Assembly: GCF_014395785.1 (NCBI RefSeq)
Contig: NZ_CP060713.1
Location: 1,950,501 to 2,014,500 of the forward strand
Direction of reading: 5' to 3'
From: Nocardioides mesophilus
Lineage (GTDB): Bacteria > Actinomycetota > Actinomycetes > Propionibacteriales > Nocardioidaceae
DNA: 64,000 bases
Shown: piece by piece, positions 1-64,000 of the stretch
Layout of the letters: each line of letters begins with the position of its first letter
Numbering within the stretch: position 1 is the stretch's first letter
The notes under the pieces: model-generated
Told to the model about the DNA's origin: nothing
Databases searched by the model: none
Seen by the model: only the letters and a program-made list of their open reading frames with translations
Translations under genes and position numbers: made by a program

Positions 1-107
1 CGCTCGAGCACGGTGTCGGTGGCGCGCCACACCTCGCCCATGCCGCCGGTGGCGATCCGGTCCTCGAGCCGGTAGCGGGGCGCTGTCGCGGACCCGTTGC
101 CGGTCAC
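1..107 (-). CDS. pknA: Ser/Thr protein kinase PknA, N-terminal fragment (cut by window edge)
   Basis: Only the first 35 codons are present; the gene runs off the left edge. Translation from a GTG at 107 gives a short Ser/Ala-rich start, then the kinase N-lobe: an RYRLEDRIA strand followed by the glycine-rich ATP loop TGGMGEVW (residues 20-27). Its GTG overlaps the TGA of the pbpA gene by 4 bp (GTGA), so it is translationally coupled to it. In Actinobacteria the gene after pbpA in this conserved locus is pknA, a membrane Hanks-type kinase controlling cell shape and division, with pknB next. The name rests on position plus the ATP loop; the catalytic core is not visible. Confidence 0.8.
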   Translation of the reverse strand, partial: MTGNGSATAPRYRLEDRIATGGMGEVWRATDTVLE

Positions 108-1572
108 TTGTTGATCACCGCCTCCATCACGCTCTTGGCGATCGGGGCGGCGAGGCCGCTGCCGGAGATCGCGTCGCGCGCGACCCCGGCGTCCTCGACG
201 AGCACCGCCACGGCGACCTTCGGGTCGTCCGCGGGCGCGAACGAGACGAACCAGGCGTACGGCGGCCGGTCCTCGGCGCTCTGGGCGGTGCCGGTCTTGC
301 CGGCCACCTTGATGCCCGGGATCTGCGCCGGCGTACCGGTGCCCTGGTCGACCACCTCGACCATCATCTGGGTGAGGTCCCGCGCGACCGACGGGGTGGT
401 CGCCTCGCGGTAGGGCTCGGGTCGGTCTTGTCCAGCACGCTCAGGTCCGGTGCCCGCACCTCGTCGACCAGGTAGGGCCGCATCAGGGTGCCGCCGTTGG
501 CGATGCCGGCCACCACCATCGCCATCTGCAGCGGCGTGGCGGCAACTTCGTACTGGCCGATCGCCGAGTACGCCAGCAGCGGCGGGGAGACCGGGGACGG
601 CGGGAACCGGCTGGGCGCCTGGCCGTTGAGGTCCTCGAGGTAGGTGTCGCCGAAGCCGAACGCCTGGGCCTCCTGGCGCAGGGCGTCCTCGCCGAGCTGC
701 AGCCCGATGTAGCCGAAGCTGACGTTGCAGGAGACCATCAGCGCCTGGGTGAGGGTGATCCGGCTGCCGCCGCAGTCGCTGCCGTTCTCGTTGCCCAGCG
801 GGTTGTCGGTCTGCGGCAGGTCCAGGACGGTGCCGGCCTTTACCATCGAGTCGGGTTGGTACTGCCCGGACTCGAGCGCGGCCGCGGCGGTGACGAGCTT
901 GAAGGTCGAGCCGGGCGGGTAGGTCGCCTGGGTCGCCCGGTTCAGCATGGGGTCCCGCGGGTCGGCCTGGAGCCGCTTCCACGCCTTGTCCACCGCGCTG
1001 AAGTCGTGGGAGGCGAGCACGCCGGGGTCGTAGGACGGCGTCGAGGCCATCGCCAGCACCTTGCCGCTGGACGGCTCGAGCGCGACCACGGCGCCGACCG
1101 TGTTCTGGCCGAGCGCCTTGAGGCCGGCCCAGGCGGCGTCCTGGGCGGCCGGCAGCACGGTCAGCGACACCGAGCCGCCCTTGGGCTGGCTGTTGCCGAT
1201 CATGTCCACGACCCGGTCCACGAACAGCCTGGGGTCGCTGCCCGAGAGGATCTCGTTCTGGGTCAGCTCGATGGCGTCGCGGCCGTAGAGGTAGGAGTAG
1301 TAGCCGGTCAGGTGGGCGTACTTCACCGGCTCGGGATAGACCCGCTGGTACTTGTACTGGTCCTTGGACGGCACGCTCTCGGCGACCGCCTTGCCGCTGC
1401 CGGCGATGATCGCCCCGCGCTTGCGGGAGAACTCGGCGTCGCGGACCCGCTTGTTGGTGCTCATCGAGTTGAGGTCACCGGCCTCGACGTACTGCAGGTA
1501 GGTGATGTTCACCAGCAGCGCCACGAACAGCAGCATGCAGAAGATCGCCATCGTGCGGATCGGCTTGTTCAT
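104..1572 (-). pseudogene. pbpA: Class B penicillin-binding protein PbpA, broken by one missing base
   Basis: Peptidoglycan transpeptidase (about 489 aa if repaired) that cross-links septal or lateral wall. An N-terminal signal anchor (residues about 8-28, FCMLLFVALLVNITYL) is followed by the dimerisation domain and the transpeptidase domain with SxxK (PGSTFK), SxN (SCN) and KTGT (GKTGTAQ). The reading frame is lost near 415-421: the N-terminal part ends ...VLDKTDPSP in one frame and the rest (YREATTPSVARDL... to the stop at 104) lies in another. Adding one base in the CCCGAGCC stretch would restore DPEPYREA. Since pbpA is normally retained in this operon and other genes here carry the same lesion type, an indel error is more likely than real loss. 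Its ATG overlaps the rodA stop (ATGA). Confidence 0.85.
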
Positions 1573-2960
1573 CCCATCCTCACCACCGCGGTGGCGTCGT
1601 TCTCGTCAGGGCCGGCCTCGGCCTCGGAGAGGTCGGGCAGCGGCCGCCGGGCCTGGTCGGAGATCCGCAGCAGCAGCCCGATGATCGCCCAGTTCGCCAC
1701 CAGCGACGAGCCGCCGTAGGACAGGAACGGGGTGGTCAGGCCGGTGAGCGGGATCAGCTTGGTGACCCCGCCGATCACCACGAACACCTGGATCGCGAAG
1801 ACGACGCCGAGGCCGGTCGCGAGCAGCTTGCCGAAGGCGTCCCGGCAGACCAGCGCGGTGCGCAGCGCCCGCTCCACGATCAGTCCGTACAGCACGATGA
1901 TCGCCATCGTCCCGGTCAGGCCGAGCTCCTCGCCGATCGCGGCGAAGATGAAGTCCGACTCGGGGATCGGGATCAGCGTCGGGCTGCCCTGGCCGAGGCC
2001 GCGGCCCACCAGTCCGCCCCAGGCCATCCCGAACATGCCCTGCACGATCTGGTAGCTGTTGGCGTCGGCCGGGAACGGGTGCAGCCACGCGTCGACCCGG
2101 GACTGCACGTGGTGGAACATCAAGAAGCCGAGGTAGGCCCCGGCGAGGAACATCGCGGTCCCGACGAACAGCCAGCCGGGGCGCTCTGTGGCGACGTACA
2201 GCATCACCAGGAAGACGCCGAAGAACAGCAGCGACGAGCCGAGGTCGTGCTGGAAGACCAGCACCCCGAGGCTGATCAGCCACATGATCAGGATCGGGCC
2301 CAGGTCGCGGGCGCGCGGCAGGTCGATGCCCAGGAACCGCCGCCCGGCCAGTGCGAGCGCGTCGCGGTGCAGCACCAGGTAGCCGGCGAAGAAGACCACC
2401 AGGCAGACCTTGGCGACCTCGCCGGGCTGGAAGCTGAACGGTCCGACGGCGATCCAGATCCGGGCGCCGCGGATCTCGGTGCCGAGCACCGGCAGCAGCG
2501 GCATCACCAGCAGCACCACCGCCGCGAACCCGAACGTGTAGGTGAAGGCCTGGAGCCGGCGGTGGTCGCGCAGCACCAGCAGCACCGCGGCGAACAGCAC
2601 CACGCCCAGCGTCATCCAGACCATCTGGGTCCGGGCCAGGCTGTTGCCGGTGGCCAGGTCCAGGCGGTGGATGACCGCGAGCCCGAGGCCGTTGAGGGCG
2701 GCCACGATGGGCAGCATCACCGGGTCGGCGTACGGCGCCGCGATCCGGACCACCACGTGGGCGCCGAGGCACAGCGCGGCCAGCCAGCCGCCGTAGCCGA
2801 CGATGTCGACCGGCACGTGCCCCTCCACGCCGAGGCCGACCGCGGCGTAGCCGCCGACCCCGACCAGCAGGCTCAGCAGCAGCAAGAACAGCTCGGCGCC
2901 GCGCCGGCGGCGGTGCGTGAAGCCGAACGGGAGCGCGTTGAGCGGGTTGAGGCTGCTCAT
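1569..2960 (-). CDS. rodA: RodA/FtsW-family SEDS peptidoglycan glycosyltransferase
   Basis: 463-aa polytopic membrane protein of the SEDS family, which polymerises lipid II into glycan strands together with a class B PBP, here the adjacent pbpA. About ten to twelve hydrophobic segments are evident. SEDS hallmarks include FQPGEVAK (the conserved FQPSE-like stretch), HDLGSSLL, the loop ending IPESDFIFAAIGEELG and the C-terminal TTPFLSYGGSSL. The ATG at 2960 is chosen because it overlaps the pstP stop as ATGA; an open frame continues further upstream but there it only reads pstP in another frame. The C-terminus is short and acidic. In this locus the name rodA is usual, but ftsW-type annotation is equally common. 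Confidence 0.93.
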   Translation of the reverse strand: MSSLNPLNALPFGFTHRRRRGAELFLLLLSLLVGVGGYAAVGLGVEGHVPVDIVGYGGWLAALCLGAHVVVRIAAPYADPVMLPIVAALNGLGLAVIHRLDLATGNSLARTQMVWMTLGVVLFAAVLLVLRDHRRLQAFTYTFGFAAVVLLVMPLLPVLGTEIRGARIWIAVGPFSFQPGEVAKVCLVVFFAGYLVLHRDALALAGRRFLGIDLPRARDLGPILIMWLISLGVLVFQHDLGSSLLFFGVFLVMLYVATERPGWLFVGTAMFLAGAYLGFLMFHHVQSRVDAWLHPFPADANSYQIVQGMFGMAWGGLVGRGLGQGSPTLIPIPESDFIFAAIGEELGLTGTMAIIVLYGLIVERALRTALVCRDAFGKLLATGLGVVFAIQVFVVIGGVTKLIPLTGLTTPFLSYGGSSLVANWAIIGLLLRISDQARRPLPDLSEAEAGPDENDATAVVRMG

Positions 2961-4465
2961 GGCGACGCCGCCTCGCTCGGCGCGCCGGACGCGCTGGGCT
3001 CGATGCAGTCCGGCGGCGCCAGCGTCGGGCTCGGGCTCGCGGTCGGGCTGGGGCTGGCCGGGGCGGAGGACTGCTTGCCCGGCTTCGGGCTCGTCGACGC
3101 CGCCGGCGCGGTCGTGGCGGAGGGTTTCGGCGAGGCCTTCTTTGTCGACTTCGCCGAGGCGGTCGTCGACGGCGAGGCGGACGGAGCGGGCTCCGGGGTC
3201 GGGCAGACCACGGCCAGGTCGAGCAGGGTGCCGACGATCTCGCGGGCGTCGTCGAGGCCGTCGGCGGCGATGCCGGCGCGCACCTGGTCGGCGCGGTAGG
3301 CCGGCAGCGAGGCCATCGTGACCCGGGTCATCTGGGCCAGCTCGTGGGTGCGCAGGCCCGGCAGGTCCGCCTGAATCCCGCGGTAGATCGCGACCCGCTC
3401 GTCGGCGACGGCGACGTAGTACTGCTGCTGGGACCAGCGGTAGGCGCCGAGCACGGCGGCCACCAGCAGGGCGCCGAGCACGCCGAGGACCACCGCCCGG
3501 CGGAACCACGTGAACCGGCGGGGCGGCCGCGGCGCGTAGCGCAGCGCCTCGGGGTCCACGCCGGCCGCTGCCGCAGCGGGCACCGGCTCCAGCTCCCCGG
3601 TGTCCCCGCCGCGGTGACCGCGGAAGAAGCTCTTGGACGCCGCCCCGGTGCGCCGCGGCTGCTCGGCCGCCGCCCCGACCAGCATCGGTCCGGTCGACGC
3701 GGCCGCGGAGGTCTCGGCGTCGACCGCCGCGCCGGCCTCGACGACGTCGGCCACCACGACGGTGATGTTGTCGGTCGAGCCGGCCTCGAGCGCGGCCCGG
3801 ACCAGCTCCACGACGGCGTAGTCGATGCTGCCGCTGCCGAGGATGTCGGCGAGCCGGTTGCTGTCCAGGACGCCGCAGCAGCCGTCGGAGCACAGCAGCA
3901 GCCGGTCGCCGGCGGCCAGCTCGACGTCGAAGAGGTCCGGCTCGGTCTCGTGCACGCCGTCGACCGCGCGAAGGATCAGGTTGCGGTGCGGGTGGGTGCG
4001 GGCCTCGTCCTCGGTGATCCGGCCCTCGTCGATCAGGCTCTGGACGAACGTGTGGTCCTTGGTCAGCTGGGCGAGCGTGCCCTCGCGCAGCAGGTAGCCG
4101 CGGCTGTCACCGACGTGGCCGACGGTGATCCGGGAGCCGTCGAAGAGCGCCGCGGTGACGGTGGTGCTGGTGCCGTCGAGCTCCGGGTCCTCCTCAACCA
4201 GCTCGGCGAGCCGGTCGTGGGTGCGGTGGATCGCGCCGGCCACCGCCTCGGCCATGTCCTCGGGCGGCGGGCCGTCGAGGCGGCGCAGGATCTGCACCGC
4301 CGTACTGCTGGCGATGTCGCCACGCGCCGCGCCGCCGACCCCGTCGGCGACCACCAGCAGGTGCTCACTGGCGAAACCGGAGTCCTGGTTGTCCTTGCGC
4401 ACGCGGCCGACGTCGGACAGCGCTGCGTAGCGCAGTCCGAGCCGGGGCGACGGAGTCGGGTCCAT
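2957..4465 (-). CDS. pstP: PP2C-type Ser/Thr protein phosphatase PstP
   Basis: 502-aa membrane phosphatase that dephosphorylates PknA/PknB and their substrates. The cytosolic PP2C domain (residues about 8-240) shows the metal-binding motifs RKDNQD (23-28) and VADGVGG (39-45), then TSTTVTAAL, GHVGDSRGYL, CSDGCCGVL and GSTDNITVVV. A linker leads to one transmembrane helix near residue 310-330 (AVVLGVLGALLVAAVLGAY). The extracellular part has about 100 residues and ends in a Ser/Pro/Thr/Lys-rich tail, probably wall-spanning. The order fhaB-pstP-rodA-pbpA matches the conserved actinobacterial locus. The gap from fhaB is 12 bp, so co-transcription is expected. Confidence 0.96.
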   Translation of the reverse strand: MDPTPSPRLGLRYAALSDVGRVRKDNQDSGFASEHLLVVADGVGGAARGDIASSTAVQILRRLDGPPPEDMAEAVAGAIHRTHDRLAELVEEDPELDGTSTTVTAALFDGSRITVGHVGDSRGYLLREGTLAQLTKDHTFVQSLIDEGRITEDEARTHPHRNLILRAVDGVHETEPDLFDVELAAGDRLLLCSDGCCGVLDSNRLADILGSGSIDYAVVELVRAALEAGSTDNITVVVADVVEAGAAVDAETSAAASTGPMLVGAAAEQPRRTGAASKSFFRGHRGGDTGELEPVPAAAAAGVDPEALRYAPRPPRRFTWFRRAVVLGVLGALLVAAVLGAYRWSQQQYYVAVADERVAIYRGIQADLPGLRTHELAQMTRVTMASLPAYRADQVRAGIAADGLDDAREIVGTLLDLAVVCPTPEPAPSASPSTTASAKSTKKASPKPSATTAPAASTSPKPGKQSSAPASPSPTASPSPTLAPPDCIEPSASGAPSEAASP

Positions 4466-4477
4466 GCCGGGGCAGCC

Positions 4478-4962
4478 CTATTTCCTCAGCTCGAGGGTGG
4501 TCTTGCCGATCCGGATCTTGGTGCCGAGGGTGAGGGTGGTCGGCTGGGTGAGCCGCGTGGAGCCGATGTAGGTGCCGTTGGTGGAGCCGAGGTCCTCCAC
4601 GAACCACTGGTCCTCGGAGCTGGCGATGCGCGCGTGCCGGGTGGAGACGTAGTCGTCGTCGAGCCGGATCGCGGCGTCCGAGCCGCGCCCGATGAGCAAC
4701 GGGGCCAGGTCGAGGGAGATGTTCTCCCCGGCGTTGGCCCCCTCGGTGATCGCGACGTGCGTGGGCGCGCCGCGTGGTCGCTTGGCCGGTTTGCCGCGGG
4801 CCTGCTTGCGCGAGCGCTTCTCGTCGCGGCGGTCCGCCCGGGGGCGGCGTCCACGCGGGCGCCGAACATGTCGGAGCGCACCACGGACACGGCGGAGAGA
4901 ACGAAGATCCACAGGATCGCGAGGTAGGCGAAGCGGATCAGCATCAGGGTCAGCTCAGACAC
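4478..4962 (-). pseudogene. fhaB: FHA-domain protein FhaB (FipA), broken by one missing base
   Basis: Small membrane-anchored phosphothreonine-binding protein of the division signalling locus. The first frame (GTG at 4962) encodes an N-terminal transmembrane helix (LIRFAYLAILWIFVLSAVSV) up to MFGARVDA. The second frame encodes a basic linker (DEKRSRKQARGK) and a complete FHA domain with GRGSDAAIRLDD, VSTRHARI and the DLGSTNGTYI signature, ending at 4478. The switch falls at a run of five G (plus strand 4840-4844). One more base in that run would give an uninterrupted protein of about 161 aa. The start overlaps the end of fhaA by 8 bp. This gene is normally intact in relatives, so I infer an indel error. 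Confidence 0.85.
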
Positions 4963-5710
4963 CCCAGCCGCCTTCCTGGGCAGGCCCCGGGGGCTCGGAG
5001 GGCACGAAGCGGATGGTCATGGTGGTGTTGCCGATCTTGACCGTGGCGCCGTCCTCCAGGGTGGCCTGGGCGACCTTGTGGCCGTTGACCAGCATCCCGT
5101 TGGTGGAGCCCAGGTCGACCGCGCTGACCTGCGGCGTCGAGGTCTCGGCGGGGTAGATCCGGATCTCGGCGTGCCGGCGGGAGACCCCCGGGTCGTTGAT
5201 CCGCAGGTCGGCGTCGGTGCCGCGGCCGATCACGATCCCGGGCGGGTCGAGGGGATGACGCATCCCGTTGACCTCGAGGAGCACCCGGGCCCGACGTACG
5301 GCGGTGTCGGAGACCGCGCCCTCGGAGGCCGGGGTGACCTTGGCCAGCGCCGCGCTGCGGACCCGGAACCGCCCGGTGGACAGGTCCGGCTTCTCGTCGA
5401 AGCTGATCGTCACCGGGCCGGTGAAGACGTAGGACTGGTCGTGGGCATGCTCGCGCAGCATCTCCACGAGCTCGTCGGCCAGCGTGGAGGAGTAGGGGGA
5501 GAGCCGCTCGTGGTCGGCGGGGGAGAGCTCGACGTGGAACTGGTTCGGCACCAGGCGGCGGTCCCGGGAGAGGATCTGCGCGGAGTTGTCGACCTCGCGC
5601 TGCAGCGCGGCGGCCACCTCGACGGGCTGCACGGCGCTGCGGAAGGCGCGCGCGAAGGTGCCGGCGACGAGTTCCTCGAGCCTGCTCTCGAACCGCTGCA
5701 ACATGCCCAT
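4955..5710 (-). CDS. fhaA: FhaA, DUF3662 plus FHA domain protein
   Basis: 251-aa cytosolic protein with the N-terminal DUF3662/FhaA domain (residues about 1-125, starting GMLQRFESRLEELV) and a C-terminal FHA phosphothreonine-binding domain with GRGTDADLRIND, GVSRRHAEI and DLGSTNGMLVNG. In mycobacteria FhaA binds phosphorylated MviN/MurJ pseudokinase and restrains peptidoglycan synthesis; that role is taken from the family. The ATG at 5710 is preferred over upstream in-frame codons because a strong Shine-Dalgarno (AAGGAGGTG, plus strand 5723-5731) lies 12 nt before it and because homologues begin at this motif. It is the first gene of the minus-strand operon. Confidence 0.95.
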   Translation of the reverse strand: MGMLQRFESRLEELVAGTFARAFRSAVQPVEVAAALQREVDNSAQILSRDRRLVPNQFHVELSPADHERLSPYSSTLADELVEMLREHAHDQSYVFTGPVTISFDEKPDLSTGRFRVRSAALAKVTPASEGAVSDTAVRRARVLLEVNGMRHPLDPPGIVIGRGTDADLRINDPGVSRRHAEIRIYPAETSTPQVSAVDLGSTNGMLVNGHKVAQATLEDGATVKIGNTTMTIRFVPSEPPGPAQEGGWGV

Positions 5711-5830
5711 GTGCTGGTCTGACACCTCCTTCCTCGCTCGCGGACCGGCCGGCGTCACCCGCACCTGAGCACGGCCCTGCACACCGGGGTGCAGGCACGG
5801 ACACCGAGGGTCCTTCCCCGGGTTCCCTTG

Positions 5831-5836
5831 ATCGTA
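5831..5836 (-). promoter_or_regulatory. Possible -10 box for the fhaA operon
   Basis: On the minus strand TACGAT matches the actinobacterial TANNNT pattern about 115 nt before the fhaA start codon. No convincing -35 sits 16-18 nt upstream (GAGGAT), so this is a weak call. The remaining part of 5711-5900 shows no gene. Confidence 0.3.
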
Positions 5837-5900
5837 ACGGTCAGCAACGCCCGATCCTCCCCGGCGTCGCGCCGGGCCACGTCGCCGACGCCGGGTCGTT

Positions 5901-5930
5901 TTGGCCGCCTCGCGCCGGGTGGGCTACCCT
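5901..5930 (+). promoter_or_regulatory. Promoter of tRNA-Leu
   Basis: TTGGCC (5901-5906) and TACCCT (5925-5930) are separated by 18 nt and lie 13 nt before the mature 5' end of the tRNA. This is a reasonable sigma-70-type promoter in a GC-rich genome. Predicted from spacing and hexamers only. Confidence 0.5.
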
Positions 5931-5943
5931 GAGCACGCTTCAC

Positions 5944-6029
5944 GCGCGAGTGGCGGAATAGGCAGACGCGCACGGTTCAGGTCCGTGTGCCCGAAAGGGC
6001 GTGGGGGTTCAACTCCCCCTCGCGCACCA
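5944..6029 (+). tRNA. tRNA-Leu (anticodon CAG), CCA encoded
   Basis: A class II tRNA with long variable arm. The acceptor GCGCGAG (5944-5950) pairs with CTCGCGC (6019-6025); the discriminator base is A6026 and CCA (6027-6029) is genomically encoded. The anticodon stem CACGG/CCGTG encloses the loop TTCAGGT with anticodon CAG at 5978-5980, reading CUG, the dominant leucine codon here. The T-arm GGGGG-TTCAACT-CCCCC is intact. A terminator follows at once, so it is a monocistronic tRNA gene. Confidence 0.97.
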
Positions 6030-6030
6030 C

Positions 6031-6067
6031 GACAACAGCCCCAGGTCTTCTGATCTGGGGCTTTGTC
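6031..6067 (+). terminator. Terminator after tRNA-Leu
   Basis: The inverted repeat AGCCCCAG / CTGGGGCT, extended by GACAA / TTGTC with one bulged base, encloses a loop of about 10 nt (gtcttctgat). It lies 2 nt after the CCA end. It is GC-rich with an embedded TTTG rather than a long U-tract. Confidence 0.75.
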
Positions 6068-6115
6068 GTCCCCGCAGGCGTGCGCGCTGAGCGCAAGTTG
6101 CGCCATGGTGGTCCC

Positions 6116-7321
6116 ATGCGTGCGCTGAGGGCGCCGATCGCGTTCGACGGTGAGCGGTTCTTGCCGGGTGGTGCCACCGTCATCGTGGAGGGCGCTGTCA
6201 TCACGGGCGTTGAGCCGGCGGCGTACGGACTTCCCGATGACTGTCCGGTGACGGTGTTCGCGGGCACCATGCTCCCGGGGTTGTTCGACACGCACGTGCA
6301 TCTGGTCTCGGACTCGTCGGTGGGAAGCCTCGAGCGCGCCGGGTCGCTGGATGCCGAGGCGGTCGATGACACCATCGTGCGGTCGCTGAGGCGGCAAGCG
6401 GCGTCCGGGGTGACGACCGTGCGGGATCTCGGTGACGTCGGCTATCGCACGCTGGGGTTTCGTGACCCACCACGCCCAGGTCTTCCGCGCATCCGGGCGG
6501 CCGGGCCACCTTTGACCGTTCCCGACGGCCACTGCCACTACCTGGGTGGGGTCGTGCGGGGTCCGGACGCGATCCGTGCCGCGGTCCGCGACCACGAGCA
6601 GCACGGCGTGGATCTGGTCAAGGTGATGGCCAGCGGCGGAATGACCACGGTCGGCACCGACCCCTTCGGCGTGCAGTTCGATGCGGCTGAGCTTCGGAAA
6701 CTGGTCTACGCGGCACACGGGGTCGGGCTGCCAGTCCTGGCCCACGCCCATTCACTTGCCGGGATGCGGCACGCACTGGCTGCCGGGGTGGACGGGATCG
6801 AGCACTTCACCGGCCTCACCGAGACCGGCATCCGGGTGCCGGACGATCTCCTCGATGGCGTCGCAGAGGCCGGGGTCGCGGTGGACCCGACCCTCGGCTT
6901 CGACCGCGGGCTGCTGGCCTCGATGCCGGCGCCGCCGCAGGCGTTGGCGGCGTCACTGAAACGTGTCGGCCTCGACCTCGAGACTGCCCAGGCCGCACGA
7001 CTCGGTGTGCTGCGACGGGCCCGAGCCCGCGGCATCCGGCTGGTCACCGGGGTCGACGCAGGGGCCGCGCCGGCAAAGCCGCACGGCATCGTCGGCCTCG
7101 CCCTGGCTGCTCTGACCGAGGGCGGCTTCTCGATCGCCGACGCGGTCACCAGCGCCACGGCAGCCGCCGCCCGGGCCTGCGACCTCGCGGGGGTGACGGG
7201 CCGTCTCGCGCCAGGCCTCGACGCCGACATCCTGCTCGTCGACGGCAACCTGGAAGCTGACGTCACCGCGCTCCAAAGACCGGTCCAGGTGCTGATTCGC
7301 GGCAACCCGGTCACCCCCTGA
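6116..7321 (+). CDS. Amidohydrolase-family metal-dependent hydrolase (imidazolonepropionase/prolidase-like)
   Basis: 401-aa cytosolic enzyme of the amidohydrolase superfamily. After a short N-terminal beta-sandwich comes the metal-binding DTHVH, then the likely carboxylated lysine in VKVMASGG, the histidines of HAHS and IEHFTG, and the catalytic aspartate in VTGVDAGAA. The C-terminus returns to the sandwich domain (GRLAPGLDADILLVDGN). This layout fits the group annotated as imidazolonepropionase-like or Xaa-Pro dipeptidase-like hydrolases; the substrate cannot be read from the sequence. ATG at 6116 is used because residues from there match the family start; CATGGT 6 nt upstream is compatible with leaderless initiation. 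It stands alone after the tRNA terminator. Confidence 0.85.
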   Translation: MRALRAPIAFDGERFLPGGATVIVEGAVITGVEPAAYGLPDDCPVTVFAGTMLPGLFDTHVHLVSDSSVGSLERAGSLDAEAVDDTIVRSLRRQAASGVTTVRDLGDVGYRTLGFRDPPRPGLPRIRAAGPPLTVPDGHCHYLGGVVRGPDAIRAAVRDHEQHGVDLVKVMASGGMTTVGTDPFGVQFDAAELRKLVYAAHGVGLPVLAHAHSLAGMRHALAAGVDGIEHFTGLTETGIRVPDDLLDGVAEAGVAVDPTLGFDRGLLASMPAPPQALAASLKRVGLDLETAQAARLGVLRRARARGIRLVTGVDAGAAPAKPHGIVGLALAALTEGGFSIADAVTSATAAAARACDLAGVTGRLAPGLDADILLVDGNLEADVTALQRPVQVLIRGNPVTP

Positions 7322-7338
7322 GCCTGACCAGAGCCGCC

Positions 7339-7365
7339 GCACCGGGTCTCCCTGGGTACCGGTGC
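7339..7365. terminator. Inverted repeat between convergent genes, possible bidirectional terminator
   Basis: GCACCGG (7339-7345) and CCGGTGC (7359-7365) form a 7-bp stem with a 13-nt loop, between the convergent amidohydrolase and permease genes. There is no T-tract on either strand, so termination efficiency is uncertain. Confidence 0.4.
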
Positions 7366-7389
7366 ACCGGAGGCTCGTCGAGGACCGGC

Positions 7390-9228
7390 TCAGGCCGGGA
7401 CGACGACGTGCTGCACGGGGACCTCGAGGCGGCGCCGGGCCTCGTCGACCAGGCCGTGGTGCACGCGGGTGGACGTGTCGTCGGGCTGGGTGGAGATGAC
7501 GACGTGGTCGGGCCGGAACTCCGCGACCGCCCGCTCCAGGGCGACCAACGGCCGGTAGTCGCCCAGCGCCCCGTCGACGGTGAGGCCGTCCGCCCGCAGC
7601 GTCTCGAGGGTGGAGTCCAGGCGCTCCTGCGCGGCCTGGGCCGTCGCCTCCCACACGAACGCGGCCCCCTCGCGGTGAGCCTGGCCGGTGTCGATCGGGT
7701 TCGCCGGGACCACGACGTGGTACTCCGCCGCGTCGCTGCCCTCGATCCGGTGCAGCGCGTCGTGGAGCTCGGAGGCGGTCAGCGTCCGGTTGGCCAGCAC
7801 CAGCACCCGCCGCGCCGGCTCGCCCGCGACGAGCTCCTCGACCGCGACGGATCCACCACGCCACCGGGTGACGCCGTACAGCACCAGCACCACGCCCCAC
7901 GACAGCAGGCTCAGCAGCAGCTGGGAACGGGTGTCAGAGTTCCAGGCCATCTGCCCCAGGACGGCCAGGATCCCGGCCACGGCCACGAGCGTCAGCACCG
8001 GGTAGGCCCACATCTTGACGGTGAGCCGCTCGTCGGGGGTACGCCGGCGCAGCACCAGCTGGGAGAGCGCGATGAGCAGGTAGACGAACAGGATCACCGC
8101 GCCGGAGGAGTTGAGCAGGAACAGGAACACCGTGTCCGGCGAGACGTAGGCGGCGATCACGCTGAGGAAACCCACGACCGTCGAGAACAGGATCGCCCAC
8201 ACCGGGACGCCGCGCCGGTTCACGGTGATCAGCCGCATCGGCGCCTCCCGGCGGGCCGCCAGCACGAAGAGCATCCGCGAGGCGGTGTAGAGGCCGGAGT
8301 TCAGGCAGGAGAGGACCGCGGTCAGCACGACCGCGTTCATGATCTGGTCGGCGTACGGGATGCCCATCTCGGAGAACGCGGCGACGTACGGCGAGGCTCC
8401 GAGCTCGGTGTCGTTCCACGGCACGATGCAGGCGAGCAGGAAGATCGAGCCGACGAAGAAGAGCGCGACGCGGAGGATCACCGACTGGGTGGCCTTGGCG
8501 ATCGCCTTCTCGGGGTCGTGCGACTCGGCCGCGGCGATGGTCGCGATCTCGGCACCCACCATCGAGAACACCACGACGACGATGCTCGAGAAGATCGCGC
8601 CGACCCCGTTCGGCAGGAAGCCGCCCTGGTCGGTCAGGTTCGAGAAGTCGGTTCCCTGCCCGGGCCACAGGCCGAGGACGTACGCCGTGCCGAGCACCAG
8701 GAAGACGATGATCGCGGCCACCTTGATGCCGGCGAACCAGTACTCGAACTCGCCGTAGGAGCCGACCGAGAAGAGGTTGGTGCCCGTCATCAGGACCATC
8801 AGGACCAGCGACAGGATCCACAGCGGGGCGTCGAACCAGAAGGTGAGGATCTTCGCGCCGGCGACGGCCTCGAAGCCGACGACGATCACCCAGAAGTACC
8901 AGTAGAGCCAGGCGACCGAGAAGCCGGCCCAGCGCCCCAGCGCCATCCGGGAGTAGTCCGCGAACGAACCCGTCGAGGGGTTTGCGGTGGCCATCTCCCC
9001 GAGCATGCGCATGACCAGGATGATCAGCACCCCGGTGATGGCGTAGCTGAGGAAGGCCGCCGGCCCGGTCTCGTTGATGACGACGCCGGAGCCGACGAAC
9101 AGGCCGGCGCCGATGACGCCGCCGATCGCGATCATCGTGAGGTGCCGCTGCCGCAGCCCTCGTTTCAGCGTGCCCGGGCCCGAAGGCCCGTCGCCGCTGT
9201 CCACCTGCGTGCTGCTCTGCTGGGCCAT
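7390..9228 (-). CDS. APC-family amino acid permease with C-terminal USP-like domain
   Basis: 612-aa transporter. Residues about 30-460 form the 12-helix APC core, beginning with the signature MIAIGGVIGAGLFVGSG and including EMATANPSTGSFADYS, close to the GabP/AnsP/CycA group of proton-coupled amino acid symporters. After the last helix a cytosolic tail of about 140 residues (from VEELVAGEPARRVLVLANRT) shows alternating strands and helices and ends HVVVPA, like a universal-stress or GABA permease accessory domain. ATG at 9228 is chosen for its GGAGG Shine-Dalgarno (plus strand 9235-9239) 6 nt upstream. The substrate is not determinable. The gene is monocistronic and divergent from the histidine kinase. 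Confidence 0.92.
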   Translation of the reverse strand: MAQQSSTQVDSGDGPSGPGTLKRGLRQRHLTMIAIGGVIGAGLFVGSGVVINETGPAAFLSYAITGVLIILVMRMLGEMATANPSTGSFADYSRMALGRWAGFSVAWLYWYFWVIVVGFEAVAGAKILTFWFDAPLWILSLVLMVLMTGTNLFSVGSYGEFEYWFAGIKVAAIIVFLVLGTAYVLGLWPGQGTDFSNLTDQGGFLPNGVGAIFSSIVVVVFSMVGAEIATIAAAESHDPEKAIAKATQSVILRVALFFVGSIFLLACIVPWNDTELGASPYVAAFSEMGIPYADQIMNAVVLTAVLSCLNSGLYTASRMLFVLAARREAPMRLITVNRRGVPVWAILFSTVVGFLSVIAAYVSPDTVFLFLLNSSGAVILFVYLLIALSQLVLRRRTPDERLTVKMWAYPVLTLVAVAGILAVLGQMAWNSDTRSQLLLSLLSWGVVLVLYGVTRWRGGSVAVEELVAGEPARRVLVLANRTLTASELHDALHRIEGSDAAEYHVVVPANPIDTGQAHREGAAFVWEATAQAAQERLDSTLETLRADGLTVDGALGDYRPLVALERAVAEFRPDHVVISTQPDDTSTRVHHGLVDEARRRLEVPVQHVVVPA

Positions 9229-9342
9229 GATGTGCCTCCGCTCGGTGTGACGCGTGCCACAGCGCACCCTACCCAGCCCGACCGGGTGGGTACCTCACCG
9301 GGCGGGGCCTCTCGGCCGCTGCCGAGGGGCCCCTGCCGGGCG

Positions 9343-9348
9343 TACTTT
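9343..9348 (+). promoter_or_regulatory. -10 box, leaderless promoter of histidine kinase
   Basis: TACTTT lies 6 nt before the GTG at 9355. This is the spacing expected if transcription starts at the start codon. No Shine-Dalgarno is present. Confidence 0.55.
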
Positions 9349-9354
9349 GGCCGT

Positions 9355-10557
9355 GTGAGCCGGTTCCGAGCGGCCCTCCGGACCCACAGCGTCACCGCCC
9401 TGCTGGTGGTGGCGGCACTGGTGGGTGCGGTCGGAACGGCTGCCCGGACGGACCCGTCGATGCCTACCGGCCTCGCGGCGTGGGCCGAGGTGGTGGCGAT
9501 CGCGGGGGTGGCGCTCGTCCTGCTCCTGCGCCGGAGGTACCCCTTCGGCGCCCCGGCCGCCGTCTGGTTGGCCAGCGCCGCGCTGTCGTTCGCCGACGGG
9601 CGGCTGGTCACCAGCCAGGGAGTCGTCTTCATCGTGGGCCTGGCCGCAGCCCTGCTGCTCGGCAACCTGCCCAACGTCGTCGAGGGCCGGATCGGTCTGG
9701 TCATCGTGGTCGGTTGCGCGGCGATCATCGTCTCCAACGACCCCGGTCACGTCGCCGGCGACCTCGTGTCCACGCCGCTGCTGTTCGCGATCAGCTGGCT
9801 TCTCGGCTTCGCGTTGCGGGAGCGCACCGAGCAGAAGGAGGCGGCCGAACGGCGGGCCGCCCTCGCCGAGCGCGACCGGGAGATGACGGCCCGGATCGCG
9901 GTCGCGGAGGAGCGCGCCCGGATCGCCCGCGAGCTCCACGACGTGGTGGCGCACGCCGTCAGCGTGATGGTGCTTCAGGTGGGCGCGGTCCGGCACCGGA
10001 TGGCGCAGGAGGACCGGGAAACCCGGGAGGACCAGGAGACCCTGGAGAACGCGGAGCAGGCCGGCCGTACGGCGCTGGCCGAGATGCGGCGTCTGCTGGG
10101 TGCGATGCGGCAGGACGACGAGCAGCCGGAGCTCCTGCCGGCGCCGGGGCTCGAGCGTCTCGAGAGCCTCGTCGAGGACGTACGCGGAGCCGGGCTGGAC
10201 GTCCGGTTGCAGGTGCACGGGCCGCCGCTCCCGCTTCCTCCTGGTCTGGACCTCTCCGCCTACCGCATCGTGCAGGAGGCCCTCACCAACACCCTGAAGC
10301 ACGCGGACGCGCACCGGGCGGAGGTGCAGGTCAGCTATGGCCGCGGCGAGGTCGAGATCGAGGTGAGCGACGACGGGCGCGGACCTTCGAACCGCGACGG
10401 GGGCGACCGGGGCGACGGGGGCGACCGGGGCGGTCACGGACTGGTCGGCATCAGTGAACGGGTCAGGCTGTACGGCGGGGACCTGTCCGCCGGTGCATCC
10501 CCCGGCGGAGGGTTCGTGCTCCGCGCCAGGCTGCCGGTGGACCAGGTGCGGCCATGA
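9355..10557 (+). CDS. NarL-type sensor histidine kinase (HisKA_3)
   Basis: 400-aa membrane sensor. Residues 1-150 hold about four to five hydrophobic helices with little extracellular loop, followed by a coiled linker (RERTEQKEAAERRAALAERD). The dimerisation/phosphoacceptor box RIARELHDVVAHA has the phospho-histidine at about H195, and the HATPase domain shows RIVQEALTNTLKHA (N box), DDGRG (G1) and HGLVGISER (G2). Between G1 and G2 the ATP lid is expanded by a Gly/Asp/Arg repeat (DGGDRG twice) encoded by a perfect 18-bp tandem duplication. The stop overlaps the response regulator start by 4 bp (ATGA), so they form one two-component system, probably controlling the ABC exporter that follows. 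Confidence 0.93.
   Translation: MSRFRAALRTHSVTALLVVAALVGAVGTAARTDPSMPTGLAAWAEVVAIAGVALVLLLRRRYPFGAPAAVWLASAALSFADGRLVTSQGVVFIVGLAAALLLGNLPNVVEGRIGLVIVVGCAAIIVSNDPGHVAGDLVSTPLLFAISWLLGFALRERTEQKEAAERRAALAERDREMTARIAVAEERARIARELHDVVAHAVSVMVLQVGAVRHRMAQEDRETREDQETLENAEQAGRTALAEMRRLLGAMRQDDEQPELLPAPGLERLESLVEDVRGAGLDVRLQVHGPPLPLPPGLDLSAYRIVQEALTNTLKHADAHRAEVQVSYGRGEVEIEVSDDGRGPSNRDGGDRGDGGDRGGHGLVGISERVRLYGGDLSAGASPGGGFVLRARLPVDQVRP
10394..10429 (+). repeat. Perfect 18-bp tandem duplication within kinase ATP lid
   Basis: GCGACGGGGGCGACCGGG occurs twice without a gap (10394-10411 and 10412-10429), in frame, giving two copies of the hexapeptide DGGDRG. Being a multiple of three, copy-number change would keep the frame. 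Confidence 0.85.
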
Positions 10558-11240
10558 CGATCCGGGTGCTCGTGGCCGACGACCAGGCGATGGTGCGGGC
10601 CGGGCTGCGCCTGCTGCTGTCCGGGGAGCCGGACATCGAGGTCGTCGCGATGGCGGCCAACGGCCGCGAGGCGGTCGCGCAGGCCTCGCGGTTCGCCCCG
10701 GACGTGGTGCTGATGGACATCCGGATGCCCGAGCTGGACGGGCTCGAGGCTACCCGCCGGATCCTGGCGGTCGACGAGACCACCCGGGTCGTCGTCCTCA
10801 CCACCTTCAACCTCGACGAGTACGTCTACGAGGCCCTGCTCGCCGGGGCGAGCGGCTTCGTGCTCAAGGACGACCCGCCCGAGAGCCTGGTCGCTGCGGT
10901 CCGCACCGTCGCCGGTGGCGAGGCACTGCTCTCGCCCGCCGTCACCCAGGGCGTGATCCGACAGTTCACCCGGCTGCACCGCCGGCCGCCGCCCGAGGCC
11001 GTGGCGTCACTGACCGGCCGGGAGCTCGAGGTCTTCCGCCTGATCACCGAGGGGCTCTCGAACGCGGAGATCGGCGCCACGCTGTACATCAGCGACACCA
11101 CGGTCAAGACGCACGTGACCCGGCTGCTCTCCAAGCTGCAGCTGCGTGACCGGGCGCAGGCGATCGTCCTCGCCTACCGGACCGGGCTGTTCGAGCAGCC
11201 GGATCCGCTGAGGAACCACGCTCCCTGGGACGGCCGCTGA
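10554..11240 (+). CDS. NarL/LuxR-family response regulator
   Basis: 228-aa DNA-binding regulator. The receiver domain (1-120) shows the acidic pair D9/D10, the phospho-acceptor D55 in VVLMDIRMPELDG, the threonine of VVLTTF and the lysine of VLKDDPP. The LuxR-type helix-turn-helix is at the C-terminus (SLTGRELEVFRLITEGLSNAEI ... DTTVKTHVTRLLSKL). It is coupled to the kinase by an ATGA overlap. A palindrome over the -35 of the downstream ABC genes (11318-11339) is a plausible target, as such kinase/regulator pairs often control a neighbouring ABC exporter. Confidence 0.95.
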   Translation: MTIRVLVADDQAMVRAGLRLLLSGEPDIEVVAMAANGREAVAQASRFAPDVVLMDIRMPELDGLEATRRILAVDETTRVVVLTTFNLDEYVYEALLAGASGFVLKDDPPESLVAAVRTVAGGEALLSPAVTQGVIRQFTRLHRRPPPEAVASLTGRELEVFRLITEGLSNAEIGATLYISDTTVKTHVTRLLSKLQLRDRAQAIVLAYRTGLFEQPDPLRNHAPWDGR

Positions 11241-11317
11241 ACCTCCTCCTGCCAGGGGCCCTCCTCCCAAGGTCGAACCGCGGGTCGTGGATCGGTCGTA
11301 GCGCGGACGCGACCTGA

Positions 11318-11351
11318 CGACGACGCGCTCCCGTCGTCGGCTTCCTAGCGT
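11318..11351 (+). promoter_or_regulatory. Promoter of ABC exporter with overlapping palindromic operator
   Basis: CGACGACG (11318-11325) and CGTCGTCG (11332-11339) form a perfect 8-bp inverted repeat with a 6-nt spacer, positioned where the -35 would be. TAGCGT (11346-11351) is a typical -10. The leader to the ATG at 11386 is about 28 nt. The site could bind the LuxR-type regulator encoded just upstream. Confidence 0.5.
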
Positions 11352-11385
11352 CGAGGTAGCGGACCACACACAAAGGAGCGTTCCC

Positions 11386-12282
11386 ATGATCAGGGTCGAG
11401 TCACTGTCCAAGAAGTACGGCGGCCGCACCGTCGTCGACGACGTCACGTTCACGGCTCGGCCCGGCCGGGTCACCGGCTTCCTCGGGCCGAACGGGGCCG
11501 GCAAGTCCACGTCGATGCGCATGATGGTCGGCCTCACCCGTCCGCACGCCGGTCAGGCCACGATCCACGGCCGCACCTTCGCGGACCTGCCCAACCCGGG
11601 CCGGGAGGTCGGCGTGATGCTCGACGCCTCCGCCCAGCACGCCGGCCGCACCGGGCGGGAGATCCTCACCCTCGCCCAGCAGACGATGGGGCTGCCGGCA
11701 GGCCGGGTCCCGGAGATGGTGCATCGCGTCGGGCTCACCGAGGCCGAGGCCGAGCAGCGGGTGGGCAGCTACTCCCTCGGGATGCGGCAGCGACTGGGCG
11801 TGGCGGTCGCGCTGATCGGCGCCCCGTCGGTGCTGATCCTCGACGAGCCGGCCAACGGCCTGGACCCCGCCGGCATCCGGTGGATGCGCGACCTCCTGCG
11901 CGGCTTCGCCGACGACGGCGGGACCGTCCTGCTCTCGTCCCACCTGCTGCACGAGGTCGACGTCGTCGCTGACGACATCGTGATGATCGGACGCGGCCGG
12001 ATCGTGTCCGAGGGCTCCAAGGCGGAGCTCCTCAAGGGAGCCGGGGCCGTCGTCCGGTCCCGCGACACCGACGCCTTGGAGCGGGCCCTGCGCGACTCGG
12101 GGCTGGTCACCTCCCGCAGCTCCGACGGCGCCCTGCACACCGACGCCGAGCCCACCGTGGTCGGTCTGGTCGCCCGCGAGGCCGGCCTCGCCCTGACCGA
12201 GCTCCGCACCGCCGACGGCGGCCTCGAAGAGATGTTCCTCGCCCTCACCGCCGACACCCAACGAGAAGGGAAAGCAGCATGA
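11386..12282 (+). CDS. ABC transporter ATP-binding protein (ABC-2/DrrA type)
   Basis: 298-aa ATPase of an exporter. Walker A GPNGAGKS (34-41), signature SLGMRQRLGV, Walker B LILDEPANGLDP and the switch histidine in LLSSHLLHEV are all present. The C-terminal region after about residue 215 resembles the DrrA/multidrug subfamily. A clear Shine-Dalgarno (AAAGGAG) stands 7 nt before the ATG. It overlaps the permease by 4 bp and follows a two-component system, an arrangement often linked to resistance to lipid or peptide antibiotics; the substrate is not known. Confidence 0.93.
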   Translation: MIRVESLSKKYGGRTVVDDVTFTARPGRVTGFLGPNGAGKSTSMRMMVGLTRPHAGQATIHGRTFADLPNPGREVGVMLDASAQHAGRTGREILTLAQQTMGLPAGRVPEMVHRVGLTEAEAEQRVGSYSLGMRQRLGVAVALIGAPSVLILDEPANGLDPAGIRWMRDLLRGFADDGGTVLLSSHLLHEVDVVADDIVMIGRGRIVSEGSKAELLKGAGAVVRSRDTDALERALRDSGLVTSRSSDGALHTDAEPTVVGLVAREAGLALTELRTADGGLEEMFLALTADTQREGKAA

Positions 12283-13076
12283 GCACCATCGCCCTCGACG
12301 CGGTCCACGAAGAACCGCTGCACGTCCACGACGTCCCGCTCTCGCGGGTGGTCGGTGTCGAGCTCCGCAAGATGTTCGACACCCGCGCCGGGATCTGGCT
12401 GATGGCCAGCATCCTCATCGCGGCCCTGGTCTCCACCGTGGCGACGATCCTGTTCGCGCCGGAGTCCGACCTGACCTACTACACCTTCGCCAAGGCGATC
12501 GGCTTCCCGATGACGGTCATACTGCCGATCATCGCGATCCTCGCGATCACCGGCGAGTGGAGCCAGCGCACCGGCCTGACCACGTTCACGCTCGTGCCGC
12601 ACCGGACCCGGGTCATCCTCGCCAAGGTCGTCGCCTCGGTGCTGGTCGGTGTGGCCTCGATGCTGGTCGCCCTGGTCTTCGGCGTCCTCGGCAACGTGGC
12701 CGGCCCCGCGATCGCCGGGACCGACCGGGTGTGGGACGTGTCGTTCGTCCACGGCCTCGACATCATCCTCGGCAGCCTGATCTCCCTGCTGCTGGGCACC
12801 ACGCTGGGCATCCTCTTCCGCAGCTCGGCGGTGGCGCTGGTGGGCTACTTCGTCATCTCGCTCCTGCTGCCCACGGTGTTCGGGCTGCTGGCGACGAATG
12901 CGGCAGGCTTCGCCGACCTGCAGCGCTGGGTGGACCTGAACTACGCGCAGTCGTTCCTCTTCGAGGGCACTGCATCCGGGATGCAGTGGGCGCGGCTGGC
13001 GGTGGCCACGGCGCTGTGGCTGGTCCTGCCGGCGCTTGTCGGCCTGCGGCTGGTGATGAGGTCCGAGGTGAAGTAG
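12279..13076 (+). CDS. ABC-2 type transporter permease
   Basis: 265-aa membrane partner of the preceding ATPase, overlapping it by ATGA. About six helices are recognisable, starting IWLMASILIAALVSTVATIL, then ILPIIAILAITGEW, VLVGVASMLVALVFGVLG, LGSLISLLLGTTLGIL, LVGYFVISLLLPTVFGLL and a last one near the C-terminus. The motif GEWSQRTGLTTFTLVPHR is typical of ABC-2 permeases that act with DrrA-type ATPases. Together the pair forms an exporter. A strong hairpin follows at 13152. Confidence 0.9.
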   Translation: MSTIALDAVHEEPLHVHDVPLSRVVGVELRKMFDTRAGIWLMASILIAALVSTVATILFAPESDLTYYTFAKAIGFPMTVILPIIAILAITGEWSQRTGLTTFTLVPHRTRVILAKVVASVLVGVASMLVALVFGVLGNVAGPAIAGTDRVWDVSFVHGLDIILGSLISLLLGTTLGILFRSSAVALVGYFVISLLLPTVFGLLATNAAGFADLQRWVDLNYAQSFLFEGTASGMQWARLAVATALWLVLPALVGLRLVMRSEVK

Positions 13077-13151
13077 CCACCTCAGCGACCACGGTGCGTT
13101 CGCGTCACCCCCGCCGGACCCCGTCCCCCGGCCGGAGCCTGACGCAGTGGT

Positions 13152-13183
13152 GGCCGGTCACCCGCGCAGGGTGACCGGCCTTT
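13152..13183. terminator. Bidirectional terminator
   Basis: GGCCGGTCACCC (13152-13163) pairs perfectly with GGGTGACCGGCC (13169-13180) around a 5-nt loop, followed by TTTG. It sits between the convergent ABC permease and the small minus-strand gene. Confidence 0.85.
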
Positions 13184-13195
13184 GCCGTGCCGGGC

Positions 13196-13426
13196 TCACT
13201 TCTCGTCGATGCGCACGCAGAACCAGTAGGACCCGGCCGCGAAGACCCGGTCGGCCGTGCCGCCGGTGAGGAAGACCAGGGCGCCGCCGCTGACCTCCAG
13301 CTCGTCGGCCTCGACCTCGCTGTAGTCCTCGCCGAGGAACCCGGCCTGCTGGAGCTCCGCGGAGTCGGTGGAGGCGAACCGGTCGTAGACCTTGCCGGAG
13401 TAGAGGACCCGCCATCGCTTGGGCAT
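13196..13426 (-). CDS. Small hypothetical protein
   Basis: 76-aa protein starting MPKRWRVLYSGKVYDRF and ending CVRIDEK. No signal peptide or membrane segment is seen; it is weakly acidic and looks like a compact alpha/beta domain. ATG at 13426 is favoured over a longer reading to 13468 because the extra residues are Arg-rich and lack coding character. I do not recognise the family. It is monocistronic, diverges from the cyclase-STAND gene and shares a terminator with the ABC operon. Confidence 0.6.
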   Translation of the reverse strand: MPKRWRVLYSGKVYDRFASTDSAELQQAGFLGEDYSEVEADELEVSGGALVFLTGGTADRVFAAGSYWFCVRIDEK

Positions 13427-13536
13427 GGCTCGATGCTGGCACCGGCGCCGGGAGCCCGGCAATGGCACGGTGGCGCTCCCTCGCCCAGGTGCTCACTAGC
13501 CCGGTTGGGCCGTGGCCGGGGGCCTCGGGGCGGTCC

Positions 13537-13542
13537 TATCGT
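13537..13542 (+). promoter_or_regulatory. -10 box, leaderless promoter of cyclase-STAND gene
   Basis: TATCGT ends 6 nt before the GTG at 13549. No Shine-Dalgarno precedes that GTG, which favours leaderless initiation. Confidence 0.5.
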
Positions 13543-13548
13543 GAGCCT

Positions 13549-16212
13549 GTGGTGACCGACGAGCCGTCGACCGCGTCCCACAGGTTGCCCCGGGGCGTCG
13601 TGACCCTCCTGTTCACCGACATCGAGGGCTCCACCCGCCTCCTCCAGCGTCTCGGCGACGCCTACGGGGAGCTGCTCAGCACCCATCACCGGCTGATGCG
13701 GGAGAGCTTCGGCGCCCATCACGGCTGCGAGGTGGACACCGAGGGGGACGCTTTCTTCGTCAGCTTCGCCTCGCCCCGGTCCGCCGTGGCCGCCGCCGTG
13801 GACGCGCAGCGCGCCCTGCAGCGCTACCCGTGGCAGCACGGGCAGCCGGTGCTGGTCCGGATGGGGCTGCACACCGGGGAGCCGCTCGTCGTCAACGGGC
13901 AGTACGTCGGCATGGACGTGCACCGGGCGGCCCGGATCTGCAGCGTGGCCCACGGGGGACAGGTGCTGATCTCGGCCCGGGTGCTGGACCTGCTCGACGG
14001 CCACGCACCCGAGGGGGTGACGGTGCGGGACCTCGGTCACCACTGGCTCAAGGACCTGGCCGAGCCGGAGCATCTCGCCCAGCTCGACATCGACGGTCTG
14101 GCCAGCACCTTCCCGCCGCTGAAGTCCCTGCAGCCGCCGACCAACGTGCCCCGGCAGGTGAGCTCGCTGATCGGTAGGCACCGCGAGCTGGCCGAGCTGC
14201 GGGCGCTGGTGGTCGGCTCCCGGGCGCGGCTGGTCACGCTGACCGGGACGGGGGGCACCGGCAAGACCCGGCTCGCCGCCGCCCTGGCGCTGGACGTCCT
14301 GGACCAGTTCCCGTACGGCGCCCACTTCGTCGACCTGAGCGGTCTCGGGACGGCCGAGCTCGTGCTGCCCTCGGTCGCCGGCGTGCTGGGGGTCGCCCTC
14401 GAAGGACATGCCTCGGCCCTCGAGGCGGTCGCCGCCCACATCGGCGACAAGCAGATGCTGCTGGTCCTGGACAACTTCGAGCACGTGGTCGAGAGCGCGG
14501 TCTCGGTCGCCGCCCTGCTGCGGGAGTGCCCGCGGCTGCAGGTGCTGGTCACCAGCCGGGTCCTCCTGGCGCTGGAGGACGAGCTCGAGTACTCCCTCCC
14601 GCCGATGTCGCTGCCCCGGGGTCCCTCGTTCCGGGAGGTGGCCGAGTCCGAGGCGGTGCAGCTGTTCGTCGCCCGCGCCCGGCTGGTACGGCGGGACTTC
14701 ACGCTGACCGAGAAGAACAGCGCCGCGGTCGCGGAGGTGTGCCGGCTGCTGGACGGGCTGCCGCTGGCGATCCAGCTCGCCGCCGCCCGGGTCAGGCTGT
14801 TCTCGGTGACGGCCCTCGTGGACCGGTTGGGGGACCGTCTGAAGCTGCTGACCAGCAGCACGCAGGACGTCCCGGCCCGGCACCGCACTCTGCGGGCGAC
14901 CGTCGACTGGAGCTACGCGCTCCTCGCCGAGGCCGAGCGCCGGTTCTTCCGCGACTTCGCGGTGTTCAACGGCGGCGCGCGGCTGGACAGCATCGAGGCG
15001 GTGATCCTTCCCGAGGGCGACGCCCTCTCCCTGGTCTCGGCGATGGTGAACAACAGCCTGCTGGTCCAGCGCGACGACTCCGACGGCGAACCCCGGGTGC
15101 TGATGCTGCAGACGCTCCGCGACTACGCCAGGAGCGTGCTCGAGGAGGACCCCGCGCACCACCTCGAGCTGGCCGAACGTCACGCACAGCACTACCTCGC
15201 GGTGGTCGAGGCGCTGATGCCGCTCGGGGCGCCGCTGCGGCGGGACCAGATCGCGCGGGTGCGCGCCGACTACGACAACGTCCGGGCGGCGCTCTCCTTC
15301 TGGCTCGGGCCGCGCGCCGACGAGGACCCGGCGGCCGCCCCCAACGCCTTGCGGCTGGCGGCGGCGATGGGTCACTACTGGTACGGCCACGGCCTGTCGA
15401 TGGAGGGCAGCGCCTGGCTGGAGCGAGCGGTCGCGCGGGCCGACGACCCCCCGAAGGCCACCAAGGCGCTGGCCCTGCTGACCCTCGGCATGATGAGCGA
15501 GCAGCGGGAGCAGCTCGAGCGCGCCACCGCCCTGCTGACGGAGGCCAGGGAGCTCTACCGGCAGGCCGGCGACCGGGACGGCGAGGCGCACAGCCTCAAC
15601 GGCACCGGCATCGTCGAGGACTCGATCGGCAGGTCGGCCGAGGCGGAGCACCACCTCGAGCAGGCGGTCGCCATGTTCGAGGAGCTCGGCGACATCGCCG
15701 GCCGGACCGATGCCCTGGACAGTCTCGGCCTGGTCCACCTGCACCGGGGCAGCTGGGCGCGGGCACGCGACATCTTCCGGGAGAACCTGCCCCGGGACCG
15801 GGCGCTCGGCAACGACTGGGGCGCCGCCTGCACCTCGCTCAACCTCGGCATCTCCTACCTGCTCGGCGCCCAGCCCGACGAGGCGCGCCCGCTGATCCGC
15901 GACGCCATGGACGCGTTCCTGGAGTGGCCCGACCCGAACGGCGTGACCGAGTCCCTGGAGTCGGCCCTGGGCCTGGCGGTGGCCGAGCACCGGTGGACCG
16001 ACGCGGCCCGTCTGGCGGGCGCGACCGAGGCGGCCCGGCACTCGCTCGGCCTGCGGGGGTCCCCCCCGGACCAGGTCCGGGTCGCCGGGTGGGTCGCACA
16101 GACCCGCAAGCACCTGCGTCACGCCGTCTTCGAGAGCGCGTGGCGCGAGGGCTCCGTGATGACCCACGAGCAGGCCGCGGGCTACGCCCTCGACAAGGTC
16201 ATCGGGCGGTGA
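13549..16212 (+). CDS. Class III adenylate/guanylate cyclase domain fused to STAND NTPase and TPR repeats
   Basis: 887-aa multidomain signalling protein. Residues about 12-180 are a class III cyclase homology domain (VTLLFTDIEGSTRLLQ, GCEVDTEGDAFFVSF, GLHTGEPLVVNGQYVGMDVHRAARI). Next comes an NB-ARC/STAND NTPase with P-loop GTGGTGKTRLA, Walker B LLVLDNFEHV, LVTSR and GLPLAIQLAAAR. The C-terminal third is TPR-like helical repeats (about 580-880). No C-terminal LuxR or SARP DNA-binding domain is present, unlike many actinobacterial STAND regulators, so the cyclase is probably the output. Two adjacent GTG codons (13549, 13552) could start it; the first fits the -10 spacing. Ligand and nucleotide product are unknown. 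Confidence 0.88.
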   Translation: MVTDEPSTASHRLPRGVVTLLFTDIEGSTRLLQRLGDAYGELLSTHHRLMRESFGAHHGCEVDTEGDAFFVSFASPRSAVAAAVDAQRALQRYPWQHGQPVLVRMGLHTGEPLVVNGQYVGMDVHRAARICSVAHGGQVLISARVLDLLDGHAPEGVTVRDLGHHWLKDLAEPEHLAQLDIDGLASTFPPLKSLQPPTNVPRQVSSLIGRHRELAELRALVVGSRARLVTLTGTGGTGKTRLAAALALDVLDQFPYGAHFVDLSGLGTAELVLPSVAGVLGVALEGHASALEAVAAHIGDKQMLLVLDNFEHVVESAVSVAALLRECPRLQVLVTSRVLLALEDELEYSLPPMSLPRGPSFREVAESEAVQLFVARARLVRRDFTLTEKNSAAVAEVCRLLDGLPLAIQLAAARVRLFSVTALVDRLGDRLKLLTSSTQDVPARHRTLRATVDWSYALLAEAERRFFRDFAVFNGGARLDSIEAVILPEGDALSLVSAMVNNSLLVQRDDSDGEPRVLMLQTLRDYARSVLEEDPAHHLELAERHAQHYLAVVEALMPLGAPLRRDQIARVRADYDNVRAALSFWLGPRADEDPAAAPNALRLAAAMGHYWYGHGLSMEGSAWLERAVARADDPPKATKALALLTLGMMSEQREQLERATALLTEARELYRQAGDRDGEAHSLNGTGIVEDSIGRSAEAEHHLEQAVAMFEELGDIAGRTDALDSLGLVHLHRGSWARARDIFRENLPRDRALGNDWGAACTSLNLGISYLLGAQPDEARPLIRDAMDAFLEWPDPNGVTESLESALGLAVAEHRWTDAARLAGATEAARHSLGLRGSPPDQVRVAGWVAQTRKHLRHAVFESAWREGSVMTHEQAAGYALDKVIGR

Positions 16213-16294
16213 TGACCTGCGGGACGTCCGGCCCTGACCCGCGCGCCTCGTCGCCGCCGACGATGACGGAAGGCACGAGCACGGGGGCGGGCCG

Positions 16295-16657
16295 ATGACC
16301 GACCAGACGACGGGGCAGCGGATCGTGGAGATCCACCTCGAGGAGCTCGGCCAGCACAGCTGGGTGAAGGCGCTGGCCAACACCCTGCTCAGCATGGGCG
16401 GAAGCGCCCAGTTCCGGTTCGTGGCCCGCACCCCCGGCCCTGACCGTGCCGACGCCCCGGACCACCTCGTGGGCGCCACCTTCCCGATGATGCGCTGGCA
16501 GGACCTGAACGACGAGGTGGATCCGAACGGCTGGCTGGAGCTGGCGCGCGAGCGGCTCCGTGAGCTGGACCGGCAGCTGGTCGACGACGGCTGGGTACGC
16601 CGCCCCGACACCGGCCGGCACTGGTGGTCGCTGCGCTACAGCCGTACGACGTCGTAG
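16295..16657 (+). CDS. Hypothetical protein
   Basis: 120-aa soluble protein (MTDQTTGQRIVEIHLEEL...). Predicted mixed alpha/beta; the second half is rich in charged helices (NGWLELARERLRELDRQLVDDGWVRR) and ends in aromatic HWWSLRYSRTT. No known motif is recognised. It lies 82 nt after the cyclase-STAND gene on the same strand with no clear terminator between, so read-through is possible, and it converges with the SHOCT gene. GGGGGCGGGCC just before the ATG is a poor Shine-Dalgarno. Confidence 0.6.
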   Translation: MTDQTTGQRIVEIHLEELGQHSWVKALANTLLSMGGSAQFRFVARTPGPDRADAPDHLVGATFPMMRWQDLNDEVDPNGWLELARERLRELDRQLVDDGWVRRPDTGRHWWSLRYSRTTS

Positions 16658-16681
16658 CGTCGCGCCGGCGACCCCGCCCGT

Positions 16682-16987
16682 TCAGCCGCCGTGCAGGATC
16701 GACCGGCGGCGGCGGTACTCCTCCTCGTCGATCTCACCGGCCGCGAACCGCCGGTCCAGGAGCTGCTCGGCGTCCGAGGGGCCGCCAGGGCCGCCCGCGC
16801 TGCCAGGGCCACCGGGACCACCGGGACCGCCGGGGTGCGACCCCGGGAACCGGCCCATCAGCGCGAGCAGGGCCACGACGAGCACCGCGACCAGCAACAG
16901 GAACAGGACCGTCATCAGCACCCAGCCGCCCCAGCCCATCCCGTCGTGCATGTAACCGGTCCCGTTGTCGTAGCGATCCCACATCAT
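16682..16987 (-). CDS. SHOCT-domain small membrane protein
   Basis: 101-aa protein. The N-terminus is Met/Asp/Gly-rich and followed by one hydrophobic helix (WVLMTVLFLLLVAVLVVALLALMG, about residues 22-45), a collagen-like linker of GGP repeats (about 52-68) and a C-terminal SHOCT motif (AEQLLDRRFAAGEIDEEEYRRRRSIL). SHOCT modules are short C-terminal oligomerisation tails found on small membrane proteins. ATG 16987 or the next codon can start it; the GGAGGAG upstream on the minus strand supports this. Function is not established. Confidence 0.85.
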   Translation of the reverse strand: MMWDRYDNGTGYMHDGMGWGGWVLMTVLFLLLVAVLVVALLALMGRFPGSHPGGPGGPGGPGSAGGPGGPSDAEQLLDRRFAAGEIDEEEYRRRRSILHGG

Positions 16988-17094
16988 CGTGCTCCTCCTC
17001 CGCCCGGTTCTGCTCCAGCATCACCGCCGGGCCCGTGGAGGTGGCAGGGCAGTCCGGCCCGGTGGGCGGGCCATTCGGCCCGGAGCCCGGGCCG

Positions 17095-18375
17095 CTACAC
17101 CGTGGCGGCGACGTACGGGATGGTCTGCGGACCCTCGGGAAGGACGCAGACCCTGGCCTCGGGTCCGGCCGCCTCCAGCGCGGCGCGCACGGTGGCCCCG
17201 ATGTCGTGGGTCTGCACCAGGTGCGCCTCGGCCAGCGCCTCGTCGGAGAGGTAGGAGGTGTGCATGACCACGCGCGCCAGGACCTGGTTCTTCGCCTGGA
17301 TCTGCACCTGCCACTGGTCGGGGACCGTCTCGCTGCGCCGCTCGATCGCGTCGAGCAGCGCCTGCGGCGAAGGCTCGGAGGCGAGCACCTCGCGGTAGGA
17401 CCCATGGTCGGGGAACCCGTCGCGGCACTCCGCGGCGCAGACGATCGTGCCGCCGGGCTTCACCACCGTGGCGGCGGCGGAGATCCCCTTGACCGCCTGG
17501 TAGAGGTTCTGGTCCAGCGGGTAGCCGGAGTTCGTCGTGACCACCACGTCGAACGTGGTCGGCACCGGGCTCATCGCCAGCTCCTGGGCTGCGGCCCGGG
17601 CGGCCGCGTGCATCGAGGAGAGCTCGCCGGCAAAGGCGTCCACGATCTCCTGGTCGCGGTTGAGCACCACGTCGAGCGCCAGGTCGACCCGGCCTACCGC
17701 TGCCACCACGGCCCGGATGTCGTCATGGACCGGGTTGCCCTCGCACACCGCCCACGTGGCGTCGGGGTGGCCGATCCTCGCGGCGTCGTGCAGCGTCAGC
17801 ACGGTCTCCAGGCCGGCCAGGCCGGGGACGACCATCTTGGGGCCGCCGCTGAAGCCGGCGAAGAAGTGCGGCTCCACGAAGCCGGTGGTGATCCGGACGT
17901 CGGCCTCCACCCAGTGCCGGTTGATCCACACCGGTACGCCGTTGCCGTGCACACCCATCCACACCAGCGACGACTTGTCGCGGGCGTCGTGGTTGAGCAC
18001 CCGGATGTCTGCGGGCACCTCGTCGCCGAGCATGGCGCGGATCTCCGCCTCGGTGTTCCCGCGGTGCGTCCCGGTCGCCACCAGCAGGGTGATGTCGTCG
18101 AGGGCGACGATGCCGTCGAGCTGCTCGAGCACGGCAGGGATCATCAGGTGCCGCGGTTGGGCGCGGGTCCCGTCGCACATCGAGATCGCGACCTTCTGCC
18201 CCGGGCGGACCAGCTCGCGCAGCGGGCGACCGCTCAACGGGTGCTCCAGCCGCTCCCGGAGCAGGGCCCGCGGGTCCGCGGCGCCGGGGGTGTACCTCGG
18301 CTCCACCACGACCGTCCGGTCCTCCGGAAGGTCGACCTCCAGACCGGTCTCGCCGTACGCCAGCCGCACCCGCAT
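17095..18375 (-). CDS. LarA-like nickel-pincer lactate racemase family protein
   Basis: 426-aa enzyme of the LarA family, racemases or epimerases of 2-hydroxyacids that use the nickel-pincer nucleotide (NPN). Visible family features are ISMCDGTRAQPR (substrate/cofactor strand), VATGTHRGNTEAE (catalytic histidine), VEPHFFAGFSGGPKMVVPG (second histidine and the lysine that binds NPN) and LHDAARIGHPDA. Length matches LarA. No larB, larC or larE cofactor genes are in the window, so either they lie elsewhere or the cofactor is imported or differs. The substrate may not be lactate, since many LarA homologues act on other hydroxyacids. It is divergent from the FAD oxidoreductase. Confidence 0.85.
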   Translation of the reverse strand: MRVRLAYGETGLEVDLPEDRTVVVEPRYTPGAADPRALLRERLEHPLSGRPLRELVRPGQKVAISMCDGTRAQPRHLMIPAVLEQLDGIVALDDITLLVATGTHRGNTEAEIRAMLGDEVPADIRVLNHDARDKSSLVWMGVHGNGVPVWINRHWVEADVRITTGFVEPHFFAGFSGGPKMVVPGLAGLETVLTLHDAARIGHPDATWAVCEGNPVHDDIRAVVAAVGRVDLALDVVLNRDQEIVDAFAGELSSMHAAARAAAQELAMSPVPTTFDVVVTTNSGYPLDQNLYQAVKGISAAATVVKPGGTIVCAAECRDGFPDHGSYREVLASEPSPQALLDAIERRSETVPDQWQVQIQAKNQVLARVVMHTSYLSDEALAEAHLVQTHDIGATVRAALEAAGPEARVCVLPEGPQTIPYVAATV

Positions 18376-18504
18376 GTCTGACCCCTCACCGTTCGCTCCG
18401 AGACGGCCACCCTACGACCGGGAGGCCCGCAGCACGACCGGCCGGCAGCCCGCCCCGCCGCCGCCGTCAGGTGTGCACGCACCCCCACCGGGTAGCAATG
18501 GGGT

Positions 18505-20154
18505 ATGACCCTGAACAGCACCGCCGGTCCGGGCGGCCCGGCCGATCCCTCCGCGAGCACCGAGGCCGTCGACGCGGTGGTCATCGGTGCCGGTCCCAAC
18601 GGTCTGGTCGCCGCCAACCTGCTGGTGGACGCCGGCTGGTCGGTGCTGCTGCTGGAGACCCAGGACGAGATCGGCGGCGCGGTCCACAGCGACGGCTCGG
18701 TGCACCCGGGCTACATCCACGACACGTTCAGCTCGTTCTACCCGCTGGCCGCGGGCTCGCCGACGATCCGGGCGATGAAGCTCGAGGAGCACGGGCTGCG
18801 CTGGTCCTACGCCCCGGCGGTCGTCGGCACCCCGTTCGCCGACGGCTCCTGGGGGATGCTGCACCGCACCGCCGAGGAGACCGCCGCCGGGCTCGACGCC
18901 CGGGCGGCCGGCGACGGCGACGCGTGGCTCGAGCTGTGCGAGCAGTGGGACCGGATCGGCGACGAGGTGGTGGGGGCGCTGATGAGCCCGTTCCCGCCGG
19001 TCAAGGCCGGCCTCGGCGCGCTCGCGAAGCTGCACCGGGTCGGTGGTCTCGACTTCGTGCGCGACATGCTCACCCCGGCCCGCACCTTCGTGGACCAGCA
19101 CTTCCGCGGCGAGGCGGCCAAGATCCTCATCGCGGGCAACGCCGGCCACGCCGACATCCCGCTCGACGGTGCCGGCTCGGCGCTGTTCGGCTGGCTGCTG
19201 TGCATGCTCGGTCAGGACGTCGGCTTCCCGGTGCCCGAGGGTGGCGCCGGGATGCTCGCGCACTCGATGGCGCGCCGCTTCGAGGCGCACGGCGGCCGGA
19301 TCCGGACCGGCTGCCGCGCCACCGGGATCGACGTGCGGGACGGCGTGGCCCGGGCGGTGCGGACCCAGCACGGTGACGAGATCGCCGTACGTCGGGCCGT
19401 GGTGGCCGACGTGTCCGCCCCTGCCCTCTACGGCGGTCTGGTCGGCTGGGAGCACCTCCCGGGCCGCCTCGAACGCCGGATGCGTCGCTTCGAGTGGGAC
19501 CCCGGGACGGTCAAGGTGGACTGGGCGCTGGACGGGCCGATCCCGTGGGCGAGCCCGCCGGCCACCGCCCCGGGCACCGTGCACGTCGCGGAGTCGGCCG
19601 AGGACATCATGACCTCGCGCACGCAGATCACCGCCGACGCCGTGCCCGCCGAGCCGTTCCTGCTGCTCGGCCAGATGGCCGCCGCCGACCCCTCCCGGGC
19701 GCCGGCGGGCGGCGAGGCGGTGTGGGCCTACACGCACGTCCCGCAGCGGGTCCGCACTGACGCCGGCGACGGCGGGATCACCGGGGCCTGGGACAGCGCC
19801 GACGTGGAGCGGATGGCCGACCGGATGCAGGCCCGGATCGAGCGCTACGCCCCGGGCTTCGCCGACCGGGTCGTCGCGCGCCGCGTCCTCGGGCCGCGCG
19901 AGTTGGAGACGCGCAACGAGAACCTCGTCGGGGGCGCGCTCAACGGCGGCACCGCCCAGCTGCACCAGCAGCTGGTGTTCCGACCGGTCCCGGGCGGCGG
20001 CCGGGCCGAGACCCCGGTCAAGCGGCTCTACCTCGGCTCCGCCTCGGCCCACCCCGGCGGCGGGGTGCACGGTGCCTGCGGGGCCAACGCCGCCCGTGCG
20101 GCGCTGGCCCACGAGCGCTTGGGCCGGCTGACACGGGGTACCACTCGTCCATGA
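18505..20154 (+). CDS. FAD-dependent oxidoreductase, phytoene desaturase/PYROXD2-like
   Basis: 549-aa flavoprotein. The dinucleotide-binding motif VVIGAGPNGLVAANLL sits at about residues 25-40, followed by the acidic LLETQDEIGGAV loop. The C-terminal FAD contact is seen in LYLGSASAHPGGGVHGACGANAA. This combination is typical of the NAD(P)/FAD oxidoreductases related to phytoene dehydrogenase and human PYROXD2 rather than of true carotenoid desaturases, and there are no crt genes nearby. The electron acceptor and substrate are unknown. Its stop overlaps the SRPBCC gene start (ATGA), suggesting a joint function. Confidence 0.88.
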   Translation: MTLNSTAGPGGPADPSASTEAVDAVVIGAGPNGLVAANLLVDAGWSVLLLETQDEIGGAVHSDGSVHPGYIHDTFSSFYPLAAGSPTIRAMKLEEHGLRWSYAPAVVGTPFADGSWGMLHRTAEETAAGLDARAAGDGDAWLELCEQWDRIGDEVVGALMSPFPPVKAGLGALAKLHRVGGLDFVRDMLTPARTFVDQHFRGEAAKILIAGNAGHADIPLDGAGSALFGWLLCMLGQDVGFPVPEGGAGMLAHSMARRFEAHGGRIRTGCRATGIDVRDGVARAVRTQHGDEIAVRRAVVADVSAPALYGGLVGWEHLPGRLERRMRRFEWDPGTVKVDWALDGPIPWASPPATAPGTVHVAESAEDIMTSRTQITADAVPAEPFLLLGQMAAADPSRAPAGGEAVWAYTHVPQRVRTDAGDGGITGAWDSADVERMADRMQARIERYAPGFADRVVARRVLGPRELETRNENLVGGALNGGTAQLHQQLVFRPVPGGGRAETPVKRLYLGSASAHPGGGVHGACGANAARAALAHERLGRLTRGTTRP

Positions 20155-20594
20155 GTACAACGAGACGGACCATGAGCTGCACGCCCGAGGACGTCTTCGG
20201 AGTGCTCTCCGACGGCTGGACCTACGTCAACTGGGTGGTGGGGGCAGCGCGGGTGCGCGAGGTCGACGACCACTTTCCCGCGCCGGGGTCGAAGATCCAC
20301 CACTCGGTCGGAGCCTGGCCGCTGCTGATCAGCGACAACACCGAGGTGGAGTACGTCGACGCTCCGCACGAGCTGCGCCTGCGGGTGCGCGCGTGGCCGA
20401 CCGGTGAGGGCCGGGTGACCATCAAGGTGCAGCCGACCGACGAGGGCTGCGAGGTGGTCATGGACGAGGTCGCCGTCTCGGGGCCCGCGGGCGTCGTCCC
20501 GCAGCCGCTCCTTGACCTGGTGCTGCATCCGCGCAACATCGAGACGTTGCGCCGGCTCGCCTTCCTCGCGGAGCGCGCTGCGGCGCGGCCCTGA
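20151..20594 (+). CDS. SRPBCC (START-like) family protein
   Basis: 147-aa single-domain protein with the helix-grip fold pattern of polyketide cyclase/START-like proteins: N-terminal STTRRTMSCTPEDVFGVLSDG, a FPAPGSKIHHS strand-loop, EVEYVDAPHELRLRVRAWP and a long C-terminal helix (NIETLRRLAFLAERAAAR). Such proteins bind hydrophobic ligands. The 4-bp overlap with the flavoenzyme gene upstream suggests the two act on one lipid-like substrate. No signal peptide is evident. Confidence 0.85.
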   Translation: MSTTRRTMSCTPEDVFGVLSDGWTYVNWVVGAARVREVDDHFPAPGSKIHHSVGAWPLLISDNTEVEYVDAPHELRLRVRAWPTGEGRVTIKVQPTDEGCEVVMDEVAVSGPAGVVPQPLLDLVLHPRNIETLRRLAFLAERAAARP

Positions 20595-20671
20595 GCGCAC
20601 TGTCGGCCGACTTGTCTGTTGCGCAGACGAAGTCGGCAGGCAATTTCAGATCGTACGCGTCCGCATGTTGC

Positions 20672-20677
20672 TAACTT
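20672..20677 (+). promoter_or_regulatory. Probable -10 box of the HTH regulator gene
   Basis: TAACTT lies 15 nt before the ATG at 20693 in a locally AT-richer stretch. It would give a leader of about 9 nt. The -35 is not clear. Confidence 0.4.
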
Positions 20678-20692
20678 CGCCCCACCAGGGGG

Positions 20693-22378
20693 ATGAGCCG
20701 AGGACTCGTGGCGGGGGCCCGAGTTCCGGACGAGGGTGAAGCACCTCACAGGGGAGAGGTGCTTCACCCGCCGGCCGAGACGGTTCAGGAGGACCCCGAC
20801 ATCAGCGGACAACGGCGCGGACGACCGCCCGGCCGCATCGCCGAGCTCGCCGCCTCGGACGGCCAGGTCTTCAACCCCGAGCCACGGATCGGCTGGCTGC
20901 TGCGCTCGAACCGGCTGGCCTGCCTGCCGGGGGTCAGCGCCCGCCAGTTCGCGGTGCTGCTCGCCGACCACGGGGTCCCGGCCGATCCCAGCCGGGTCAG
21001 CCGCTGGGAGACCGGCCTGGTGCCGGCCACGCTCGAGGTCGTCGCCGCCTACGAGCGCCTGATCGACCTCGACCCGGGCGGGCTGCGGGGCGTCGCCCTG
21101 TTCCAGCGGCGCGTCGGCACCGGGCAGCTGGTCTCCGCGTCCAACCTGGCCGGCCTCCGCGACGACCCCGCCCACCTGGAGCGGGTGCTGGACGCCGTCG
21201 TCGACGGGGAGCCCGACGGCTGCGCCTGGTTCGAGCTCGGCCTCGCCGTGGCGTCGGTCGGGGAGCGGATGGTGCTGCCGCAGTCGCTGTGGCGCTCGCT
21301 GACGAACCGGTTGGTGCGCCAGGTCGGCATCTCCGTCGGCAGCGCCTACCTCGGTCGCGTGGAGGCGGCCAACCTGCTGACCACCCACGCCTCGGCGCGC
21401 AACGCGCTCGCCTACTCCATCGGGGAGATGCTCACCGAGGCCGACGTCCCCGTCGTCACCGACCCGATGACGATCCTGCAGGAGATCGACACCCCGCAGG
21501 CCAACGGGCTCGTGCTGCGGCTGCTCGACCAGGAGCAGATCTCCACCCGCAGCGCGGCGGCCTGGGCGGCTGCGGTCAAGCTGGGCCGTGGCCACTTCGA
21601 CGAGCAGGAGGCGGCCCGGCTCGAGGCGCTGGTGATGCGGCTCGCCCGGACCCACGGTTTGGAACGTGGCGGCTCCTTCAGCGGCCTGCTGGACCTGGTC
21701 GACGTACTCTCTCCGGCTGCCCGGGCGGTCATCCTCAACGCCGCCGGAGAAGTGCGGGGTGAGCCGGCGGCGCAGGAGCTGGCGCCGGACCTGCAGGAGG
21801 TGACCGCCGTCCTCGCGCAGGTGGTCGAGGAGGCCGACGTCGACGACCCGATGCTGGAGCGGCTGGTCTGGCTGGCCCTGGCCGACCCGCGGGCCGAGCA
21901 CCGCTTCCTGGCGGTGTTCACGCTGCAGCAGTCGCCGTTCCGGGCTTTGCTCGCACGAGTGGCCGGCCGCCGGATCGAGGCGCACCTCTCGGGTGCGGAC
22001 CCCGTGCAGCCCGAGCTCGCGCACCGGCTGATGGTGGTGCTCAGCGTCGTCGGCACCCCCGCCGAGGCGGACCTCTTGCTGCGGATCGCCGAGGACAACT
22101 CCTCCCCGCTGCGAGGGATGGGGCTGATCGCGGTGGCGCACCTGCCTCCGGGAGCCTCGGTACGCCGCCCGCGGCTCGAGCGGCTGCTCGAGGGGCCCGA
22201 CGAGTCGCTGGCCCGGACGGCGGCGTACTGCGCCGGGATGACCGGGGACCCGGCGTTGCGCCGGCTCATGGAGCGCGACGACGTGCCGTTGAACCGCAGG
22301 CGGGCGGCGCAGTGGTGGATCGCCCACGGGCCCGCGATCCACGAGGCCCAGGCCGGCCGGCGCCCCGACCGGAGCTGA
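20693..22378 (+). CDS. XRE-like HTH regulator with long helical C-terminal region
   Basis: 561 aa from the ATG at 20693. An N-terminal helix-turn-helix resembling the XRE class (about residues 65-125: IGWLLRSNRLACLPGVSARQFAVLLADHG...SRVSRWETG) is followed by about 430 residues of mostly helical sequence with HEAT/ARM-like character (LLLRIAEDNSSPLRGMGLIAVAHL; ARTAAYCAGMTGDPALRRLM). The start is uncertain: an in-frame GTG at 20759 would give about 539 aa. A perfect 14-bp palindrome (20734-20769) lies between or over these candidate starts and may be an operator or an mRNA hairpin. No partner genes; lepB follows on the opposite strand. Confidence 0.7.
   Translation: MSRGLVAGARVPDEGEAPHRGEVLHPPAETVQEDPDISGQRRGRPPGRIAELAASDGQVFNPEPRIGWLLRSNRLACLPGVSARQFAVLLADHGVPADPSRVSRWETGLVPATLEVVAAYERLIDLDPGGLRGVALFQRRVGTGQLVSASNLAGLRDDPAHLERVLDAVVDGEPDGCAWFELGLAVASVGERMVLPQSLWRSLTNRLVRQVGISVGSAYLGRVEAANLLTTHASARNALAYSIGEMLTEADVPVVTDPMTILQEIDTPQANGLVLRLLDQEQISTRSAAAWAAAVKLGRGHFDEQEAARLEALVMRLARTHGLERGGSFSGLLDLVDVLSPAARAVILNAAGEVRGEPAAQELAPDLQEVTAVLAQVVEEADVDDPMLERLVWLALADPRAEHRFLAVFTLQQSPFRALLARVAGRRIEAHLSGADPVQPELAHRLMVVLSVVGTPAEADLLLRIAEDNSSPLRGMGLIAVAHLPPGASVRRPRLERLLEGPDESLARTAAYCAGMTGDPALRRLMERDDVPLNRRRAAQWWIAHGPAIHEAQAGRRPDRS
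20734..20769. repeat. Perfect 14-bp inverted repeat at the 5' end of the HTH regulator gene
   Basis: GGGTGAAGCACCTC (20734-20747) and GAGGTGCTTCACCC (20756-20769) are exact reverse complements with an 8-nt loop (acagggga). In RNA this would be a very stable hairpin that masks the GGGGA and the GTG at 20759. As DNA it is a good dimer site for autoregulation. Confidence 0.9.
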
Positions 22379-22405
22379 CCTGGGCCAGGATGCTCCGGGG
22401 CGGCG

Positions 22406-23113
22406 TCAGTCCGTGCCGGAGGTGACGAGCGCGGGGTTGCTGAAGGTGTCCGGCTTGCCGATGAAGGTGAACCGGTCGAAGGGCCACACGATCGCCCACA
22501 CCTTGCCGACCACGCTCGACTCCGGGATCGTGCCGCCGCCGGGGAGGTCCTGGTGGAAGCGCGAGTCCTCGCTGTTGGAGCGGTTGTCCCCCATCACCCA
22601 CAGCCGCCCTTCGGGCACTTTGACGTCGAAGGGCCGGTCCGAGGGCGGGTGTCCGGCGAGGATGTAGTCCTTCTCCTCGAGCGGGATCCCGTTGACCGTG
22701 ACCCGGCCCTTGGCGTCGCAGCACACGACCCGGTCACCGCCGATCCCGATGACCCGCTTCACCAGGTGGCCTCCGGTCGGGTAGAGCCCGATCTTGGAGA
22801 ACACCTCCTGCAGCGGGTTCAGCGCCACGTTGCCGAGCGGCCCGAGCCACTTGCCGCCCGGGTCGGCGAAGACGACCACGTCCCCCCGCTCGACCCCGTC
22901 GTCGCCCCAGTAGGACCACTTCTCGACCAGGATCCGGTCGTCGTCCACGAACAGCGGTCGCATCGACCCGCTGGGCACGAAGAACATCTGCACGAAGAAC
23001 GTCTTCACGACCGCCGAGACGGCCAGGGCGAGCACCAGCAGCAGGATCGTCTCGAGCCACACCGGGACGCGCCTCTTCCTCGGGCTGCCCTGGGGTGCGG
23101 TGGCGCTCGTCAT
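22406..23113 (-). CDS. lepB: Signal peptidase I
   Basis: 235-aa membrane protease that removes signal peptides from Sec and Tat exported proteins. One N-terminal transmembrane helix (residues about 18-36) precedes the catalytic box VPSGSMRPL with the nucleophile at S50, and the general base is K119 in LVKRVIGIGGD. Box E is GDNRSNSEDSR. The N-terminal KRR before the helix fits cytosol-in topology. It is followed by no same-strand partner and converges with the HTH regulator gene; the YczE-like gene lies 10 bp upstream in the same direction and may be co-transcribed. Confidence 0.96.
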   Translation of the reverse strand: MTSATAPQGSPRKRRVPVWLETILLLVLALAVSAVVKTFFVQMFFVPSGSMRPLFVDDDRILVEKWSYWGDDGVERGDVVVFADPGGKWLGPLGNVALNPLQEVFSKIGLYPTGGHLVKRVIGIGGDRVVCCDAKGRVTVNGIPLEEKDYILAGHPPSDRPFDVKVPEGRLWVMGDNRSNSEDSRFHQDLPGGGTIPESSVVGKVWAIVWPFDRFTFIGKPDTFSNPALVTSGTD

Positions 23114-23123
23114 GGCGAGGAGC

Positions 23124-23759
23124 CTAGGCGATGCCCTCTCCTTCGACGGTGCCGACGTCCCGGGCGCCGCGACGCGGTTCCACCGTGAGCAGCGGCAGCA
23201 GCGCGTGGGCGATCGGGCCGATCGCGACGGCGTACAACACCGTGCCGACCCCCACCGTCCCGCCGAGCAGCCAGCCGACGACCAGGACGCTGACCTCCAG
23301 GACGGTGCGCACGCTGCGCACCGAGCGGCCGGTACGCCGCACCAGCGCGGTCATCAGGCCGTCGCGCGGGCCGGGGCCGAGCGACGCGCCGATGTAGAGC
23401 GCGGTGGCCAGGCCGTTCAGCCCGACCCCGGCGAGCAGCAGCAGCACCCGCAGCGGCCAGCCGTCGGCCTCCCCGACGACGACCAGGGTCAGGTCGACGA
23501 ACACCCCGACGAGTACGGCGTTCGCCACGGTGCCGAAGCCCGGCCGCTCGCGCAGCGGGATCCACAGCAGCAGGACCGCGAAGCTGACGCCGATCAGGAC
23601 CTGGCCGATGGAGACGTCGAGACGCTCGGCGAGCCCCTGGTGCAGCACGTCCCACGGTGCCAGTCCCAGGCCGGCGCGGAGGACCAGCGCGAGGCTGGCG
23701 CCGTACAACGCGAGGCCGACGAAGAGCTGGGCCAGCCGGCGGGTGAGGTTCAGGGACAC
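23124..23759 (-). CDS. YczE/YitT-like integral membrane protein
   Basis: 211-aa membrane protein with five to six hydrophobic helices (LAQLFVGLALYGASLALVLR, IGQVLIGVSFAVLLLWIPL, NAVLVGVFVDLTLVVV, VLLLLAGVGLNGLATALYIG, VSVLVVGWLLGG). Family motifs are GLAPWDVLHQGLA, GASLGPGPRDGLMTAL and GTVGVGTV, as in Bacillus YczE and many actinobacterial homologues, whose function is poorly defined. GTG at 23759 is preferred since residues upstream are Arg/Cys-rich and overlap the divergent HAD gene's promoter region. The 10-bp gap to lepB suggests one transcript. Confidence 0.82.
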   Translation of the reverse strand: MSLNLTRRLAQLFVGLALYGASLALVLRAGLGLAPWDVLHQGLAERLDVSIGQVLIGVSFAVLLLWIPLRERPGFGTVANAVLVGVFVDLTLVVVGEADGWPLRVLLLLAGVGLNGLATALYIGASLGPGPRDGLMTALVRRTGRSVRSVRTVLEVSVLVVGWLLGGTVGVGTVLYAVAIGPIAHALLPLLTVEPRRGARDVGTVEGEGIA

Positions 23760-23845
23760 CCCGGGACAAGTCGCGCGTGACCGGTCGTATTCCGCGCTGG
23801 GACGGCGGCGCATGGACCGGGCCCCGCGCGGGCAACCTCCCTGCC

Positions 23846-24535
23846 ATGACCTCGCCCGCACCGCGCCACCCCGGAGTCCTGTTCGACGTCGACGGCACCC
23901 TGCTCGACACCAACTACCAGCACGTGCTCGCCTGGGCGCTGGCGTTCCGTGACGCCGGCTACGACGCGGTCGACCTCGCGGCCGTGCACCGGCTCATAGG
24001 GCGCTCGTCGCCGGAGCTGGTCGCCGAGCTGATCGGTGAGGCGGACGCCCCGGTGATCGACGAGGTGGTCGAGGGGCACAGCCGCCGCTACGAGCAGATG
24101 CGCGAGCTGCTCGAGCCGCGGATCGTCACCGGCGGGGCCGAGCTCGTCGTGCGGTGCGCCGAGAGCGGGCTGCGGGTGGTGCTGGCGACCAGCGCCTCGG
24201 AGGAGGACCTGAAGTGGATGGGCCCGGCGCTCGGCGTCGAGGCACACGTGTACGGCGTCACGACCGCCTCGCACGTCGAGGAGTCCAAGCCGGCCCCCGA
24301 GCTGCTGGAGCTCGCGATCGAGGAGAACGACCTCGATCCGGAACGGACCGTGATGGTCGGCGACGCGGTCTGGGACGTGCTGGCCGGCCGGCGCGCGGGC
24401 CTGCGCTGCATCGGGGTGACCAGCGGCGGGACGGGCGCCGGGGAGCTGGGCGACGCCGGCGCCGACGAGGTGTGGGCCGGCGCGTCCGACCTGCTGGCGC
24501 ACTGGGACGAGTCGCTGCTGAGCCGGTTGACCTGA
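23846..24535 (+). CDS. HAD-superfamily phosphatase (phosphoglycolate phosphatase/beta-phosphoglucomutase-like)
   Basis: 229-aa soluble hydrolase. Motif I LFDVDGTLLDTN (nucleophile Asp and second Asp), motif II threonine/serine in VLATSAS, motif III lysine in ESKPAPELLE and motif IV VGDAVWDV are all present, with a helical cap between motifs I and II. This is a standard HAD IA enzyme; the substrate is not deducible. ATG at 23846 is used; an upstream in-frame ATG at 23777 would overlap the intergenic region and add Arg/Gly-rich residues without family support. Monocistronic. Confidence 0.9.
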   Translation: MTSPAPRHPGVLFDVDGTLLDTNYQHVLAWALAFRDAGYDAVDLAAVHRLIGRSSPELVAELIGEADAPVIDEVVEGHSRRYEQMRELLEPRIVTGGAELVVRCAESGLRVVLATSASEEDLKWMGPALGVEAHVYGVTTASHVEESKPAPELLELAIEENDLDPERTVMVGDAVWDVLAGRRAGLRCIGVTSGGTGAGELGDAGADEVWAGASDLLAHWDESLLSRLT

Positions 24536-24605
24536 CCGCCCGCGATCGTGGCTGTGCGCGGATCGGCCGTGGGGCGACCGCGTGCCATCTGACATACCGC
24601 GGGTA

Positions 24606-24644
24606 TTGACGCGCAGGTTTACAACCGGCACTCTTTTGTAAACC
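24606..24644 (+). promoter_or_regulatory. alkB promoter region with palindromic operator
   Basis: TTGACG (24606-24611) is a good -35. A perfect 9-bp inverted repeat, GGTTTACAA (24616-24624) and TTGTAAACC (24636-24644), spans the -35/-10 spacer and -10 area (CACTCT at 24629-24634 is the best spaced -10 but weak). It is AT-rich against its surroundings and suits a TetR-family dimer, most simply the one encoded at 26107. Confidence 0.7.
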
Positions 24645-24667
24645 ACTCCCGCTCCCCGGAGGTCCCC

Positions 24668-25930
24668 ATGGCGACGTCAGCGACCGTGCCGCCCGGCTCG
24701 ACCGAGCACTGGAAGGACAAGAAGCGCTACCTCTGGCTGCTCGGGCTGGTCGTGCCGTCGCTGGCGTTCCTGGGGTGGGGGCTGGTGGCCCTCACCGGCT
24801 GGAGCGTCTTCTGGTTCACAGGCCCGATCGTGGTCTTCGGGGTCGTCCCGGTCATCGACATCGTGGCCGGGCTCGACCGCAGCAACCCGCCCGACGATCT
24901 GGTCGAGGCGCTGGAGAAGGACCGGTACTACCGCTGGATCACCTACCTCTTCCTGCCGATCCAGTACGCCGCGCTGGTCTGGGCCTGCTGGATGTTCTCG
25001 CAGGACTCGATGAGCGTCGTGGACAAGACCGGCCTGGCGCTGTCGATCGGCACGATCGCGGGGATCGGCATCAACACCGCGCACGAGCTCGGCCACAAGA
25101 AGGAGTCGCACGAGCGCTGGCTGGCCAAGATCGCACTCGCGCAGAGTTTCTACGGCCACTTCTACATCGAGCACAACCGCGGTCACCACGTCCGGGTCGC
25201 CACCCCGGAGGATCCGGCCAGCAGCCGCGTCGGGGAGAGCTTCTACGCCTTCTGGCCGCGCACGGTGCTCGGCTCGCTGCGCTCGGCGTGGGGTCTGGAG
25301 AGGCGCCGCATCATGCGCCGCAGGCCGCATCCGTGGACCCTCGACAACGACGTGCTCAACGCCTGGCTCATGTCGGCGGTGCTGTGGGGCGGGCTGGTCG
25401 CCCTCTTCGGCGTTGCGATCCTGCCGTTCCTGGTGATCCAGGCGGTCGTCGGCTTCAGCCTGCTGGAGGCCGTGAACTACCTCGAGCACTACGGCATGCG
25501 CCGCAACCGCACCGGCGCCGACGGGACCGGCCGCTACGAGCGTGTCGACCCGAGCCACTCGTGGAACAGCAACAACATCGCCACGAACGTGCTGCTGTAC
25601 CACCTCCAGCGGCACAGCGACCATCACGCGAACCCCACCCGGCGCTACCAGACGCTGCGCGACTTCGAGGAGTCGCCGGTGCTGCCGACCGGCTACGCGG
25701 GGATGATCCTGATCGCGCTGGTTCCGCCGCTGTGGCGGAGGGTGATGGACCCGCGGGTGATCGCGCACTTCGGCGGTGACGTCACCCGCGCGAACATCCA
25801 GCCGTCCCGGCGGGAGAAGGTGCTGAGCCGGTACGGCGCCGTCGCGGACGCCCCGGCGACCTCCGTCCCGGCGACCTCCGCCGCGACGACTTCCGCTCCG
25901 GCCACCTCCGGCACGGGGGCGGTGGCATGA
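24668..25930 (+). CDS. alkB: Alkane 1-monooxygenase AlkB
   Basis: 420-aa integral membrane di-iron enzyme that hydroxylates the terminal carbon of n-alkanes using O2 and rubredoxin electrons. All histidine boxes are intact: HELGH (139-143), EHNRGHH (168-174), the AlkB-specific NYLEHYG (270-276) and LQRHSDHH (313-320). About six transmembrane helices surround them. The last 30 residues are Ala/Thr/Ser/Pro repeats (SVPATSAATTSAPATS) with no counterpart in classical AlkB, resembling a linker. The stop overlaps the rubredoxin start (ATGA). Shine-Dalgarno CCGGAGG precedes the ATG. Probably induced by alkane through the operator at 24616-24644. Confidence 0.96.
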   Translation: MATSATVPPGSTEHWKDKKRYLWLLGLVVPSLAFLGWGLVALTGWSVFWFTGPIVVFGVVPVIDIVAGLDRSNPPDDLVEALEKDRYYRWITYLFLPIQYAALVWACWMFSQDSMSVVDKTGLALSIGTIAGIGINTAHELGHKKESHERWLAKIALAQSFYGHFYIEHNRGHHVRVATPEDPASSRVGESFYAFWPRTVLGSLRSAWGLERRRIMRRRPHPWTLDNDVLNAWLMSAVLWGGLVALFGVAILPFLVIQAVVGFSLLEAVNYLEHYGMRRNRTGADGTGRYERVDPSHSWNSNNIATNVLLYHLQRHSDHHANPTRRYQTLRDFEESPVLPTGYAGMILIALVPPLWRRVMDPRVIAHFGGDVTRANIQPSRREKVLSRYGAVADAPATSVPATSAATTSAPATSGTGAVA

Positions 25931-26096
25931 CCCGGTTCCGGTGCCCGGCGTGCGACTACGTGTACGACGAGGAGGCCGGTGACCCGCGGGAGGGCTTCGC
26001 CCCGGGACCTCCTTCGAGGACGTCCCGGACGACTGGTTCTGCCCCGACTGCGGGGTGCGCGACAAGGTCGACTTCGAACAGGAGCCGGCCTCGTAG
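25927..26096 (+). pseudogene. rubA: Rubredoxin, broken by one missing base
   Basis: Small iron-sulfur electron carrier for AlkB. The first frame reads [20 protein letters not shown] then REGFAPG, with the first Cys pair CPAC. The second half, [22 protein letters not shown], with the second pair CPDC, lies in another frame and ends at the TAG 26094-26096. One base is missing around 26004-26008 (GGGACC where GGGCACC would give GTSF). Repaired it would be a normal 55-56 aa rubredoxin with four Cys. As alkB and tetR are intact, an indel error is likelier than decay. Confidence 0.85.
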
Positions 26097-26099
26097 ACT
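26094..26099 (+). promoter_or_regulatory. -10 box, leaderless promoter of tetR
   Basis: TAGACT lies 7 nt before the ATG at 26107, and its first three bases are the rubredoxin stop codon. It would allow the regulator to be expressed apart from the alkB transcript. Confidence 0.5.
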
Positions 26100-26106
26100 C
26101 CGCGGC

Positions 26107-26763
26107 ATGCCCACCCCCGCCGGCCCCGACGCCCGCGCGGCCGGCCCCGCTGCCCCCGACGCCCCCGCGGCTGTCGTCGGCGTGCGGGAGCGGCTGGTCG
26201 CCGCAGCCGCCGAGCTGACCTGCGAGTCTGGCTGGGCGGCGCTGACGATGGGCAAGGTCGCCGCGCGGGCCGGCCTCTCGCGCCAGACGCTCTACAACGA
26301 GCTCGGCTCGAAACCCGAGCTGGGGCAGGCGATGGTGCTGCGCGAGCTGGAGCGCTTCCTCGACATCGTCGGCACCGAGCTCGACGCGCACACCGACCTC
26401 GTCCAGGCGATCCGGTCGGCCGCCGAGAAGACCCTGCTGATGGCTCGCGACAATCCGCTGCTGCATGCCGTGCTCGCCTCGGCCCACAGCGTCTCGCGCG
26501 GCAACGACCCGGCGCCGAGCAACGAGCTGCTGCCGTTCCTGACCACCGACGCGCAGCCGCTGATCGAGGCGGCCACGCGGGTGATCGCCGAGCGGATCCC
26601 CGAGCGCTTCCCCGAGGTGGACCTCGACGCGCACGAGCGCGACGTGGCGATCGACGCGATCGTCCGGCTGGTGCTCAGCCACGTGATGCAGCCGGACGCC
26701 AACCCGGCGGCGACCGCCGACGACCTGGCCTGGATCGTCGCCCGGGTGCTGCGTCAGGGCTGA
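26107..26763 (+). CDS. TetR-family regulator, likely of alkB
   Basis: 218-aa repressor. After an Ala/Pro-rich leader, the TetR DNA-binding domain covers about residues 22-70 (VRERLVAAAAELTCESGWAA; MGKVAARAGLSRQTLYNELG). The remainder is an all-helical ligand-binding domain. In actinobacterial alk clusters a TetR (AlkU/AlkX type) follows the rubredoxins and responds to alkanes or fatty acids; position here agrees. It most likely binds the palindrome upstream of alkB. Start at 26107 has no Shine-Dalgarno but a well-placed -10. Confidence 0.88.
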   Translation: MPTPAGPDARAAGPAAPDAPAAVVGVRERLVAAAAELTCESGWAALTMGKVAARAGLSRQTLYNELGSKPELGQAMVLRELERFLDIVGTELDAHTDLVQAIRSAAEKTLLMARDNPLLHAVLASAHSVSRGNDPAPSNELLPFLTTDAQPLIEAATRVIAERIPERFPEVDLDAHERDVAIDAIVRLVLSHVMQPDANPAATADDLAWIVARVLRQG

Positions 26764-26778
26764 GCGGGAAGCCCCAGG

Positions 26779-27042
26779 TCAGCCCGGCTGCTGCAGGTCC
26801 GGCATCCCCTCGACCTGCGTCTCCTCGCCGGAGCCGGGTCCGCCCTCGGAAGCGGAGTCGGCCTGGTCGGGGTCCTGGGCGAGCGGGTTGTCGTCGGTGG
26901 GCTGCAGGTCGGCGGGCAGGTCCTCGTCGGCGATCAGGCCGACCTCCGGCGCCTCGTGGAGCTGCTTGTCCGCGCGGTCGGTGCCGGTACCGGTGCCGGC
27001 CTGGTTGTTCGCGGTGCCGGTCTCGTCGCTCGTTTCGCTCAT
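26779..27042 (-). CDS. Hypothetical acidic low-complexity protein
   Basis: 87-aa protein from ATG 27042 (MSETSDETGTANNQAGTG...). It is rich in Asp, Glu, Gln, Gly and Pro, has no hydrophobic core and is probably disordered. A motif LIADEDLPADLQPTDDNPLAQD stands out. I do not recognise a family. It is monocistronic, convergent with tetR (15-bp gap). Its reality rests on acidic composition with normal GC3 pattern. Confidence 0.5.
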   Translation of the reverse strand: MSETSDETGTANNQAGTGTGTDRADKQLHEAPEVGLIADEDLPADLQPTDDNPLAQDPDQADSASEGGPGSGEETQVEGMPDLQQPG

Positions 27043-27227
27043 GCCCCGACAGGTACCCCCGCGGCGGAAGGGCGAACCGCGGTACTCGTGCCTGGTGGGG
27101 GAACGGCGATGGCCCCGCCGACGCCGTGAGGCGTGGACGGGGCCACCGGTTCTCCACCCAACCTCGGTCCCGGAGGACCAAGCGGGAGCCTGCGCGCCGA
27201 CCCGGGGGACGGCCCGCAGAGGTCGGA

Positions 27228-27917
27228 TCACATCTTCGGCATCAGGACCGAGTCGATGAGGTAGACGGTCGCGTTGGCGGTCTGCACGCCGCCGCAGATC
27301 ACGTTGGCGTCGTTGACCTTGAGGTTGTCGCCCTCACCGGTGATCTCGACGTCGCCACCCTGGACGGTGGTCTGCGTGGTGCCGGCGATCTCCTCGGGGG
27401 TGATCTGGCCGGGGACCACGTGGTAGGTCAGGATCGAGGTCAGCGTGTCGGCGTTGGCCGGCTTGGCGAGGTCGGCCACGGTCGCCTTGGGGAGCTTGGC
27501 GAAGGCGGAGTCGACGGGGGCGAACACCGTGAACTCGTCACCGTTGAGGGTGTCGACCAGGTTGACCTTGGGGTTCAGCTGTCCGGACACCGCGGCGACC
27601 AGGGTCTTCAGCAGCGGGTTGTTGCTCGCGGCGACGGCCACCGGGTCCTCGGCCATGCCGGCGACGGAGCCGGCGCCCTCGGGGACGGCCTTCGCGTAGT
27701 CGGCGCAGCCGGCGCCGACCAGGTTGGCGGCCGGGTCCATCGCGGGGTCGGAGGCCATGGACTCGGCGTCCATCGGGCTCTCCTCCTCCATGGGGGCGGC
27801 CGACGTGGTGGTGTCGTTCGCAGTCTCGGCGGCGGAGGTGTCGTCACTGCCGCAAGCGGCGGACATGGTGAGGGCGGAGAGGACGGCGACGGTGGCGAAG
27901 ATCTTCTTGGTGCGCAT
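27228..27917 (-). CDS. FAS1 (fasciclin) domain lipoprotein
   Basis: 229-aa secreted protein. A signal peptide ([19 protein letters not shown]) ends in a lipobox with Cys at about residue 22, followed by a Ser/Thr/Glu/Met-rich linker and a single FAS1 domain (about 90-228) with [40 protein letters not shown] and [15 protein letters not shown]. It resembles mycobacterial MPT83/MPT70. AAGGAG 7 nt before the ATG at 27917 supports the start. A gene for a SUOX-like molybdoenzyme lies just upstream on the same strand, a pairing also seen for FAS1 proteins elsewhere; function is likely at the cell surface. Confidence 0.92.
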
Positions 27918-28018
27918 GGTGGGTGCTCCTTGAAAGTTGGGCTTTTGCCTTGCTACGTAAGGGGATTCGGGTCGAGTGGCGGACCGGATTGGTGACGGGC
28001 CGAAGAATTTGCGGGCTG

Positions 28019-29757
28019 TTACTGGACCGTGACGTTGACGCTGTGCCAGCCGGTCGAACCGTTGGGCGCGATCGGCGCCCGGTCGGCGGTCTGGGTGTAG
28101 CCGGTGGCGTCGGTGGCGCGCACCTCGAGCGTGTGGTTGCCGGGCTCGGCGTCCCACTGCCACACCCATTGCCGCCAGGTGTTCACGTTGTCCTCTGCGG
28201 CGAGCTCGGCCTCGTTCCAGGCGCCGCCGTCCACACGGACCTCCACGCCGGTGATCCCGCGGTCCTGGGACCAGGCCACCCCGGCGACCGGGGTACGACC
28301 GGCGCGGACCCGGGCGAACGAGCGGGGTACGTCGATCCGGCTCGAGGTCTTGATCGGCGCCTGCTCGGAGTAGCCGCGGGGCGTCCAGTAGGCGTCGAAG
28401 TCCGCGAACCGCGTGACCTCCAGGTCCACCAGCCACTTGGTGGCCGAGACGTATCCGTAGAGACCCGGCGTCACCATCCGGACCGGGAAGCCGTGCTCGA
28501 GGGGCAGCGGCTCGCCGTTCATCGCGATCGCCACCAGCGCCTCGACCGACGGGTCGGTGAGGACGTCGAGCGGCGTGCCGGCGGTGAAGTCGTCGACACT
28601 CGTGGACTTCACCGCGTCGGCGCCCGGCCGGACCCCGGCCTCCTCGAGCAGGTCGCGCATCGGGATGCCGATCCAGGTGGCGTTGCCGACGTACTCGCCG
28701 CCGACCGGGTTCGAGACGCAGGTCAACGTGATCCGCTGCTCGACCAGGCGCCGGTCCAGCAGGTCCTCGAAGCTCAGGTTCAGCTCCCGGTCGACCATGC
28801 CATGGATCCGCAGCGACCAGCCGTCGAGCGGTACGTCGGGCACGCGCAGGGCGGTGTCCACGCGGTAGAAGTCGCGGTTGCGGGTGATGTACGGCGTGAT
28901 GCCGGCGACGTCGAGGGTGGCGCCCGGGGGATCGGCGGGGCGGGCACCGCGGGGGCCGGGATCATCAGGTCCGCGCGCGCCGCGGCTGCGGCGGAGCCAC
29001 CCAGTGCCCGGGTGGCGATCCCCCCGGCCGCGGCGACCGCACCGACGGCGGCGGCCGCCCGCAGGAAGGCCCTGCGGTCGAAGGCCACCGGCAGCCGGTC
29101 GCCGTCGCGACGCTCCGGAAGATCGGCCGGCTGGCGCCGGGCACCCGCTGCGGTGCCGGGACGGCCCGGTGCCTCGGCCTGCCCGGCCGTCCTCCGGCTC
29201 GCGGCGTCGGTCTCGACGCCGGCCCCGGCGCTGGTCGCCTCTCGCACCTCGCGGGCCCGGAACGGCCGGAGCAGCAGCATCAGGGCCGCGAGCCCGGCCA
29301 CGACGAGGACCAGCACCGGCAGCAGCCGCAGCGCCGGGCCGGCGGTGGCCGCGCGGTCGGTGAGGGCCGCCGCCCCGGCGACCGCGCTGAGGGCGAGGAA
29401 GATGCCGACCGCGAGCCGCGGACGACGTACCCCGACCACCCCCGCCACCACGGCCAGGAGGGCCACGGTGGCGATCACGCCGCCGATCAGCACCGGCTTG
29501 TCGGCGGTGCCGAAGGTCTCGATCGCCCACTCCTTCACCGGGCGCGGGGCGGCGTCGACGGCGCGGTTGCCGACCGCGAGCAGCGGCGAGCTGACGCCGT
29601 CGAGCAGCGCCGTCACGGCCTCGGAGGCGGCGACGGCCGCGGCACCGGACAGCAGACCGGCCACCGCTCCCGCCGCGAAGCCGGCTGTCCGGGAGCGGAC
29701 CACGGGGTCGGCGCCGGAGGGATCGTCGGCGGGGGTGGGGCGACGGGTCGATGACAT
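28019..29757 (-). pseudogene. Membrane-anchored SUOX-like molybdopterin oxidoreductase, broken by one missing base
   Basis: About 579 aa if repaired. From the ATG at 29757 the first frame gives four hydrophobic helices (AAGAVAGLLSGAAAVAAS; VLIGGVIATVALLAVVAGVVG; VGIFLALSAVAGAAAL; LLPVLVLVVAGLAALMLLL), then a twin-arginine-like segment (DRRAFLRAAAAVGAVAAAGG) and [11 protein letters not shown]. The second frame continues [19 protein letters not shown] into the sulfite-oxidase fold, with the Mo-ligating Cys in [20 protein letters not shown] and a C-terminal Ig-like dimerisation domain ending at 28019. The break is at a G4 run (28937-28940); one more base restores [12 protein letters not shown]. 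It probably reduces or oxidises an S- or N-oxide outside the membrane. Divergent from the M15 peptidase gene. Confidence 0.85.
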
Positions 29758-29853
29758 ATGAGGGGTTCGGGACGATCCGGACACAGGATGGGTGGATCGG
29801 GTCGCCATCGGGAACGATGCCGGTCACACTGGGAGGCACTCGGGAGGGGATCG

Positions 29854-31191
29854 ATGCGACCAAGGGTGCGGGGAAGCACGCGCGTGCGCGCGGCAGCGGC
29901 TGTGGTGGTGCTGCTGCCGGTCCTCGCCGCGTGCGCCGGGCAGTCCGCCCAGGGCCGCGACGAGCCGGTCGTCCGCCTCTCGATCGGAGCCGGCTCCTCG
30001 TCCGTGGCGCCGTCGGAATCCCCCGCCGCACCGCCGGCGTCCTCGGAGGCCGGCTCCGCGACGGCGGGTCCGACGGCACCCTCGTCGGGCTCGTCGAGCC
30101 CGGACCCGAGCTCGGACCCGGCCGCCCAGGCGGCGGCCGACGCCGCCGCCTACTCGATGCCGGACCCGGGGCCGCTTCACCAGCGGCCGCTGACCGCCGA
30201 CGTGCTGGTCACCAGCGCCGAGCCGATCCCGGCCGCGACCGCCCGCAGGATCCGCGCGCTGCACGGTGTGGACGCGGCGATGCCCCTCTCGGTCGCCTCG
30301 CTCTCCTCCAACGGACGCACCCTCACCATCGCCGCCGTCGACCCCGGGCAGTTCCGCCGCTTCACCCCCGAGCAGTCCGCACGCGCCGACGAGGTCTGGT
30401 CCCGGGTCGCCGGCGGCGAGGTGGCGGTCGACCCCTCGATCGGCAAGAAGCTCGAGGAGCCGGCCGGCTTCCTCCAGCTCGGCACCCAGCAGGACGCGCC
30501 GGAGGTCCACATCGGCGCCTACGCCCCGCTGGTGCGGCGGATCTCCGCGGTGGTCGCCGAGCCGCGCGCCGAGCAGTTCGGGATGGTGCCCCACAACGCG
30601 CTGCTGGTCTCCACCGGCAGGTTCACCCCCTCGGCCGTGACGCCCCGGATCCAGAAGGTCCTCGGCTCGACGGCGACCCTGCAGGTCCTCGCGCTCGAGT
30701 TCGACGTCGACGTCCCGCAGACCGCCGTGCTGACAGGCACCAGCGCCGCCGAGGCCGTCGGCTCCTTCAGCTACACCCCGCTGGCCGACGGCCGCGTGGT
30801 CCCCGACCCCGGCTGGGTGGCGGCGAACATCCGCACCGAGTCGGTGCCGCTGATCGGCAGCGTCACCTGTCACCGCGTGATGATCCCGCAGCTGCGCGCC
30901 GCGCTCGAGGAGGTGGTGCAGCGGGGGCTCGCCGCGCAGATCCACCCCGACGAGTACGCCGGCTGCTACTACCCGCGCTTCATCGGCTACGACCCGGCCA
31001 AGGGGCTCTCGCTGCACTCGTGGGGCATCGCGGTCGACCTCAACACGCCCGGCAACCAGCGCGGCACGGCCGGTGAGATGAACCGGCAGGTGGTGGCGAT
31101 CTTCAAGAAGTGGGGCTTCGCCTGGGGCGGCGACTGGAACTACACCGACCCCATGCACTTCGAGCTCGCCACGATCGTCCGCACCGGCTGA
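29854..31191 (+). CDS. M15-family D-alanyl-D-alanine carboxypeptidase-like lipoprotein
   Basis: 445-aa exported protein. A signal peptide with lipobox (VVVLLPVLAAC) is followed by a Ser/Ala/Pro-rich linker of about 75 residues, a middle domain of unclear type (about 110-310) and a C-terminal M15/VanY-type peptidase domain. The zinc-site motifs are SLHSWGIAVD (H388, D395) and DPMHFE (catalytic E, H435). It likely trims peptidoglycan stem peptides. ATG 29854 is chosen over an earlier in-frame ATG (29758) because GGGAGGGG precedes it and the signal peptide then starts properly. 12 bp separate it from the LtaS-like gene, so they form an operon. Confidence 0.88.
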   Translation: MRPRVRGSTRVRAAAAVVVLLPVLAACAGQSAQGRDEPVVRLSIGAGSSSVAPSESPAAPPASSEAGSATAGPTAPSSGSSSPDPSSDPAAQAAADAAAYSMPDPGPLHQRPLTADVLVTSAEPIPAATARRIRALHGVDAAMPLSVASLSSNGRTLTIAAVDPGQFRRFTPEQSARADEVWSRVAGGEVAVDPSIGKKLEEPAGFLQLGTQQDAPEVHIGAYAPLVRRISAVVAEPRAEQFGMVPHNALLVSTGRFTPSAVTPRIQKVLGSTATLQVLALEFDVDVPQTAVLTGTSAAEAVGSFSYTPLADGRVVPDPGWVAANIRTESVPLIGSVTCHRVMIPQLRAALEEVVQRGLAAQIHPDEYAGCYYPRFIGYDPAKGLSLHSWGIAVDLNTPGNQRGTAGEMNRQVVAIFKKWGFAWGGDWNYTDPMHFELATIVRTG

Positions 31192-31203
31192 GCGGGGATC
31201 ACC

Positions 31204-33090
31204 ATGGCCGGCTGGCGGGAGCCGATCTCGCGGCACTGGCCCGGGCTGCGGTGGACGCTGCTGCTCGCGGTCGCCTGCAACGCCGCGCTCGAGGTGGCGG
31301 GCATCCTGGGCGGCGGCACACGCCCCTGGGACTACAAGACGCCGGCGTTCCCGCTGCTGTTCCTGCTCTGCTCGCTGGTGATCTGGGTGGTCGTCGGCCT
31401 GGTCCACGCCGTGCTCGGACGTCCCCGCGCCACCGCCCTGGTGATGCTGACGCTCACGGCTCTCGTCGCTGTCGTGGACCACGAGAAGGTCCGGCTGCGC
31501 AAGGAGCCGTTGCTGCCCAGCGACTGGGAGTTCGCCACGGAGCCGGGATTCCTGGTCTCCATGGTCGGGACCCGCTTCGTGGTCGCCCTGGCGGCCGGCG
31601 CCGCGGCGGTGGTCGCGGCGGCGCTGCTGCTCCGGCTCCGGCGGCGGTCGCCGTACCCGAGCCCGGCCGGCCAGCGACCGGCGGCGCGCGTGCTCACCGG
31701 CGCGGTGTGCCTGCTGGTGCTGGTCCACCTCGGCACCTTCAACGCCCCCGGCAACGCGGCCCGGTGGGCCTTCGAGGGGCTCGGCGCGTCCTGGATGCCC
31801 TGGAGCCAGGAGCGCAACTACCTCGGCAACGGCTTCGTCGCCGGCTTCCTCTACAACCTCGACATCCCCGCCCAGCCCGCGCCGCCGGGCTACGGCGCCG
31901 CGGAGATGAGCCGGATCGGCGAGCGGTACGCCGCCCTCGCGGAGCGGGTCAACCGGCACCGTGACTCCGACGTGCTGACCCGGGCCAACGTGCTGCTGGT
32001 GCTCAGCGAGTCCCTCAGCGACCCGCTCGCGCTCCACGGGGTGAGGCTGGCCGAGGACCCGATCCCGTTCGTGCGCGGCCTGGTCGCAGGCCGGCACGGT
32101 GGCTCGGGCGGCCAGATGCTCGCGCAGAGCATCGGCGGCGGTACCGCCAACATGGAGTTCGAGGCATTGACCGGGATGTCGATGGCCGGCTTCCCACCGC
32201 AGCTGCGGGTGCCGTACCAGATGCTCGTGCCGCAGTACCGCCACTTCCCCTCGGTGGTGCCGTGGATGCGGCGTTCCGGGCACGAGGCGGTGGCGCTGCA
32301 CCCGTTCACCACCGAGATGTACCGCCGCCGCGAGGTCTATGACGCCATGGGCTTCGACGCCTTCGTCCACGACTCGACCATGCGCGACCCGCGGCGGATC
32401 GGCCACCACGCCTACATCTCCGACGCCTCCACCTTCGCGGAGGTGCAGCGTCGGCTGGAGGGCAGTGCCGCGCCGCTGTTCATGAACGTGGTCACGATGC
32501 AGAACCACCTGCCCTACCGGGGCCGCTACCCCGACCCGGTCGAGGCCACCGGCCCCGACGGTGAAGCGATGCCCGAGACCGGTCAGTACACCCGCGGCCT
32601 GGAGCACACCGACGCCGCGCTGCGGGCGGTCCTGGGACGGCTGCGCCACCTCGACGAGCCGACGGTCGTGGTGCTCTACGGCGACCACCTTCCCGGCACC
32701 TATCCCGACGACGTGGTCCGGGCCAACGACGAGACCACGCTGCACCGGACGCCGTACGTCGTCTGGGCGAACGTGCCGGGCCGGCGCGAGACCCCGGACC
32801 TGGTCAGCCCCACGCACTTCGTCGACCTGGCGCTGGAGCGGCTCGACGCGGCGGTGCCGCCGTACTACGCGCTGCTGGAGCGGCTCCGGGACGAGGTGCC
32901 GGCGATGGACACCGGGATGCGCTACGACGCGGGAGGTCACCGGGTGCGCCCCGGCCGGCTGTCGCCCCGGGCGGCCCGGGTGCTGCGCGACTACCGGCTG
33001 GTGCAGTACGACCTCTCGGTGGGCAAGCGCTACAGCGAGAAGACGATGTTCACGCTGCCCGTCGGCGGGGCGGCGGCGCGGGGCGACTAG
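31204..33090 (+). CDS. LtaS-like phosphoglycerol transferase / sulfatase-fold membrane protein
   Basis: 628-aa enzyme. Five N-terminal transmembrane helices (about residues 15-185) precede an extracellular alkaline-phosphatase-fold domain. Features correspond to LTA synthase: metal-site Glu in VLLVLSESLSDP, the candidate nucleophile Thr in SIGGGTANMEFEALTG and YGDHLPG supplying Asp and His. It could transfer glycerophosphate from phosphatidylglycerol to a glycolipid or wall glycan; the real acceptor is not known. It follows the M15 peptidase gene by 12 bp. The TAG stop (33088-33090) also forms the start of a -10 for the next gene. Confidence 0.88.
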   Translation: MAGWREPISRHWPGLRWTLLLAVACNAALEVAGILGGGTRPWDYKTPAFPLLFLLCSLVIWVVVGLVHAVLGRPRATALVMLTLTALVAVVDHEKVRLRKEPLLPSDWEFATEPGFLVSMVGTRFVVALAAGAAAVVAAALLLRLRRRSPYPSPAGQRPAARVLTGAVCLLVLVHLGTFNAPGNAARWAFEGLGASWMPWSQERNYLGNGFVAGFLYNLDIPAQPAPPGYGAAEMSRIGERYAALAERVNRHRDSDVLTRANVLLVLSESLSDPLALHGVRLAEDPIPFVRGLVAGRHGGSGGQMLAQSIGGGTANMEFEALTGMSMAGFPPQLRVPYQMLVPQYRHFPSVVPWMRRSGHEAVALHPFTTEMYRRREVYDAMGFDAFVHDSTMRDPRRIGHHAYISDASTFAEVQRRLEGSAAPLFMNVVTMQNHLPYRGRYPDPVEATGPDGEAMPETGQYTRGLEHTDAALRAVLGRLRHLDEPTVVVLYGDHLPGTYPDDVVRANDETTLHRTPYVVWANVPGRRETPDLVSPTHFVDLALERLDAAVPPYYALLERLRDEVPAMDTGMRYDAGGHRVRPGRLSPRAARVLRDYRLVQYDLSVGKRYSEKTMFTLPVGGAAARGD

Positions 33091-33093
33091 GGT
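33088..33093 (+). promoter_or_regulatory. -10 box, leaderless promoter of quinone oxidoreductase
   Basis: TAGGGT, starting with the upstream gene's TAG stop, ends 7 nt before the ATG at 33101. Confidence 0.5.
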
Positions 33094-33100
33094 CGCGCCC

Positions 33101-34066
33101 ATGCGTGCGATCCAGGTGGTGCGGCTCGAAGGTCCGTCCGGTGTCGAGGTCGTCGAGGTGCCGGACGCCTCGGCCGGTGACAACGAGGTCCTGGTCGAGG
33201 TCAGGGCGGTCGGCGCGAGCTTCCCCGACCTGCTGCTCTCGCAGGGGCTCTACCAGCTCAAGCCGGAGCCGCCGTTCACGCTCGGCGTCGACTTCGCCGG
33301 CGTGGTCCGGGCCGCGCCCGAGGGATCCGGCTTCGTCGAGGGTGACCGGGTCGCCTGCGTGCTGCCGTACGGCGGCGGCGCGGAGCTGGTCCCGCTCGGC
33401 GCCGACAGCGTCTTCCCGCTGCCCGACGGCGTCTCGTTCGAGGCCGCCGCCGCGCTGCCGATGAACTACCTCACCGCCCAGTTCGCCCTCGCCACCCGGG
33501 CCGGTCTCCGCAGCGGCGAGACCGTCCTGGTGCACGGCGCGGCGGGCGGCGTGGGCACCGCCAGCCTGCAGGTGGCCAAGGGGTACGGCGCCCGCACCAT
33601 CGCCGTGGTCTCGACCGAGGAGAAGGCCGAGGTGGCCCGCCGGGCCGGTGCGGACGAGGTGGTGCTCGTCGACGGCTTCCTCGCCGCGGTCAAGGAGCTG
33701 ACCGGCGGCGTCGGTGTCGACGTGGTGGTCGACGTGGTCGGCGGCGACCTGATGACCGACTCGCTGCGCGCGCTGGCGCCGCTCGGTCGGCTCCTCGTGG
33801 TCGGTTTCACCGCCGGGTCGATCCCCGAGGTGCGCGTGAACCGGCTGCTGCTCAACAACATCGACGTCCGGGGCGTCGGTTGGGGGGCCTACGCGATGGT
33901 CCGTCCCGGCTTCATGCGCGACCAGTGGCGGGAGCTGCTGCCGATGCTGGAGAGCGGCGTGGTGGACCCGCCGATCGGCGCGACGTACGGCATCGACGAG
34001 ATGCCGCGCGCGCTGACCGACCTCGCCGAGCGTCGTACCCTCGGCAAGGCCGTCTGCACGTTCTGA
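33101..34066 (+). CDS. NADPH:quinone oxidoreductase family (zinc-free MDR) enzyme
   Basis: 321-aa soluble medium-chain reductase. The GroES-like domain (PPFTLGVDFAGVV) is followed by the Rossmann domain with VLVHGAAGGVGTASLQVAK and the end VDPPIGATYGIDEMPRAL. The zinc ligands of alcohol dehydrogenases are missing, as in quinone oxidoreductases/zeta-crystallins. The physiological substrate (quinone, enone) is open. The gene is independent, given the -10 at 33088 and a following gap of about 115 nt. Confidence 0.92.
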   Translation: MRAIQVVRLEGPSGVEVVEVPDASAGDNEVLVEVRAVGASFPDLLLSQGLYQLKPEPPFTLGVDFAGVVRAAPEGSGFVEGDRVACVLPYGGGAELVPLGADSVFPLPDGVSFEAAAALPMNYLTAQFALATRAGLRSGETVLVHGAAGGVGTASLQVAKGYGARTIAVVSTEEKAEVARRAGADEVVLVDGFLAAVKELTGGVGVDVVVDVVGGDLMTDSLRALAPLGRLLVVGFTAGSIPEVRVNRLLLNNIDVRGVGWGAYAMVRPGFMRDQWRELLPMLESGVVDPPIGATYGIDEMPRALTDLAERRTLGKAVCTF

Positions 34067-34125
34067 CGGTCGACGCGCTCGTGCGGCCCTGACGGTGACG
34101 CGGCCCCGGTGAGGACCATCTGCTC

Positions 34126-34155
34126 TAGCGTGTGCCGTTCCTGCCTGCCTAGCGT
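34126..34155 (+). promoter_or_regulatory. Two TAGCGT -10-like boxes upstream of SRPBCC gene
   Basis: TAGCGT occurs at 34126-34131 and again at 34150-34155, 24 nt apart. Either could be the -10 for the gene starting at 34181; the second gives a leader of about 20 nt that includes GGAAGGGG. Confidence 0.4.
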
Positions 34156-34180
34156 CGGGGCAGGAAGGGGTGATAGACAA

Positions 34181-34624
34181 ATGATCACGTTGACACGAAG
34201 CATCACGGTCGACGCCCCTGTCGACACGGTGTTCGACTTCGCGTTGGACATCCGCCGACTGTGGGTGGCGAAGGACGTCGCACTTGCCGATGTCGACATC
34301 AAGCCTGAAGGCGTCGGTACTTCCGCCCGTATCTTCTCGCACCTGCTCGGATTCCACTTGGAGGCCGGTGTCGAGTACACCGAGGTCGTCCCCGGTCAAC
34401 GCATCGTCGCGAAGGTCCACTGGTTCGCGGAGAAGCCGACCTGGACGTTCACGTTCGAACCCGCGGACGGCGGCACCAAGGTGACTGCCGAAGGCGAGTG
34501 GAACTTCAAGATCCCGGTCGTGTCCAGGCCCATCGAGGCAATGACGGTGAAGGAGCACGAGCCCTTCGTCGAGGAGATGCTCGCCAACCTCAAGAAGCAG
34601 GTGGAGTCCCAGGCCGCAGCCTGA
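34181..34624 (+). CDS. SRPBCC family protein (polyketide cyclase/dehydrase-like)
   Basis: 147-aa protein with the START-like fold pattern: TLTRSITVDAPVDTVFDFALD, a hydrophobic strand series (FHLEAGVEYTEVVPGQRIVAKV), WTFTFEPADGGTKVTAEGEW and a C-terminal helix (MTVKEHEPFVEEMLANLKKQVES). It probably binds a hydrophobic small molecule. GGAAGGGG before the ATG is an acceptable Shine-Dalgarno. Codon choice is less GC-extreme than in neighbouring genes. It stands alone on the plus strand and converges with the small lipoprotein gene. Confidence 0.82.
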   Translation: MITLTRSITVDAPVDTVFDFALDIRRLWVAKDVALADVDIKPEGVGTSARIFSHLLGFHLEAGVEYTEVVPGQRIVAKVHWFAEKPTWTFTFEPADGGTKVTAEGEWNFKIPVVSRPIEAMTVKEHEPFVEEMLANLKKQVESQAAA

Positions 34625-34654
34625 GGAGACCTGGCGTCCGCGCGTCGGGTCGGC

Positions 34655-35011
34655 TCAGTCGTGAGGTCCGATGACCCAGGGGTCCACGCATGCCTGACCC
34701 TCCGCGGCGGTCCGGCGGGCGACCACCGGTCCGTCGGGCGACCCGGCATGGGCCACCAGCGCGCGCTCTGCGCACCGGTCCACGGCCCCCGCGCCGAACC
34801 CGCTGGACCCGGCTCCGATGCTGCCCAGGGAGCTGTTGCCGTTGCCATTGCCGCCGGCGTCGGTGACGAAGACCTCGCCGTCGGTCCGGTTCTCGACGAT
34901 CAGCCAGTCTTCGGTGCCCATGTCCTCCTCACACCCGACGAGCGCGACCGCCAGGAGAAGACCGATGAGCGTGCGGCGCCCGTCCCTCCGGCTCGCCCCT
35001 CGAGCACCCAT
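34655..35011 (-). CDS. Hypothetical small lipoprotein
   Basis: 118 aa from ATG 35011, which has a GGGAGG Shine-Dalgarno 5 nt upstream. A basic N-terminus (RGASRRDGRR) leads to a hydrophobic stretch LIGLLLAVALVGC, a lipobox with Cys near residue 25, then an acidic segment and a Gly/Asn/Ser-rich centre. Two later Cys (in VDRCAERA and GQACVDPW) may form a disulfide. I do not recognise the family. It is 29 bp from the next minus-strand gene and may be co-transcribed. Confidence 0.6.
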   Translation of the reverse strand: MGARGASRRDGRRTLIGLLLAVALVGCEEDMGTEDWLIVENRTDGEVFVTDAGGNGNGNSSLGSIGAGSSGFGAGAVDRCAERALVAHAGSPDGPVVARRTAAEGQACVDPWVIGPHD

Positions 35012-35040
35012 CACGCCTCCCCCTCGACTTCGGCTGCGGT

Positions 35041-35397
35041 TCACTGCGCGGACGGCACGACCCAGTCAGGCGGTGGATCGACCTCGAAACGGACTGCATC
35101 GATCTCGGCCCTGCCGTCCAGCCAAGCGCGGGCGATGCGGTGCCCTCCGTCCATCAGCCGGCCGTCGGAGGCGAAGATGACCGGATAGCCGAGATCGGCG
35201 TCGCGGATCCGCCGGGAGTGCTCGGCCACCTCTCGACACGTGGGGGCCTTGCCCCCGAACCAGCAGTCTTCGTCGAGCTCCACGATGTCGTCGAGTGCCA
35301 CCTGGTGCACCGGGAGACCCTCCGCCGCCGTCCAGAGGTGCTCGGTCCACCAGAATCCGCGGCCACCCGGCACGGGACGTGAATGCTTCTGAGGCAT
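35041..35397 (-). CDS. ParB/sulfiredoxin-fold-like small protein
   Basis: 118-aa soluble protein. The C-terminal part FASDGRLMDGGHRIARAWLDG matches the DGR-MDG-HR pattern found in a family of stand-alone small proteins with ParB/sulfiredoxin-like folds, which often also carry the preceding PVI strand (here LGYPVIFASD). Its biochemical role is unknown. An N-terminal region rich in Trp and His (GFWWTEHLWTAAEGLPVHQV) is also characteristic. It is not ParB itself, as the HTH region is missing. Confidence 0.65.
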   Translation of the reverse strand: MPQKHSRPVPGGRGFWWTEHLWTAAEGLPVHQVALDDIVELDEDCWFGGKAPTCREVAEHSRRIRDADLGYPVIFASDGRLMDGGHRIARAWLDGRAEIDAVRFEVDPPPDWVVPSAQ

Positions 35398-35441
35398 GCC
35401 TCATGGTGGCACGGAGCCCCGGCTCGAGCGTGGCTTCGAGG

Positions 35442-35858
35442 CTAGGCCCACCCGAGCTGCTGCATCGTCGCGCCGTCGTTCCAGATCTTCGTCAGGTGCC
35501 GGACCCTGTCACCGTCGAAGTCGATGTCGTAGACGTAGTCGGCGGCTGCGCTCTTGCCCGTCGGGGGAACCGGACCGCCCTCTCCCGTGTGGGTCCCGTG
35601 GAACACGCCGTAGACCAGCACCTTCTGCCGCGCCTCGTCCACGGCGAAGGTGCGCACCTCGGCGCGGCCGTCGGGCAGCGGCGTGAGAAGGCCCTTCATC
35701 CACTCGGTGTACCCCTCCAGGCTGTCGACGCCCTGCAAGGCGGCAGCCTGCGCCGCGAACGTCGCGCCGGGATGGCAGTACTGCTGGCATTCCGCCCAAC
35801 CCTGACCTGTCTCGCAGGCCTGGAAGAATCGTTCGGCAGTCTCCACGATCGAAGCCAT
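35442..35858 (-). CDS. SnoaL-like/NTF2-fold protein (ester cyclase family)
   Basis: 138-aa single-domain protein. The pattern ETAERFFQACETGQGW, YCHPGATFAAQA, LEGYTEWMKGLLTPLPDG and YVYDIDFDGDRVRHLTKIWND with the C-terminal MQQLGW is that of SnoaL-like polyketide cyclase/NTF2-like proteins, which form dimeric cone-shaped pockets. Enzymatic activity cannot be assumed. AAGGAGTGG precedes the ATG at 35858. Monocistronic. Confidence 0.8.
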   Translation of the reverse strand: MASIVETAERFFQACETGQGWAECQQYCHPGATFAAQAAALQGVDSLEGYTEWMKGLLTPLPDGRAEVRTFAVDEARQKVLVYGVFHGTHTGEGGPVPPTGKSAAADYVYDIDFDGDRVRHLTKIWNDGATMQQLGWA

Positions 35859-36012
35859 GGACCACTCCTTCGCTGGTCTCGTCAGCGACCCCCATCAGCT
35901 CGACGATGCTCGCCGGCCCGGGCACTGTCAAGAGTCAGGAAAGGCCCCGGGGCGGTCGTCAGCGGGTCGCCAGCGGGTCGCCATCTGATCCTCGACGGGT
36001 GTGTAATCGAGG

Positions 36013-36876
36013 ATGGCTCTGCGCATGAAGTGGCACCACGGTCAGGCGGTCCCGCAGCTGGGCTTCGAGCCGGTCCCGATGCGGCTGCGCGCCTTCGTGG
36101 ACGGCGAGCCCGCCCTCGACTCCCAGCACGGAGTACTGGTCTGGGAGCCGCGGCGGATCGTCCCGTCGTACGCCGTGCCGGAGGACGACCTGAGGATGGG
36201 GGTCGAGCCCACCGACCCGCCGCCCGGGCCACCCGACGTCGCCTCGTTGCCGCCGATTCTGGGTCCCGACAGCTTCGAGCCGCACACCACCCCGGGAACA
36301 GTCGTCGACCTCGTCGCCACCAGCCGGCGCGTCGCGCGGGCGGGGTTCCGGCCGGACGATCGCGACCTGACCGGGCTGGTCGTGCTCGACTTCCTCGCCT
36401 TCGACCGCTGGCTGGCGGAGGACGAGGAGCTGGTCGGCCATGCGCACGACCCGTTCAAGCGGATCGACGTGCTCACCTGTCATCGACATGTCGAGGTCCA
36501 CCTCGGCGACACCCTGCTGGCCGCCACCGACAACGCGCAGCTGCTGCTGGAGACCCACCTGCCGGTCCGCTACTACGTCCCTCCCGACGACGTGGAGTCT
36601 TCGTCGCTCGTGGCCAGTGACGCCCGCAGCACCTGCGCCTACAAGGGCCACGCGACGTACTTCTCGACCGCGGACGGCCGGCCCGAGGGCCGCGACATCG
36701 GCTGGACCTACCGGCGCCCGCTCGACGACGCGCTCCGGGTCCGTGACCACCTCGCGTTCTGGAACGAGCGGACCGACATCCGCGTCGACGGCGAGTTGCA
36801 GCCCCGGCCGGTGACGCCGTGGTCGACGCGTGCCGAGCAGGCGTCGGCGGCAGCCGAGCGGCTGGAGTTCGGCTGA
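36013..36876 (+). CDS. DUF427 domain protein (tandem)
   Basis: 287-aa soluble protein. Two DUF427-type segments are visible: a diverged N-terminal one containing FVDGEPALDSQHGVLVWEPRRIVPSYAVP, and a canonical C-terminal one (VEVHLGDTLLAATDNAQLLLETHLPVRYYVP ... TCAYKGHATYFST ... IGWTYRRPLDDALRVRDHLAFWNE). The C-terminal copy keeps the conserved CAYKGxA and FWNE residues. DUF427 proteins form beta barrels of unknown biochemical function. It is convergent with the alpha-glucosidase gene and monocistronic. Confidence 0.88.
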   Translation: MALRMKWHHGQAVPQLGFEPVPMRLRAFVDGEPALDSQHGVLVWEPRRIVPSYAVPEDDLRMGVEPTDPPPGPPDVASLPPILGPDSFEPHTTPGTVVDLVATSRRVARAGFRPDDRDLTGLVVLDFLAFDRWLAEDEELVGHAHDPFKRIDVLTCHRHVEVHLGDTLLAATDNAQLLLETHLPVRYYVPPDDVESSSLVASDARSTCAYKGHATYFSTADGRPEGRDIGWTYRRPLDDALRVRDHLAFWNERTDIRVDGELQPRPVTPWSTRAEQASAAAERLEFG

Positions 36877-36919
36877 GCCCGACGACCGCACGCGCCGGTC
36901 CCGCTGATGCGCCGCCGGG

Positions 36920-38674
36920 TCAGCCCGGCAGGCCGCCCAGTCGAAGCACCCGCGCCTCCCAGGGCCGCAGCGTCGCGACCTCACCGGCGCCGGCGTAGTT
37001 GCCGAGCACGAGCGTCGCCTCCTCCCAGCCCTTGACCTTCTCGAGGTCGGGGTGCTCGAGCGGCAGGTCCTGGCCGGAGAAGTTCGCCACCACCAGCAGC
37101 ACGACGTCCTCGAGCGAGCGGGTGAAGGCGTAGAGGGACGGGTCCTGCGGGGCGAGCATCGCGAACTCGCCGTGCACGACGGTCGGCTCCTCGTGCCGCA
37201 GCCGGATCAGCTTCCGGTAGTGGCTGAACACCGACGCCGGGTCGTCCACCTGGGCGGCGGCGTTGACCTCGGTGAAGTCGGGGTTGGCCTCGATCCACGG
37301 CGTGCCGCGGGTGAAGCCGGCGTGCGGGGAGTCGTCCCACTGCATCGGGGTCCGGGCGTTGTCGCGGCCCATCTCCCGGATGCCGGCGAGGACCACCTCC
37401 GGGTCGGCGCCGTCGGCGACGGCGTGGGAGAAGAAGTTCAGCGACTCCACGTCGCGCAGCTGCGCGGTCGAGGTGAAGCCGACGTTGGCCATCCCGAGCT
37501 CCTCGCCCTGGTAGACGTAGGGCGTGCCGTGGTGCAGGTGCAGCACCGTCCCGAGCAGCTTGGCCGACTCGACCCGGAACTCCCCGTCGTCGCCGTAGCG
37601 CGAGACCGCCCGCGGCTGGTCGTGGTTGTTCCAGTACAGGCTGTTCCAGCCGCGCTCGGCCAGCGCCTCCTGCCACCGGCCCAGGGTCTCCTTGAGCGCG
37701 ACGAGGTCCAGCGGCTGCACGTCGAACTTGTGCACCCCGTGGTCGAGGTTCACGTGCTCGAACTGGAACACCATGTCCACCTCGCCGCGCTCCGGGTCGG
37801 TGTAGAGCAGCGCGTGCTCGGTGGTCACGCCGGGGGTCTCCGCGACCCGGAGGTACGTCGACCCGCGCGGTGCGAAGACCTCCTCGTGCATCTCGTGCAG
37901 GAACTCGTGCACCCGCGGCCCGTCGGTGTAGAACGGCGCGCCGTCGCCGTAGCGGTGGCCGGGTCGGACCTCGCCGTCCGGCAGCGTCCCGGAGGTGAGG
38001 TCCTTGGAGATCAGGTTGATCACGTCCATGCGGAAGCCGTCGACGCCGCGGTCCAGCCACCAGGACATCAGGTCGTAGACGGCCCGGCGTACCTCCGGGT
38101 TCTCCCAGTTCAGGTCCGGCTGCTTGCGGGTGAACAGGTGCAGGTAGTACTCACCGGTGGCCTCGTCGAGCTCCCAGGCCGGTCCGGAGAAGAACGACTC
38201 CCAGTTGGTCGGCTCGGCGCCGGGGGTGCCCGCGTCGTGGCCCTCGCGCGCCGGGCGCCACCAGTACCAGTCGCGCTTCGGGTTGTCCCGGGAGGAGCGG
38301 GACTCGGCGAACCACGCGTGCTCGTCGGAGGTGTGGTTGACGACCAGGTCCATCACCAGCCGCATCCCGCGCTCGTGCGCCCCGGCGAGCAGCCGGTCGA
38401 AGTCGTCGAGGCTGCCGAAGGTCGGGTCGATCCCGCGGTAGTCGCTGATGTCGTAGCCGTTGTCGTCCTGCGGGGACGGGTAGACCGGCGACAGCCAGAT
38501 CACGTCGACGCCCAGCGCCGCCAGGTGGTCGAGCCGCTCGGTGATCCCGTTGAGGTCGCCGATGCCGTCCCCGTCGGAGTCGGCGAAGCTGCGGGGGTAG
38601 ATCTGGTAGACCACCGCGCTGCGCCACCACTCCGACCCGGTGCCGTCGCCGGGGTGGCCGCTCCGGGCGCTCAT
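36920..38674 (-). CDS. GH13 alpha-glucosidase / oligo-1,6-glucosidase
   Basis: 584-aa cytosolic glycoside hydrolase. The (beta/alpha)8 barrel carries region I VMDLVVNHTSDEH, region II GFRMDVIN with the nucleophile Asp (about residue 215), the acid/base Glu in YLRVAETPGV and region IV YWNNHDQPR. The long insert and ARTPMQWDDSPHAGFT segment assign it to the alpha-glucosidase/oligo-1,6-glucosidase group (AglA/MalL). It probably hydrolyses maltose, isomaltose or trehalose-type oligosaccharides. Its start overlaps the small acetyltransferase gene's stop (ATGA). Confidence 0.94.
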   Translation of the reverse strand: MSARSGHPGDGTGSEWWRSAVVYQIYPRSFADSDGDGIGDLNGITERLDHLAALGVDVIWLSPVYPSPQDDNGYDISDYRGIDPTFGSLDDFDRLLAGAHERGMRLVMDLVVNHTSDEHAWFAESRSSRDNPKRDWYWWRPAREGHDAGTPGAEPTNWESFFSGPAWELDEATGEYYLHLFTRKQPDLNWENPEVRRAVYDLMSWWLDRGVDGFRMDVINLISKDLTSGTLPDGEVRPGHRYGDGAPFYTDGPRVHEFLHEMHEEVFAPRGSTYLRVAETPGVTTEHALLYTDPERGEVDMVFQFEHVNLDHGVHKFDVQPLDLVALKETLGRWQEALAERGWNSLYWNNHDQPRAVSRYGDDGEFRVESAKLLGTVLHLHHGTPYVYQGEELGMANVGFTSTAQLRDVESLNFFSHAVADGADPEVVLAGIREMGRDNARTPMQWDDSPHAGFTRGTPWIEANPDFTEVNAAAQVDDPASVFSHYRKLIRLRHEEPTVVHGEFAMLAPQDPSLYAFTRSLEDVVLLVVANFSGQDLPLEHPDLEKVKGWEEATLVLGNYAGAGEVATLRPWEARVLRLGGLPG

Positions 38675-38955
38675 CCGAGCTCCACCTTGTCGGCGTACTC
38701 AGGGTGCTTCTCGACGTAGGAGACCAGGAACGGGCAGGTCACCCGGGTCGGCAGGCCGGCGCCGGTCACGGAGTCGAGCACCGAGCGGGCCAGCAGGCTG
38801 CCGATCCCCTGGCCCTCGACGGCGTCGTCGACCTCGGTGTGGAACAGCACCCGGGTGCCGCGGTGGTCGACGTACTCCACGTAGCCGGCCACGGTGTCGC
38901 CGTCCACCGCCTCGTAGCGGTGCTGGTCAGGGTTCTCTCGCACGGAGAAGCTCAT
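38671..38955 (-). CDS. Small GNAT-like N-acetyltransferase (YjdJ type)
   Basis: 94-aa protein matching the minimal GNAT group: VAGYVEYVDHRGTRVLFHTEVDDAVEGQGIGSLLARSVLDSV contains the acetyl-CoA pyrophosphate loop (EGQGIGS), and the end CPFLVSYVEKHPEY is characteristic. The acceptor is unknown. It is coupled to the alpha-glucosidase gene by a 4-bp overlap, although a functional link is not obvious. It diverges from the M13 peptidase gene. Confidence 0.88.
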   Translation of the reverse strand: MSFSVRENPDQHRYEAVDGDTVAGYVEYVDHRGTRVLFHTEVDDAVEGQGIGSLLARSVLDSVTGAGLPTRVTCPFLVSYVEKHPEYADKVELG

Positions 38956-39005
38956 GGCCCGATGATGTCAGGTGCCTGTGACCTTGCCCGGGGGGTGCAC
39001 GGGGT

Positions 39006-39011
39006 TAGGGT
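39006..39011 (+). promoter_or_regulatory. -10 box, leaderless promoter of M13 peptidase gene
   Basis: TAGGGT ends 7 nt before the GTG at 39019. No Shine-Dalgarno is seen before that GTG. Confidence 0.5.
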
Positions 39012-39018
39012 GGCGGGC

Positions 39019-40977
39019 GTGACGATGCTTGACGATGCCCGCGCCGGCATGGACCCCGACATCCGCCCCCAGGACGACCTCTTCGGCCACGTGAACGGCC
39101 GGTGGCTGGCCACCACCGAGATCCCCTCGGACCGCTCCGCCTGGGGCTCCTTCGTGGTGCTCGCCGACGAGGCGGAGTCCCGGGTCAAGGCGATCATCGA
39201 GGACCTCGCCGAGAGCAGCCCGCACGAGCCCGGCTCCAACGCCCAGAAGATCGGCGACCTCTACGCCAGCTTCATGGACGAGGACCGTGTCGAGGCCCTC
39301 GGCGTGGAGCCGATCCGCGGCGACCTCGACGAGCTCGCGGGCCTCACCACCCACGAGCAGCTCGCCGGCTTCGTCGGCCGGCTCGAGCGGCAGGGCGGTG
39401 GCGGCTTCTTCGGCGCCTACGTGGACACCGACGACCGCAACTCCGACCGCTACCTCGTCAACGTGCTGCAGGGCGGCCTCGGGCTGCCCGACGAGTCCTA
39501 CTACCGCGAGGACAAGTTCGCCGAGATCCGCGCGGCCTACCTCGCCCACCTCGAGCGGATGTTCGGCCTCGCCGACGTCCCCGAGGCGGCCGCCGCCGCG
39601 CAGCGGGTGCTCGACCTCGAGACCCGGCTGGCCCAGGGGCACTGGGAGCGTGCCGCCACTCGCGACGTGCTCAAGACCTACAACCTGCGGACGTTCGCGG
39701 AGCTCAAGGCAGCCTCGCCGGCGTTCGCCTGGGACGCCTGGGCGACCGGTCTCGGCGCCGACGACCGGACCCTGGCCGAGGTGGTCGTCCGGGAGCCGAG
39801 CTACCTCGAGCACCTCTCCGGGGTGATCGAGCAGTCCGACCTCGAGGACTGGAAGGCCTGGACGGCGATCCGGGTCATCCGCGCCGCCTCGGCGTACCTC
39901 TCCTCCGCGTTCGTCGAGGAGACCTTCGACTTCTACGGCAAGACCCTCAACGGCACCCCCGAGCTGCGGGTCCGGTGGAAGCGCGGCGTCGCGTTCGTCG
40001 AGGGCGCGGTCGGCGAGGCCGTGGGCGAGGAGTACGTCGCCCGGCACTTCCCGCCGCGCGCCAAGGAGATGATGGACGACCTGGTCGCGAACCTGATCGA
40101 GGCCTACCGCCGCAACATCGCCGCGCTCGACTGGATGGGCGAGGAGACCAAGCAGCGGGCCTACCGCAAGCTCGAGACCTTCCGCCCCAAGATCGGCTAC
40201 CCGGAGAAGTTCCGCGACTACTCCGCCCTCGAGGTCCGCCACGACGACCTGATCGGCAACGCCCGACGGGCCGCTGCGTTCGAGTCCGACCGCCAGCTGC
40301 GCAAGATCGGCTCGCCGGTCGACCGCGACGAGTGGTTCATGCTGCCGCAGACCGTCAACGCCTACTACAACCCCGGCACCAACGAGATCTGCTTCCCCGC
40401 GGGCATCCTGCAGAAGCCGTTCTTCGACGTCGACGCCGAGCCGGCCGAGAACTACGGCGGCATCGGCGCCGTGATCGGGCACGAGGTCGGCCACGGCTTC
40501 GACGACCAGGGCTCGCAGTACGACGAGCTCGGCAACCTCAACGAGTGGTGGACCGCCGAGGACCGCGAGGCGTTCGCCGCCCGCAGCCAGAAGCTGATCG
40601 AGCAGTACGACGGCTACGAGCCGCGCGAGCTGCCCGGTGAGAAGGTCAACGGCTCCCTCACCGTCGGCGAGAACATCGGCGACCTGGGCGGCATCACGAT
40701 CGCGCTCAAGGCCTACGAGATCAGCCTCGACGGCCAGGAGTCGCCGGTCGTGGAGGGACTCACCGGCGCCCAGCGGGTGCTGATGAGCTTCGCGCACGTG
40801 TGGCGCACCAAGCGTCGCAAGGAGCAGATGCTCCAGCTGATCACCACCGACCCGCACTCGCCGGCGGAGTTCCGCGCGAACATCGTGCGCAACCTCGACG
40901 AGTTCCACGAGGCGTTCGGCACCGGCCCGGGCGACGGGCTGTGGCTCGACCCGGAGGACCGCGTCCGGATCTGGTAG
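39019..40977 (+). CDS. pepO: M13-family zinc metallopeptidase (PepO/neprilysin-like)
   Basis: 652-aa endopeptidase without a signal peptide or transmembrane helix, so probably cytosolic. The zinc site VIGHEVGHGFDDQG places HEVGH at residues 488-492, with the third ligand Glu in TVGENIGDLGG. The substrate-anchoring NAYYNPGTNEICFPAGILQ and the C-terminal FGTGPGDGLWLDPEDRVRIW (with the usual W end) are typical. It degrades oligopeptides. GTG 39019 is preferred for the -10 spacing; an ATG lies two codons later. Confidence 0.95.
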   Translation: MTMLDDARAGMDPDIRPQDDLFGHVNGRWLATTEIPSDRSAWGSFVVLADEAESRVKAIIEDLAESSPHEPGSNAQKIGDLYASFMDEDRVEALGVEPIRGDLDELAGLTTHEQLAGFVGRLERQGGGGFFGAYVDTDDRNSDRYLVNVLQGGLGLPDESYYREDKFAEIRAAYLAHLERMFGLADVPEAAAAAQRVLDLETRLAQGHWERAATRDVLKTYNLRTFAELKAASPAFAWDAWATGLGADDRTLAEVVVREPSYLEHLSGVIEQSDLEDWKAWTAIRVIRAASAYLSSAFVEETFDFYGKTLNGTPELRVRWKRGVAFVEGAVGEAVGEEYVARHFPPRAKEMMDDLVANLIEAYRRNIAALDWMGEETKQRAYRKLETFRPKIGYPEKFRDYSALEVRHDDLIGNARRAAAFESDRQLRKIGSPVDRDEWFMLPQTVNAYYNPGTNEICFPAGILQKPFFDVDAEPAENYGGIGAVIGHEVGHGFDDQGSQYDELGNLNEWWTAEDREAFAARSQKLIEQYDGYEPRELPGEKVNGSLTVGENIGDLGGITIALKAYEISLDGQESPVVEGLTGAQRVLMSFAHVWRTKRRKEQMLQLITTDPHSPAEFRANIVRNLDEFHEAFGTGPGDGLWLDPEDRVRIW

Positions 40978-40978
40978 G

Positions 40979-41377
40979 TCAGACGAGGACGGCGAGCAGA
41001 GCGAGCGCGTAGGCGCACTCTGCGTCGCCGGCCACGTGCCGCGACACCAGGCCGTGCGGCTCCCGGACCTCCACGGCGTAGCCGGCCTCGGTCGAGGTCA
41101 GCGTGCGGAAGGCGGGGCCGAGCAGCGCCCGGAGCTGGGACTCGTGCGGCAACCACACCACCTCGGAGAGCTCGATGCTGTCGAGGGCCCACTCGGTGGT
41201 GCCGTTGAAGCGGACGATGTCGCTGCCGTTGATCTGCACCGCGTCGATGGTCATGTGGCTGACCACGAACACCTCGCCGTCGAGGTCGCGCTCCGGGATC
41301 GCGAACCGGTCACCTGGCTCGGGGAGCCAGGTGAGGCCGGTGTCGCGCAGCCGTTGCGCGAGCTCGACGGTGATCAC
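40979..41377 (-). CDS. Conserved hypothetical protein
   Basis: 132-aa soluble protein (start GTG 41377: MITVELAQRLRDTGLTWLPEPGDRFAIP). Visible patterns are FVVSHMTIDAVQ, FNGTTEWALDSIELSEVVWLPHESQLRALLG and a small hydrophobic end. I recall similar actinobacterial proteins only as hypotheticals, without a known role. It is convergent with the M13 gene (1 bp apart) and lies 7 bp after glutathione peroxidase on the same strand, so it is likely its operon partner. Confidence 0.7.
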   Translation of the reverse strand: MITVELAQRLRDTGLTWLPEPGDRFAIPERDLDGEVFVVSHMTIDAVQINGSDIVRFNGTTEWALDSIELSEVVWLPHESQLRALLGPAFRTLTSTEAGYAVEVREPHGLVSRHVAGDAECAYALALLAVLV

Positions 41378-41384
41378 GCGAGGC

Positions 41385-41873
41385 TCAGGCGGTCGCCGCG
41401 CGCACCGCTTCGACGATGCGGGGGTCGTCCGGGACGACGCCGGGGGAGAACCGGGCGAGGACGTTGCCGTCCCCGTCGACGAGGAACTTCTCGAAGTTCC
41501 ACTGGACGTCGCCGGTGCGGCCCTCCTCGTCGGGGGCGGTGGTCAGCACGTCGTACAACGGGTGCCGGGCGTCGCCGTTCACCTCGACCTTCTCGGTGAG
41601 CGGGAAGGTGACGCCGTAGGTCGCGGAGCAGAACTCCGCGATCTCCTCGGCGCTGCCCGGCTCCTGGCCGCGGAACTGGTTGCAGGGGAGCCCGACGACG
41701 GTGAAGCCGCTGCCGGCGTACTCCTCGTGCAGCGTCTCGAGGGCGGCGTACTGCGGGGTCAGTCCGCACTTGGAGGCGACGTTGACGAGCAGTGCCGGCG
41801 TGCCGCCGGTGATCTCGCCGAGGGTGGAGGGGCTGCCGTCGAGGCGCGCGATCGGGGTGCTGAGCAGGTCCAT
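41385..41873 (-). CDS. Glutathione peroxidase-family thiol peroxidase
   Basis: 162-aa peroxidase. The catalytic tetrad is recognisable: C36 in NVASKCGLTPQY, Q66 in GLPCNQFRGQ and W125 in WNFEKF, with Asn in the same motif. A Cys replaces selenocysteine, and C82 in EFCSATYGV is a candidate resolving cysteine, suggesting a thioredoxin or mycothiol-linked enzyme rather than one using glutathione, which actinobacteria lack. ATG 41873 is chosen from the family N-terminus (LLSTPIARLDGS). It diverges from the haloalkane dehalogenase gene. Confidence 0.93.
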   Translation of the reverse strand: MDLLSTPIARLDGSPSTLGEITGGTPALLVNVASKCGLTPQYAALETLHEEYAGSGFTVVGLPCNQFRGQEPGSAEEIAEFCSATYGVTFPLTEKVEVNGDARHPLYDVLTTAPDEEGRTGDVQWNFEKFLVDGDGNVLARFSPGVVPDDPRIVEAVRAATA

Positions 41874-41916
41874 GTGCTCGAGCCTACCCAGGCACCGGGT
41901 GGCAGACTCCGCAGGC

Positions 41917-42912
41917 ATGGACGCCTTGCGCACCCCTGACGACCGGTTCGCCGACCTCCCCGGCTTCGCCCACGAGCCCCGCTACGCCGAGGTCCCGGAC
42001 GGCGACGGTGGGCAGCTGCGGATGGCGTACGTCGACGCCGCTCCCGCGGGCGGGGCGACGGATGCGCCGGTGGCGCTGCTGCTGCACGGCGAGCCGAGCT
42101 GGTCGTTCCTCTACCGCGACGTGATCGACGTGCTGGTCGCGGCCGGGATCCGCTGCGTGGCCCCCGACCTGGTCGGCTTCGGCCGCTCCGACAAGCCGAC
42201 GCGTCCCGAGGACCACAGCTACGCCCGGCACGTCGAGTGGGTGCGTGCGCTGGCCTTCGACGTGCTCGACCTGCGCGAGGTGACGCTCGTCGGGCAGGAC
42301 TGGGGCGGTCTGGTCGGGCTCCGGCTGGTGGCCGAGCACCCGGACCGGTTCGCGCGCGTGGTCGCCGCCAACACCGGGCTGCCCACCGGCGACCACGGGA
42401 TGCCCGAGGTGTGGTGGCGGTTCCGCCACGCGGTCGAGCGGGCCGAGCACCTCGACGTCAGCCGGCTGGTCGCCTCGGGCTGCGTCACCCCGCTCGCGCC
42501 GGAGGTGCTGGCGGCGTACGACGCGCCGTTCCCCGACGAGTCGTTCAAGGCGGGGCCGCGGGCGATGCCGGGGCTGGTGCCGACCGCCCCCGACGACCCG
42601 GCGACGGAGGCCAACCGGGCCGCCTGGGAGCAGCTCTCCGGGTGGGAGAAGCCGTTCCTGTGCGCGTTCAGCGACAGCGACCCGATCACCGCCGCGATGG
42701 CGCCGATCCTGCGCACAGTGGTGCCGGGGGCGGCCGGGCTCGAGCACCCGGTCATCGAGGGCGCCGGCCACTTCCTGCAGGAGGACGCCGGCCGGCGTCT
42801 CGGCGAGGTGGTCGCCGGGTTCATGACCGGGTCCGACACCGGGTCGGCGACCGGGCCCGACATGGGACGGGGGACCGGGCCCACCGCCACGACCGCGGCC
42901 GAGGAGGGCTGA
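41917..42912 (+). CDS. dhmA: Haloalkane dehalogenase (HLD-I type alpha/beta hydrolase)
   Basis: 331-aa alpha/beta hydrolase. HGEPSWSFLYR (57-67) supplies the oxyanion hole and a halide-contact Trp; the nucleophile is D128 with the second halide-contact W129 in GQDWGG, where a Ser would mark an esterase; acidic residues in FSDSDP and H285 in GAGHFLQED complete the triad. This fits haloalkane dehalogenases such as DhmA/DhlA. The last 25 residues are a Thr/Gly repeat tail (TGSDTGSATGP). CAGACT 8 nt before the ATG is compatible with leaderless start. 1 bp separates it from the next gene. Confidence 0.9.
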   Translation: MDALRTPDDRFADLPGFAHEPRYAEVPDGDGGQLRMAYVDAAPAGGATDAPVALLLHGEPSWSFLYRDVIDVLVAAGIRCVAPDLVGFGRSDKPTRPEDHSYARHVEWVRALAFDVLDLREVTLVGQDWGGLVGLRLVAEHPDRFARVVAANTGLPTGDHGMPEVWWRFRHAVERAEHLDVSRLVASGCVTPLAPEVLAAYDAPFPDESFKAGPRAMPGLVPTAPDDPATEANRAAWEQLSGWEKPFLCAFSDSDPITAAMAPILRTVVPGAAGLEHPVIEGAGHFLQEDAGRRLGEVVAGFMTGSDTGSATGPDMGRGTGPTATTAAEEG

Positions 42913-42913
42913 C

Positions 42914-44158
42914 ATGGAGTCCACGACGTTGCAGGTCCCCGGGCTGGTCCTGGTCGAGCACGAGCTCTCGGTGCCGCTGGACCACTCCCGCCCCGACGGC
43001 GAGCAGATCACCCTGTTCGCCCGCGAGGTCGCCGACCCCGAGGGTCGGGACCGGCCGTTCCTGGTGTTCCTGCAGGGCGGCCCCGGCAGCGAGGCGCCGC
43101 GGCCGACCCGGCTGCCGAGCAGCCCGGCGTGGCTGGACCGGGCGCTCGCGGACTACCGGGTGCTGATGGTCGACCAGCGGGGCACCGGACGCTCCACGCC
43201 GGTCGGCACGCTGCCGGGGCTGACCCCGCAGCAGCAGGCCGACCGGCTGGTGCACTTCCGCGCCGACGCGATCGTGGCCGACTGCGAGCTGCTGCGCGAG
43301 GCGCTCGGGGTGGACCGGTGGAGCGTGCTCGGCCAGTCCTTCGGCGGCTTCTGCACGCTGCGCTACCTCTCGGCCGCTCCCGGCGCGCTGCGCGAGGCCT
43401 TCTTCACCGGCGGGGTCCCGCCGGTCGGGCGGCCGGTCGACGAGGTGTACGCCGCGACGTACTCCACGATGCGGGAGCGCAACCGCCGCTACCACCGGAC
43501 CTACCCGGGCGACCGGGCCCGGCTGCAGACCGTCCTGGACGCCTGCGAGGCCGGCGACGTCGTGCTGCCCGGGGGCGACCGGGTCACCGCGCGCCGGTTC
43601 CGCGGGGTCGGCAACGTGCTCGGGATGAGCGACGGCGCCGCCCGGCTGCACTACCTGCTCGAGCTGGACCCCGCGGCGCCCGGCTTCGGGCACGACCTCG
43701 CCGCGCTGCTGCCCTTCACCGACCGGAACCCGCTCTACGTCGTGGTACACGAGGCCTGCTACGCCGACGGCGGGGTGACCGGCTGGTCGGCGCAGCGGAC
43801 GATGCCCGAGGACTTCCGCGCGGACCCGACCCTGCTGACCGGCGAGCACGTCTTCCCCTGGGTCCTGGAGGACGACAGCCGGCTGGCCCCGCTGGCGGAG
43901 GCGGCCGGGATCCTCGCCGAGCACGAGTGGCCGCGGCTGTACGACGCGGAGGTGCTCGCCGCGGTCGACGTCCCCTGCGCGGCGGCGATCTACGCCGAGG
44001 ACGCCTACGTGGACCGGGTCTTCTCCGAGGAGACCGCCCGGCTGGTGCCGACGATGCGCACCTGGGTCACCAACGAGCTCGAGCACAACGGACTGCGCGC
44101 GGACGGTGAGCGGGTCCTGGACCGGCTGATCGGGATGGCCCGGGGTCGGCTGGCCTGA
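42914..44158 (+). CDS. S33-family alpha/beta hydrolase (proline iminopeptidase-like)
   Basis: 414-aa peptidase. HGGPG-type oxyanion motif is QGGPGSE (54-60), followed by DQRGTGRS (87-94) and the nucleophile S142 in GQSFGGFC. The His is in ELEHNGLRADG near the C-terminus. These are hallmarks of prolyl aminopeptidases of the S33 family. It probably cleaves N-terminal Pro or related residues from short peptides. Start 1 bp after the dehalogenase stop indicates one operon, although roles appear unrelated. Confidence 0.92.
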   Translation: MESTTLQVPGLVLVEHELSVPLDHSRPDGEQITLFAREVADPEGRDRPFLVFLQGGPGSEAPRPTRLPSSPAWLDRALADYRVLMVDQRGTGRSTPVGTLPGLTPQQQADRLVHFRADAIVADCELLREALGVDRWSVLGQSFGGFCTLRYLSAAPGALREAFFTGGVPPVGRPVDEVYAATYSTMRERNRRYHRTYPGDRARLQTVLDACEAGDVVLPGGDRVTARRFRGVGNVLGMSDGAARLHYLLELDPAAPGFGHDLAALLPFTDRNPLYVVVHEACYADGGVTGWSAQRTMPEDFRADPTLLTGEHVFPWVLEDDSRLAPLAEAAGILAEHEWPRLYDAEVLAAVDVPCAAAIYAEDAYVDRVFSEETARLVPTMRTWVTNELEHNGLRADGERVLDRLIGMARGRLA

Positions 44159-44237
44159 GCCCGCTGCCGGAACTTCTCACCGGGTTCTCAGGCGGCCGGC
44201 CGTGTGGAGGTAGTTGCGATCGGGCACACATCCGGTC

Positions 44238-45875
44238 ATGAGTTCTGTTCTCTTCCTCAACGGCCAGGTCTTCGACGGCGTCCGCCACCTCGGGCAGGGC
44301 GCCGTCCTCGTCGACGGTGACCGCGTGGTGGCGGTCGGCGATCCCGACGAGGTCCGCGCGGAGGCGGGTGCCAGCGGCCGCGCCGAGGAGGTCGACCTCG
44401 GCGGCGGCCTGCTGACGCCGGGCTTCCTCGACGCGCACATGCACCCTCTGGTGGGTGGCCTGGAGCGCAACCGCTGCGAGATGACCGACCTGAGCACTGC
44501 CGAGGAGTACCTCGACGCGATCCGCACGCACCACGCAGACCAGCCGTCCGAGGGCTGGTTCCGCGGCGGGGGCTGGGCGGTGACGGCGTTCGGGCCGGGC
44601 GGCCCGACCGCCGAGCTGCTCGACCAGGTGGTGCCGGACCGCCCGGCGTTCCTGCCGAGCAGCGACCACCACGACGCTTGGGTCAACACCCGGGCCCTGC
44701 AGCTCGCCGGGATCACCGCGGACACCCCGGATCCCGCCGACGGCTGGTTCGAGCGCGACGCGCGCGGCAACCCCACCGGCACCGTGCGGGAAGGCGCGAT
44801 GGCCATGGTCGGGGACCACCTGGGCACCACCCAGGACGAGTACGACGACGCGATGCGGACCGCCCAGCAGTACCTCTGGTCCTGGGGGATCACCGGCTGG
44901 CACGACGCACTGGTGGGTGGCTACTCAGGTCTGGACGACCCGACGCAGTCCTACCTGAACCTGCTGGCCTCCGGCGAGCTGCGCTCGCGGGTGCGGGTGT
45001 CGCTGTGGTGGGACCGCCACCGCGGCACCGAGCAGCTGCACGACCTCTGCGCGGAGCGGGAGCGGCTGCGGGCCGCCGGCCTCGACGCGGACTCGGTGAA
45101 GATCATGGTCGACGGGATCGCCGAGACGTTCACCGCCGCCGTTACCGAGCCGTACCTGGACCTCACGGGCTGCCGCTGCGGCGACCGCGGGCTCGCCTTC
45201 CTCGAGACCGGACCGCTGCAGGAGGCGGTCACGGCCCTGGACGCCGAGGGCTTCGCGGCGCACTTCCACGCGATCGGCGACCGGGCCGTGCACGACGCGC
45301 TCGACGCGGTGGAGGCGGCCCGCCGCGCCAACGGCATCACCGGCAACCGGCACCAGGCGGCGCACCTCCAGCTGGTCCGGCCCGAGGACCGTGACCGGTT
45401 CCGAGCCTTGGGCGTCACCGCCAACCTCGAGGGGGCCTGGGCGCACACCGAGACCCCGGCGGTGGAGGTCCTGCGCCGCCACCTCGACGAGGAGCGGCTC
45501 TCCTGGCACTACCCGTTCGCCGACATCGTCGCCGCTGGTACGCCGACTGCCGGTGGATCGGACTGGCCGGTGAACCCGCCCGGTCCGATCGCCGCCGTCC
45601 ACGTGCTGGTGAACCGCTGGGCCTACGGCAAGCAGGACGCGCAGAAGGACGCGCTGGTGCCGGATCAGGGACTCACGCTGCAGCAGGCGATGGCGACCTA
45701 CACCAGCGGTACCGCCCGCGTGAACGGTTGGAACGACGTCGGCACCATCCAGGTCGGGTCCCGCGCCGACCTGGCGGTGCTCGACCGCGACCCGTTCCGC
45801 GGACCGGTCGAGGAGATCGGTGCCGCCGAGGTGACGACGACCTACCTCGCCGGAAAGCGCGTCCACGGCAGCTGA
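44238..45875 (+). CDS. YtcJ-like amidohydrolase
   Basis: 545-aa cytosolic metal hydrolase of the amidohydrolase superfamily. DAHMHPLVGG (metal ligands), VKIMVDGIAETFTAA (Lys), HFHAIGDRAVHDALDAVE (His ligands) and GTPTAGGSDWPVNPPGP (catalytic Asp) all match the YtcJ/NfdA group, which deacylates N-substituted formamides or amides. Substrate unknown. ATG 44238 begins MSSVLFLNGQVFDG, the family's usual start. Intergenic gaps on both sides (79 and 125 bp) suggest it is monocistronic. Confidence 0.9.
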   Translation: MSSVLFLNGQVFDGVRHLGQGAVLVDGDRVVAVGDPDEVRAEAGASGRAEEVDLGGGLLTPGFLDAHMHPLVGGLERNRCEMTDLSTAEEYLDAIRTHHADQPSEGWFRGGGWAVTAFGPGGPTAELLDQVVPDRPAFLPSSDHHDAWVNTRALQLAGITADTPDPADGWFERDARGNPTGTVREGAMAMVGDHLGTTQDEYDDAMRTAQQYLWSWGITGWHDALVGGYSGLDDPTQSYLNLLASGELRSRVRVSLWWDRHRGTEQLHDLCAERERLRAAGLDADSVKIMVDGIAETFTAAVTEPYLDLTGCRCGDRGLAFLETGPLQEAVTALDAEGFAAHFHAIGDRAVHDALDAVEAARRANGITGNRHQAAHLQLVRPEDRDRFRALGVTANLEGAWAHTETPAVEVLRRHLDEERLSWHYPFADIVAAGTPTAGGSDWPVNPPGPIAAVHVLVNRWAYGKQDAQKDALVPDQGLTLQQAMATYTSGTARVNGWNDVGTIQVGSRADLAVLDRDPFRGPVEEIGAAEVTTTYLAGKRVHGS

Positions 45876-46000
45876 GCGACTGGTCCACGCCGGCCGGGCG
45901 GGTCCCGCTGGTCGCCTGTGCTGCAGCGCCCCGTCACGGCCCTTCGTCCTGCATGAGGCACGATCGGAGTCACGCTCGTCGTGCGATCCGGGGGTCCTTG

Positions 46001-46993
46001 ATGGTTCTGTCGTTCGACGTCCGTCCCATCCGTCTCGACGATCCGTCGGCGCTAGCGGAGGCCTATGCGGTCGAGTGCGCGGCGACGGGGCCGGAACGGC
46101 CCGGCTGGGTTCCCCTGGGCGAGTCAGCTCGAGTCGTGGCGTGGCAGGCCGACGACGGGTGGGTTCGCCACTTCGTGGGGGCGTACGAAGGCAGCAGCCT
46201 GATCGGTTTCGCCACCTCCTCGACGGCTCTCGACACACCCGACACGACCTGGGTCGAGGTCTCCGTCCTCCCCCGCCACCAGCATCGGGGCGTCGGCACA
46301 CGGCTGGTCCTGGCTGCGGAGGGCGCCAGCACAGGATCCGTGAGCCGGTTCGTCGCGAGCGCCTTCCGCACGAGCGCCGCTGAGATCGCTGTCCTGGTCC
46401 GTGAGTTCGCGGAGCCGCTCGGCTACCACCCTGCGACCACCGAGACCGTTGTCGAGCTGGAGCTGGTCGGAGCCGATCTTCCCGCGCTGCGGCCGCCGGG
46501 CGGCTACTCGGTCTCGACGTACGTCGACGGGGTGCCCGCTCACCTCCGTGCGCAGGTCGGCGTGCTCAAAGGTCTCGTGGACGCGCAGGCACCTCACGGC
46601 GAGCTCGGGTGGCAGCCCGCGCCGGTCTCGGTGCAGGAGTACCAGGACGAGATCGCGCTCTGGCAGAGGCAGGGGCGCACTGCGGTCGAGTCGATCGCAC
46701 TCACCGCTCAAGGACACGTGGCTGCCTGGACGTGTCTGGTCGTCGCGGCCGACTCCAGACGGCCGGCGCAGATCGAGGGGACGCTGGTCCTCGAGCAGCA
46801 CCGTGGGGTGGGCCTCGGCAAGGCGGTCAAGACGGCGTCCCTCCTCGCGGCTCGTGACCTCGGGAGCGTGACACGCGTCCGGACGAGCAGCGACGACCAG
46901 AACGTATGGATGCGCGCCGTCAACCACGAGCTCGGTTTCGTCCCCGTCGAGTCCGAGATCCTCCTCCAGAAGCGAGTGGCCCCGGCCAGCTGA
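46001..46993 (+). CDS. Tandem GNAT acetyltransferase
   Basis: 330-aa protein with two GNAT repeats. The N-terminal repeat has TWVEVSVLPRHQHRGVGTRLV with acetyl-CoA loop HQHRGVG (about 88-94); the C-terminal one has EGTLVLEQHRGVGLGKAVK and SDDQNVWMRAVNHELGF. Tandem GNATs such as mycothiol synthase or Eis-like enzymes share this layout, but the characteristic mycothiol synthase residues are not obvious, so acceptor is open. Codon use is slightly less GC-biased than average here. Monocistronic. Confidence 0.85.
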   Translation: MVLSFDVRPIRLDDPSALAEAYAVECAATGPERPGWVPLGESARVVAWQADDGWVRHFVGAYEGSSLIGFATSSTALDTPDTTWVEVSVLPRHQHRGVGTRLVLAAEGASTGSVSRFVASAFRTSAAEIAVLVREFAEPLGYHPATTETVVELELVGADLPALRPPGGYSVSTYVDGVPAHLRAQVGVLKGLVDAQAPHGELGWQPAPVSVQEYQDEIALWQRQGRTAVESIALTAQGHVAAWTCLVVAADSRRPAQIEGTLVLEQHRGVGLGKAVKTASLLAARDLGSVTRVRTSSDDQNVWMRAVNHELGFVPVESEILLQKRVAPAS

Positions 46994-47047
46994 GGTTGGG
47001 CAGATCGTGCTCGAGGGCGGGCGCGAAAAACTGTCGGTGGGTGCCTC

Positions 47048-47053
47048 TAGCGT
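47048..47053 (+). promoter_or_regulatory. -10 box, leaderless promoter of DUF222/HNH gene
   Basis: TAGCGT ends 7 nt before the ATG at 47061. The surrounding 12-mer CTCTAGCGTGTG (47045-47056) also occurs at 34123-34134. Confidence 0.55.
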
Positions 47054-47060
47054 GTGGGTT

Positions 47061-48461
47061 ATGGCAGCTGATCTCGAGGATGTGCGGGCGTGGGTGGGGA
47101 CCCTTGCCGACCTCGGGGGTGGGCTCGGTGATGCCGAGCGGGTCGATCTGATCCGGGCGTTGGAGGAGCTGAAGGGTGCGGCGGCGGCTGCGCAGGCGCG
47201 GGTCTCGTGCGACTTCGACGTCTCCCAGCGGGAGGCGCAGCGGGCGGCCGGGGTGCCGGAGCGGCGGGTGGGTCAGGGGGTGGCCGCGCAGGTCGCGTTG
47301 GCCCGGCGGGACTCGCCGCACCGCGGTGACCAGCACCTGGGGACCGCGAAGGCGCTGGTGCGCGAGATGCCGCACACGCTGGGGTTGTTGACCCGTGGGG
47401 TGCTCAGCGAGCGGCGGGCCACGTTGCTGGTGCGGGAGACCGCCTACCTCGCGCGTGAGCACCGGGCGGTGATCGACGCCGAGCTGGCCGGGCCGGGCGC
47501 GGTCGAGGCGGTGGCGGAGCTGAGCGATCGGGCGTTGGTGGCCGCGGCGCAGCGGATCGCCTACCGGCTGGACCCGCACGCGGTCACCGACCGGGCCCGG
47601 CGTGCGGCGTCGCAGCGGTCGGTGACGCTGCGTCCGGCGCCGGACACGATGAGCTACCTGACCGGGCTGCTGCCGGTGGCCCAGGGGGTGGCCTGCTACG
47701 CGGTGCTGACCCGGGCCGCCGACACCGCCCGGGCCGCCGGGGACCCGCGGACCCGGGGCCAGGTGATGGCCGACACGCTGGTCGCCGCGCTCGGCGCCCA
47801 GGCAAACCCCGCACCCGACGCCGACGCCGACGCCGGAGCGGCCTCGGACCCCGCACCTGCACCTGCACCCACGTCCCCGACGTCGGACCCGGCCGGACCG
47901 GCCGGCTCGATCTCCCTGCAGCTGGTGATGACCGACCGCACCCTGCTCCGCGGCGACGACGAGCCCGCGCACCTGGTCGGCTACGGCACGGTCCCGGCCG
48001 GCTGGGCACGCGACCTGCTCCGGAGCACCGGGGCCGAGGTGTTCCTGCGCCGCATCTACACCAGCCCCGGCAGCGGCCGGCTGCTGGCCGCCGACGCGAA
48101 GGCCCGCCGGTTCACCGGCGCCCTGCGCGAGGTCCTCATCGCCCGCGACCAGCGCTGCCGCACCCCCTGGTGCGACGCCCCGGTCCGCCACCTCGACCAC
48201 GCCCGGCCCTGGGAGAGCGGCGGCACGACCTCCACGGTCAACGGCCAGGGCCAGTGCGAGAAGTGCAACTACGCCAAACAGGCCCCCGGCTGGACCGCCG
48301 ACGGCACCGCCCCACCCGGCGACCGCCACAGCGTGCACACCACCACCCCGACCGGCCACCGCTACCGCTCCCGCGCACCCGCACCCCCCGGCACACCAGC
48401 CCCCACTCCCAGACCGAGCCGCGCGGAGCTCCACCTCAGCGACATCGTCCTGGCCAGCTGA
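47061..48461 (+). CDS. DUF222 / HNH endonuclease (13E12 repeat family)
   Basis: 466-aa protein. The N-terminal DUF222 helical region (about 1-230) is followed by an Ala/Pro/Asp low-complexity insert (DADADAGAASDPAPAPAPTSPTS, about 255-290) and an HNH nuclease domain with RDQRCRTPWCDAPVRHLDHARPWE and CEKCNYAKQAPGW, so the zinc-finger-like Cys and the HxD-N-H core are intact. Such genes are dispersed in many copies in Nocardioides and mycobacteria (13E12) and may be mobile or self-propagating; their role is not established. It is bounded by its own promoter and an inverted-repeat terminator. Confidence 0.9.
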   Translation: MAADLEDVRAWVGTLADLGGGLGDAERVDLIRALEELKGAAAAAQARVSCDFDVSQREAQRAAGVPERRVGQGVAAQVALARRDSPHRGDQHLGTAKALVREMPHTLGLLTRGVLSERRATLLVRETAYLAREHRAVIDAELAGPGAVEAVAELSDRALVAAAQRIAYRLDPHAVTDRARRAASQRSVTLRPAPDTMSYLTGLLPVAQGVACYAVLTRAADTARAAGDPRTRGQVMADTLVAALGAQANPAPDADADAGAASDPAPAPAPTSPTSDPAGPAGSISLQLVMTDRTLLRGDDEPAHLVGYGTVPAGWARDLLRSTGAEVFLRRIYTSPGSGRLLAADAKARRFTGALREVLIARDQRCRTPWCDAPVRHLDHARPWESGGTTSTVNGQGQCEKCNYAKQAPGWTADGTAPPGDRHSVHTTTPTGHRYRSRAPAPPGTPAPTPRPSRAELHLSDIVLAS

Positions 48462-48466
48462 CCGTC

Positions 48467-48499
48467 CGCGTCAACTGACTGCTCTCGCCAGTTGACGCG
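48467..48499. terminator. Inverted repeat between convergent genes, probable bidirectional terminator
   Basis: CGCGTCAACTG (48467-48477) and CAGTTGACGCG (48489-48499) are perfect complements (11 bp) with an 11-nt loop, lying 5 nt after the DUF222 stop and 5 nt before the tetR stop. No U-tract follows on either side. Confidence 0.65.
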
Positions 48500-48504
48500 C
48501 AGCG

Positions 48505-49062
48505 TCAGCCTGCGAGACCCAGCGCCCCGAGCGCCATCCCCTCGAGCATCGCGCGCATCTGCGGCTCCGGAAGCATGGCGCTGTGCGGGGTGGAGTTCAG
48601 CAACCCGAAGCACGCATGCGCCCGGGCCCGGGCCTCTCGGGCGGACAGGTCCGGGTGGACCTCGCGAAGCCGGTCCGCCCACAGGTCGACGTACGCCCGC
48701 TGCAGGGAGCGCACCTTCTCGCGTGCCTGCTCGGGCAGCGAGGACCAGTCGCGGTCCTGGACCACGATCAGTGGCTTGTTGTGCAGGGCGAACTCGACGT
48801 GCCACCCGACCAGCGCGTGCACCGCCTCCCGGGGAGACTCCGCCTCGGCCGAGCGCTGCCGGCCCACGGCGAGCAGCTCCTCGCTGATGCTGACCAGCAT
48901 CTCGGCGAGCATCGCGTCCTTGGACTCGAAGTGCTTGTAGAGCGCCGGGCCGGAGATCCCGCAGGCGGCGCCGAGCTCGTCCACGGAGACGCCGTGGAAG
49001 CCACGGGCGGCGAACAGGTCGGCCGCCCGCTCGAGGATCTGCGCCCGACGGGTTCCTGCCAT
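48505..49062 (-). CDS. TetR-family regulator of the acyl-CoA carboxylase operon
   Basis: 185-aa repressor. The HTH covers residues about 6-52 (AQILERAADLFAARGFHG; VDELGAACGISGPALYKHF), and the helical C-terminal domain includes LVGWHVEFALHNKPLIVVQDRDWSSLP. It is divergent from the carboxylase genes with a shared 68-bp intergenic region that holds a palindromic site, the standard architecture for self- and neighbour regulation. The ligand is presumably an acyl-CoA of the leucine pathway; this is inferred from context. Confidence 0.9.
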   Translation of the reverse strand: MAGTRRAQILERAADLFAARGFHGVSVDELGAACGISGPALYKHFESKDAMLAEMLVSISEELLAVGRQRSAEAESPREAVHALVGWHVEFALHNKPLIVVQDRDWSSLPEQAREKVRSLQRAYVDLWADRLREVHPDLSAREARARAHACFGLLNSTPHSAMLPEPQMRAMLEGMALGALGLAG

Positions 49063-49084
49063 GGATGCAGAGTAGCGCCAAGTA

Positions 49085-49102
49085 GTTAACGATTGCTAAC
49101 CT
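49085..49102. promoter_or_regulatory. TetR operator overlapping carboxylase promoter
   Basis: GTTAACGATTGCTAAC (49085-49100) is a 16-bp near-palindrome with GTTA/TAAC arms. TAACCT (49097-49102) reads as a -10 for the plus-strand operon, so bound repressor would cover the promoter. It lies 22 bp from the tetR start as well. Confidence 0.65.
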
Positions 49103-49130
49103 GTCGGTCCACGACCTGAGAGGAGCCCCG

Positions 49131-50687
49131 GTGCCCGAGGAGATGAAGGCGCTCGTGGGGGACCTGCGCGAGAGGCTGGCCGCCGTACGCCTCGGCGGCT
49201 CACCCGCCGCCCGGGCCAAGCACCTCGAGCGCGGCAAGCTGCTGGCGCGCGACCGCGTCGACCGGCTGCTGGACCCGGGCAGCCCGTTCCTCGAGCTCAG
49301 CCCGCTCGCGGCGACCGGGATGTACGACGACGCGGTGCCCTCGGCCGGCATCGTCACCGGGATCGGCCGGGTCAGCGGTCGCGAGTGCGTGGTCGTTGCC
49401 AACGACGCCACCGTCAAGGGCGGCACGTACTACCCGGTGACGGTCAAGAAGCACCTGCGGGCACAGGAGGTGGCCGCGGCCAACCGGCTTCCCTGCCTCT
49501 ACCTCGTCGACTCCGGCGGTGCCTTCCTGCCGATGCAGGACGAGGTCTTCCCCGACCGGGATCACTTCGGCCGGATCTTCTTCAACCAGGCCAACCTCTC
49601 GGCGCAGGGCATCCCGCAGGTGGCCTCGGTGATGGGGTCGTGCACCGCCGGGGGCGCATACGTCCCGGCGATGTCGGACGAGAGCGTGATCGTGAAGAAC
49701 CAGGGCACGATCTTCCTGGGCGGACCGCCGCTGGTGAAGGCGGCGACCGGCGAGGTGGTGACCGCGGAGGACCTCGGCGGCGGCGACGTGCACGCCCGCA
49801 GGTCCGGCGTGGTGGACCACCTGGCCGACGACGACGCGCACGCGCTCTCGATCGTCCGGTCGATCGTGGCCACCTTCGAGCGCCGTGAGCCGCCGAGCCT
49901 GGAGCGGCACCTGCCCGAGGAGCCCGCCGAGGACCCCGAGGGCCTGTACGACGTGGTGCCGACCGACTCGCGGACGCCGTACGACGTGCGCGAGGTGATC
50001 CGGCGGGTCGTCGACGGCAGCCGGTTCCACGAGTTCAAGGCGCTCTACGGCGAGACCCTGGTCTGCGGGTTCGCCCGGGTCTGGGGCTACCCGGTCGGCA
50101 TCGTGGCGAACAACGGAATCCTGTTCAGCGAGTCCAGCCTCAAGGGCGCGCACTTCATCGAGCTGTGCAACCAGCGCGGCGTGCCGCTGGTCTTCCTGCA
50201 GAACATCACCGGCTTCATGGTCGGCCGCGAGTACGAGAACGGCGGCATCGCCCGGGACGGCGCCAAGCTGGTGACCGCGGTCGCCTGCTCCGTGGTGCCG
50301 AAGTTCACCGTGGTGATCGGCGGCTCGTTCGGGGCCGGCAACTACGGGATGTGCGGACGCGCCTACGACCCGCGCTTCCTCTGGATGTGGCCCAACGCGC
50401 GGATCTCGGTGATGGGCGGCGAGCAGGCCGCCTCGGTGCTGGCCACGATCCGGCGCGACGGACTGGAGGCCCGCGGCGAGGAGTGGAGCCCCGACGACGA
50501 GGAGTCGTTCAAGGCTCCGATCCGCGACCAGTACGAGCACCAGGGCTCGCCCTACTACTCGACGGCCCGGTTGTGGGACGACGGCGTCATCGACCCGGTC
50601 GACACCCGCCGGGTCCTCGGCATGGGGCTGGCCGCGGCCGCGCACGCGCCGGTGCCCGAGCCCTCCTACGGCGTCTTCCGGATGTGA
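49131..50687 (+). CDS. accD1: Acyl-CoA carboxylase carboxyltransferase (beta) subunit, methylcrotonyl-CoA type
   Basis: 518-aa carboxyltransferase of the crotonase-like fold. Oxyanion/acyl-CoA motifs are [19 protein letters not shown] in the N-domain and [22 protein letters not shown] in the C-domain, with [19 protein letters not shown]. These residues and length agree with 3-methylcrotonyl-CoA carboxylase beta (MccB/AccD1). It accepts carboxy-biotin from the next gene's product. The GTG at 49131 follows GAGAGGAG. Together with AccA1 and HMG-CoA lyase it forms the lower leucine degradation path. Confidence 0.93.
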
Positions 50688-50745
50688 ACCCCGTCGGCCC
50701 GGACCCGCTCACGGGTCCGGCGCCGGCGCCAGAAAGGACACAGCG

Positions 50746-52725
50746 ATGATCTCCACCCTCCTGGTGGCCAACCGCGGGGAGATCGCCCTACGGGTGATCG
50801 CCGCCGCGCGTGCCCGGGGGCTGCGCACCGTCGCGGTCTACTCCGACGCCGACCGGGAGGCCCCGCACGTGCGGGCCGCGGACACCGCGGTGCGCATCGG
50901 GCCGACCCCGGCCACGCAGTCCTACCTCGACATCGACGCGGTCCTCGGTGCGGCGCGGGCCACCGGTGCCGACGCGATCCATCCCGGCTACGGCTTCCTC
51001 TCCGAGCGGGCCGCGTTCGCCCGCGCCGTCGTGGAGGCCGGGCTGACCTTCGTCGGCCCGTCGGCCGAGGTGATGGAGAAGATGGGCCGCAAGGACCTGG
51101 CCCGCGACATCGCCGTCGCCGCCGGCGTCCCGGTGGTGCCCTCCGCGGAGCTCCACGGCGACGAGGTGGACGCCTCGGCAATCGGCTTCCCGCTGCTGGT
51201 CAAGGCCGCCGCCGGCGGGGGCGGCAAGGGGATGCGCATCGTCCGCGAGGCCGACGAGCTCCCCGCCGCGCTGGCCGCCGCGCGCCGCGAGGCGCTGAGC
51301 GCCTTCGGCGACGACACGCTGCTGGTGGAGCGGTACGTCGAGCTCGGCCGGCACGTCGAGGTGCAGGTGCTCGCCGACAGCCACGGTCACGTCGTGCACC
51401 TCTTCGAGCGCGACTGCTCGGCCCAGCGCCGCCACCAGAAGGTGATCGAGGAGGCGCCGGCACCCGAGCTCTCCGACCGGGTCCGCAAGCTGCTGCACGA
51501 GTCGTCGGTGGCGCTGGCCCGCGAGGTCGGCTACGTCAACGCCGGCACGGTGGAGTTCCTGGTCGCCGGCCGGCCCGGCCAGGAGGAGGCGTTCTTCCTG
51601 GAGATGAACACCCGGCTCCAGGTCGAGCACCCGGTCACCGAATTGGTCACCGGCCTGGACCTGGTGCAGCTGCAGCTGCGCATCGCCGACGGCGAGCCGC
51701 TGCCGTTCACCCAGGAGGACCTGACCTGCACCGGGCACGCCTTCGAGGCCCGGGTCTACGCCGAGGACGCGTTCAACGGCTTCCTGCCGCAGGCCGGGGT
51801 CGCGGAGTCGGTGCGCTGGTCGCCGCGGGCCCGGGTGGACGCGGCGCTCGAGTCCGGCCAGGAGGTCAGCACCTCCTATGACCCGATGCTCGGCAAGGTC
51901 ATCGTGCACGGCTCCACCCGGGAGGCGGCCCGCCAGGCGCTGGTCACGGCGCTCGACGACACCGCGATCCTCGGGCTGACCACCAACCTCGGCTTCCTGC
52001 GGGGCCTGGCCGCCTCCGACGCGTTCCGCGACCTCGAGGTCGACACGGCCTGGCTGGATCGCAACCCCGACGCGATCCGCCCGACCGGCACCGACACCGC
52101 GGCGCTGCTGGGCGCCTGGGCGCTCGCGCACGCCCAGGTGCAGGACGACACCCCGTTCGGCACCGCGGACGGCTGGCGTCTGGCCGGGCCCGCCGCCTTC
52201 ACCCCGGTCGAGCTGCTGGTGGACGGGCAGTCGGCCCTGTTCGAGGTGGGTGCGGACACCGTGACGCGCCGTACCGACGGCACCGGCGGCGCCGGCGGCG
52301 CCGACCGGACCTGGCGGGTGCACCCGATCGCCGCCGACGCCGCGGTGCTCCGCGTCGAGGTCGACGACCGGGTCCACGAGGCGGCCGTCAGGGTCGGCCC
52401 GCACGCCGTGGACGTGGCGCACCGCGGTCACACCTTCCGCTTCGAACGCCCGGACGCCTTCGGCCCCGGCGCGCACGCCGCCACCTCCGACGGCTCGGTG
52501 ACCGCACCGATGCCGGGCACCGTGCTGAGCGTCACCGCCTCCGTCGGTCAGCAGGTCACCGAGGGTGAGGTGCTGGGCGTGATGGAGGCGATGAAGATGG
52601 AGCTGACGCTGAAGGCACCGGTGACCGGCACGGTGGCGCGCGTCGGGGCCGCCGCCGGTGACCAGGTGGCGCTGGGGGCGACGCTGTTCGTGGTCGACCC
52701 CGGCACGCCCGACGACCCCGCGTAA
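50746..52725 (+). CDS. accA1: Biotin carboxylase / biotin carboxyl carrier (alpha) subunit
   Basis: 659-aa fused subunit. The biotin carboxylase domain (1-450) has KAAAGGGGKGMRIV (ATP loop), ERDCSAQRRHQKVIEEAP, EMNTRLQVEHPVTE and the C-terminal lid; a middle BT-like domain leads to the biotinyl domain with EAMKME, the biotinylated lysine being about K617. It carboxylates biotin with bicarbonate and ATP, feeding AccD1. AGAAAGGA precedes the ATG. Gap from accD1 is 58 bp. Confidence 0.95.
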   Translation: MISTLLVANRGEIALRVIAAARARGLRTVAVYSDADREAPHVRAADTAVRIGPTPATQSYLDIDAVLGAARATGADAIHPGYGFLSERAAFARAVVEAGLTFVGPSAEVMEKMGRKDLARDIAVAAGVPVVPSAELHGDEVDASAIGFPLLVKAAAGGGGKGMRIVREADELPAALAAARREALSAFGDDTLLVERYVELGRHVEVQVLADSHGHVVHLFERDCSAQRRHQKVIEEAPAPELSDRVRKLLHESSVALAREVGYVNAGTVEFLVAGRPGQEEAFFLEMNTRLQVEHPVTELVTGLDLVQLQLRIADGEPLPFTQEDLTCTGHAFEARVYAEDAFNGFLPQAGVAESVRWSPRARVDAALESGQEVSTSYDPMLGKVIVHGSTREAARQALVTALDDTAILGLTTNLGFLRGLAASDAFRDLEVDTAWLDRNPDAIRPTGTDTAALLGAWALAHAQVQDDTPFGTADGWRLAGPAAFTPVELLVDGQSALFEVGADTVTRRTDGTGGAGGADRTWRVHPIAADAAVLRVEVDDRVHEAAVRVGPHAVDVAHRGHTFRFERPDAFGPGAHAATSDGSVTAPMPGTVLSVTASVGQQVTEGEVLGVMEAMKMELTLKAPVTGTVARVGAAAGDQVALGATLFVVDPGTPDDPA

Positions 52726-52786
52726 CGTCAGAAGGATCGAGGTCATCGGCCGCCAGGCAGGTGACGTCCCAGAAGAGGAGTGCCAG

Positions 52787-53722
52787 ATGAGGGCCCCCCA
52801 GGTGGTGCGCGACCCGTCGCTGCCCGAGCGCGTCACGATCTACGAGGTCGGACCCCGCGACGGGCTGCAGAACGAGAAGACGATCGTCCCCGTGCGGACG
52901 AAGGCCGACTTCGTCGCTCGGCTGGTCGCCGCGGGCTGCCCGGTCGTCGAGGCGACCAGCTTCGTGCACCCGGCGTGGGTGCCGCAGCTGGCCGACGCCG
53001 CCGAGCTGATGGGACTGCTCGTCGACGAGCTGGGTGAGGCCGCCCTCGAGATGCCGGTGCTGGTGCCCAACGAGCGCGGCCTGGACCGGGCGCTGGAGAT
53101 CGGCTCGCGGCACATCGCGATCTTCGGCAGCGCCACCGAGACCTTCGCGCAACGCAACCTCAACCGCAGCCTCGACGAGCAGTTCGCCATGTTCGAGCCG
53201 ACCGTGACCCGGGCTCGCGACGCGGGGCTGGACGTGCGCGCGTACGTGTCGATGTGCTTCGGCGACCCCTGGGAGGGCGACGTCCCGGTCGACCAGGTGG
53301 TCGCGGTCGGCCGACGGCTCTTCGAGCTCGGCGCCTCCCAGCTCTCGCTCGGCGACACGATCGGAGTGGGTACGCCGGGTCACGTCGTCGCGCTCCTCGA
53401 CGCGTTCAACGCGGCCGGTCTGGGCGATGACGTGCTCGCGCTGCACTTCCACGACACCTACGGGCAGGCGCTGGCCAACGCGGCCACGGCGCTGCGGCAC
53501 GGCGTGACCACCTTCGACGCCTCGGCAGGGGGCCTGGGTGGCTGCCCCTACGCCCAGAGCGCCACCGGCAACCTGGCCACCGAGGACCTGGTGTGGATGC
53601 TCGACGGTCTCGGCGTCGAGCACGGGGTGGACCTCGAGCAGCTGGTCGGCACCAGCCTGTGGATGGCCGACGAGCTCGGTCGCCCCAGCCCCTCCCGCGT
53701 GGTCAAGGCGCTGGGCGGGTAG
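52787..53722 (+). CDS. mvaB: Hydroxymethylglutaryl-CoA lyase
   Basis: 311-aa TIM-barrel enzyme that cleaves HMG-CoA to acetyl-CoA and acetoacetate. Signatures are YEVGPRDGLQNE (metal and catalytic Asp), VEATSFVHPAWVPQLAD, SLGDTIGVGTP, ALHFHDTYGQALANA (metal His) and GGLGGCPYAQSATGN with the active-site Cys. It completes leucine catabolism after methylcrotonyl-CoA carboxylase; the enoyl-CoA hydratase and isovaleryl-CoA dehydrogenase are not in the window. AGAGGAG stands 6 nt before the ATG. Confidence 0.95.
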   Translation: MRAPQVVRDPSLPERVTIYEVGPRDGLQNEKTIVPVRTKADFVARLVAAGCPVVEATSFVHPAWVPQLADAAELMGLLVDELGEAALEMPVLVPNERGLDRALEIGSRHIAIFGSATETFAQRNLNRSLDEQFAMFEPTVTRARDAGLDVRAYVSMCFGDPWEGDVPVDQVVAVGRRLFELGASQLSLGDTIGVGTPGHVVALLDAFNAAGLGDDVLALHFHDTYGQALANAATALRHGVTTFDASAGGLGGCPYAQSATGNLATEDLVWMLDGLGVEHGVDLEQLVGTSLWMADELGRPSPSRVVKALGG

Positions 53723-53736
53723 GGCAGAATCTGCCC

Positions 53737-54828
53737 ATGACTCGCCGGGTGTACCTCCACGTCGGGGCGCCGAAGACCGGGACGACGTACCTCCAGGACA
53801 GGCTCGCGCTCAACCGCACCGCCCTCGGCCGGCACGACGTGCACTACCCCCTGGGCCTGCAGGCCAGCCACTTCAAGGCGGCCATCGACCTCATCGACGA
53901 GCCCTGGGCCGGTCAGCGCGACGCCTCTCGCGGCGAGTGGCAGAAGCTTGCCGACCGGGTCCGCAAGCACGACGGCACCGTGATCGTCTCCCACGAGATC
54001 CTGGCCGCCGCCCGGCCGGCGCAGGTCCGGCACGCGATGGACACGCTCTCCGGTGCCGAGGTGCACCTGGTCTACTCGGCCCGCGACCTGGCGCGGCAGA
54101 TCCCGGCCGAGTGGCAGGAGGGCGTCAAGCACCGCCGCAGCCGTTCGTTCGCCAAGTTCCTCCACCAGATCCAGACGGCCAACCGCGCGAAGCCCAACCT
54201 CTGGTTCTGGCGCGTGCAGGGGCTCACCGACGTGCTGACCCGCTGGAGCGAGGGGCTGCCGCCCTCCCGGATCCACCTGGTCACGGTGCCGCAGTCCGGG
54301 GCGCCGCGCGACCTGCTCTGGAACCGCTACTGCGACGCGTTCGGGTTCGACCCCGCCTGGGCGCCGGAGGAGAGCGGCCGGGCCAACGCCTCCGTCGGGA
54401 CCGCCGAGGCGGCGCTGCTGCGCAAGCTCAACCGGCGGCTCAAGGAGGCCGGTCTCTCCAGCGAGGACTACAGCACGCTGGTCCGTCAGCTCGTCGTGCA
54501 CGACACCCTCGCGCACCGCAAGCAGATGAAGCTCGCCACGCTCCCGCCGCTCGCCTACCCCTGGGTGCAGGGGATCGCCGACGAGTGGATCGAGTGGGTG
54601 CAGGGCGCGGGGATCCAGGTGCACGGCGACCTCGAGGACCTGCGGCCGGTGCCGCCGCCGGAAGGTGCGCGCTGGCGCAACCCCGACCGCCCCAACCGGG
54701 GCCAGATGGTCGACGCGGCGCTCGACGCGCTCGTCGCGATGACCCTCGAGGCGGCGCACCGCCCCAACCCCGACGAGCAGGTCACCGCGAAGATCGGCCG
54801 GGTCGCCCGGCGACTGCGCGGCCAGTGA
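53737..54828 (+). CDS. Sulfotransferase-family protein (first of tandem trio)
   Basis: 363-aa soluble protein. The N-terminal 5'-phosphosulfate loop is HVGAPKTGTTYLQ (residues 8-20), matching the PAPS-binding PKxGTT signature. VIVSHEILAAA and VYSARDLARQIPAEWQ (3'-phosphate region) follow. The C-terminal half, with IHLVTVPQSGAPRDLLWNRY and EAALLRKLNRRL, is shared with the two genes downstream. Acceptor substrate unknown (a surface glycan or lipid is possible). CAGAAT ends 6 nt before the ATG, and a 6-bp palindrome GGGCAG/CTGCCC (53722-53736) lies there. It overlaps the next gene by 4 bp (GTGA). Confidence 0.87.
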   Translation: MTRRVYLHVGAPKTGTTYLQDRLALNRTALGRHDVHYPLGLQASHFKAAIDLIDEPWAGQRDASRGEWQKLADRVRKHDGTVIVSHEILAAARPAQVRHAMDTLSGAEVHLVYSARDLARQIPAEWQEGVKHRRSRSFAKFLHQIQTANRAKPNLWFWRVQGLTDVLTRWSEGLPPSRIHLVTVPQSGAPRDLLWNRYCDAFGFDPAWAPEESGRANASVGTAEAALLRKLNRRLKEAGLSSEDYSTLVRQLVVHDTLAHRKQMKLATLPPLAYPWVQGIADEWIEWVQGAGIQVHGDLEDLRPVPPPEGARWRNPDRPNRGQMVDAALDALVAMTLEAAHRPNPDEQVTAKIGRVARRLRGQ

Positions 54829-56102
54829 CCCCCGACGAGGGGGAGCGGGCCGCCCGGGACTGGGTGGCCCACCTGCGCTCTGGCGGCAGCACCCGGTGGC
54901 AGGAGTGGCTGGAGTCGTACGCCGCCGCCCCGTCCGGCGAGCACGTCGAACACCCCGGCCGCCCCGGGCACGCCGAACGCCCCGAACGCTGCGAACACCC
55001 CGACCGCCCTGGTCGGCTGCCCGGCGCCGGCCAGCTCGAGCTGCTGCGCAGGCTCGCCGGGGCCGCCGCCGCCCGGACCGCGAGCACAGGCGCCGCGGAC
55101 GTCGACCGGGACGCCGCCGTGTTCGCCGCCCTGGCCGACCGGACGCTGAACCGCACCGGACCCGGCCGGGGGCTGCCGGAGCTGCCGCTGCCGATGCCCG
55201 GAGCCGGGTCCGCGGACGCGCCGGCGATCGGCCCGCGACCGGTCGACCCCGACGACGTACCGCTCGAGGAGCTGGTCCGCAGCGCCACCGGGCTGCTCGT
55301 CTCCGAGCTGGTCTCGGCGCCGTCCGCCGAGGTGGCGAGCCCGCCGGCCCCGCCCCGGCCGCGGCGCCGGTTGCTCGCGACGAGGTACGTCGTCGACGGT
55401 GCGCCGATCAGCTCCGCGGCCGTGCGCGGGGCACTGCGCCAGGCAGGCCACGTGGCCGGCGGGTCGCGGGCCACGGTGGTGCTGGTGGCCGCTCCCCTGG
55501 ACGTGGCGCTGGCCCAGGTGTGGTCGGCCCGGGCCCAGCACAGCGCGGCTGCCCGGTGGCAGGCCTTCGTGAGCCGGTCGGTGCGCCTGGGCGCCCTGCC
55601 GCGGGCGGTCGACGTGGCGGCGCTGGCCCGGCACTGGTCGGACCGGGTGGGCGTGCAGCGGGTGCACGTCGTGCTCGACGAGGACCCGCTGGCCGGGGCC
55701 GCCGCCGCGCTCCGGCTGCCGACCGGGCCGGCCCCGGCGCCGCCGTACCCTCCCGACGTCGCGCTCACCGCAGCCGAGGTGGACCTGCTGCGGCGGGTGA
55801 ACGAGGTGCTCGCCGTCCGGGTCGCCGCCGACCGCGCGGACGCGATCCGCGCCCGGCTGGTGGCCTCGCTGGCGGCGCGGCGCCGGCCGGCGGCTCCGAT
55901 GCGGCTGCGGGTGCCCGACCAGCACCTGCCCTGGCTGCAGCAGCACGCCGCCCGGCTCCGCGAGGAGATCGTCCGCGACGGCTACGCTGTGCACGGCGAT
56001 CCGGCCCGGCTCGGGCCGCTCCACGAGGGTCCGGACCGGCCGCTGCCCGACGAGGTGCTCGCGCTGCTGCTCGAGTCCGTCCTGGACGCGGCCGGCCTGT
56101 GA
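54825..56102 (+). CDS. Sulfotransferase-related pseudoenzyme lacking the PAPS loop
   Basis: 425-aa protein. Residues 1-150 are Ala/Pro/Arg-rich with HPGRPGHAERPERCEHPDRP low-complexity repeats and a short helical GQLELLRRLAGA segment. From about 185 it aligns by eye with both neighbours: RATVVLVAAPLDVALAQVWSA matches ADVHVVMSVRDLVRQIPAEW, AALARHWSDRVGVQRVHVVL matches VLDRWAATLPPEHVHVITV, and AEVDLLRRVNEVL matches ETALLRRVNQQV, followed by GYAVHGDPARL for GYDVVGDLAEL. PKTGTT and the RDL arginine are absent. I infer a non-catalytic paralogue, perhaps a partner subunit. GTG start overlaps the upstream stop. Confidence 0.7.
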   Translation: MTPDEGERAARDWVAHLRSGGSTRWQEWLESYAAAPSGEHVEHPGRPGHAERPERCEHPDRPGRLPGAGQLELLRRLAGAAAARTASTGAADVDRDAAVFAALADRTLNRTGPGRGLPELPLPMPGAGSADAPAIGPRPVDPDDVPLEELVRSATGLLVSELVSAPSAEVASPPAPPRPRRRLLATRYVVDGAPISSAAVRGALRQAGHVAGGSRATVVLVAAPLDVALAQVWSARAQHSAAARWQAFVSRSVRLGALPRAVDVAALARHWSDRVGVQRVHVVLDEDPLAGAAAALRLPTGPAPAPPYPPDVALTAAEVDLLRRVNEVLAVRVAADRADAIRARLVASLAARRRPAAPMRLRVPDQHLPWLQQHAARLREEIVRDGYAVHGDPARLGPLHEGPDRPLPDEVLALLLESVLDAAGL

Positions 56103-56136
56103 CGGTCGCACGACGAGCGCAGAGCGAGAGGTGCCG

Positions 56137-57353
56137 GTGACCACCGAGCGGAGAGTGCTGGTCCACGTCGGTGCACCCAAGACCGGGACCTCCTCGGTGC
56201 AGGACGTGCTGTTCCGGCACCGCCACGAGCTCGCCGACGAGGGGCTGCTCTACCCCGCTGACCGGCACGATGCGCACTTCCTGGCGGCCCTGGACCTGAT
56301 GGAGCTGACCTGGGGCGGCCTGGAGCGCGACGCGGTCGGCGCCTGGGACCGCGTGGCCGAGCAGGTGCGGGCCTGGCCGGGGACCTCGGTGATCTCCCAC
56401 GAGATCCTGGCCACCGCGACTCGGCCGCAGGTGGCCCGCGCCCTGGCGTCCCTCGGGGACCCGGCCGACGTGCACGTCGTGATGTCGGTGCGGGACCTGG
56501 TGCGCCAGATCCCGGCGGAGTGGCAGGAGAACATCAAGCACCGCCGGGTGATCGGCTACCACGACTTCCTGCGCACGATCTCCGACCCGGACCGCTCCGG
56601 GCGGCTGGCGTCCTGGTTCTGGGGGGTGCAGGAGGTTCCCGACGTCCTGGACCGGTGGGCCGCGACGCTGCCCCCGAGCACGTGCACGTGATCACCGTCC
56701 CGCGGCCCGGGGCTCCGCGCGACCTGCTCTGGGAGCGCTTCGCCGGCGTCTTCGGGATCGACCCGCGCCGCTACGCCCCGACCGGGGAGCGTGCCAACCC
56801 CTCCCTCGGGGTGCCGGAGACGGCGCTGCTGCGCCGGGTCAACCAGCAGGTCAACAACGGCGTGCTCGCCAACGACGACTACCGCCGGTTCGTCCGCGAG
56901 CTGCTCGCCCACCGGACCCTCTCGCAGCGCTCGGAGTCCCCCCGGCTGGCGCTGCCGCCGCAGACGCGGAGCTGGGCCGCCGACCTCTCGGAGAGCTGGA
57001 TCGGGCTGCTCGGCGAGCGGGGGTACGACGTCGTCGGGGACCTCGCCGAGCTCCGGCCCGAGCCCGCGGCCGGCACCGCGTTCGTGGACCCGGACCACCC
57101 CGACGAGACCCAGGTCGCCGACGCCGCGACCGAGGCGATCGTGGTGCTGCTGCAGGAGGCGGCGCGCCTCGCCGGCGTCGAGCGGTCGCTGCGCGAGGAC
57201 GTGCACGCCGCCCACCGCGATCTCGACCGGACCCGGGGACTGTGGTTCCGGGCCAAGCGGCGGCTGGTGCACCTGGCCGACGACAACCGGGCCGCGGCCG
57301 CGGGGCTGACGGCCTACCGGCGCGTGCGGGCCAGGAGCTCGCGGTCGGCGTAG
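56137..57353 (+). pseudogene. Sulfotransferase-family protein (third of trio), broken by one missing base
   Basis: About 405 aa if repaired. The first frame has the PAPS loop HVGAPKTGTSSVQ, VISHEILATA and VMSVRDLVRQIPAEWQENIKHRR, then ends at a TGA after WAATLPPSTCT. A second frame continues PEHVHVITVPRPGAPRDLLWERF to a stop at 57353, ending in an Arg/Ala-rich helix. The break lies at a C5 run (56671-56675); a sixth C gives LPPEHVHV. GTG 56137 is used because GAGAGG sits 5 nt upstream; a GTG at 56131 is also in frame. Its 3' end overlaps the convergent EcsC gene by 40 bp. Confidence 0.8.
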
Positions 57354-57994
57354 CGCCCGATCTGCCAGGTGGCGAAGCCGTCGGCGCTGGCGCCGACCAG
57401 GCCGCCGACCACCGGGACGCGCCGCCCGATCACCACCGCCATCCGCTTGCCCGCCACCTTGGTGAGCAGCTCCGAGGCCACCTCGCCGGCCATGATCCGG
57501 TTCAGGTCCGGGTCGTGCGTGGGAGCCGTGGCCAGCGCCATCGGCGGGGCCGGCAGCTTCTTGCGCCGTACCAGCGACTTCACCGAGTCCTCGCCGAGGA
57601 TGCAGGCGAGGATCGCGTTGCGGACCCGCGGGTCCTCGAGGTCGTAGTCGCGCAGGTGCGCGATGCCGGCGACCATCCGGCACTGGATCAGCGCCAGCCC
57701 GGTCACGTTGGCGGGGATCATCACGGCCGCGGTGACGAGGCCGCCGAGGTTCGTGGCGAAGCCCTGCGCGCCGGCGTAGCGGACGTGGTTCTCGATCACC
57801 TCGTGGACGGCGCTCTGCCGGTCGCCCTTCTGCTCGGCGAGCTGCTGCTCGGCCGCCCGGGCGGCCGGAGGCAGCGGCCCGGCGCCGCTGATCGCGCGGT
57901 TGAGCGCCTCGTGCACGAAGCCGCTGGTCATGTCCGGCGCGAGCCGGTGCACCCGTGGTGCCACGGTCTTGCCGATCATGCTGCCGATACCCAT
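57314..57994 (-). CDS. EcsC-family protein
   Basis: 226-aa protein of the EcsC family, found next to the EcsAB exporter in Firmicutes but of unclear role in Actinobacteria. Characteristic are a glycine/alanine-rich helical core (GFATNLGGLVTAAVMIPANVTGLALIQCRMVAGIAHL), VRNAILACILGEDS, and GRRVPVVGGLVGASADGFATWQIGRYA. Two amphipathic or membrane-associated helices are likely. The ATG at 57994 has AGGAGGAG 7 nt upstream. No ecsAB is present nearby. Confidence 0.88.
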   Translation of the reverse strand: MGIGSMIGKTVAPRVHRLAPDMTSGFVHEALNRAISGAGPLPPAARAAEQQLAEQKGDRQSAVHEVIENHVRYAGAQGFATNLGGLVTAAVMIPANVTGLALIQCRMVAGIAHLRDYDLEDPRVRNAILACILGEDSVKSLVRRKKLPAPPMALATAPTHDPDLNRIMAGEVASELLTKVAGKRMAVVIGRRVPVVGGLVGASADGFATWQIGRYADRELLARTRR

Positions 57995-58086
57995 GTCCTG
58001 CTCCTCCTGTCGCGGCCGGTGCGGGCCGCCGACGTCCTCTTCCTCGGACCCTAACGACGTACGGCAAAGTGGGCAGAATGACTCGC

Positions 58087-58782
58087 GTGCCCCACGAACC
58101 GCCTCCGTCCCCCTGGGTCTTTCCCGATCCGGCGACCGTGGAACCCGATGACCTGGTCGCGATGGGCGCGGACCTGGAGCCGGGCACGCTGCTGGCGGCC
58201 TACCGCGGCGGCCTGTTCCCGATGCCCGGCGAGGGTGTCGACGGGGTGCTGTGGTGGTCACCGCTCGAGAGGGGCGTGCTGCCGCTGGAGGCGCTGCGGG
58301 TCTCGCGGTCGCTGCGGCAGGCGGTGCGCCGCATGGAGATCCGGGTGGACACCGCGTTCAGCGAGGTGGTGAGCGCCTGCGGCGACCCGGGCCGGGAGGG
58401 CGGCTGGATCGACGAGGACATCGCCGCGGCGTACCTGCGGCTGCACGAGCTGGGCTGGGCGCACTCGGTGGAGGCGTGGCAGGACGGTGAGCTGGTCGGC
58501 GGGTTGTACGGCGTCGCGATCGGCGGCCTGTTCGCGGGAGAGTCGATGTTCCACCGGGTCCGCGACGCCTCCAAGGTGGCCCTGGTGGGGCTGGTCGAGC
58601 TGCTGCGCGACGAGCACGCCGCCGACCGGCTGCTCGACGTGCAGTGGCAGACACCGCACCTGGCGTCGCTGGGAGTCGTCACGGTGCCGCGCAGGAGGTA
58701 CCTGCGTTTGCTGCGCACCGCGCTGCCGGTGCCGCTGCCGGCCGCGTTCACACGACCTGCGGAGTCCCCCCGGTCTCGGTGA
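58087..58782 (+). CDS. aat: Leucyl/phenylalanyl-tRNA-protein transferase
   Basis: 231-aa aminoacyl transferase that adds Leu or Phe to N-terminal Arg or Lys of proteins for degradation by the Clp N-end rule path. Family blocks are WVFPDPATVEPDDLVAMGADLEPGTLLAAYRGGLFPM, LWWSPLERGVLP, GGWIDEDIAAAYLRLHELGWAHSVEAW and GLFAGESMFH, ending DVQWQTPHLASLG. Start is either ATG 58078 or GTG 58087; CAGAAT ending 7 nt before the GTG favours the latter as leaderless. Its 3' end overlaps the convergent rhodanese gene by 35 bp. Confidence 0.95.
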   Translation: MPHEPPPSPWVFPDPATVEPDDLVAMGADLEPGTLLAAYRGGLFPMPGEGVDGVLWWSPLERGVLPLEALRVSRSLRQAVRRMEIRVDTAFSEVVSACGDPGREGGWIDEDIAAAYLRLHELGWAHSVEAWQDGELVGGLYGVAIGGLFAGESMFHRVRDASKVALVGLVELLRDEHAADRLLDVQWQTPHLASLGVVTVPRRRYLRLLRTALPVPLPAAFTRPAESPRSR

Positions 58783-59089
58783 CCATCGGTCGGGACGCGG
58801 CCGCCCAGTCGAGCATGCCGCCGGCGAGGTTCACCACGTCGTGCCCACCGCTGCCGAGGTAGGCCACCGCCTGGGCGGACCGGCCGCCGACCTTGCACAC
58901 CACCAGGGTCTGGCCCTCGGGCAGCTCGTCGAGGCGGCCGGGCAGCTCGTGCAGCGGGATGTGCAGGGCGCCCTCGATGTGGCCGTGGCGCCACTCGATC
59001 TCTTCGCGCACGTCGAGGACGGTGAGGTCCTGCGGCAGCGGGTCGGGGACGTCGCCGACGCTGACAGTGGGGATCGGCCCGTAGTTCAT
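58748..59089 (-). CDS. Rhodanese-like domain protein
   Basis: 113-aa single rhodanese domain: LTVLDVREEIEWRHGHIEGALHIPLHEL, the active-site Cys in VVCKVGGRSAQAVAYL and the typical NLAGGMLDWAA end. It could act as a sulfurtransferase or persulfide carrier. It follows the Fpg/Nei gene on the same strand after 28 bp, so both may be co-transcribed. The end overlaps aat. Confidence 0.92.
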   Translation of the reverse strand: MNYGPIPTVSVGDVPDPLPQDLTVLDVREEIEWRHGHIEGALHIPLHELPGRLDELPEGQTLVVCKVGGRSAQAVAYLGSGGHDVVNLAGGMLDWAAASRPMVTETGGTPQVV

Positions 59090-59117
59090 GCGGTCACGCT
59101 ACCGGCGCGCCGGCGGC

Positions 59118-59984
59118 TCACTTGAGCAGCCTGGACATCCGGCGGTCGGCCAGCAGCTTGCCGCCGGTCTGGCAGGTGGGGCAGTACTGCAGCGAGGAGT
59201 CCGCGAACGACACCTCGCGCACGGTGTCCCCGCAGACGGGGCACGGCTGGCCGGCGCGGCCGTGGACCGACAGGTGGCTCTTCTTCTCGCCCTTGAGGTC
59301 GGCCGCGTGCAGCCCCCGCGAGCGCGCGACGGCCTCGCCGAGGACCTGCTTGATCGCGTCGAAGAGGGTCTGCAGCTCCTCGTCGGTGAGGCTGTTCGAC
59401 GGCTTGAACGGGGAGAGCCGGGCGGCGTGCAGCAGCTCGTCGGAGTAGGCGTTGCCGATCCCGGCGATCGTGCCCTGGTGGCGCAGCACCCCCTTGATCT
59501 GCGAGCGGCCGGCGTCCTCCAGGATCCGCCCCAGCACGTCGATGGTGAAGGCGTCCTCCAACGGGTCCGGCCCGAGGGTGGCGATGCCGGGCACCTCGAG
59601 CGGGTCGCGGACGACGTAGATCGCCAGCCGCTTGCGCGTGCCGGCCTCGGTGATGTCGAGGCCGGAGCCGTCGTCGAGCACGACCCGGGCGGCGAACGGG
59701 GACTTGTTGCTCGGTCGGGGCGGCAGGGCTGGCACCTCGTCGCGCCAGCGCACCCACCCGGCTCGGGAGAGGTGCAGGACCAGGTGCAGGCCGGCGGCGT
59801 TGATGTCGAGGAACTTGCCGTGCCGGGTCACCGACTCCACGAGCGCCCCGGACAAGGCCGAGAGCGGCGGGTCGAAGGTCTTGAGCGCGCTGAACGCGGC
59901 CAGGTCGACGCGCACGATCGCGCGGTCGGTCAGTCGGCCCGCGAGGTCCAGCGCGAGCCCCTCCACCTCTGGCAGCTCGGGCAC
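59118..59984 (-). CDS. Fpg/Nei-family DNA glycosylase
   Basis: 288-aa base-excision repair enzyme. The start GTG yields PELPEVEG, so the catalytic N-terminal proline and adjacent Glu are present after Met removal; the conserved Lys is in RHGKFLDIN. The helix-two-turn-helix GTIAGIGNAYSDELLHAARLSPF and the C4 zinc finger (PCPVCGDT ... YCPTC) are intact. A tail of about 17 residues (ending RRMSRLLK) follows the finger. Whether it prefers oxidised purines (Fpg) or pyrimidines (Nei2-like) is not clear. Confidence 0.93.
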   Translation of the reverse strand: MPELPEVEGLALDLAGRLTDRAIVRVDLAAFSALKTFDPPLSALSGALVESVTRHGKFLDINAAGLHLVLHLSRAGWVRWRDEVPALPPRPSNKSPFAARVVLDDGSGLDITEAGTRKRLAIYVVRDPLEVPGIATLGPDPLEDAFTIDVLGRILEDAGRSQIKGVLRHQGTIAGIGNAYSDELLHAARLSPFKPSNSLTDEELQTLFDAIKQVLGEAVARSRGLHAADLKGEKKSHLSVHGRAGQPCPVCGDTVREVSFADSSLQYCPTCQTGGKLLADRRMSRLLK

Positions 59985-60023
59985 CGCGCCAGTCTAGGAG
60001 CACCCGTGGCCGCTCCGGGCGGA

Positions 60024-60075
60024 TACTCGCGACACGTCGATACGGCTCGCTAGCGAAATCTACGGTGAACGCTAG
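60024..60075. repeat. Possible degenerate dispersed repeat plus CTAGCG inverted repeat
   Basis: The stretch GACACGTCGATACGGCTCGCTAGCG resembles the CGATACGCTCGCT-type intergenic repeat common in Nocardioides and other actinobacteria. In addition CTAGCG (60050-60055) and CGCTAG (60070-60075) form an inverted repeat 14 nt apart, upstream of the ATPase promoter. Resemblance is from memory. Confidence 0.3.
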
Positions 60076-60084
60076 AGAGATCGA

Positions 60085-60090
60085 TACAGT
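60085..60090 (+). promoter_or_regulatory. -10 box, leaderless promoter of AAA ATPase gene
   Basis: TACAGT ends 6 nt before the GTG at 60097; no Shine-Dalgarno present. Confidence 0.55.
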
Positions 60091-60096
60091 GCGATC

Positions 60097-61302
60097 GTGG
60101 ACCCCGTACGCAACCCCTACGCGCCCGGCGCCGGCCAACGGCCTCCCGAGCTGGCCGGCCGTGACCGCGAGCTCCAGCAGTTCGAGGTGACCCTCGAGCG
60201 GGTGGCGGCCGGCCGCCCGGAGCGGTCGATGGTGCTCTCCGGGCTGCGCGGCGTCGGCAAGACCGTGCTGCTCAACGCGCTGCGCAGCCAGGCCGTCAAG
60301 CGGGCGTGGGGGACCGGCAAGCTCGAGGCCCGCCCCGAGCAGTCGCTGCGGCTGCCGCTCGCCCAGGCGGTGCACGCCGCCGTCCGCGAGCTCGGCCACC
60401 GGCACCGCGACCCGGACCGGGTGGACGCGGTCGCCGGCGTGCTGAAGGCGTTCGCGCTGCGCACCACGCTCGAGGACCGCAAGGGCGTGCGCTGGCAACC
60501 GGCCACCTCGATCGGCGCCGACGTGCCGGCCACCCGGGGTCGCGCCGACTCCGGCGACCTGGAGCTGGACATGATCGAGCTGTTCACCGACGTCGCGGAC
60601 CTCGCCCGCGACCTCGGCGTCGGGGTGGGCATCTTCATCGACGAGATGCAGGACATCTCCACCGCCGAGCTCGCCGCGTTGTGCGGCGCCTGCCACGAGA
60701 TCAGCCAGCAGGGCGCTCCCCTCGTCGTGGTCGGCGCCGGTCTGCCGCACCTCCCGGTGGCGCTCGCCACCAGCAAGTCCTACGCCGAGCGGCTCTTCCG
60801 GTACGTCGTCGTGGACCGGCTCCCGCGGCTGATGGCCGACCGGGCGCTGCTCGTGCCGGCCGGCACCGAGGAGGTCGACTACGAGCCGGACGCCCTCGAC
60901 GAGCTCTACCGCCTCACCGACGGCTACCCCTACTTCGTGCAGGCCTACGGCAAGGTCACCTGGGACGCCGCCGTCGCCTCCCCGATCCGGGTGGTCGACG
61001 TGCAGGTGGCCGCCCCGGAGGCCGAGCGCGAGCTGGCGGTGGGCTTCTTCGGCGCCCGCTACGACCGGGCGACGCCGGCCGAGCGCGACTACATGCGCAC
61101 GATGGCCGACCTCGGCGCCGACAACGACGACGGCGCGGTGACCACCGCGGACATCGCCGGCGCGCTGGGCCGCAAGCCGCAGAGCCTGTCGCCGGCCCGC
61201 GACGGCCTGATCAAGAAGGGCCTGGTCTACTCCTCCGAGCGCGGCACCGTGGCGTTCACGGTCCCGCACTTCGGCAAGTTCCTGCGCGCCCAACGCACCT
61301 GA
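60097..61302 (+). CDS. AAA/STAND-type ATP-binding protein
   Basis: 401-aa soluble ATPase. Residues 49-56 hold Walker A (GLRGVGKT), Walker B is GIFIDEMQDIS near 180, followed by a sensor-like VVVGAGLPHLP and a winged-helix-like C-terminal region (TTADIAGALGRKPQSLSPARDGLIKKGLVYSSERGTVAFTVPHFGKFL). This resembles ORC/CDC6-like or archaeal-type AAA ATPases that occur as single genes in Actinobacteria; function is unknown. The C-terminal winged helix suggests DNA binding. GTG 60097 starts MDPVRNPYAPGAG. Confidence 0.8.
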   Translation: MDPVRNPYAPGAGQRPPELAGRDRELQQFEVTLERVAAGRPERSMVLSGLRGVGKTVLLNALRSQAVKRAWGTGKLEARPEQSLRLPLAQAVHAAVRELGHRHRDPDRVDAVAGVLKAFALRTTLEDRKGVRWQPATSIGADVPATRGRADSGDLELDMIELFTDVADLARDLGVGVGIFIDEMQDISTAELAALCGACHEISQQGAPLVVVGAGLPHLPVALATSKSYAERLFRYVVVDRLPRLMADRALLVPAGTEEVDYEPDALDELYRLTDGYPYFVQAYGKVTWDAAVASPIRVVDVQVAAPEAERELAVGFFGARYDRATPAERDYMRTMADLGADNDDGAVTTADIAGALGRKPQSLSPARDGLIKKGLVYSSERGTVAFTVPHFGKFLRAQRT

Positions 61303-61359
61303 GCAGGACTTTGCCCCGGGGTCCCACGGCGACGGCAGCCGCAATGTCACGATGGCTCC

Positions 61360-62160
61360 ATGCACCGCGTCGTCGGCCGCCCGCAGGTGGTCGCCCATCG
61401 AGGGTCCAGCGCCTCGACGGCGGAGCACACCTTCGGCGCCTACGTGAAGGCGCTCGACGAGGGTGCCGACGCCCTCGAGTGCGACGTCCGGCTGACCGCC
61501 GACGGACACCTGGTCTGCGTGCACGACCGCCGCGTGGACCGGGTCACCAACACCGAGGGTGTGGTGTCGACGATGGCGCTGGCCCAGCTCGACCAGCTCG
61601 ACTTCGCGTCCTGGAAGAACCCCTGGGCCGACCTCGACGACGAGGCGCCCGAGGTCGACGAGCGGACCCGCCGCGTGCTCACCATGCGCCAGCTGCTGGA
61701 GACGGTCCGCGACTACGACCGGCCGGTCGACCTCGCGATCGAGACCAAGCACCCGACCCGGTACGCCGGCCTCGTCGAGCGACGGCTGGTCGAGCTGCTG
61801 GAGGAGTTCGACTGGGTGGGTCCCGACTCGCCGGCGCGGGTGATGAGCTTCTCCTGGCTGGCGCTGACCCGGGTCAAGAAGCTCGCGCCCGCGATCGAGA
61901 CCGTCTTCCTCCTCGACCAGCAGCACGCCTGGCTGCGGGCCCGCCAGTCGGCCGACCTCGACTTCATCGCCGGCCCCGGCATCGGCTTCCTCCGCGACAA
62001 CCCCCGGGTGGGCCGGCGGATGGCCCGCACCGGTCGGCGGATGCACGTCTGGACGGTCAACACCGAGGCCGACCTCGACCTGTGCCGCGAGCTCGGCGTG
62101 GAGGCCGTGATCACCGACCGGCCGGCGATGGCGCTCGCGCACCTCGGCGGCGCCCGCTGA
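61360..62160 (+). CDS. Glycerophosphodiester phosphodiesterase
   Basis: 266-aa cytosolic enzyme of the GDPD family, releasing glycerol-3-phosphate from phospholipid head-group diesters. Family motifs are VVAHRGSSASTAEHTF (H13, R14), ALECDVRLTADGHLVCVHD (Glu and Asp metal ligands, His) and the C-terminal HVWTVNTEADLDLCRELGVEAVITDRP. Length and order match bacterial GDPDs without signal peptide. Gap of 57 bp from the ATPase gene; it may have its own start (CACGAT 6 nt before the ATG). Confidence 0.94.
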   Translation: MHRVVGRPQVVAHRGSSASTAEHTFGAYVKALDEGADALECDVRLTADGHLVCVHDRRVDRVTNTEGVVSTMALAQLDQLDFASWKNPWADLDDEAPEVDERTRRVLTMRQLLETVRDYDRPVDLAIETKHPTRYAGLVERRLVELLEEFDWVGPDSPARVMSFSWLALTRVKKLAPAIETVFLLDQQHAWLRARQSADLDFIAGPGIGFLRDNPRVGRRMARTGRRMHVWTVNTEADLDLCRELGVEAVITDRPAMALAHLGGAR

Positions 62161-62277
62161 GTGATGTCGGTCTCACCGCACGGTCATCGGTTCCGCTACC
62201 CTGGCGTTCTGGTTTGCCCGGCCGGGGGGTTGGGCAGCATCGCCTCCGACATGTCATCGACGTTCCCTGGGGGTCGG

Positions 62278-62691
62278 GTGAGTACGAGCTCGCTGCGAGC
62301 CGGGCGCGCGCCTGTCCAGCTGCGCGTCCCCTTCGCCGCGTCCTCGGTCGCCGTCGCCCGTCACAAGCTGAAGGACTGGCTGCAGGAGGCCGGCTGCTCG
62401 ACGCGAAGCGTCGACGACGCCCGCATCGTGATCTCCGAGCTCGTCGGCAACTCCGTGCGCCACGCGCAGCCGCTGCCCGACGGCGACATCCTGGTCAGCT
62501 GGCAGGTGGAGAAGCGCGGCCTGCTGATCTCGGTCACCGACGGCGGCAGCGGCACCCGGCCGCGCACCGTGCACGCGCCGGCCGGAGCGCTGGCCGGCCG
62601 CGGCATGGCCATCGTGGAGAGCCTCGCCGTCACCTGGTGGGCCGACAAGAAGCAGGCCCGCTCCACGGTGCACGCGATCCTCGAGCTCTGA
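62278..62691 (+). CDS. RsbW-type ATP-binding protein (anti-sigma factor kinase-like)
   Basis: 137-aa GHKL ATPase domain. N-box IVISELVGNSVRHA, G1-like VTDGGSGTRP and GRGMAIVESLAVTWW correspond to the HATPase_c_2 proteins used as anti-sigma-factor kinases or as regulators in Streptomyces-type networks. No sigma or anti-anti-sigma gene is adjacent. GTG 62278 is favoured since residues before it are poorly conserved; ATG 62251 is possible. TACCCT at 62197-62202 may be its -10, giving a leader of about 70 nt. Confidence 0.85.
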   Translation: MSTSSLRAGRAPVQLRVPFAASSVAVARHKLKDWLQEAGCSTRSVDDARIVISELVGNSVRHAQPLPDGDILVSWQVEKRGLLISVTDGGSGTRPRTVHAPAGALAGRGMAIVESLAVTWWADKKQARSTVHAILEL

Positions 62692-62725
62692 GCGCCCCGG
62701 CGCGCCCGGGGCCGGCAGCGCTCAG

Positions 62726-62731
62726 TAGGCT
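62726..62731 (+). promoter_or_regulatory. -10 box, leaderless promoter of SEC-C protein gene
   Basis: TAGGCT ends 8 nt before the ATG at 62740. Confidence 0.45.
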
Positions 62732-62739
62732 CCCACCCC

Positions 62740-63693
62740 ATGGGAAAGAAGTCGCGCACCAGGCCTGAGCACCGCACCGACCCGAGCGAGCGCACCGGGA
62801 CAGCCGGCGAGGTCGGACCGCGCCAGCCCTGCCCCTGTGGGTCGGGACGGCGGTTCAAGGCCTGCCACGGCAGTGTCGACGGCCCGCCGCCGCTCTTCGT
62901 GTCCCGGCCCTTCGAGGGCCTGCCGGGCGAGACCGACGTGATCGCGCTGCGCGAGTTCGTGCCCTCCGCGACGGCCCCGCTGACGCTGCGCGACGGCGAC
63001 CGCACCGTCGTCCTCTGCTCGCTGCTGCCGATGGCGGCCCCCGCCCTGGTCCGGCAGGACGGCACGATCTGGCTGGGCCTCCAGGTGCAGCACGGCTTCG
63101 GCGATCCCAGCCGTGACCTCGCAGCCGTGCTGGAGAAGGCACTCGCCGCCGACGCCGGCGAGGTCGTCGGCCTGACCGACCCGCCCGGAGAGGGTCCGCG
63201 GCTGCAGGACCTGCTCGCCGAGCAGCCCCTCGAGGTGAGCGTGCACGACGGCTTCGACTGGTGGGTGGCCGACGTGGACGACCCGACCGGGTCCGTGCAC
63301 GCGTCGCTGGAGGCGGCCAACGCCGCCGCGAACCCGAGCGCCCGGCTGCAGTCGGTGCAGGCGGCGTACTGGACCCGGATGGGCTCCAAGGAGCACCTGC
63401 GCTGGGTGATGCCGCACGACGAGGACCAGCTGCTGACCGCACTGGCGCGCCTGCACGCCGCCGGCAAGGACGACCTGGTCGAGGGCTCGCGGTTCGTCGG
63501 CATGTTCCGGGCGCACGGCCTGCTGGCTCCGGTCTGGGACCTGCCCGTCGGGACCGGTGCCGAGGTGCTGGAGGAGCCGGCGGTCCGGTTCGCTGCCGAC
63601 CTCGAGGCAGCCCTCGCGGACGGGTCGGCGCTGAGCACGCAGGAGCGCTCGGCCCGCAACGGCCTGGCGAACCGGCAGCTGACGATCCGCTGA
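62740..63693 (+). CDS. SEC-C motif protein (DUF5926-like)
   Basis: 317-aa soluble protein. After a basic leader (GKKSRTRPEHR) the SEC-C zinc motif PCPCGSGRRFKACHG covers about residues 30-44. The remaining 270 residues form an alpha/beta domain seen in actinobacterial proteins of this length (FEGLPGETDVIALREFVPSATAPL; HLRWVMPHDEDQLLTALARLHAAG; FVGMFRAHGLLAPVWDLP). SEC-C fingers often mediate contact with SecB, ribosomes or other proteins; the function here is unknown. Monocistronic. Confidence 0.85.
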   Translation: MGKKSRTRPEHRTDPSERTGTAGEVGPRQPCPCGSGRRFKACHGSVDGPPPLFVSRPFEGLPGETDVIALREFVPSATAPLTLRDGDRTVVLCSLLPMAAPALVRQDGTIWLGLQVQHGFGDPSRDLAAVLEKALAADAGEVVGLTDPPGEGPRLQDLLAEQPLEVSVHDGFDWWVADVDDPTGSVHASLEAANAAANPSARLQSVQAAYWTRMGSKEHLRWVMPHDEDQLLTALARLHAAGKDDLVEGSRFVGMFRAHGLLAPVWDLPVGTGAEVLEEPAVRFAADLEAALADGSALSTQERSARNGLANRQLTIR

Positions 63694-63766
63694 GCCGCGG
63701 CCCCGGCCGCACCGGTGCCCGACCGGTCCGGACAGGACTAGACCAGCGGCACCAGATGACGGGGAT

Positions 63767-63786
63767 CCGGCCTTTTTTGGGGCCGG
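63767..63786. other. Hairpin with T6 loop in the terminal intergenic region
   Basis: CCGGCC (63767-63772) and GGCCGG (63781-63786) flank TTTTTTGG. A T-run in the loop is not a normal terminator layout; alternatively T6 after ATCCGGCC may serve as the end of the SEC-C transcript. The region 63694-63780 shows no gene. Confidence 0.3.
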
Positions 63787-63789
63787 GAG

Positions 63790-63818
63790 TTGATCAAAAG
63801 GTCAACCGACCGTAGATT
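63790..63818 (+). promoter_or_regulatory. Strong sigma-70-type promoter for candidate small RNA
   Basis: TTGATC (63790-63795), a 17-nt spacer and TAGATT (63813-63818) make the best-formed promoter in the window, in a distinctly AT-richer patch. An imperfect inverted repeat GTTGATC/GGTCAAC (63789-63795, 63800-63806) overlaps the -35. Transcription would start near 63825, exactly where a hairpin begins. Confidence 0.65.
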
Positions 63819-63825
63819 TATCACT

Positions 63826-63870
63826 GCCCGGTCGTTGTTGTATCCCCCGTCAGCAACGGCCGGGCTTTTT
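63826..63870 (+). ncRNA. Candidate short hairpin RNA ending in terminator
   Basis: GCCCGGTCGTTGTTG (63826-63840) pairs over 15 positions (two G-U) with CAGCAACGGCCGGGC (63851-63865) around the loop TATCCCCCGT, followed by T5 (63866-63870). It starts where the promoter at 63790 predicts the 5' end, so a transcript of about 45 nt, or a slightly longer one through the next hairpins, is expected. A C5 loop recalls the actinobacterial 6C sRNA, but the two loops with six or more C that define that family are not seen. Alternatively it is a plain terminator. Confidence 0.5.
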
Positions 63871-63880
63871 CATGTCCTGA

Positions 63881-63940
63881 GCCCTGCAGGTAAACAGGGC
63901 CAGCCCCGGTCCCCGCTCGAGCAGAGCGGCAACCGGGGCT
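63881..63940 (+). terminator. Two further hairpins, the second terminator-like
   Basis: GCCCTG (63881-63886) / CAGGGC (63895-63900) form a small stem. Then AGCCCCGGT (63902-63910) pairs with ACCGGGGCT (63932-63940), enclosing an inner stem CCGCTC (63913-63918) / GAGCGG (63924-63929), and is followed by TCGTGTTT. They may extend the small RNA or end transcripts entering from outside the window. 63941-64000 shows a CCCGG/CCGGG hairpin and nothing else recognised. Confidence 0.45.
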
Positions 63941-64000
63941 TCGTGTTTCCTGTGGGTCAACCCGGCTTCCACCGGGTCCACCGGGGGTCAGCCGGTCGCC

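Follow-up and report, generated by a model that had tools for sequence, protein, structure and literature searches.

A probable small RNA gene with a near-invariant C5 loop downstream of DUF5926 in Nocardioides mesophilus

To our knowledge, few regulatory RNAs are well understood in actinobacteria, the antibiotic producers included. The 6C RNA of Mycobacterium tuberculosis has C-rich loops that are established to pair with mRNAs. In Staphylococcus aureus, the UCCC-motif sRNAs (RNAIII, RsaE and relatives) present a C-rich loop for which pairing with G-rich ribosome binding sites is proposed. Standard RNA-seq libraries easily miss 45-nt RNAs that have a very stable stem. A Streptomyces RNA-seq study (Moody et al. 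2013, PMC3765725) describes highly expressed sRNAs with C-rich loops (scr5583/sar2652/svr5279 and scr1434/sar6912/svr1031), for which a comparison with RNAIII is drawn, and svr5535, a 41-nt single stem-loop sRNA that is called species-specific.

The locus considered here lies near the end of the window, which is the whole 64,000-nt stretch of Nocardioides mesophilus DNA that was analysed. The original prediction placed a dedicated promoter directly before a hairpin at 63790–63870 and read the pair as the gene of a very short RNA, regulatory in role and carrying a C5 loop. Covariation within the stem and a promoter held at a fixed distance support this reading, and the region is very probably an RNA gene. 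The features of the locus are as follows.

62740–63693, + strand: gene for a SEC-C/DUF5926 protein (317 aa), the upstream neighbour, outside the RNA (Pfam PF19348, E = 2.6e-122; PF02810)
63789–63806, + strand: imperfect inverted repeat GTTGATC-AAAA-GGTCAAC over the -35 box, a possible operator, read from the sequences in a few congeners only
63790–63795, + strand: -35 element TTGATC
63813–63818, + strand: -10 element TAGATT, ending 7 nt before the stem
63824–63826, + strand: predicted transcription start, from the -10 spacing
63826–63840, + strand: 5' arm of the stem, 15 bp, from the fold and covariation
63841–63850, + strand: near-invariant loop UAUCCCCCGU, the proposed seed
63851–63865, + strand: 3' arm of the stem, from the fold and covariation
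63866–63875, + strand: U-tract and conserved tail (YUUYYCAUKYCC in homologues), a proposed intrinsic termination site, from T content and column frequencies
63902–63940, no strand assigned: second stable hairpin (inverted repeat I2; -32.5 kcal/mol, z = -4.0), the probable terminator of the convergent DUF5926 and arcA genes
63988–64000, - strand: 3' end of the arginine deiminase gene (arcA), convergent and running past the window (L028:1989-3401:-, Pfam ADI, E = 2.6e-112)

The predicted arrangement of TTGATC, a 17-nt spacer, TAGATT, a 15-bp stem and a U5 run is borne out by the sequence, with 7 nt between the -10 element and the stem and the five T at 63866–63870. The 10-nt loop UAUCCCCCGU (TATCCCCCGT) closes a hairpin of -28.8 kcal/mol, compared with a mean of -11.6 kcal/mol for dinucleotide shuffles (z = -7.4), and none of 200 shuffles folded as well. 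At nearly all of 208 loci the loop reads NNUCCCCCGU, its main variants being CAUCCCCCGU (139 loci), UAUCCCCCGU (40 loci) and UUUCCCCCGU (23 loci). Among the class-wide sequences, the loop with its five C is nearly constant whereas the stems vary. The tail is T-rich, with 2.76 T in the first 6 nt after the stem and 0.89 further on in 100 non-redundant loci. Many homologues have a weak U-tract, and some transcripts may therefore extend further. An alternative pairing between the 3' arm and the tail was available in 57 of 100 loci, compared with 37 in shuffled tails (maximum 51); this excess was considered too weak and the pairing was set aside.

Compensatory change within the Nocardioidaceae had been named beforehand as a check on the hairpin, and the stem passed it strongly, both in the family and across the class. 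In the family alignment of 24 sequences, 99.4% of cells are paired and four pairs display two-sided change; the covariation score of 0.277, compared with 0.174, was reached by none of 500 shuffles. A class-wide alignment of 30 sequences has 98.2% of cells paired and two-sided compensatory change in 11 of the 15 pairs, with 79 two-sided cells against 21.6 (0 of 500 shuffles). The true register scored 0.598 and slid controls at most 0.185, and all five measures exceeded all 500 shuffles and every slid control. Among 85 distinct hairpins, 137 wobble cells read G-T on the + strand and seven read A-C. Since G-U wobbles are therefore frequent on the + strand and rare on the other, the + strand is the RNA and selection acts on the + transcript.

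The promoter had been described as the best consensus match in 64 kb, which is roughly right. Its consensus score is 8 of 12, a value shared by eight sites in the 64 kb, and one further site scores 9; among these, TTGATC/TAGATT is the only one with both TTG and TA...T. A standard promoter scan with a threshold of 9 of 12 does not report it. With comparable sites in a window of 72.5% G+C, the promoter is unremarkable by consensus match alone, and it is the conservation of the -10 and -35 boxes across homologous loci that makes it more than chance. TTG and TAnnnT boxes stand directly upstream of the hairpin in all 24 family homologues. A TAnnnT box ends 5–9 nt upstream of the stem in 92 of 100 non-redundant loci (3.7 in shuffles, maximum 10) and almost never at other distances. 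TTG is retained 16–19 nt before TAnnnT in 72 of the 100, against 0.4 in shuffles (maximum 3). Streptomyces loci such as L077, L078 and L085 carry a conserved GAGATC...GATCTC inverted repeat across the -35 region, GATCGAATTTGCG...ATCTCTTGTTACCGTT, and this repeat suggests a regulated promoter in Streptomyces. Immediately upstream of the promoter, positions 63767–63786 form another hairpin, CCGGCC-TTTTTTGG-GGCCGG, of weak stability (z = -2.0), with its T-run within the loop and not 3' of the stem.

A 191-base query found a single matching place in 24 of 58 related genomes, all from the family of the window and with identity centred on the hairpin; one extra match, in G028, falls outside the hairpin. 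The 24 loci are orthologous, with a histidine-kinase-like ATPase gene and the SEC-C/DUF5926 gene upstream and, in most of them, a convergent arginine deiminase gene downstream. This common gene order indicates that the window belongs to the Nocardioidaceae. A covariance model placed the hairpin in at least 160 of 295 family genomes, in one to a few copies, and in at least 133 of 395 class genomes from many families, Streptomyces included; these counts are lower bounds because only 14–19 candidates per genome were scored. Some f23 genomes scored as lacking the hairpin do carry it on direct reading of the locus. Carriers named by a pattern scan are Streptomyces, Kitasatospora, Nocardioides, Catenulispora, Frankiaceae and a Micrococcales bin. 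A phylum-wide scan gave almost no matches outside the class and none in the 6C-rich, mycobacteria-like family f7; in the class scan, f7 gave only a few matches of marginal significance (E about 2e-4 to 8e-4). In seven genomes of genus g7 and four of genus g19 without a match, no convincing hairpin follows DUF5926 with all filters off; thus, real losses from the DUF5926 locus occur. Some family genomes lack the RNA, which is thus not essential everywhere. A second copy with the same loop is common in Streptomyces; in three loci (L071, L076 and L081) it follows a WD40-repeat gene, and in L081 it adjoins the 3' end of gyrA. The two Streptomyces copies are often in facing orientation, with some hundreds of kb between them.

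In 167 of 213 distinct loci, the RNA follows a DUF5926 gene of the same orientation, beginning a median of 134 nt after the DUF5926 match. In L102, L103 and f23 genomes, the RNA is on the strand opposite to DUF5926 with the 3' ends facing; in L103, it lies between the same two genes, but inverted. Both RNA and DUF5926 occur in 91 of 342 genomes, the RNA only in 23, DUF5926 only in 89 and neither in 139, in a table that assumes that both samples span G316–G657 and that carries the false negatives of the covariance scan. Co-occurrence in these genomes is significant, with an odds ratio of 6. Even within one and the same family, some genomes hold DUF5926 without the hairpin. A functional tie between the RNA and DUF5926 was rejected because, despite this co-occurrence, many genomes carry one without the other, and the comparison of loci shows the RNA to be independent of its neighbour. 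The gene beyond the hairpin varies by lineage (arcA, Prim-Pol, DUF4446-pheA or GDPD; L028, L093, L100, L102 and L105) while the RNA is retained. In three other families, a c-di-AMP riboswitch is found no more than a few kb from the hairpin (L086:642-781, L102:290-463 and L104:1-64).

A housekeeping-type promoter would start transcription in N. mesophilus at, or within 1–2 nt of, the base of the 15-bp hairpin. The hairpin and its short U-tract would then terminate their own transcript, giving an RNA with predicted ends about 45–50 nt apart that is nearly all stem-loop. The single-stranded loop would serve as the working surface and pair in trans with G-rich mRNA stretches, including ribosome binding sites, much like 6C and several Staphylococcus RNAs with their C-rich loops. 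Two properties of a trans-acting sRNA were found: a promoter of its own, judged by sequence only at the 92 of 100 loci given above, and a conserved structure exposing a conserved seed, judged by covariation and the count of loops in 208 loci. On balance, we favor a promoter-driven, self-terminating RNA that acts in trans through its C5 loop by base pairing.

The complement of the loop, ACGGGGGAW, occurs as 23 perfect sites in the genome besides that of the RNA itself, and among the loci checked none of these sites lies within rRNA or other known RNAs. One site of this type, GACGGGGGAUG, falls within the leader of a gene located directly after one of DUF2344 type; from gene order, the gene with this leader is probably rne (RNase E/G). 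The site was rejected as a conserved target, being present here and absent in about 50 relatives. No conserved cis target was identified in the homologous loci, where a G-rich loop complement is kept neither within 300 nt nor within several kb. Upstream of the promoter, TGACGGGG at 63757–63764 is an exact complement of CCCCGTCA, which spans part of the loop and upper stem; it was discarded as a cis partner as this partial complement is not conserved in homologous loci. With G-rich complements this short, sequence alone gives little power to predict targets.

Several other explanations of the hairpin may be weighed. With its U-tract, it resembles a terminator, and its usual position after DUF5926 would suit a plain intrinsic terminator of that gene or of the convergent pair, preceded by a fortuitous promoter. 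This is improbable, since termination needs no invariance of the loop and accounts neither for a promoter at a fixed distance nor for the 23 genomes that have the RNA without DUF5926, the opposed orientation in L102, L103 and f23 genomes, the same-family genomes with DUF5926 alone and the Streptomyces paralogue that keeps the loop after a WD40 gene, away from DUF5926. The case that the original prediction had set against itself, a hairpin merely terminating an upstream transcript, does not fit a loop more conserved than its stem in an RNA that occurs without DUF5926 and is inverted in one family. The hairpin may end read-through from DUF5926 as a side effect. An inverted repeat that is usually in single copy could instead be an element of the DNA, such as a protein binding, recombination or replication site. 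The promoter directly upstream on the same strand argues otherwise, and G-U wobbles confined to one strand would break a DNA palindrome; this asymmetry largely refutes the DNA-level reading, which is the least credible of all. Membership in the 6C family, for which a scan with Rfam models had been suggested, would agree with the C-rich loop, the actinobacterial range and the similar size class. The idea fails, however, as the 6C covariance model (RF01066) has no match in the window, in a 351-base region (E up to 10) or in the genome. In many genomes that carry the C5 hairpin (e.g., G370, G590 and G477), 6C occurs at other places, which excludes orthology, and one stem-loop with five C is found here in place of two with six or more. 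A divergent 6C member is thus highly unlikely.

A more serious contender accepts the RNA gene but has its C5 loop bind either a protein or a different structured RNA, so that it would work as a sponge or cofactor with no pairing to mRNA; an RNA chaperone, Rho, or a cold-shock, KH or S1 domain protein are conceivable kinds of ligand. The loop is constant to the letter across the class while the stem drifts, and such invariance equally suits a protein. A conserved G-rich mRNA partner was not found in the cis regions or in the probable rne leader of about 50 relatives. Against this, comparable sRNAs use their C-rich loops to pair with mRNAs. Base pairing is judged the likeliest mechanism and protein binding the next, the latter being possible but rather doubtful. 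More tentative than base pairing itself is the proposal that the hairpins form an undescribed RNA family across the Actinomycetes that may act as a global post-transcriptional regulator through the invariant C5 loop, in bacteria for which use of Hfq is not known. If true, at about 45 nt it would be among the smallest dedicated RNA genes known, with a promoter abutting one hairpin that is body, seed carrier and terminator.

Rfam 15 gave no hit at the gathering score for the hairpin, either in the window or at 20 homologous loci of other families, and the loop string was not found in an actinobacterial context in the searchable literature. As far as searchable papers show, an RNA kept in sequence and position throughout the class is missing from Rfam and has not been described by sequence. 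With its invariant loop and a covariance model already at hand, it can be tested directly in laboratory Streptomyces.

Compared with the described systems, the UCCC-motif sRNAs of S. aureus share the C-rich loop, but they are multi-stem RNAs of Firmicutes and no homology is claimed. The scr5583/sar2652/svr5279, scr1434/sar6912/svr1031 and svr5535 groups are alike in coming from Streptomyces and having C-rich loops, and svr5535 is also a single stem-loop of 41 nt; in PMC3765725, they are named after flanking genes other than those of the C5 hairpin, and the comparison is by description only. Earlier Streptomyces work may already have picked up the C5 hairpin family as unannotated peaks. The 6C RNA differs in having two C6-loop hairpins and another locus, and it is strong in family f7, where the C5 hairpin RNA was not convincingly found. 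Both RNAs co-occur in genomes and, like the C5 hairpin RNA, 6C is short, actinobacterial and equipped with C-rich loops that are thought to pair with G-rich mRNA sites.
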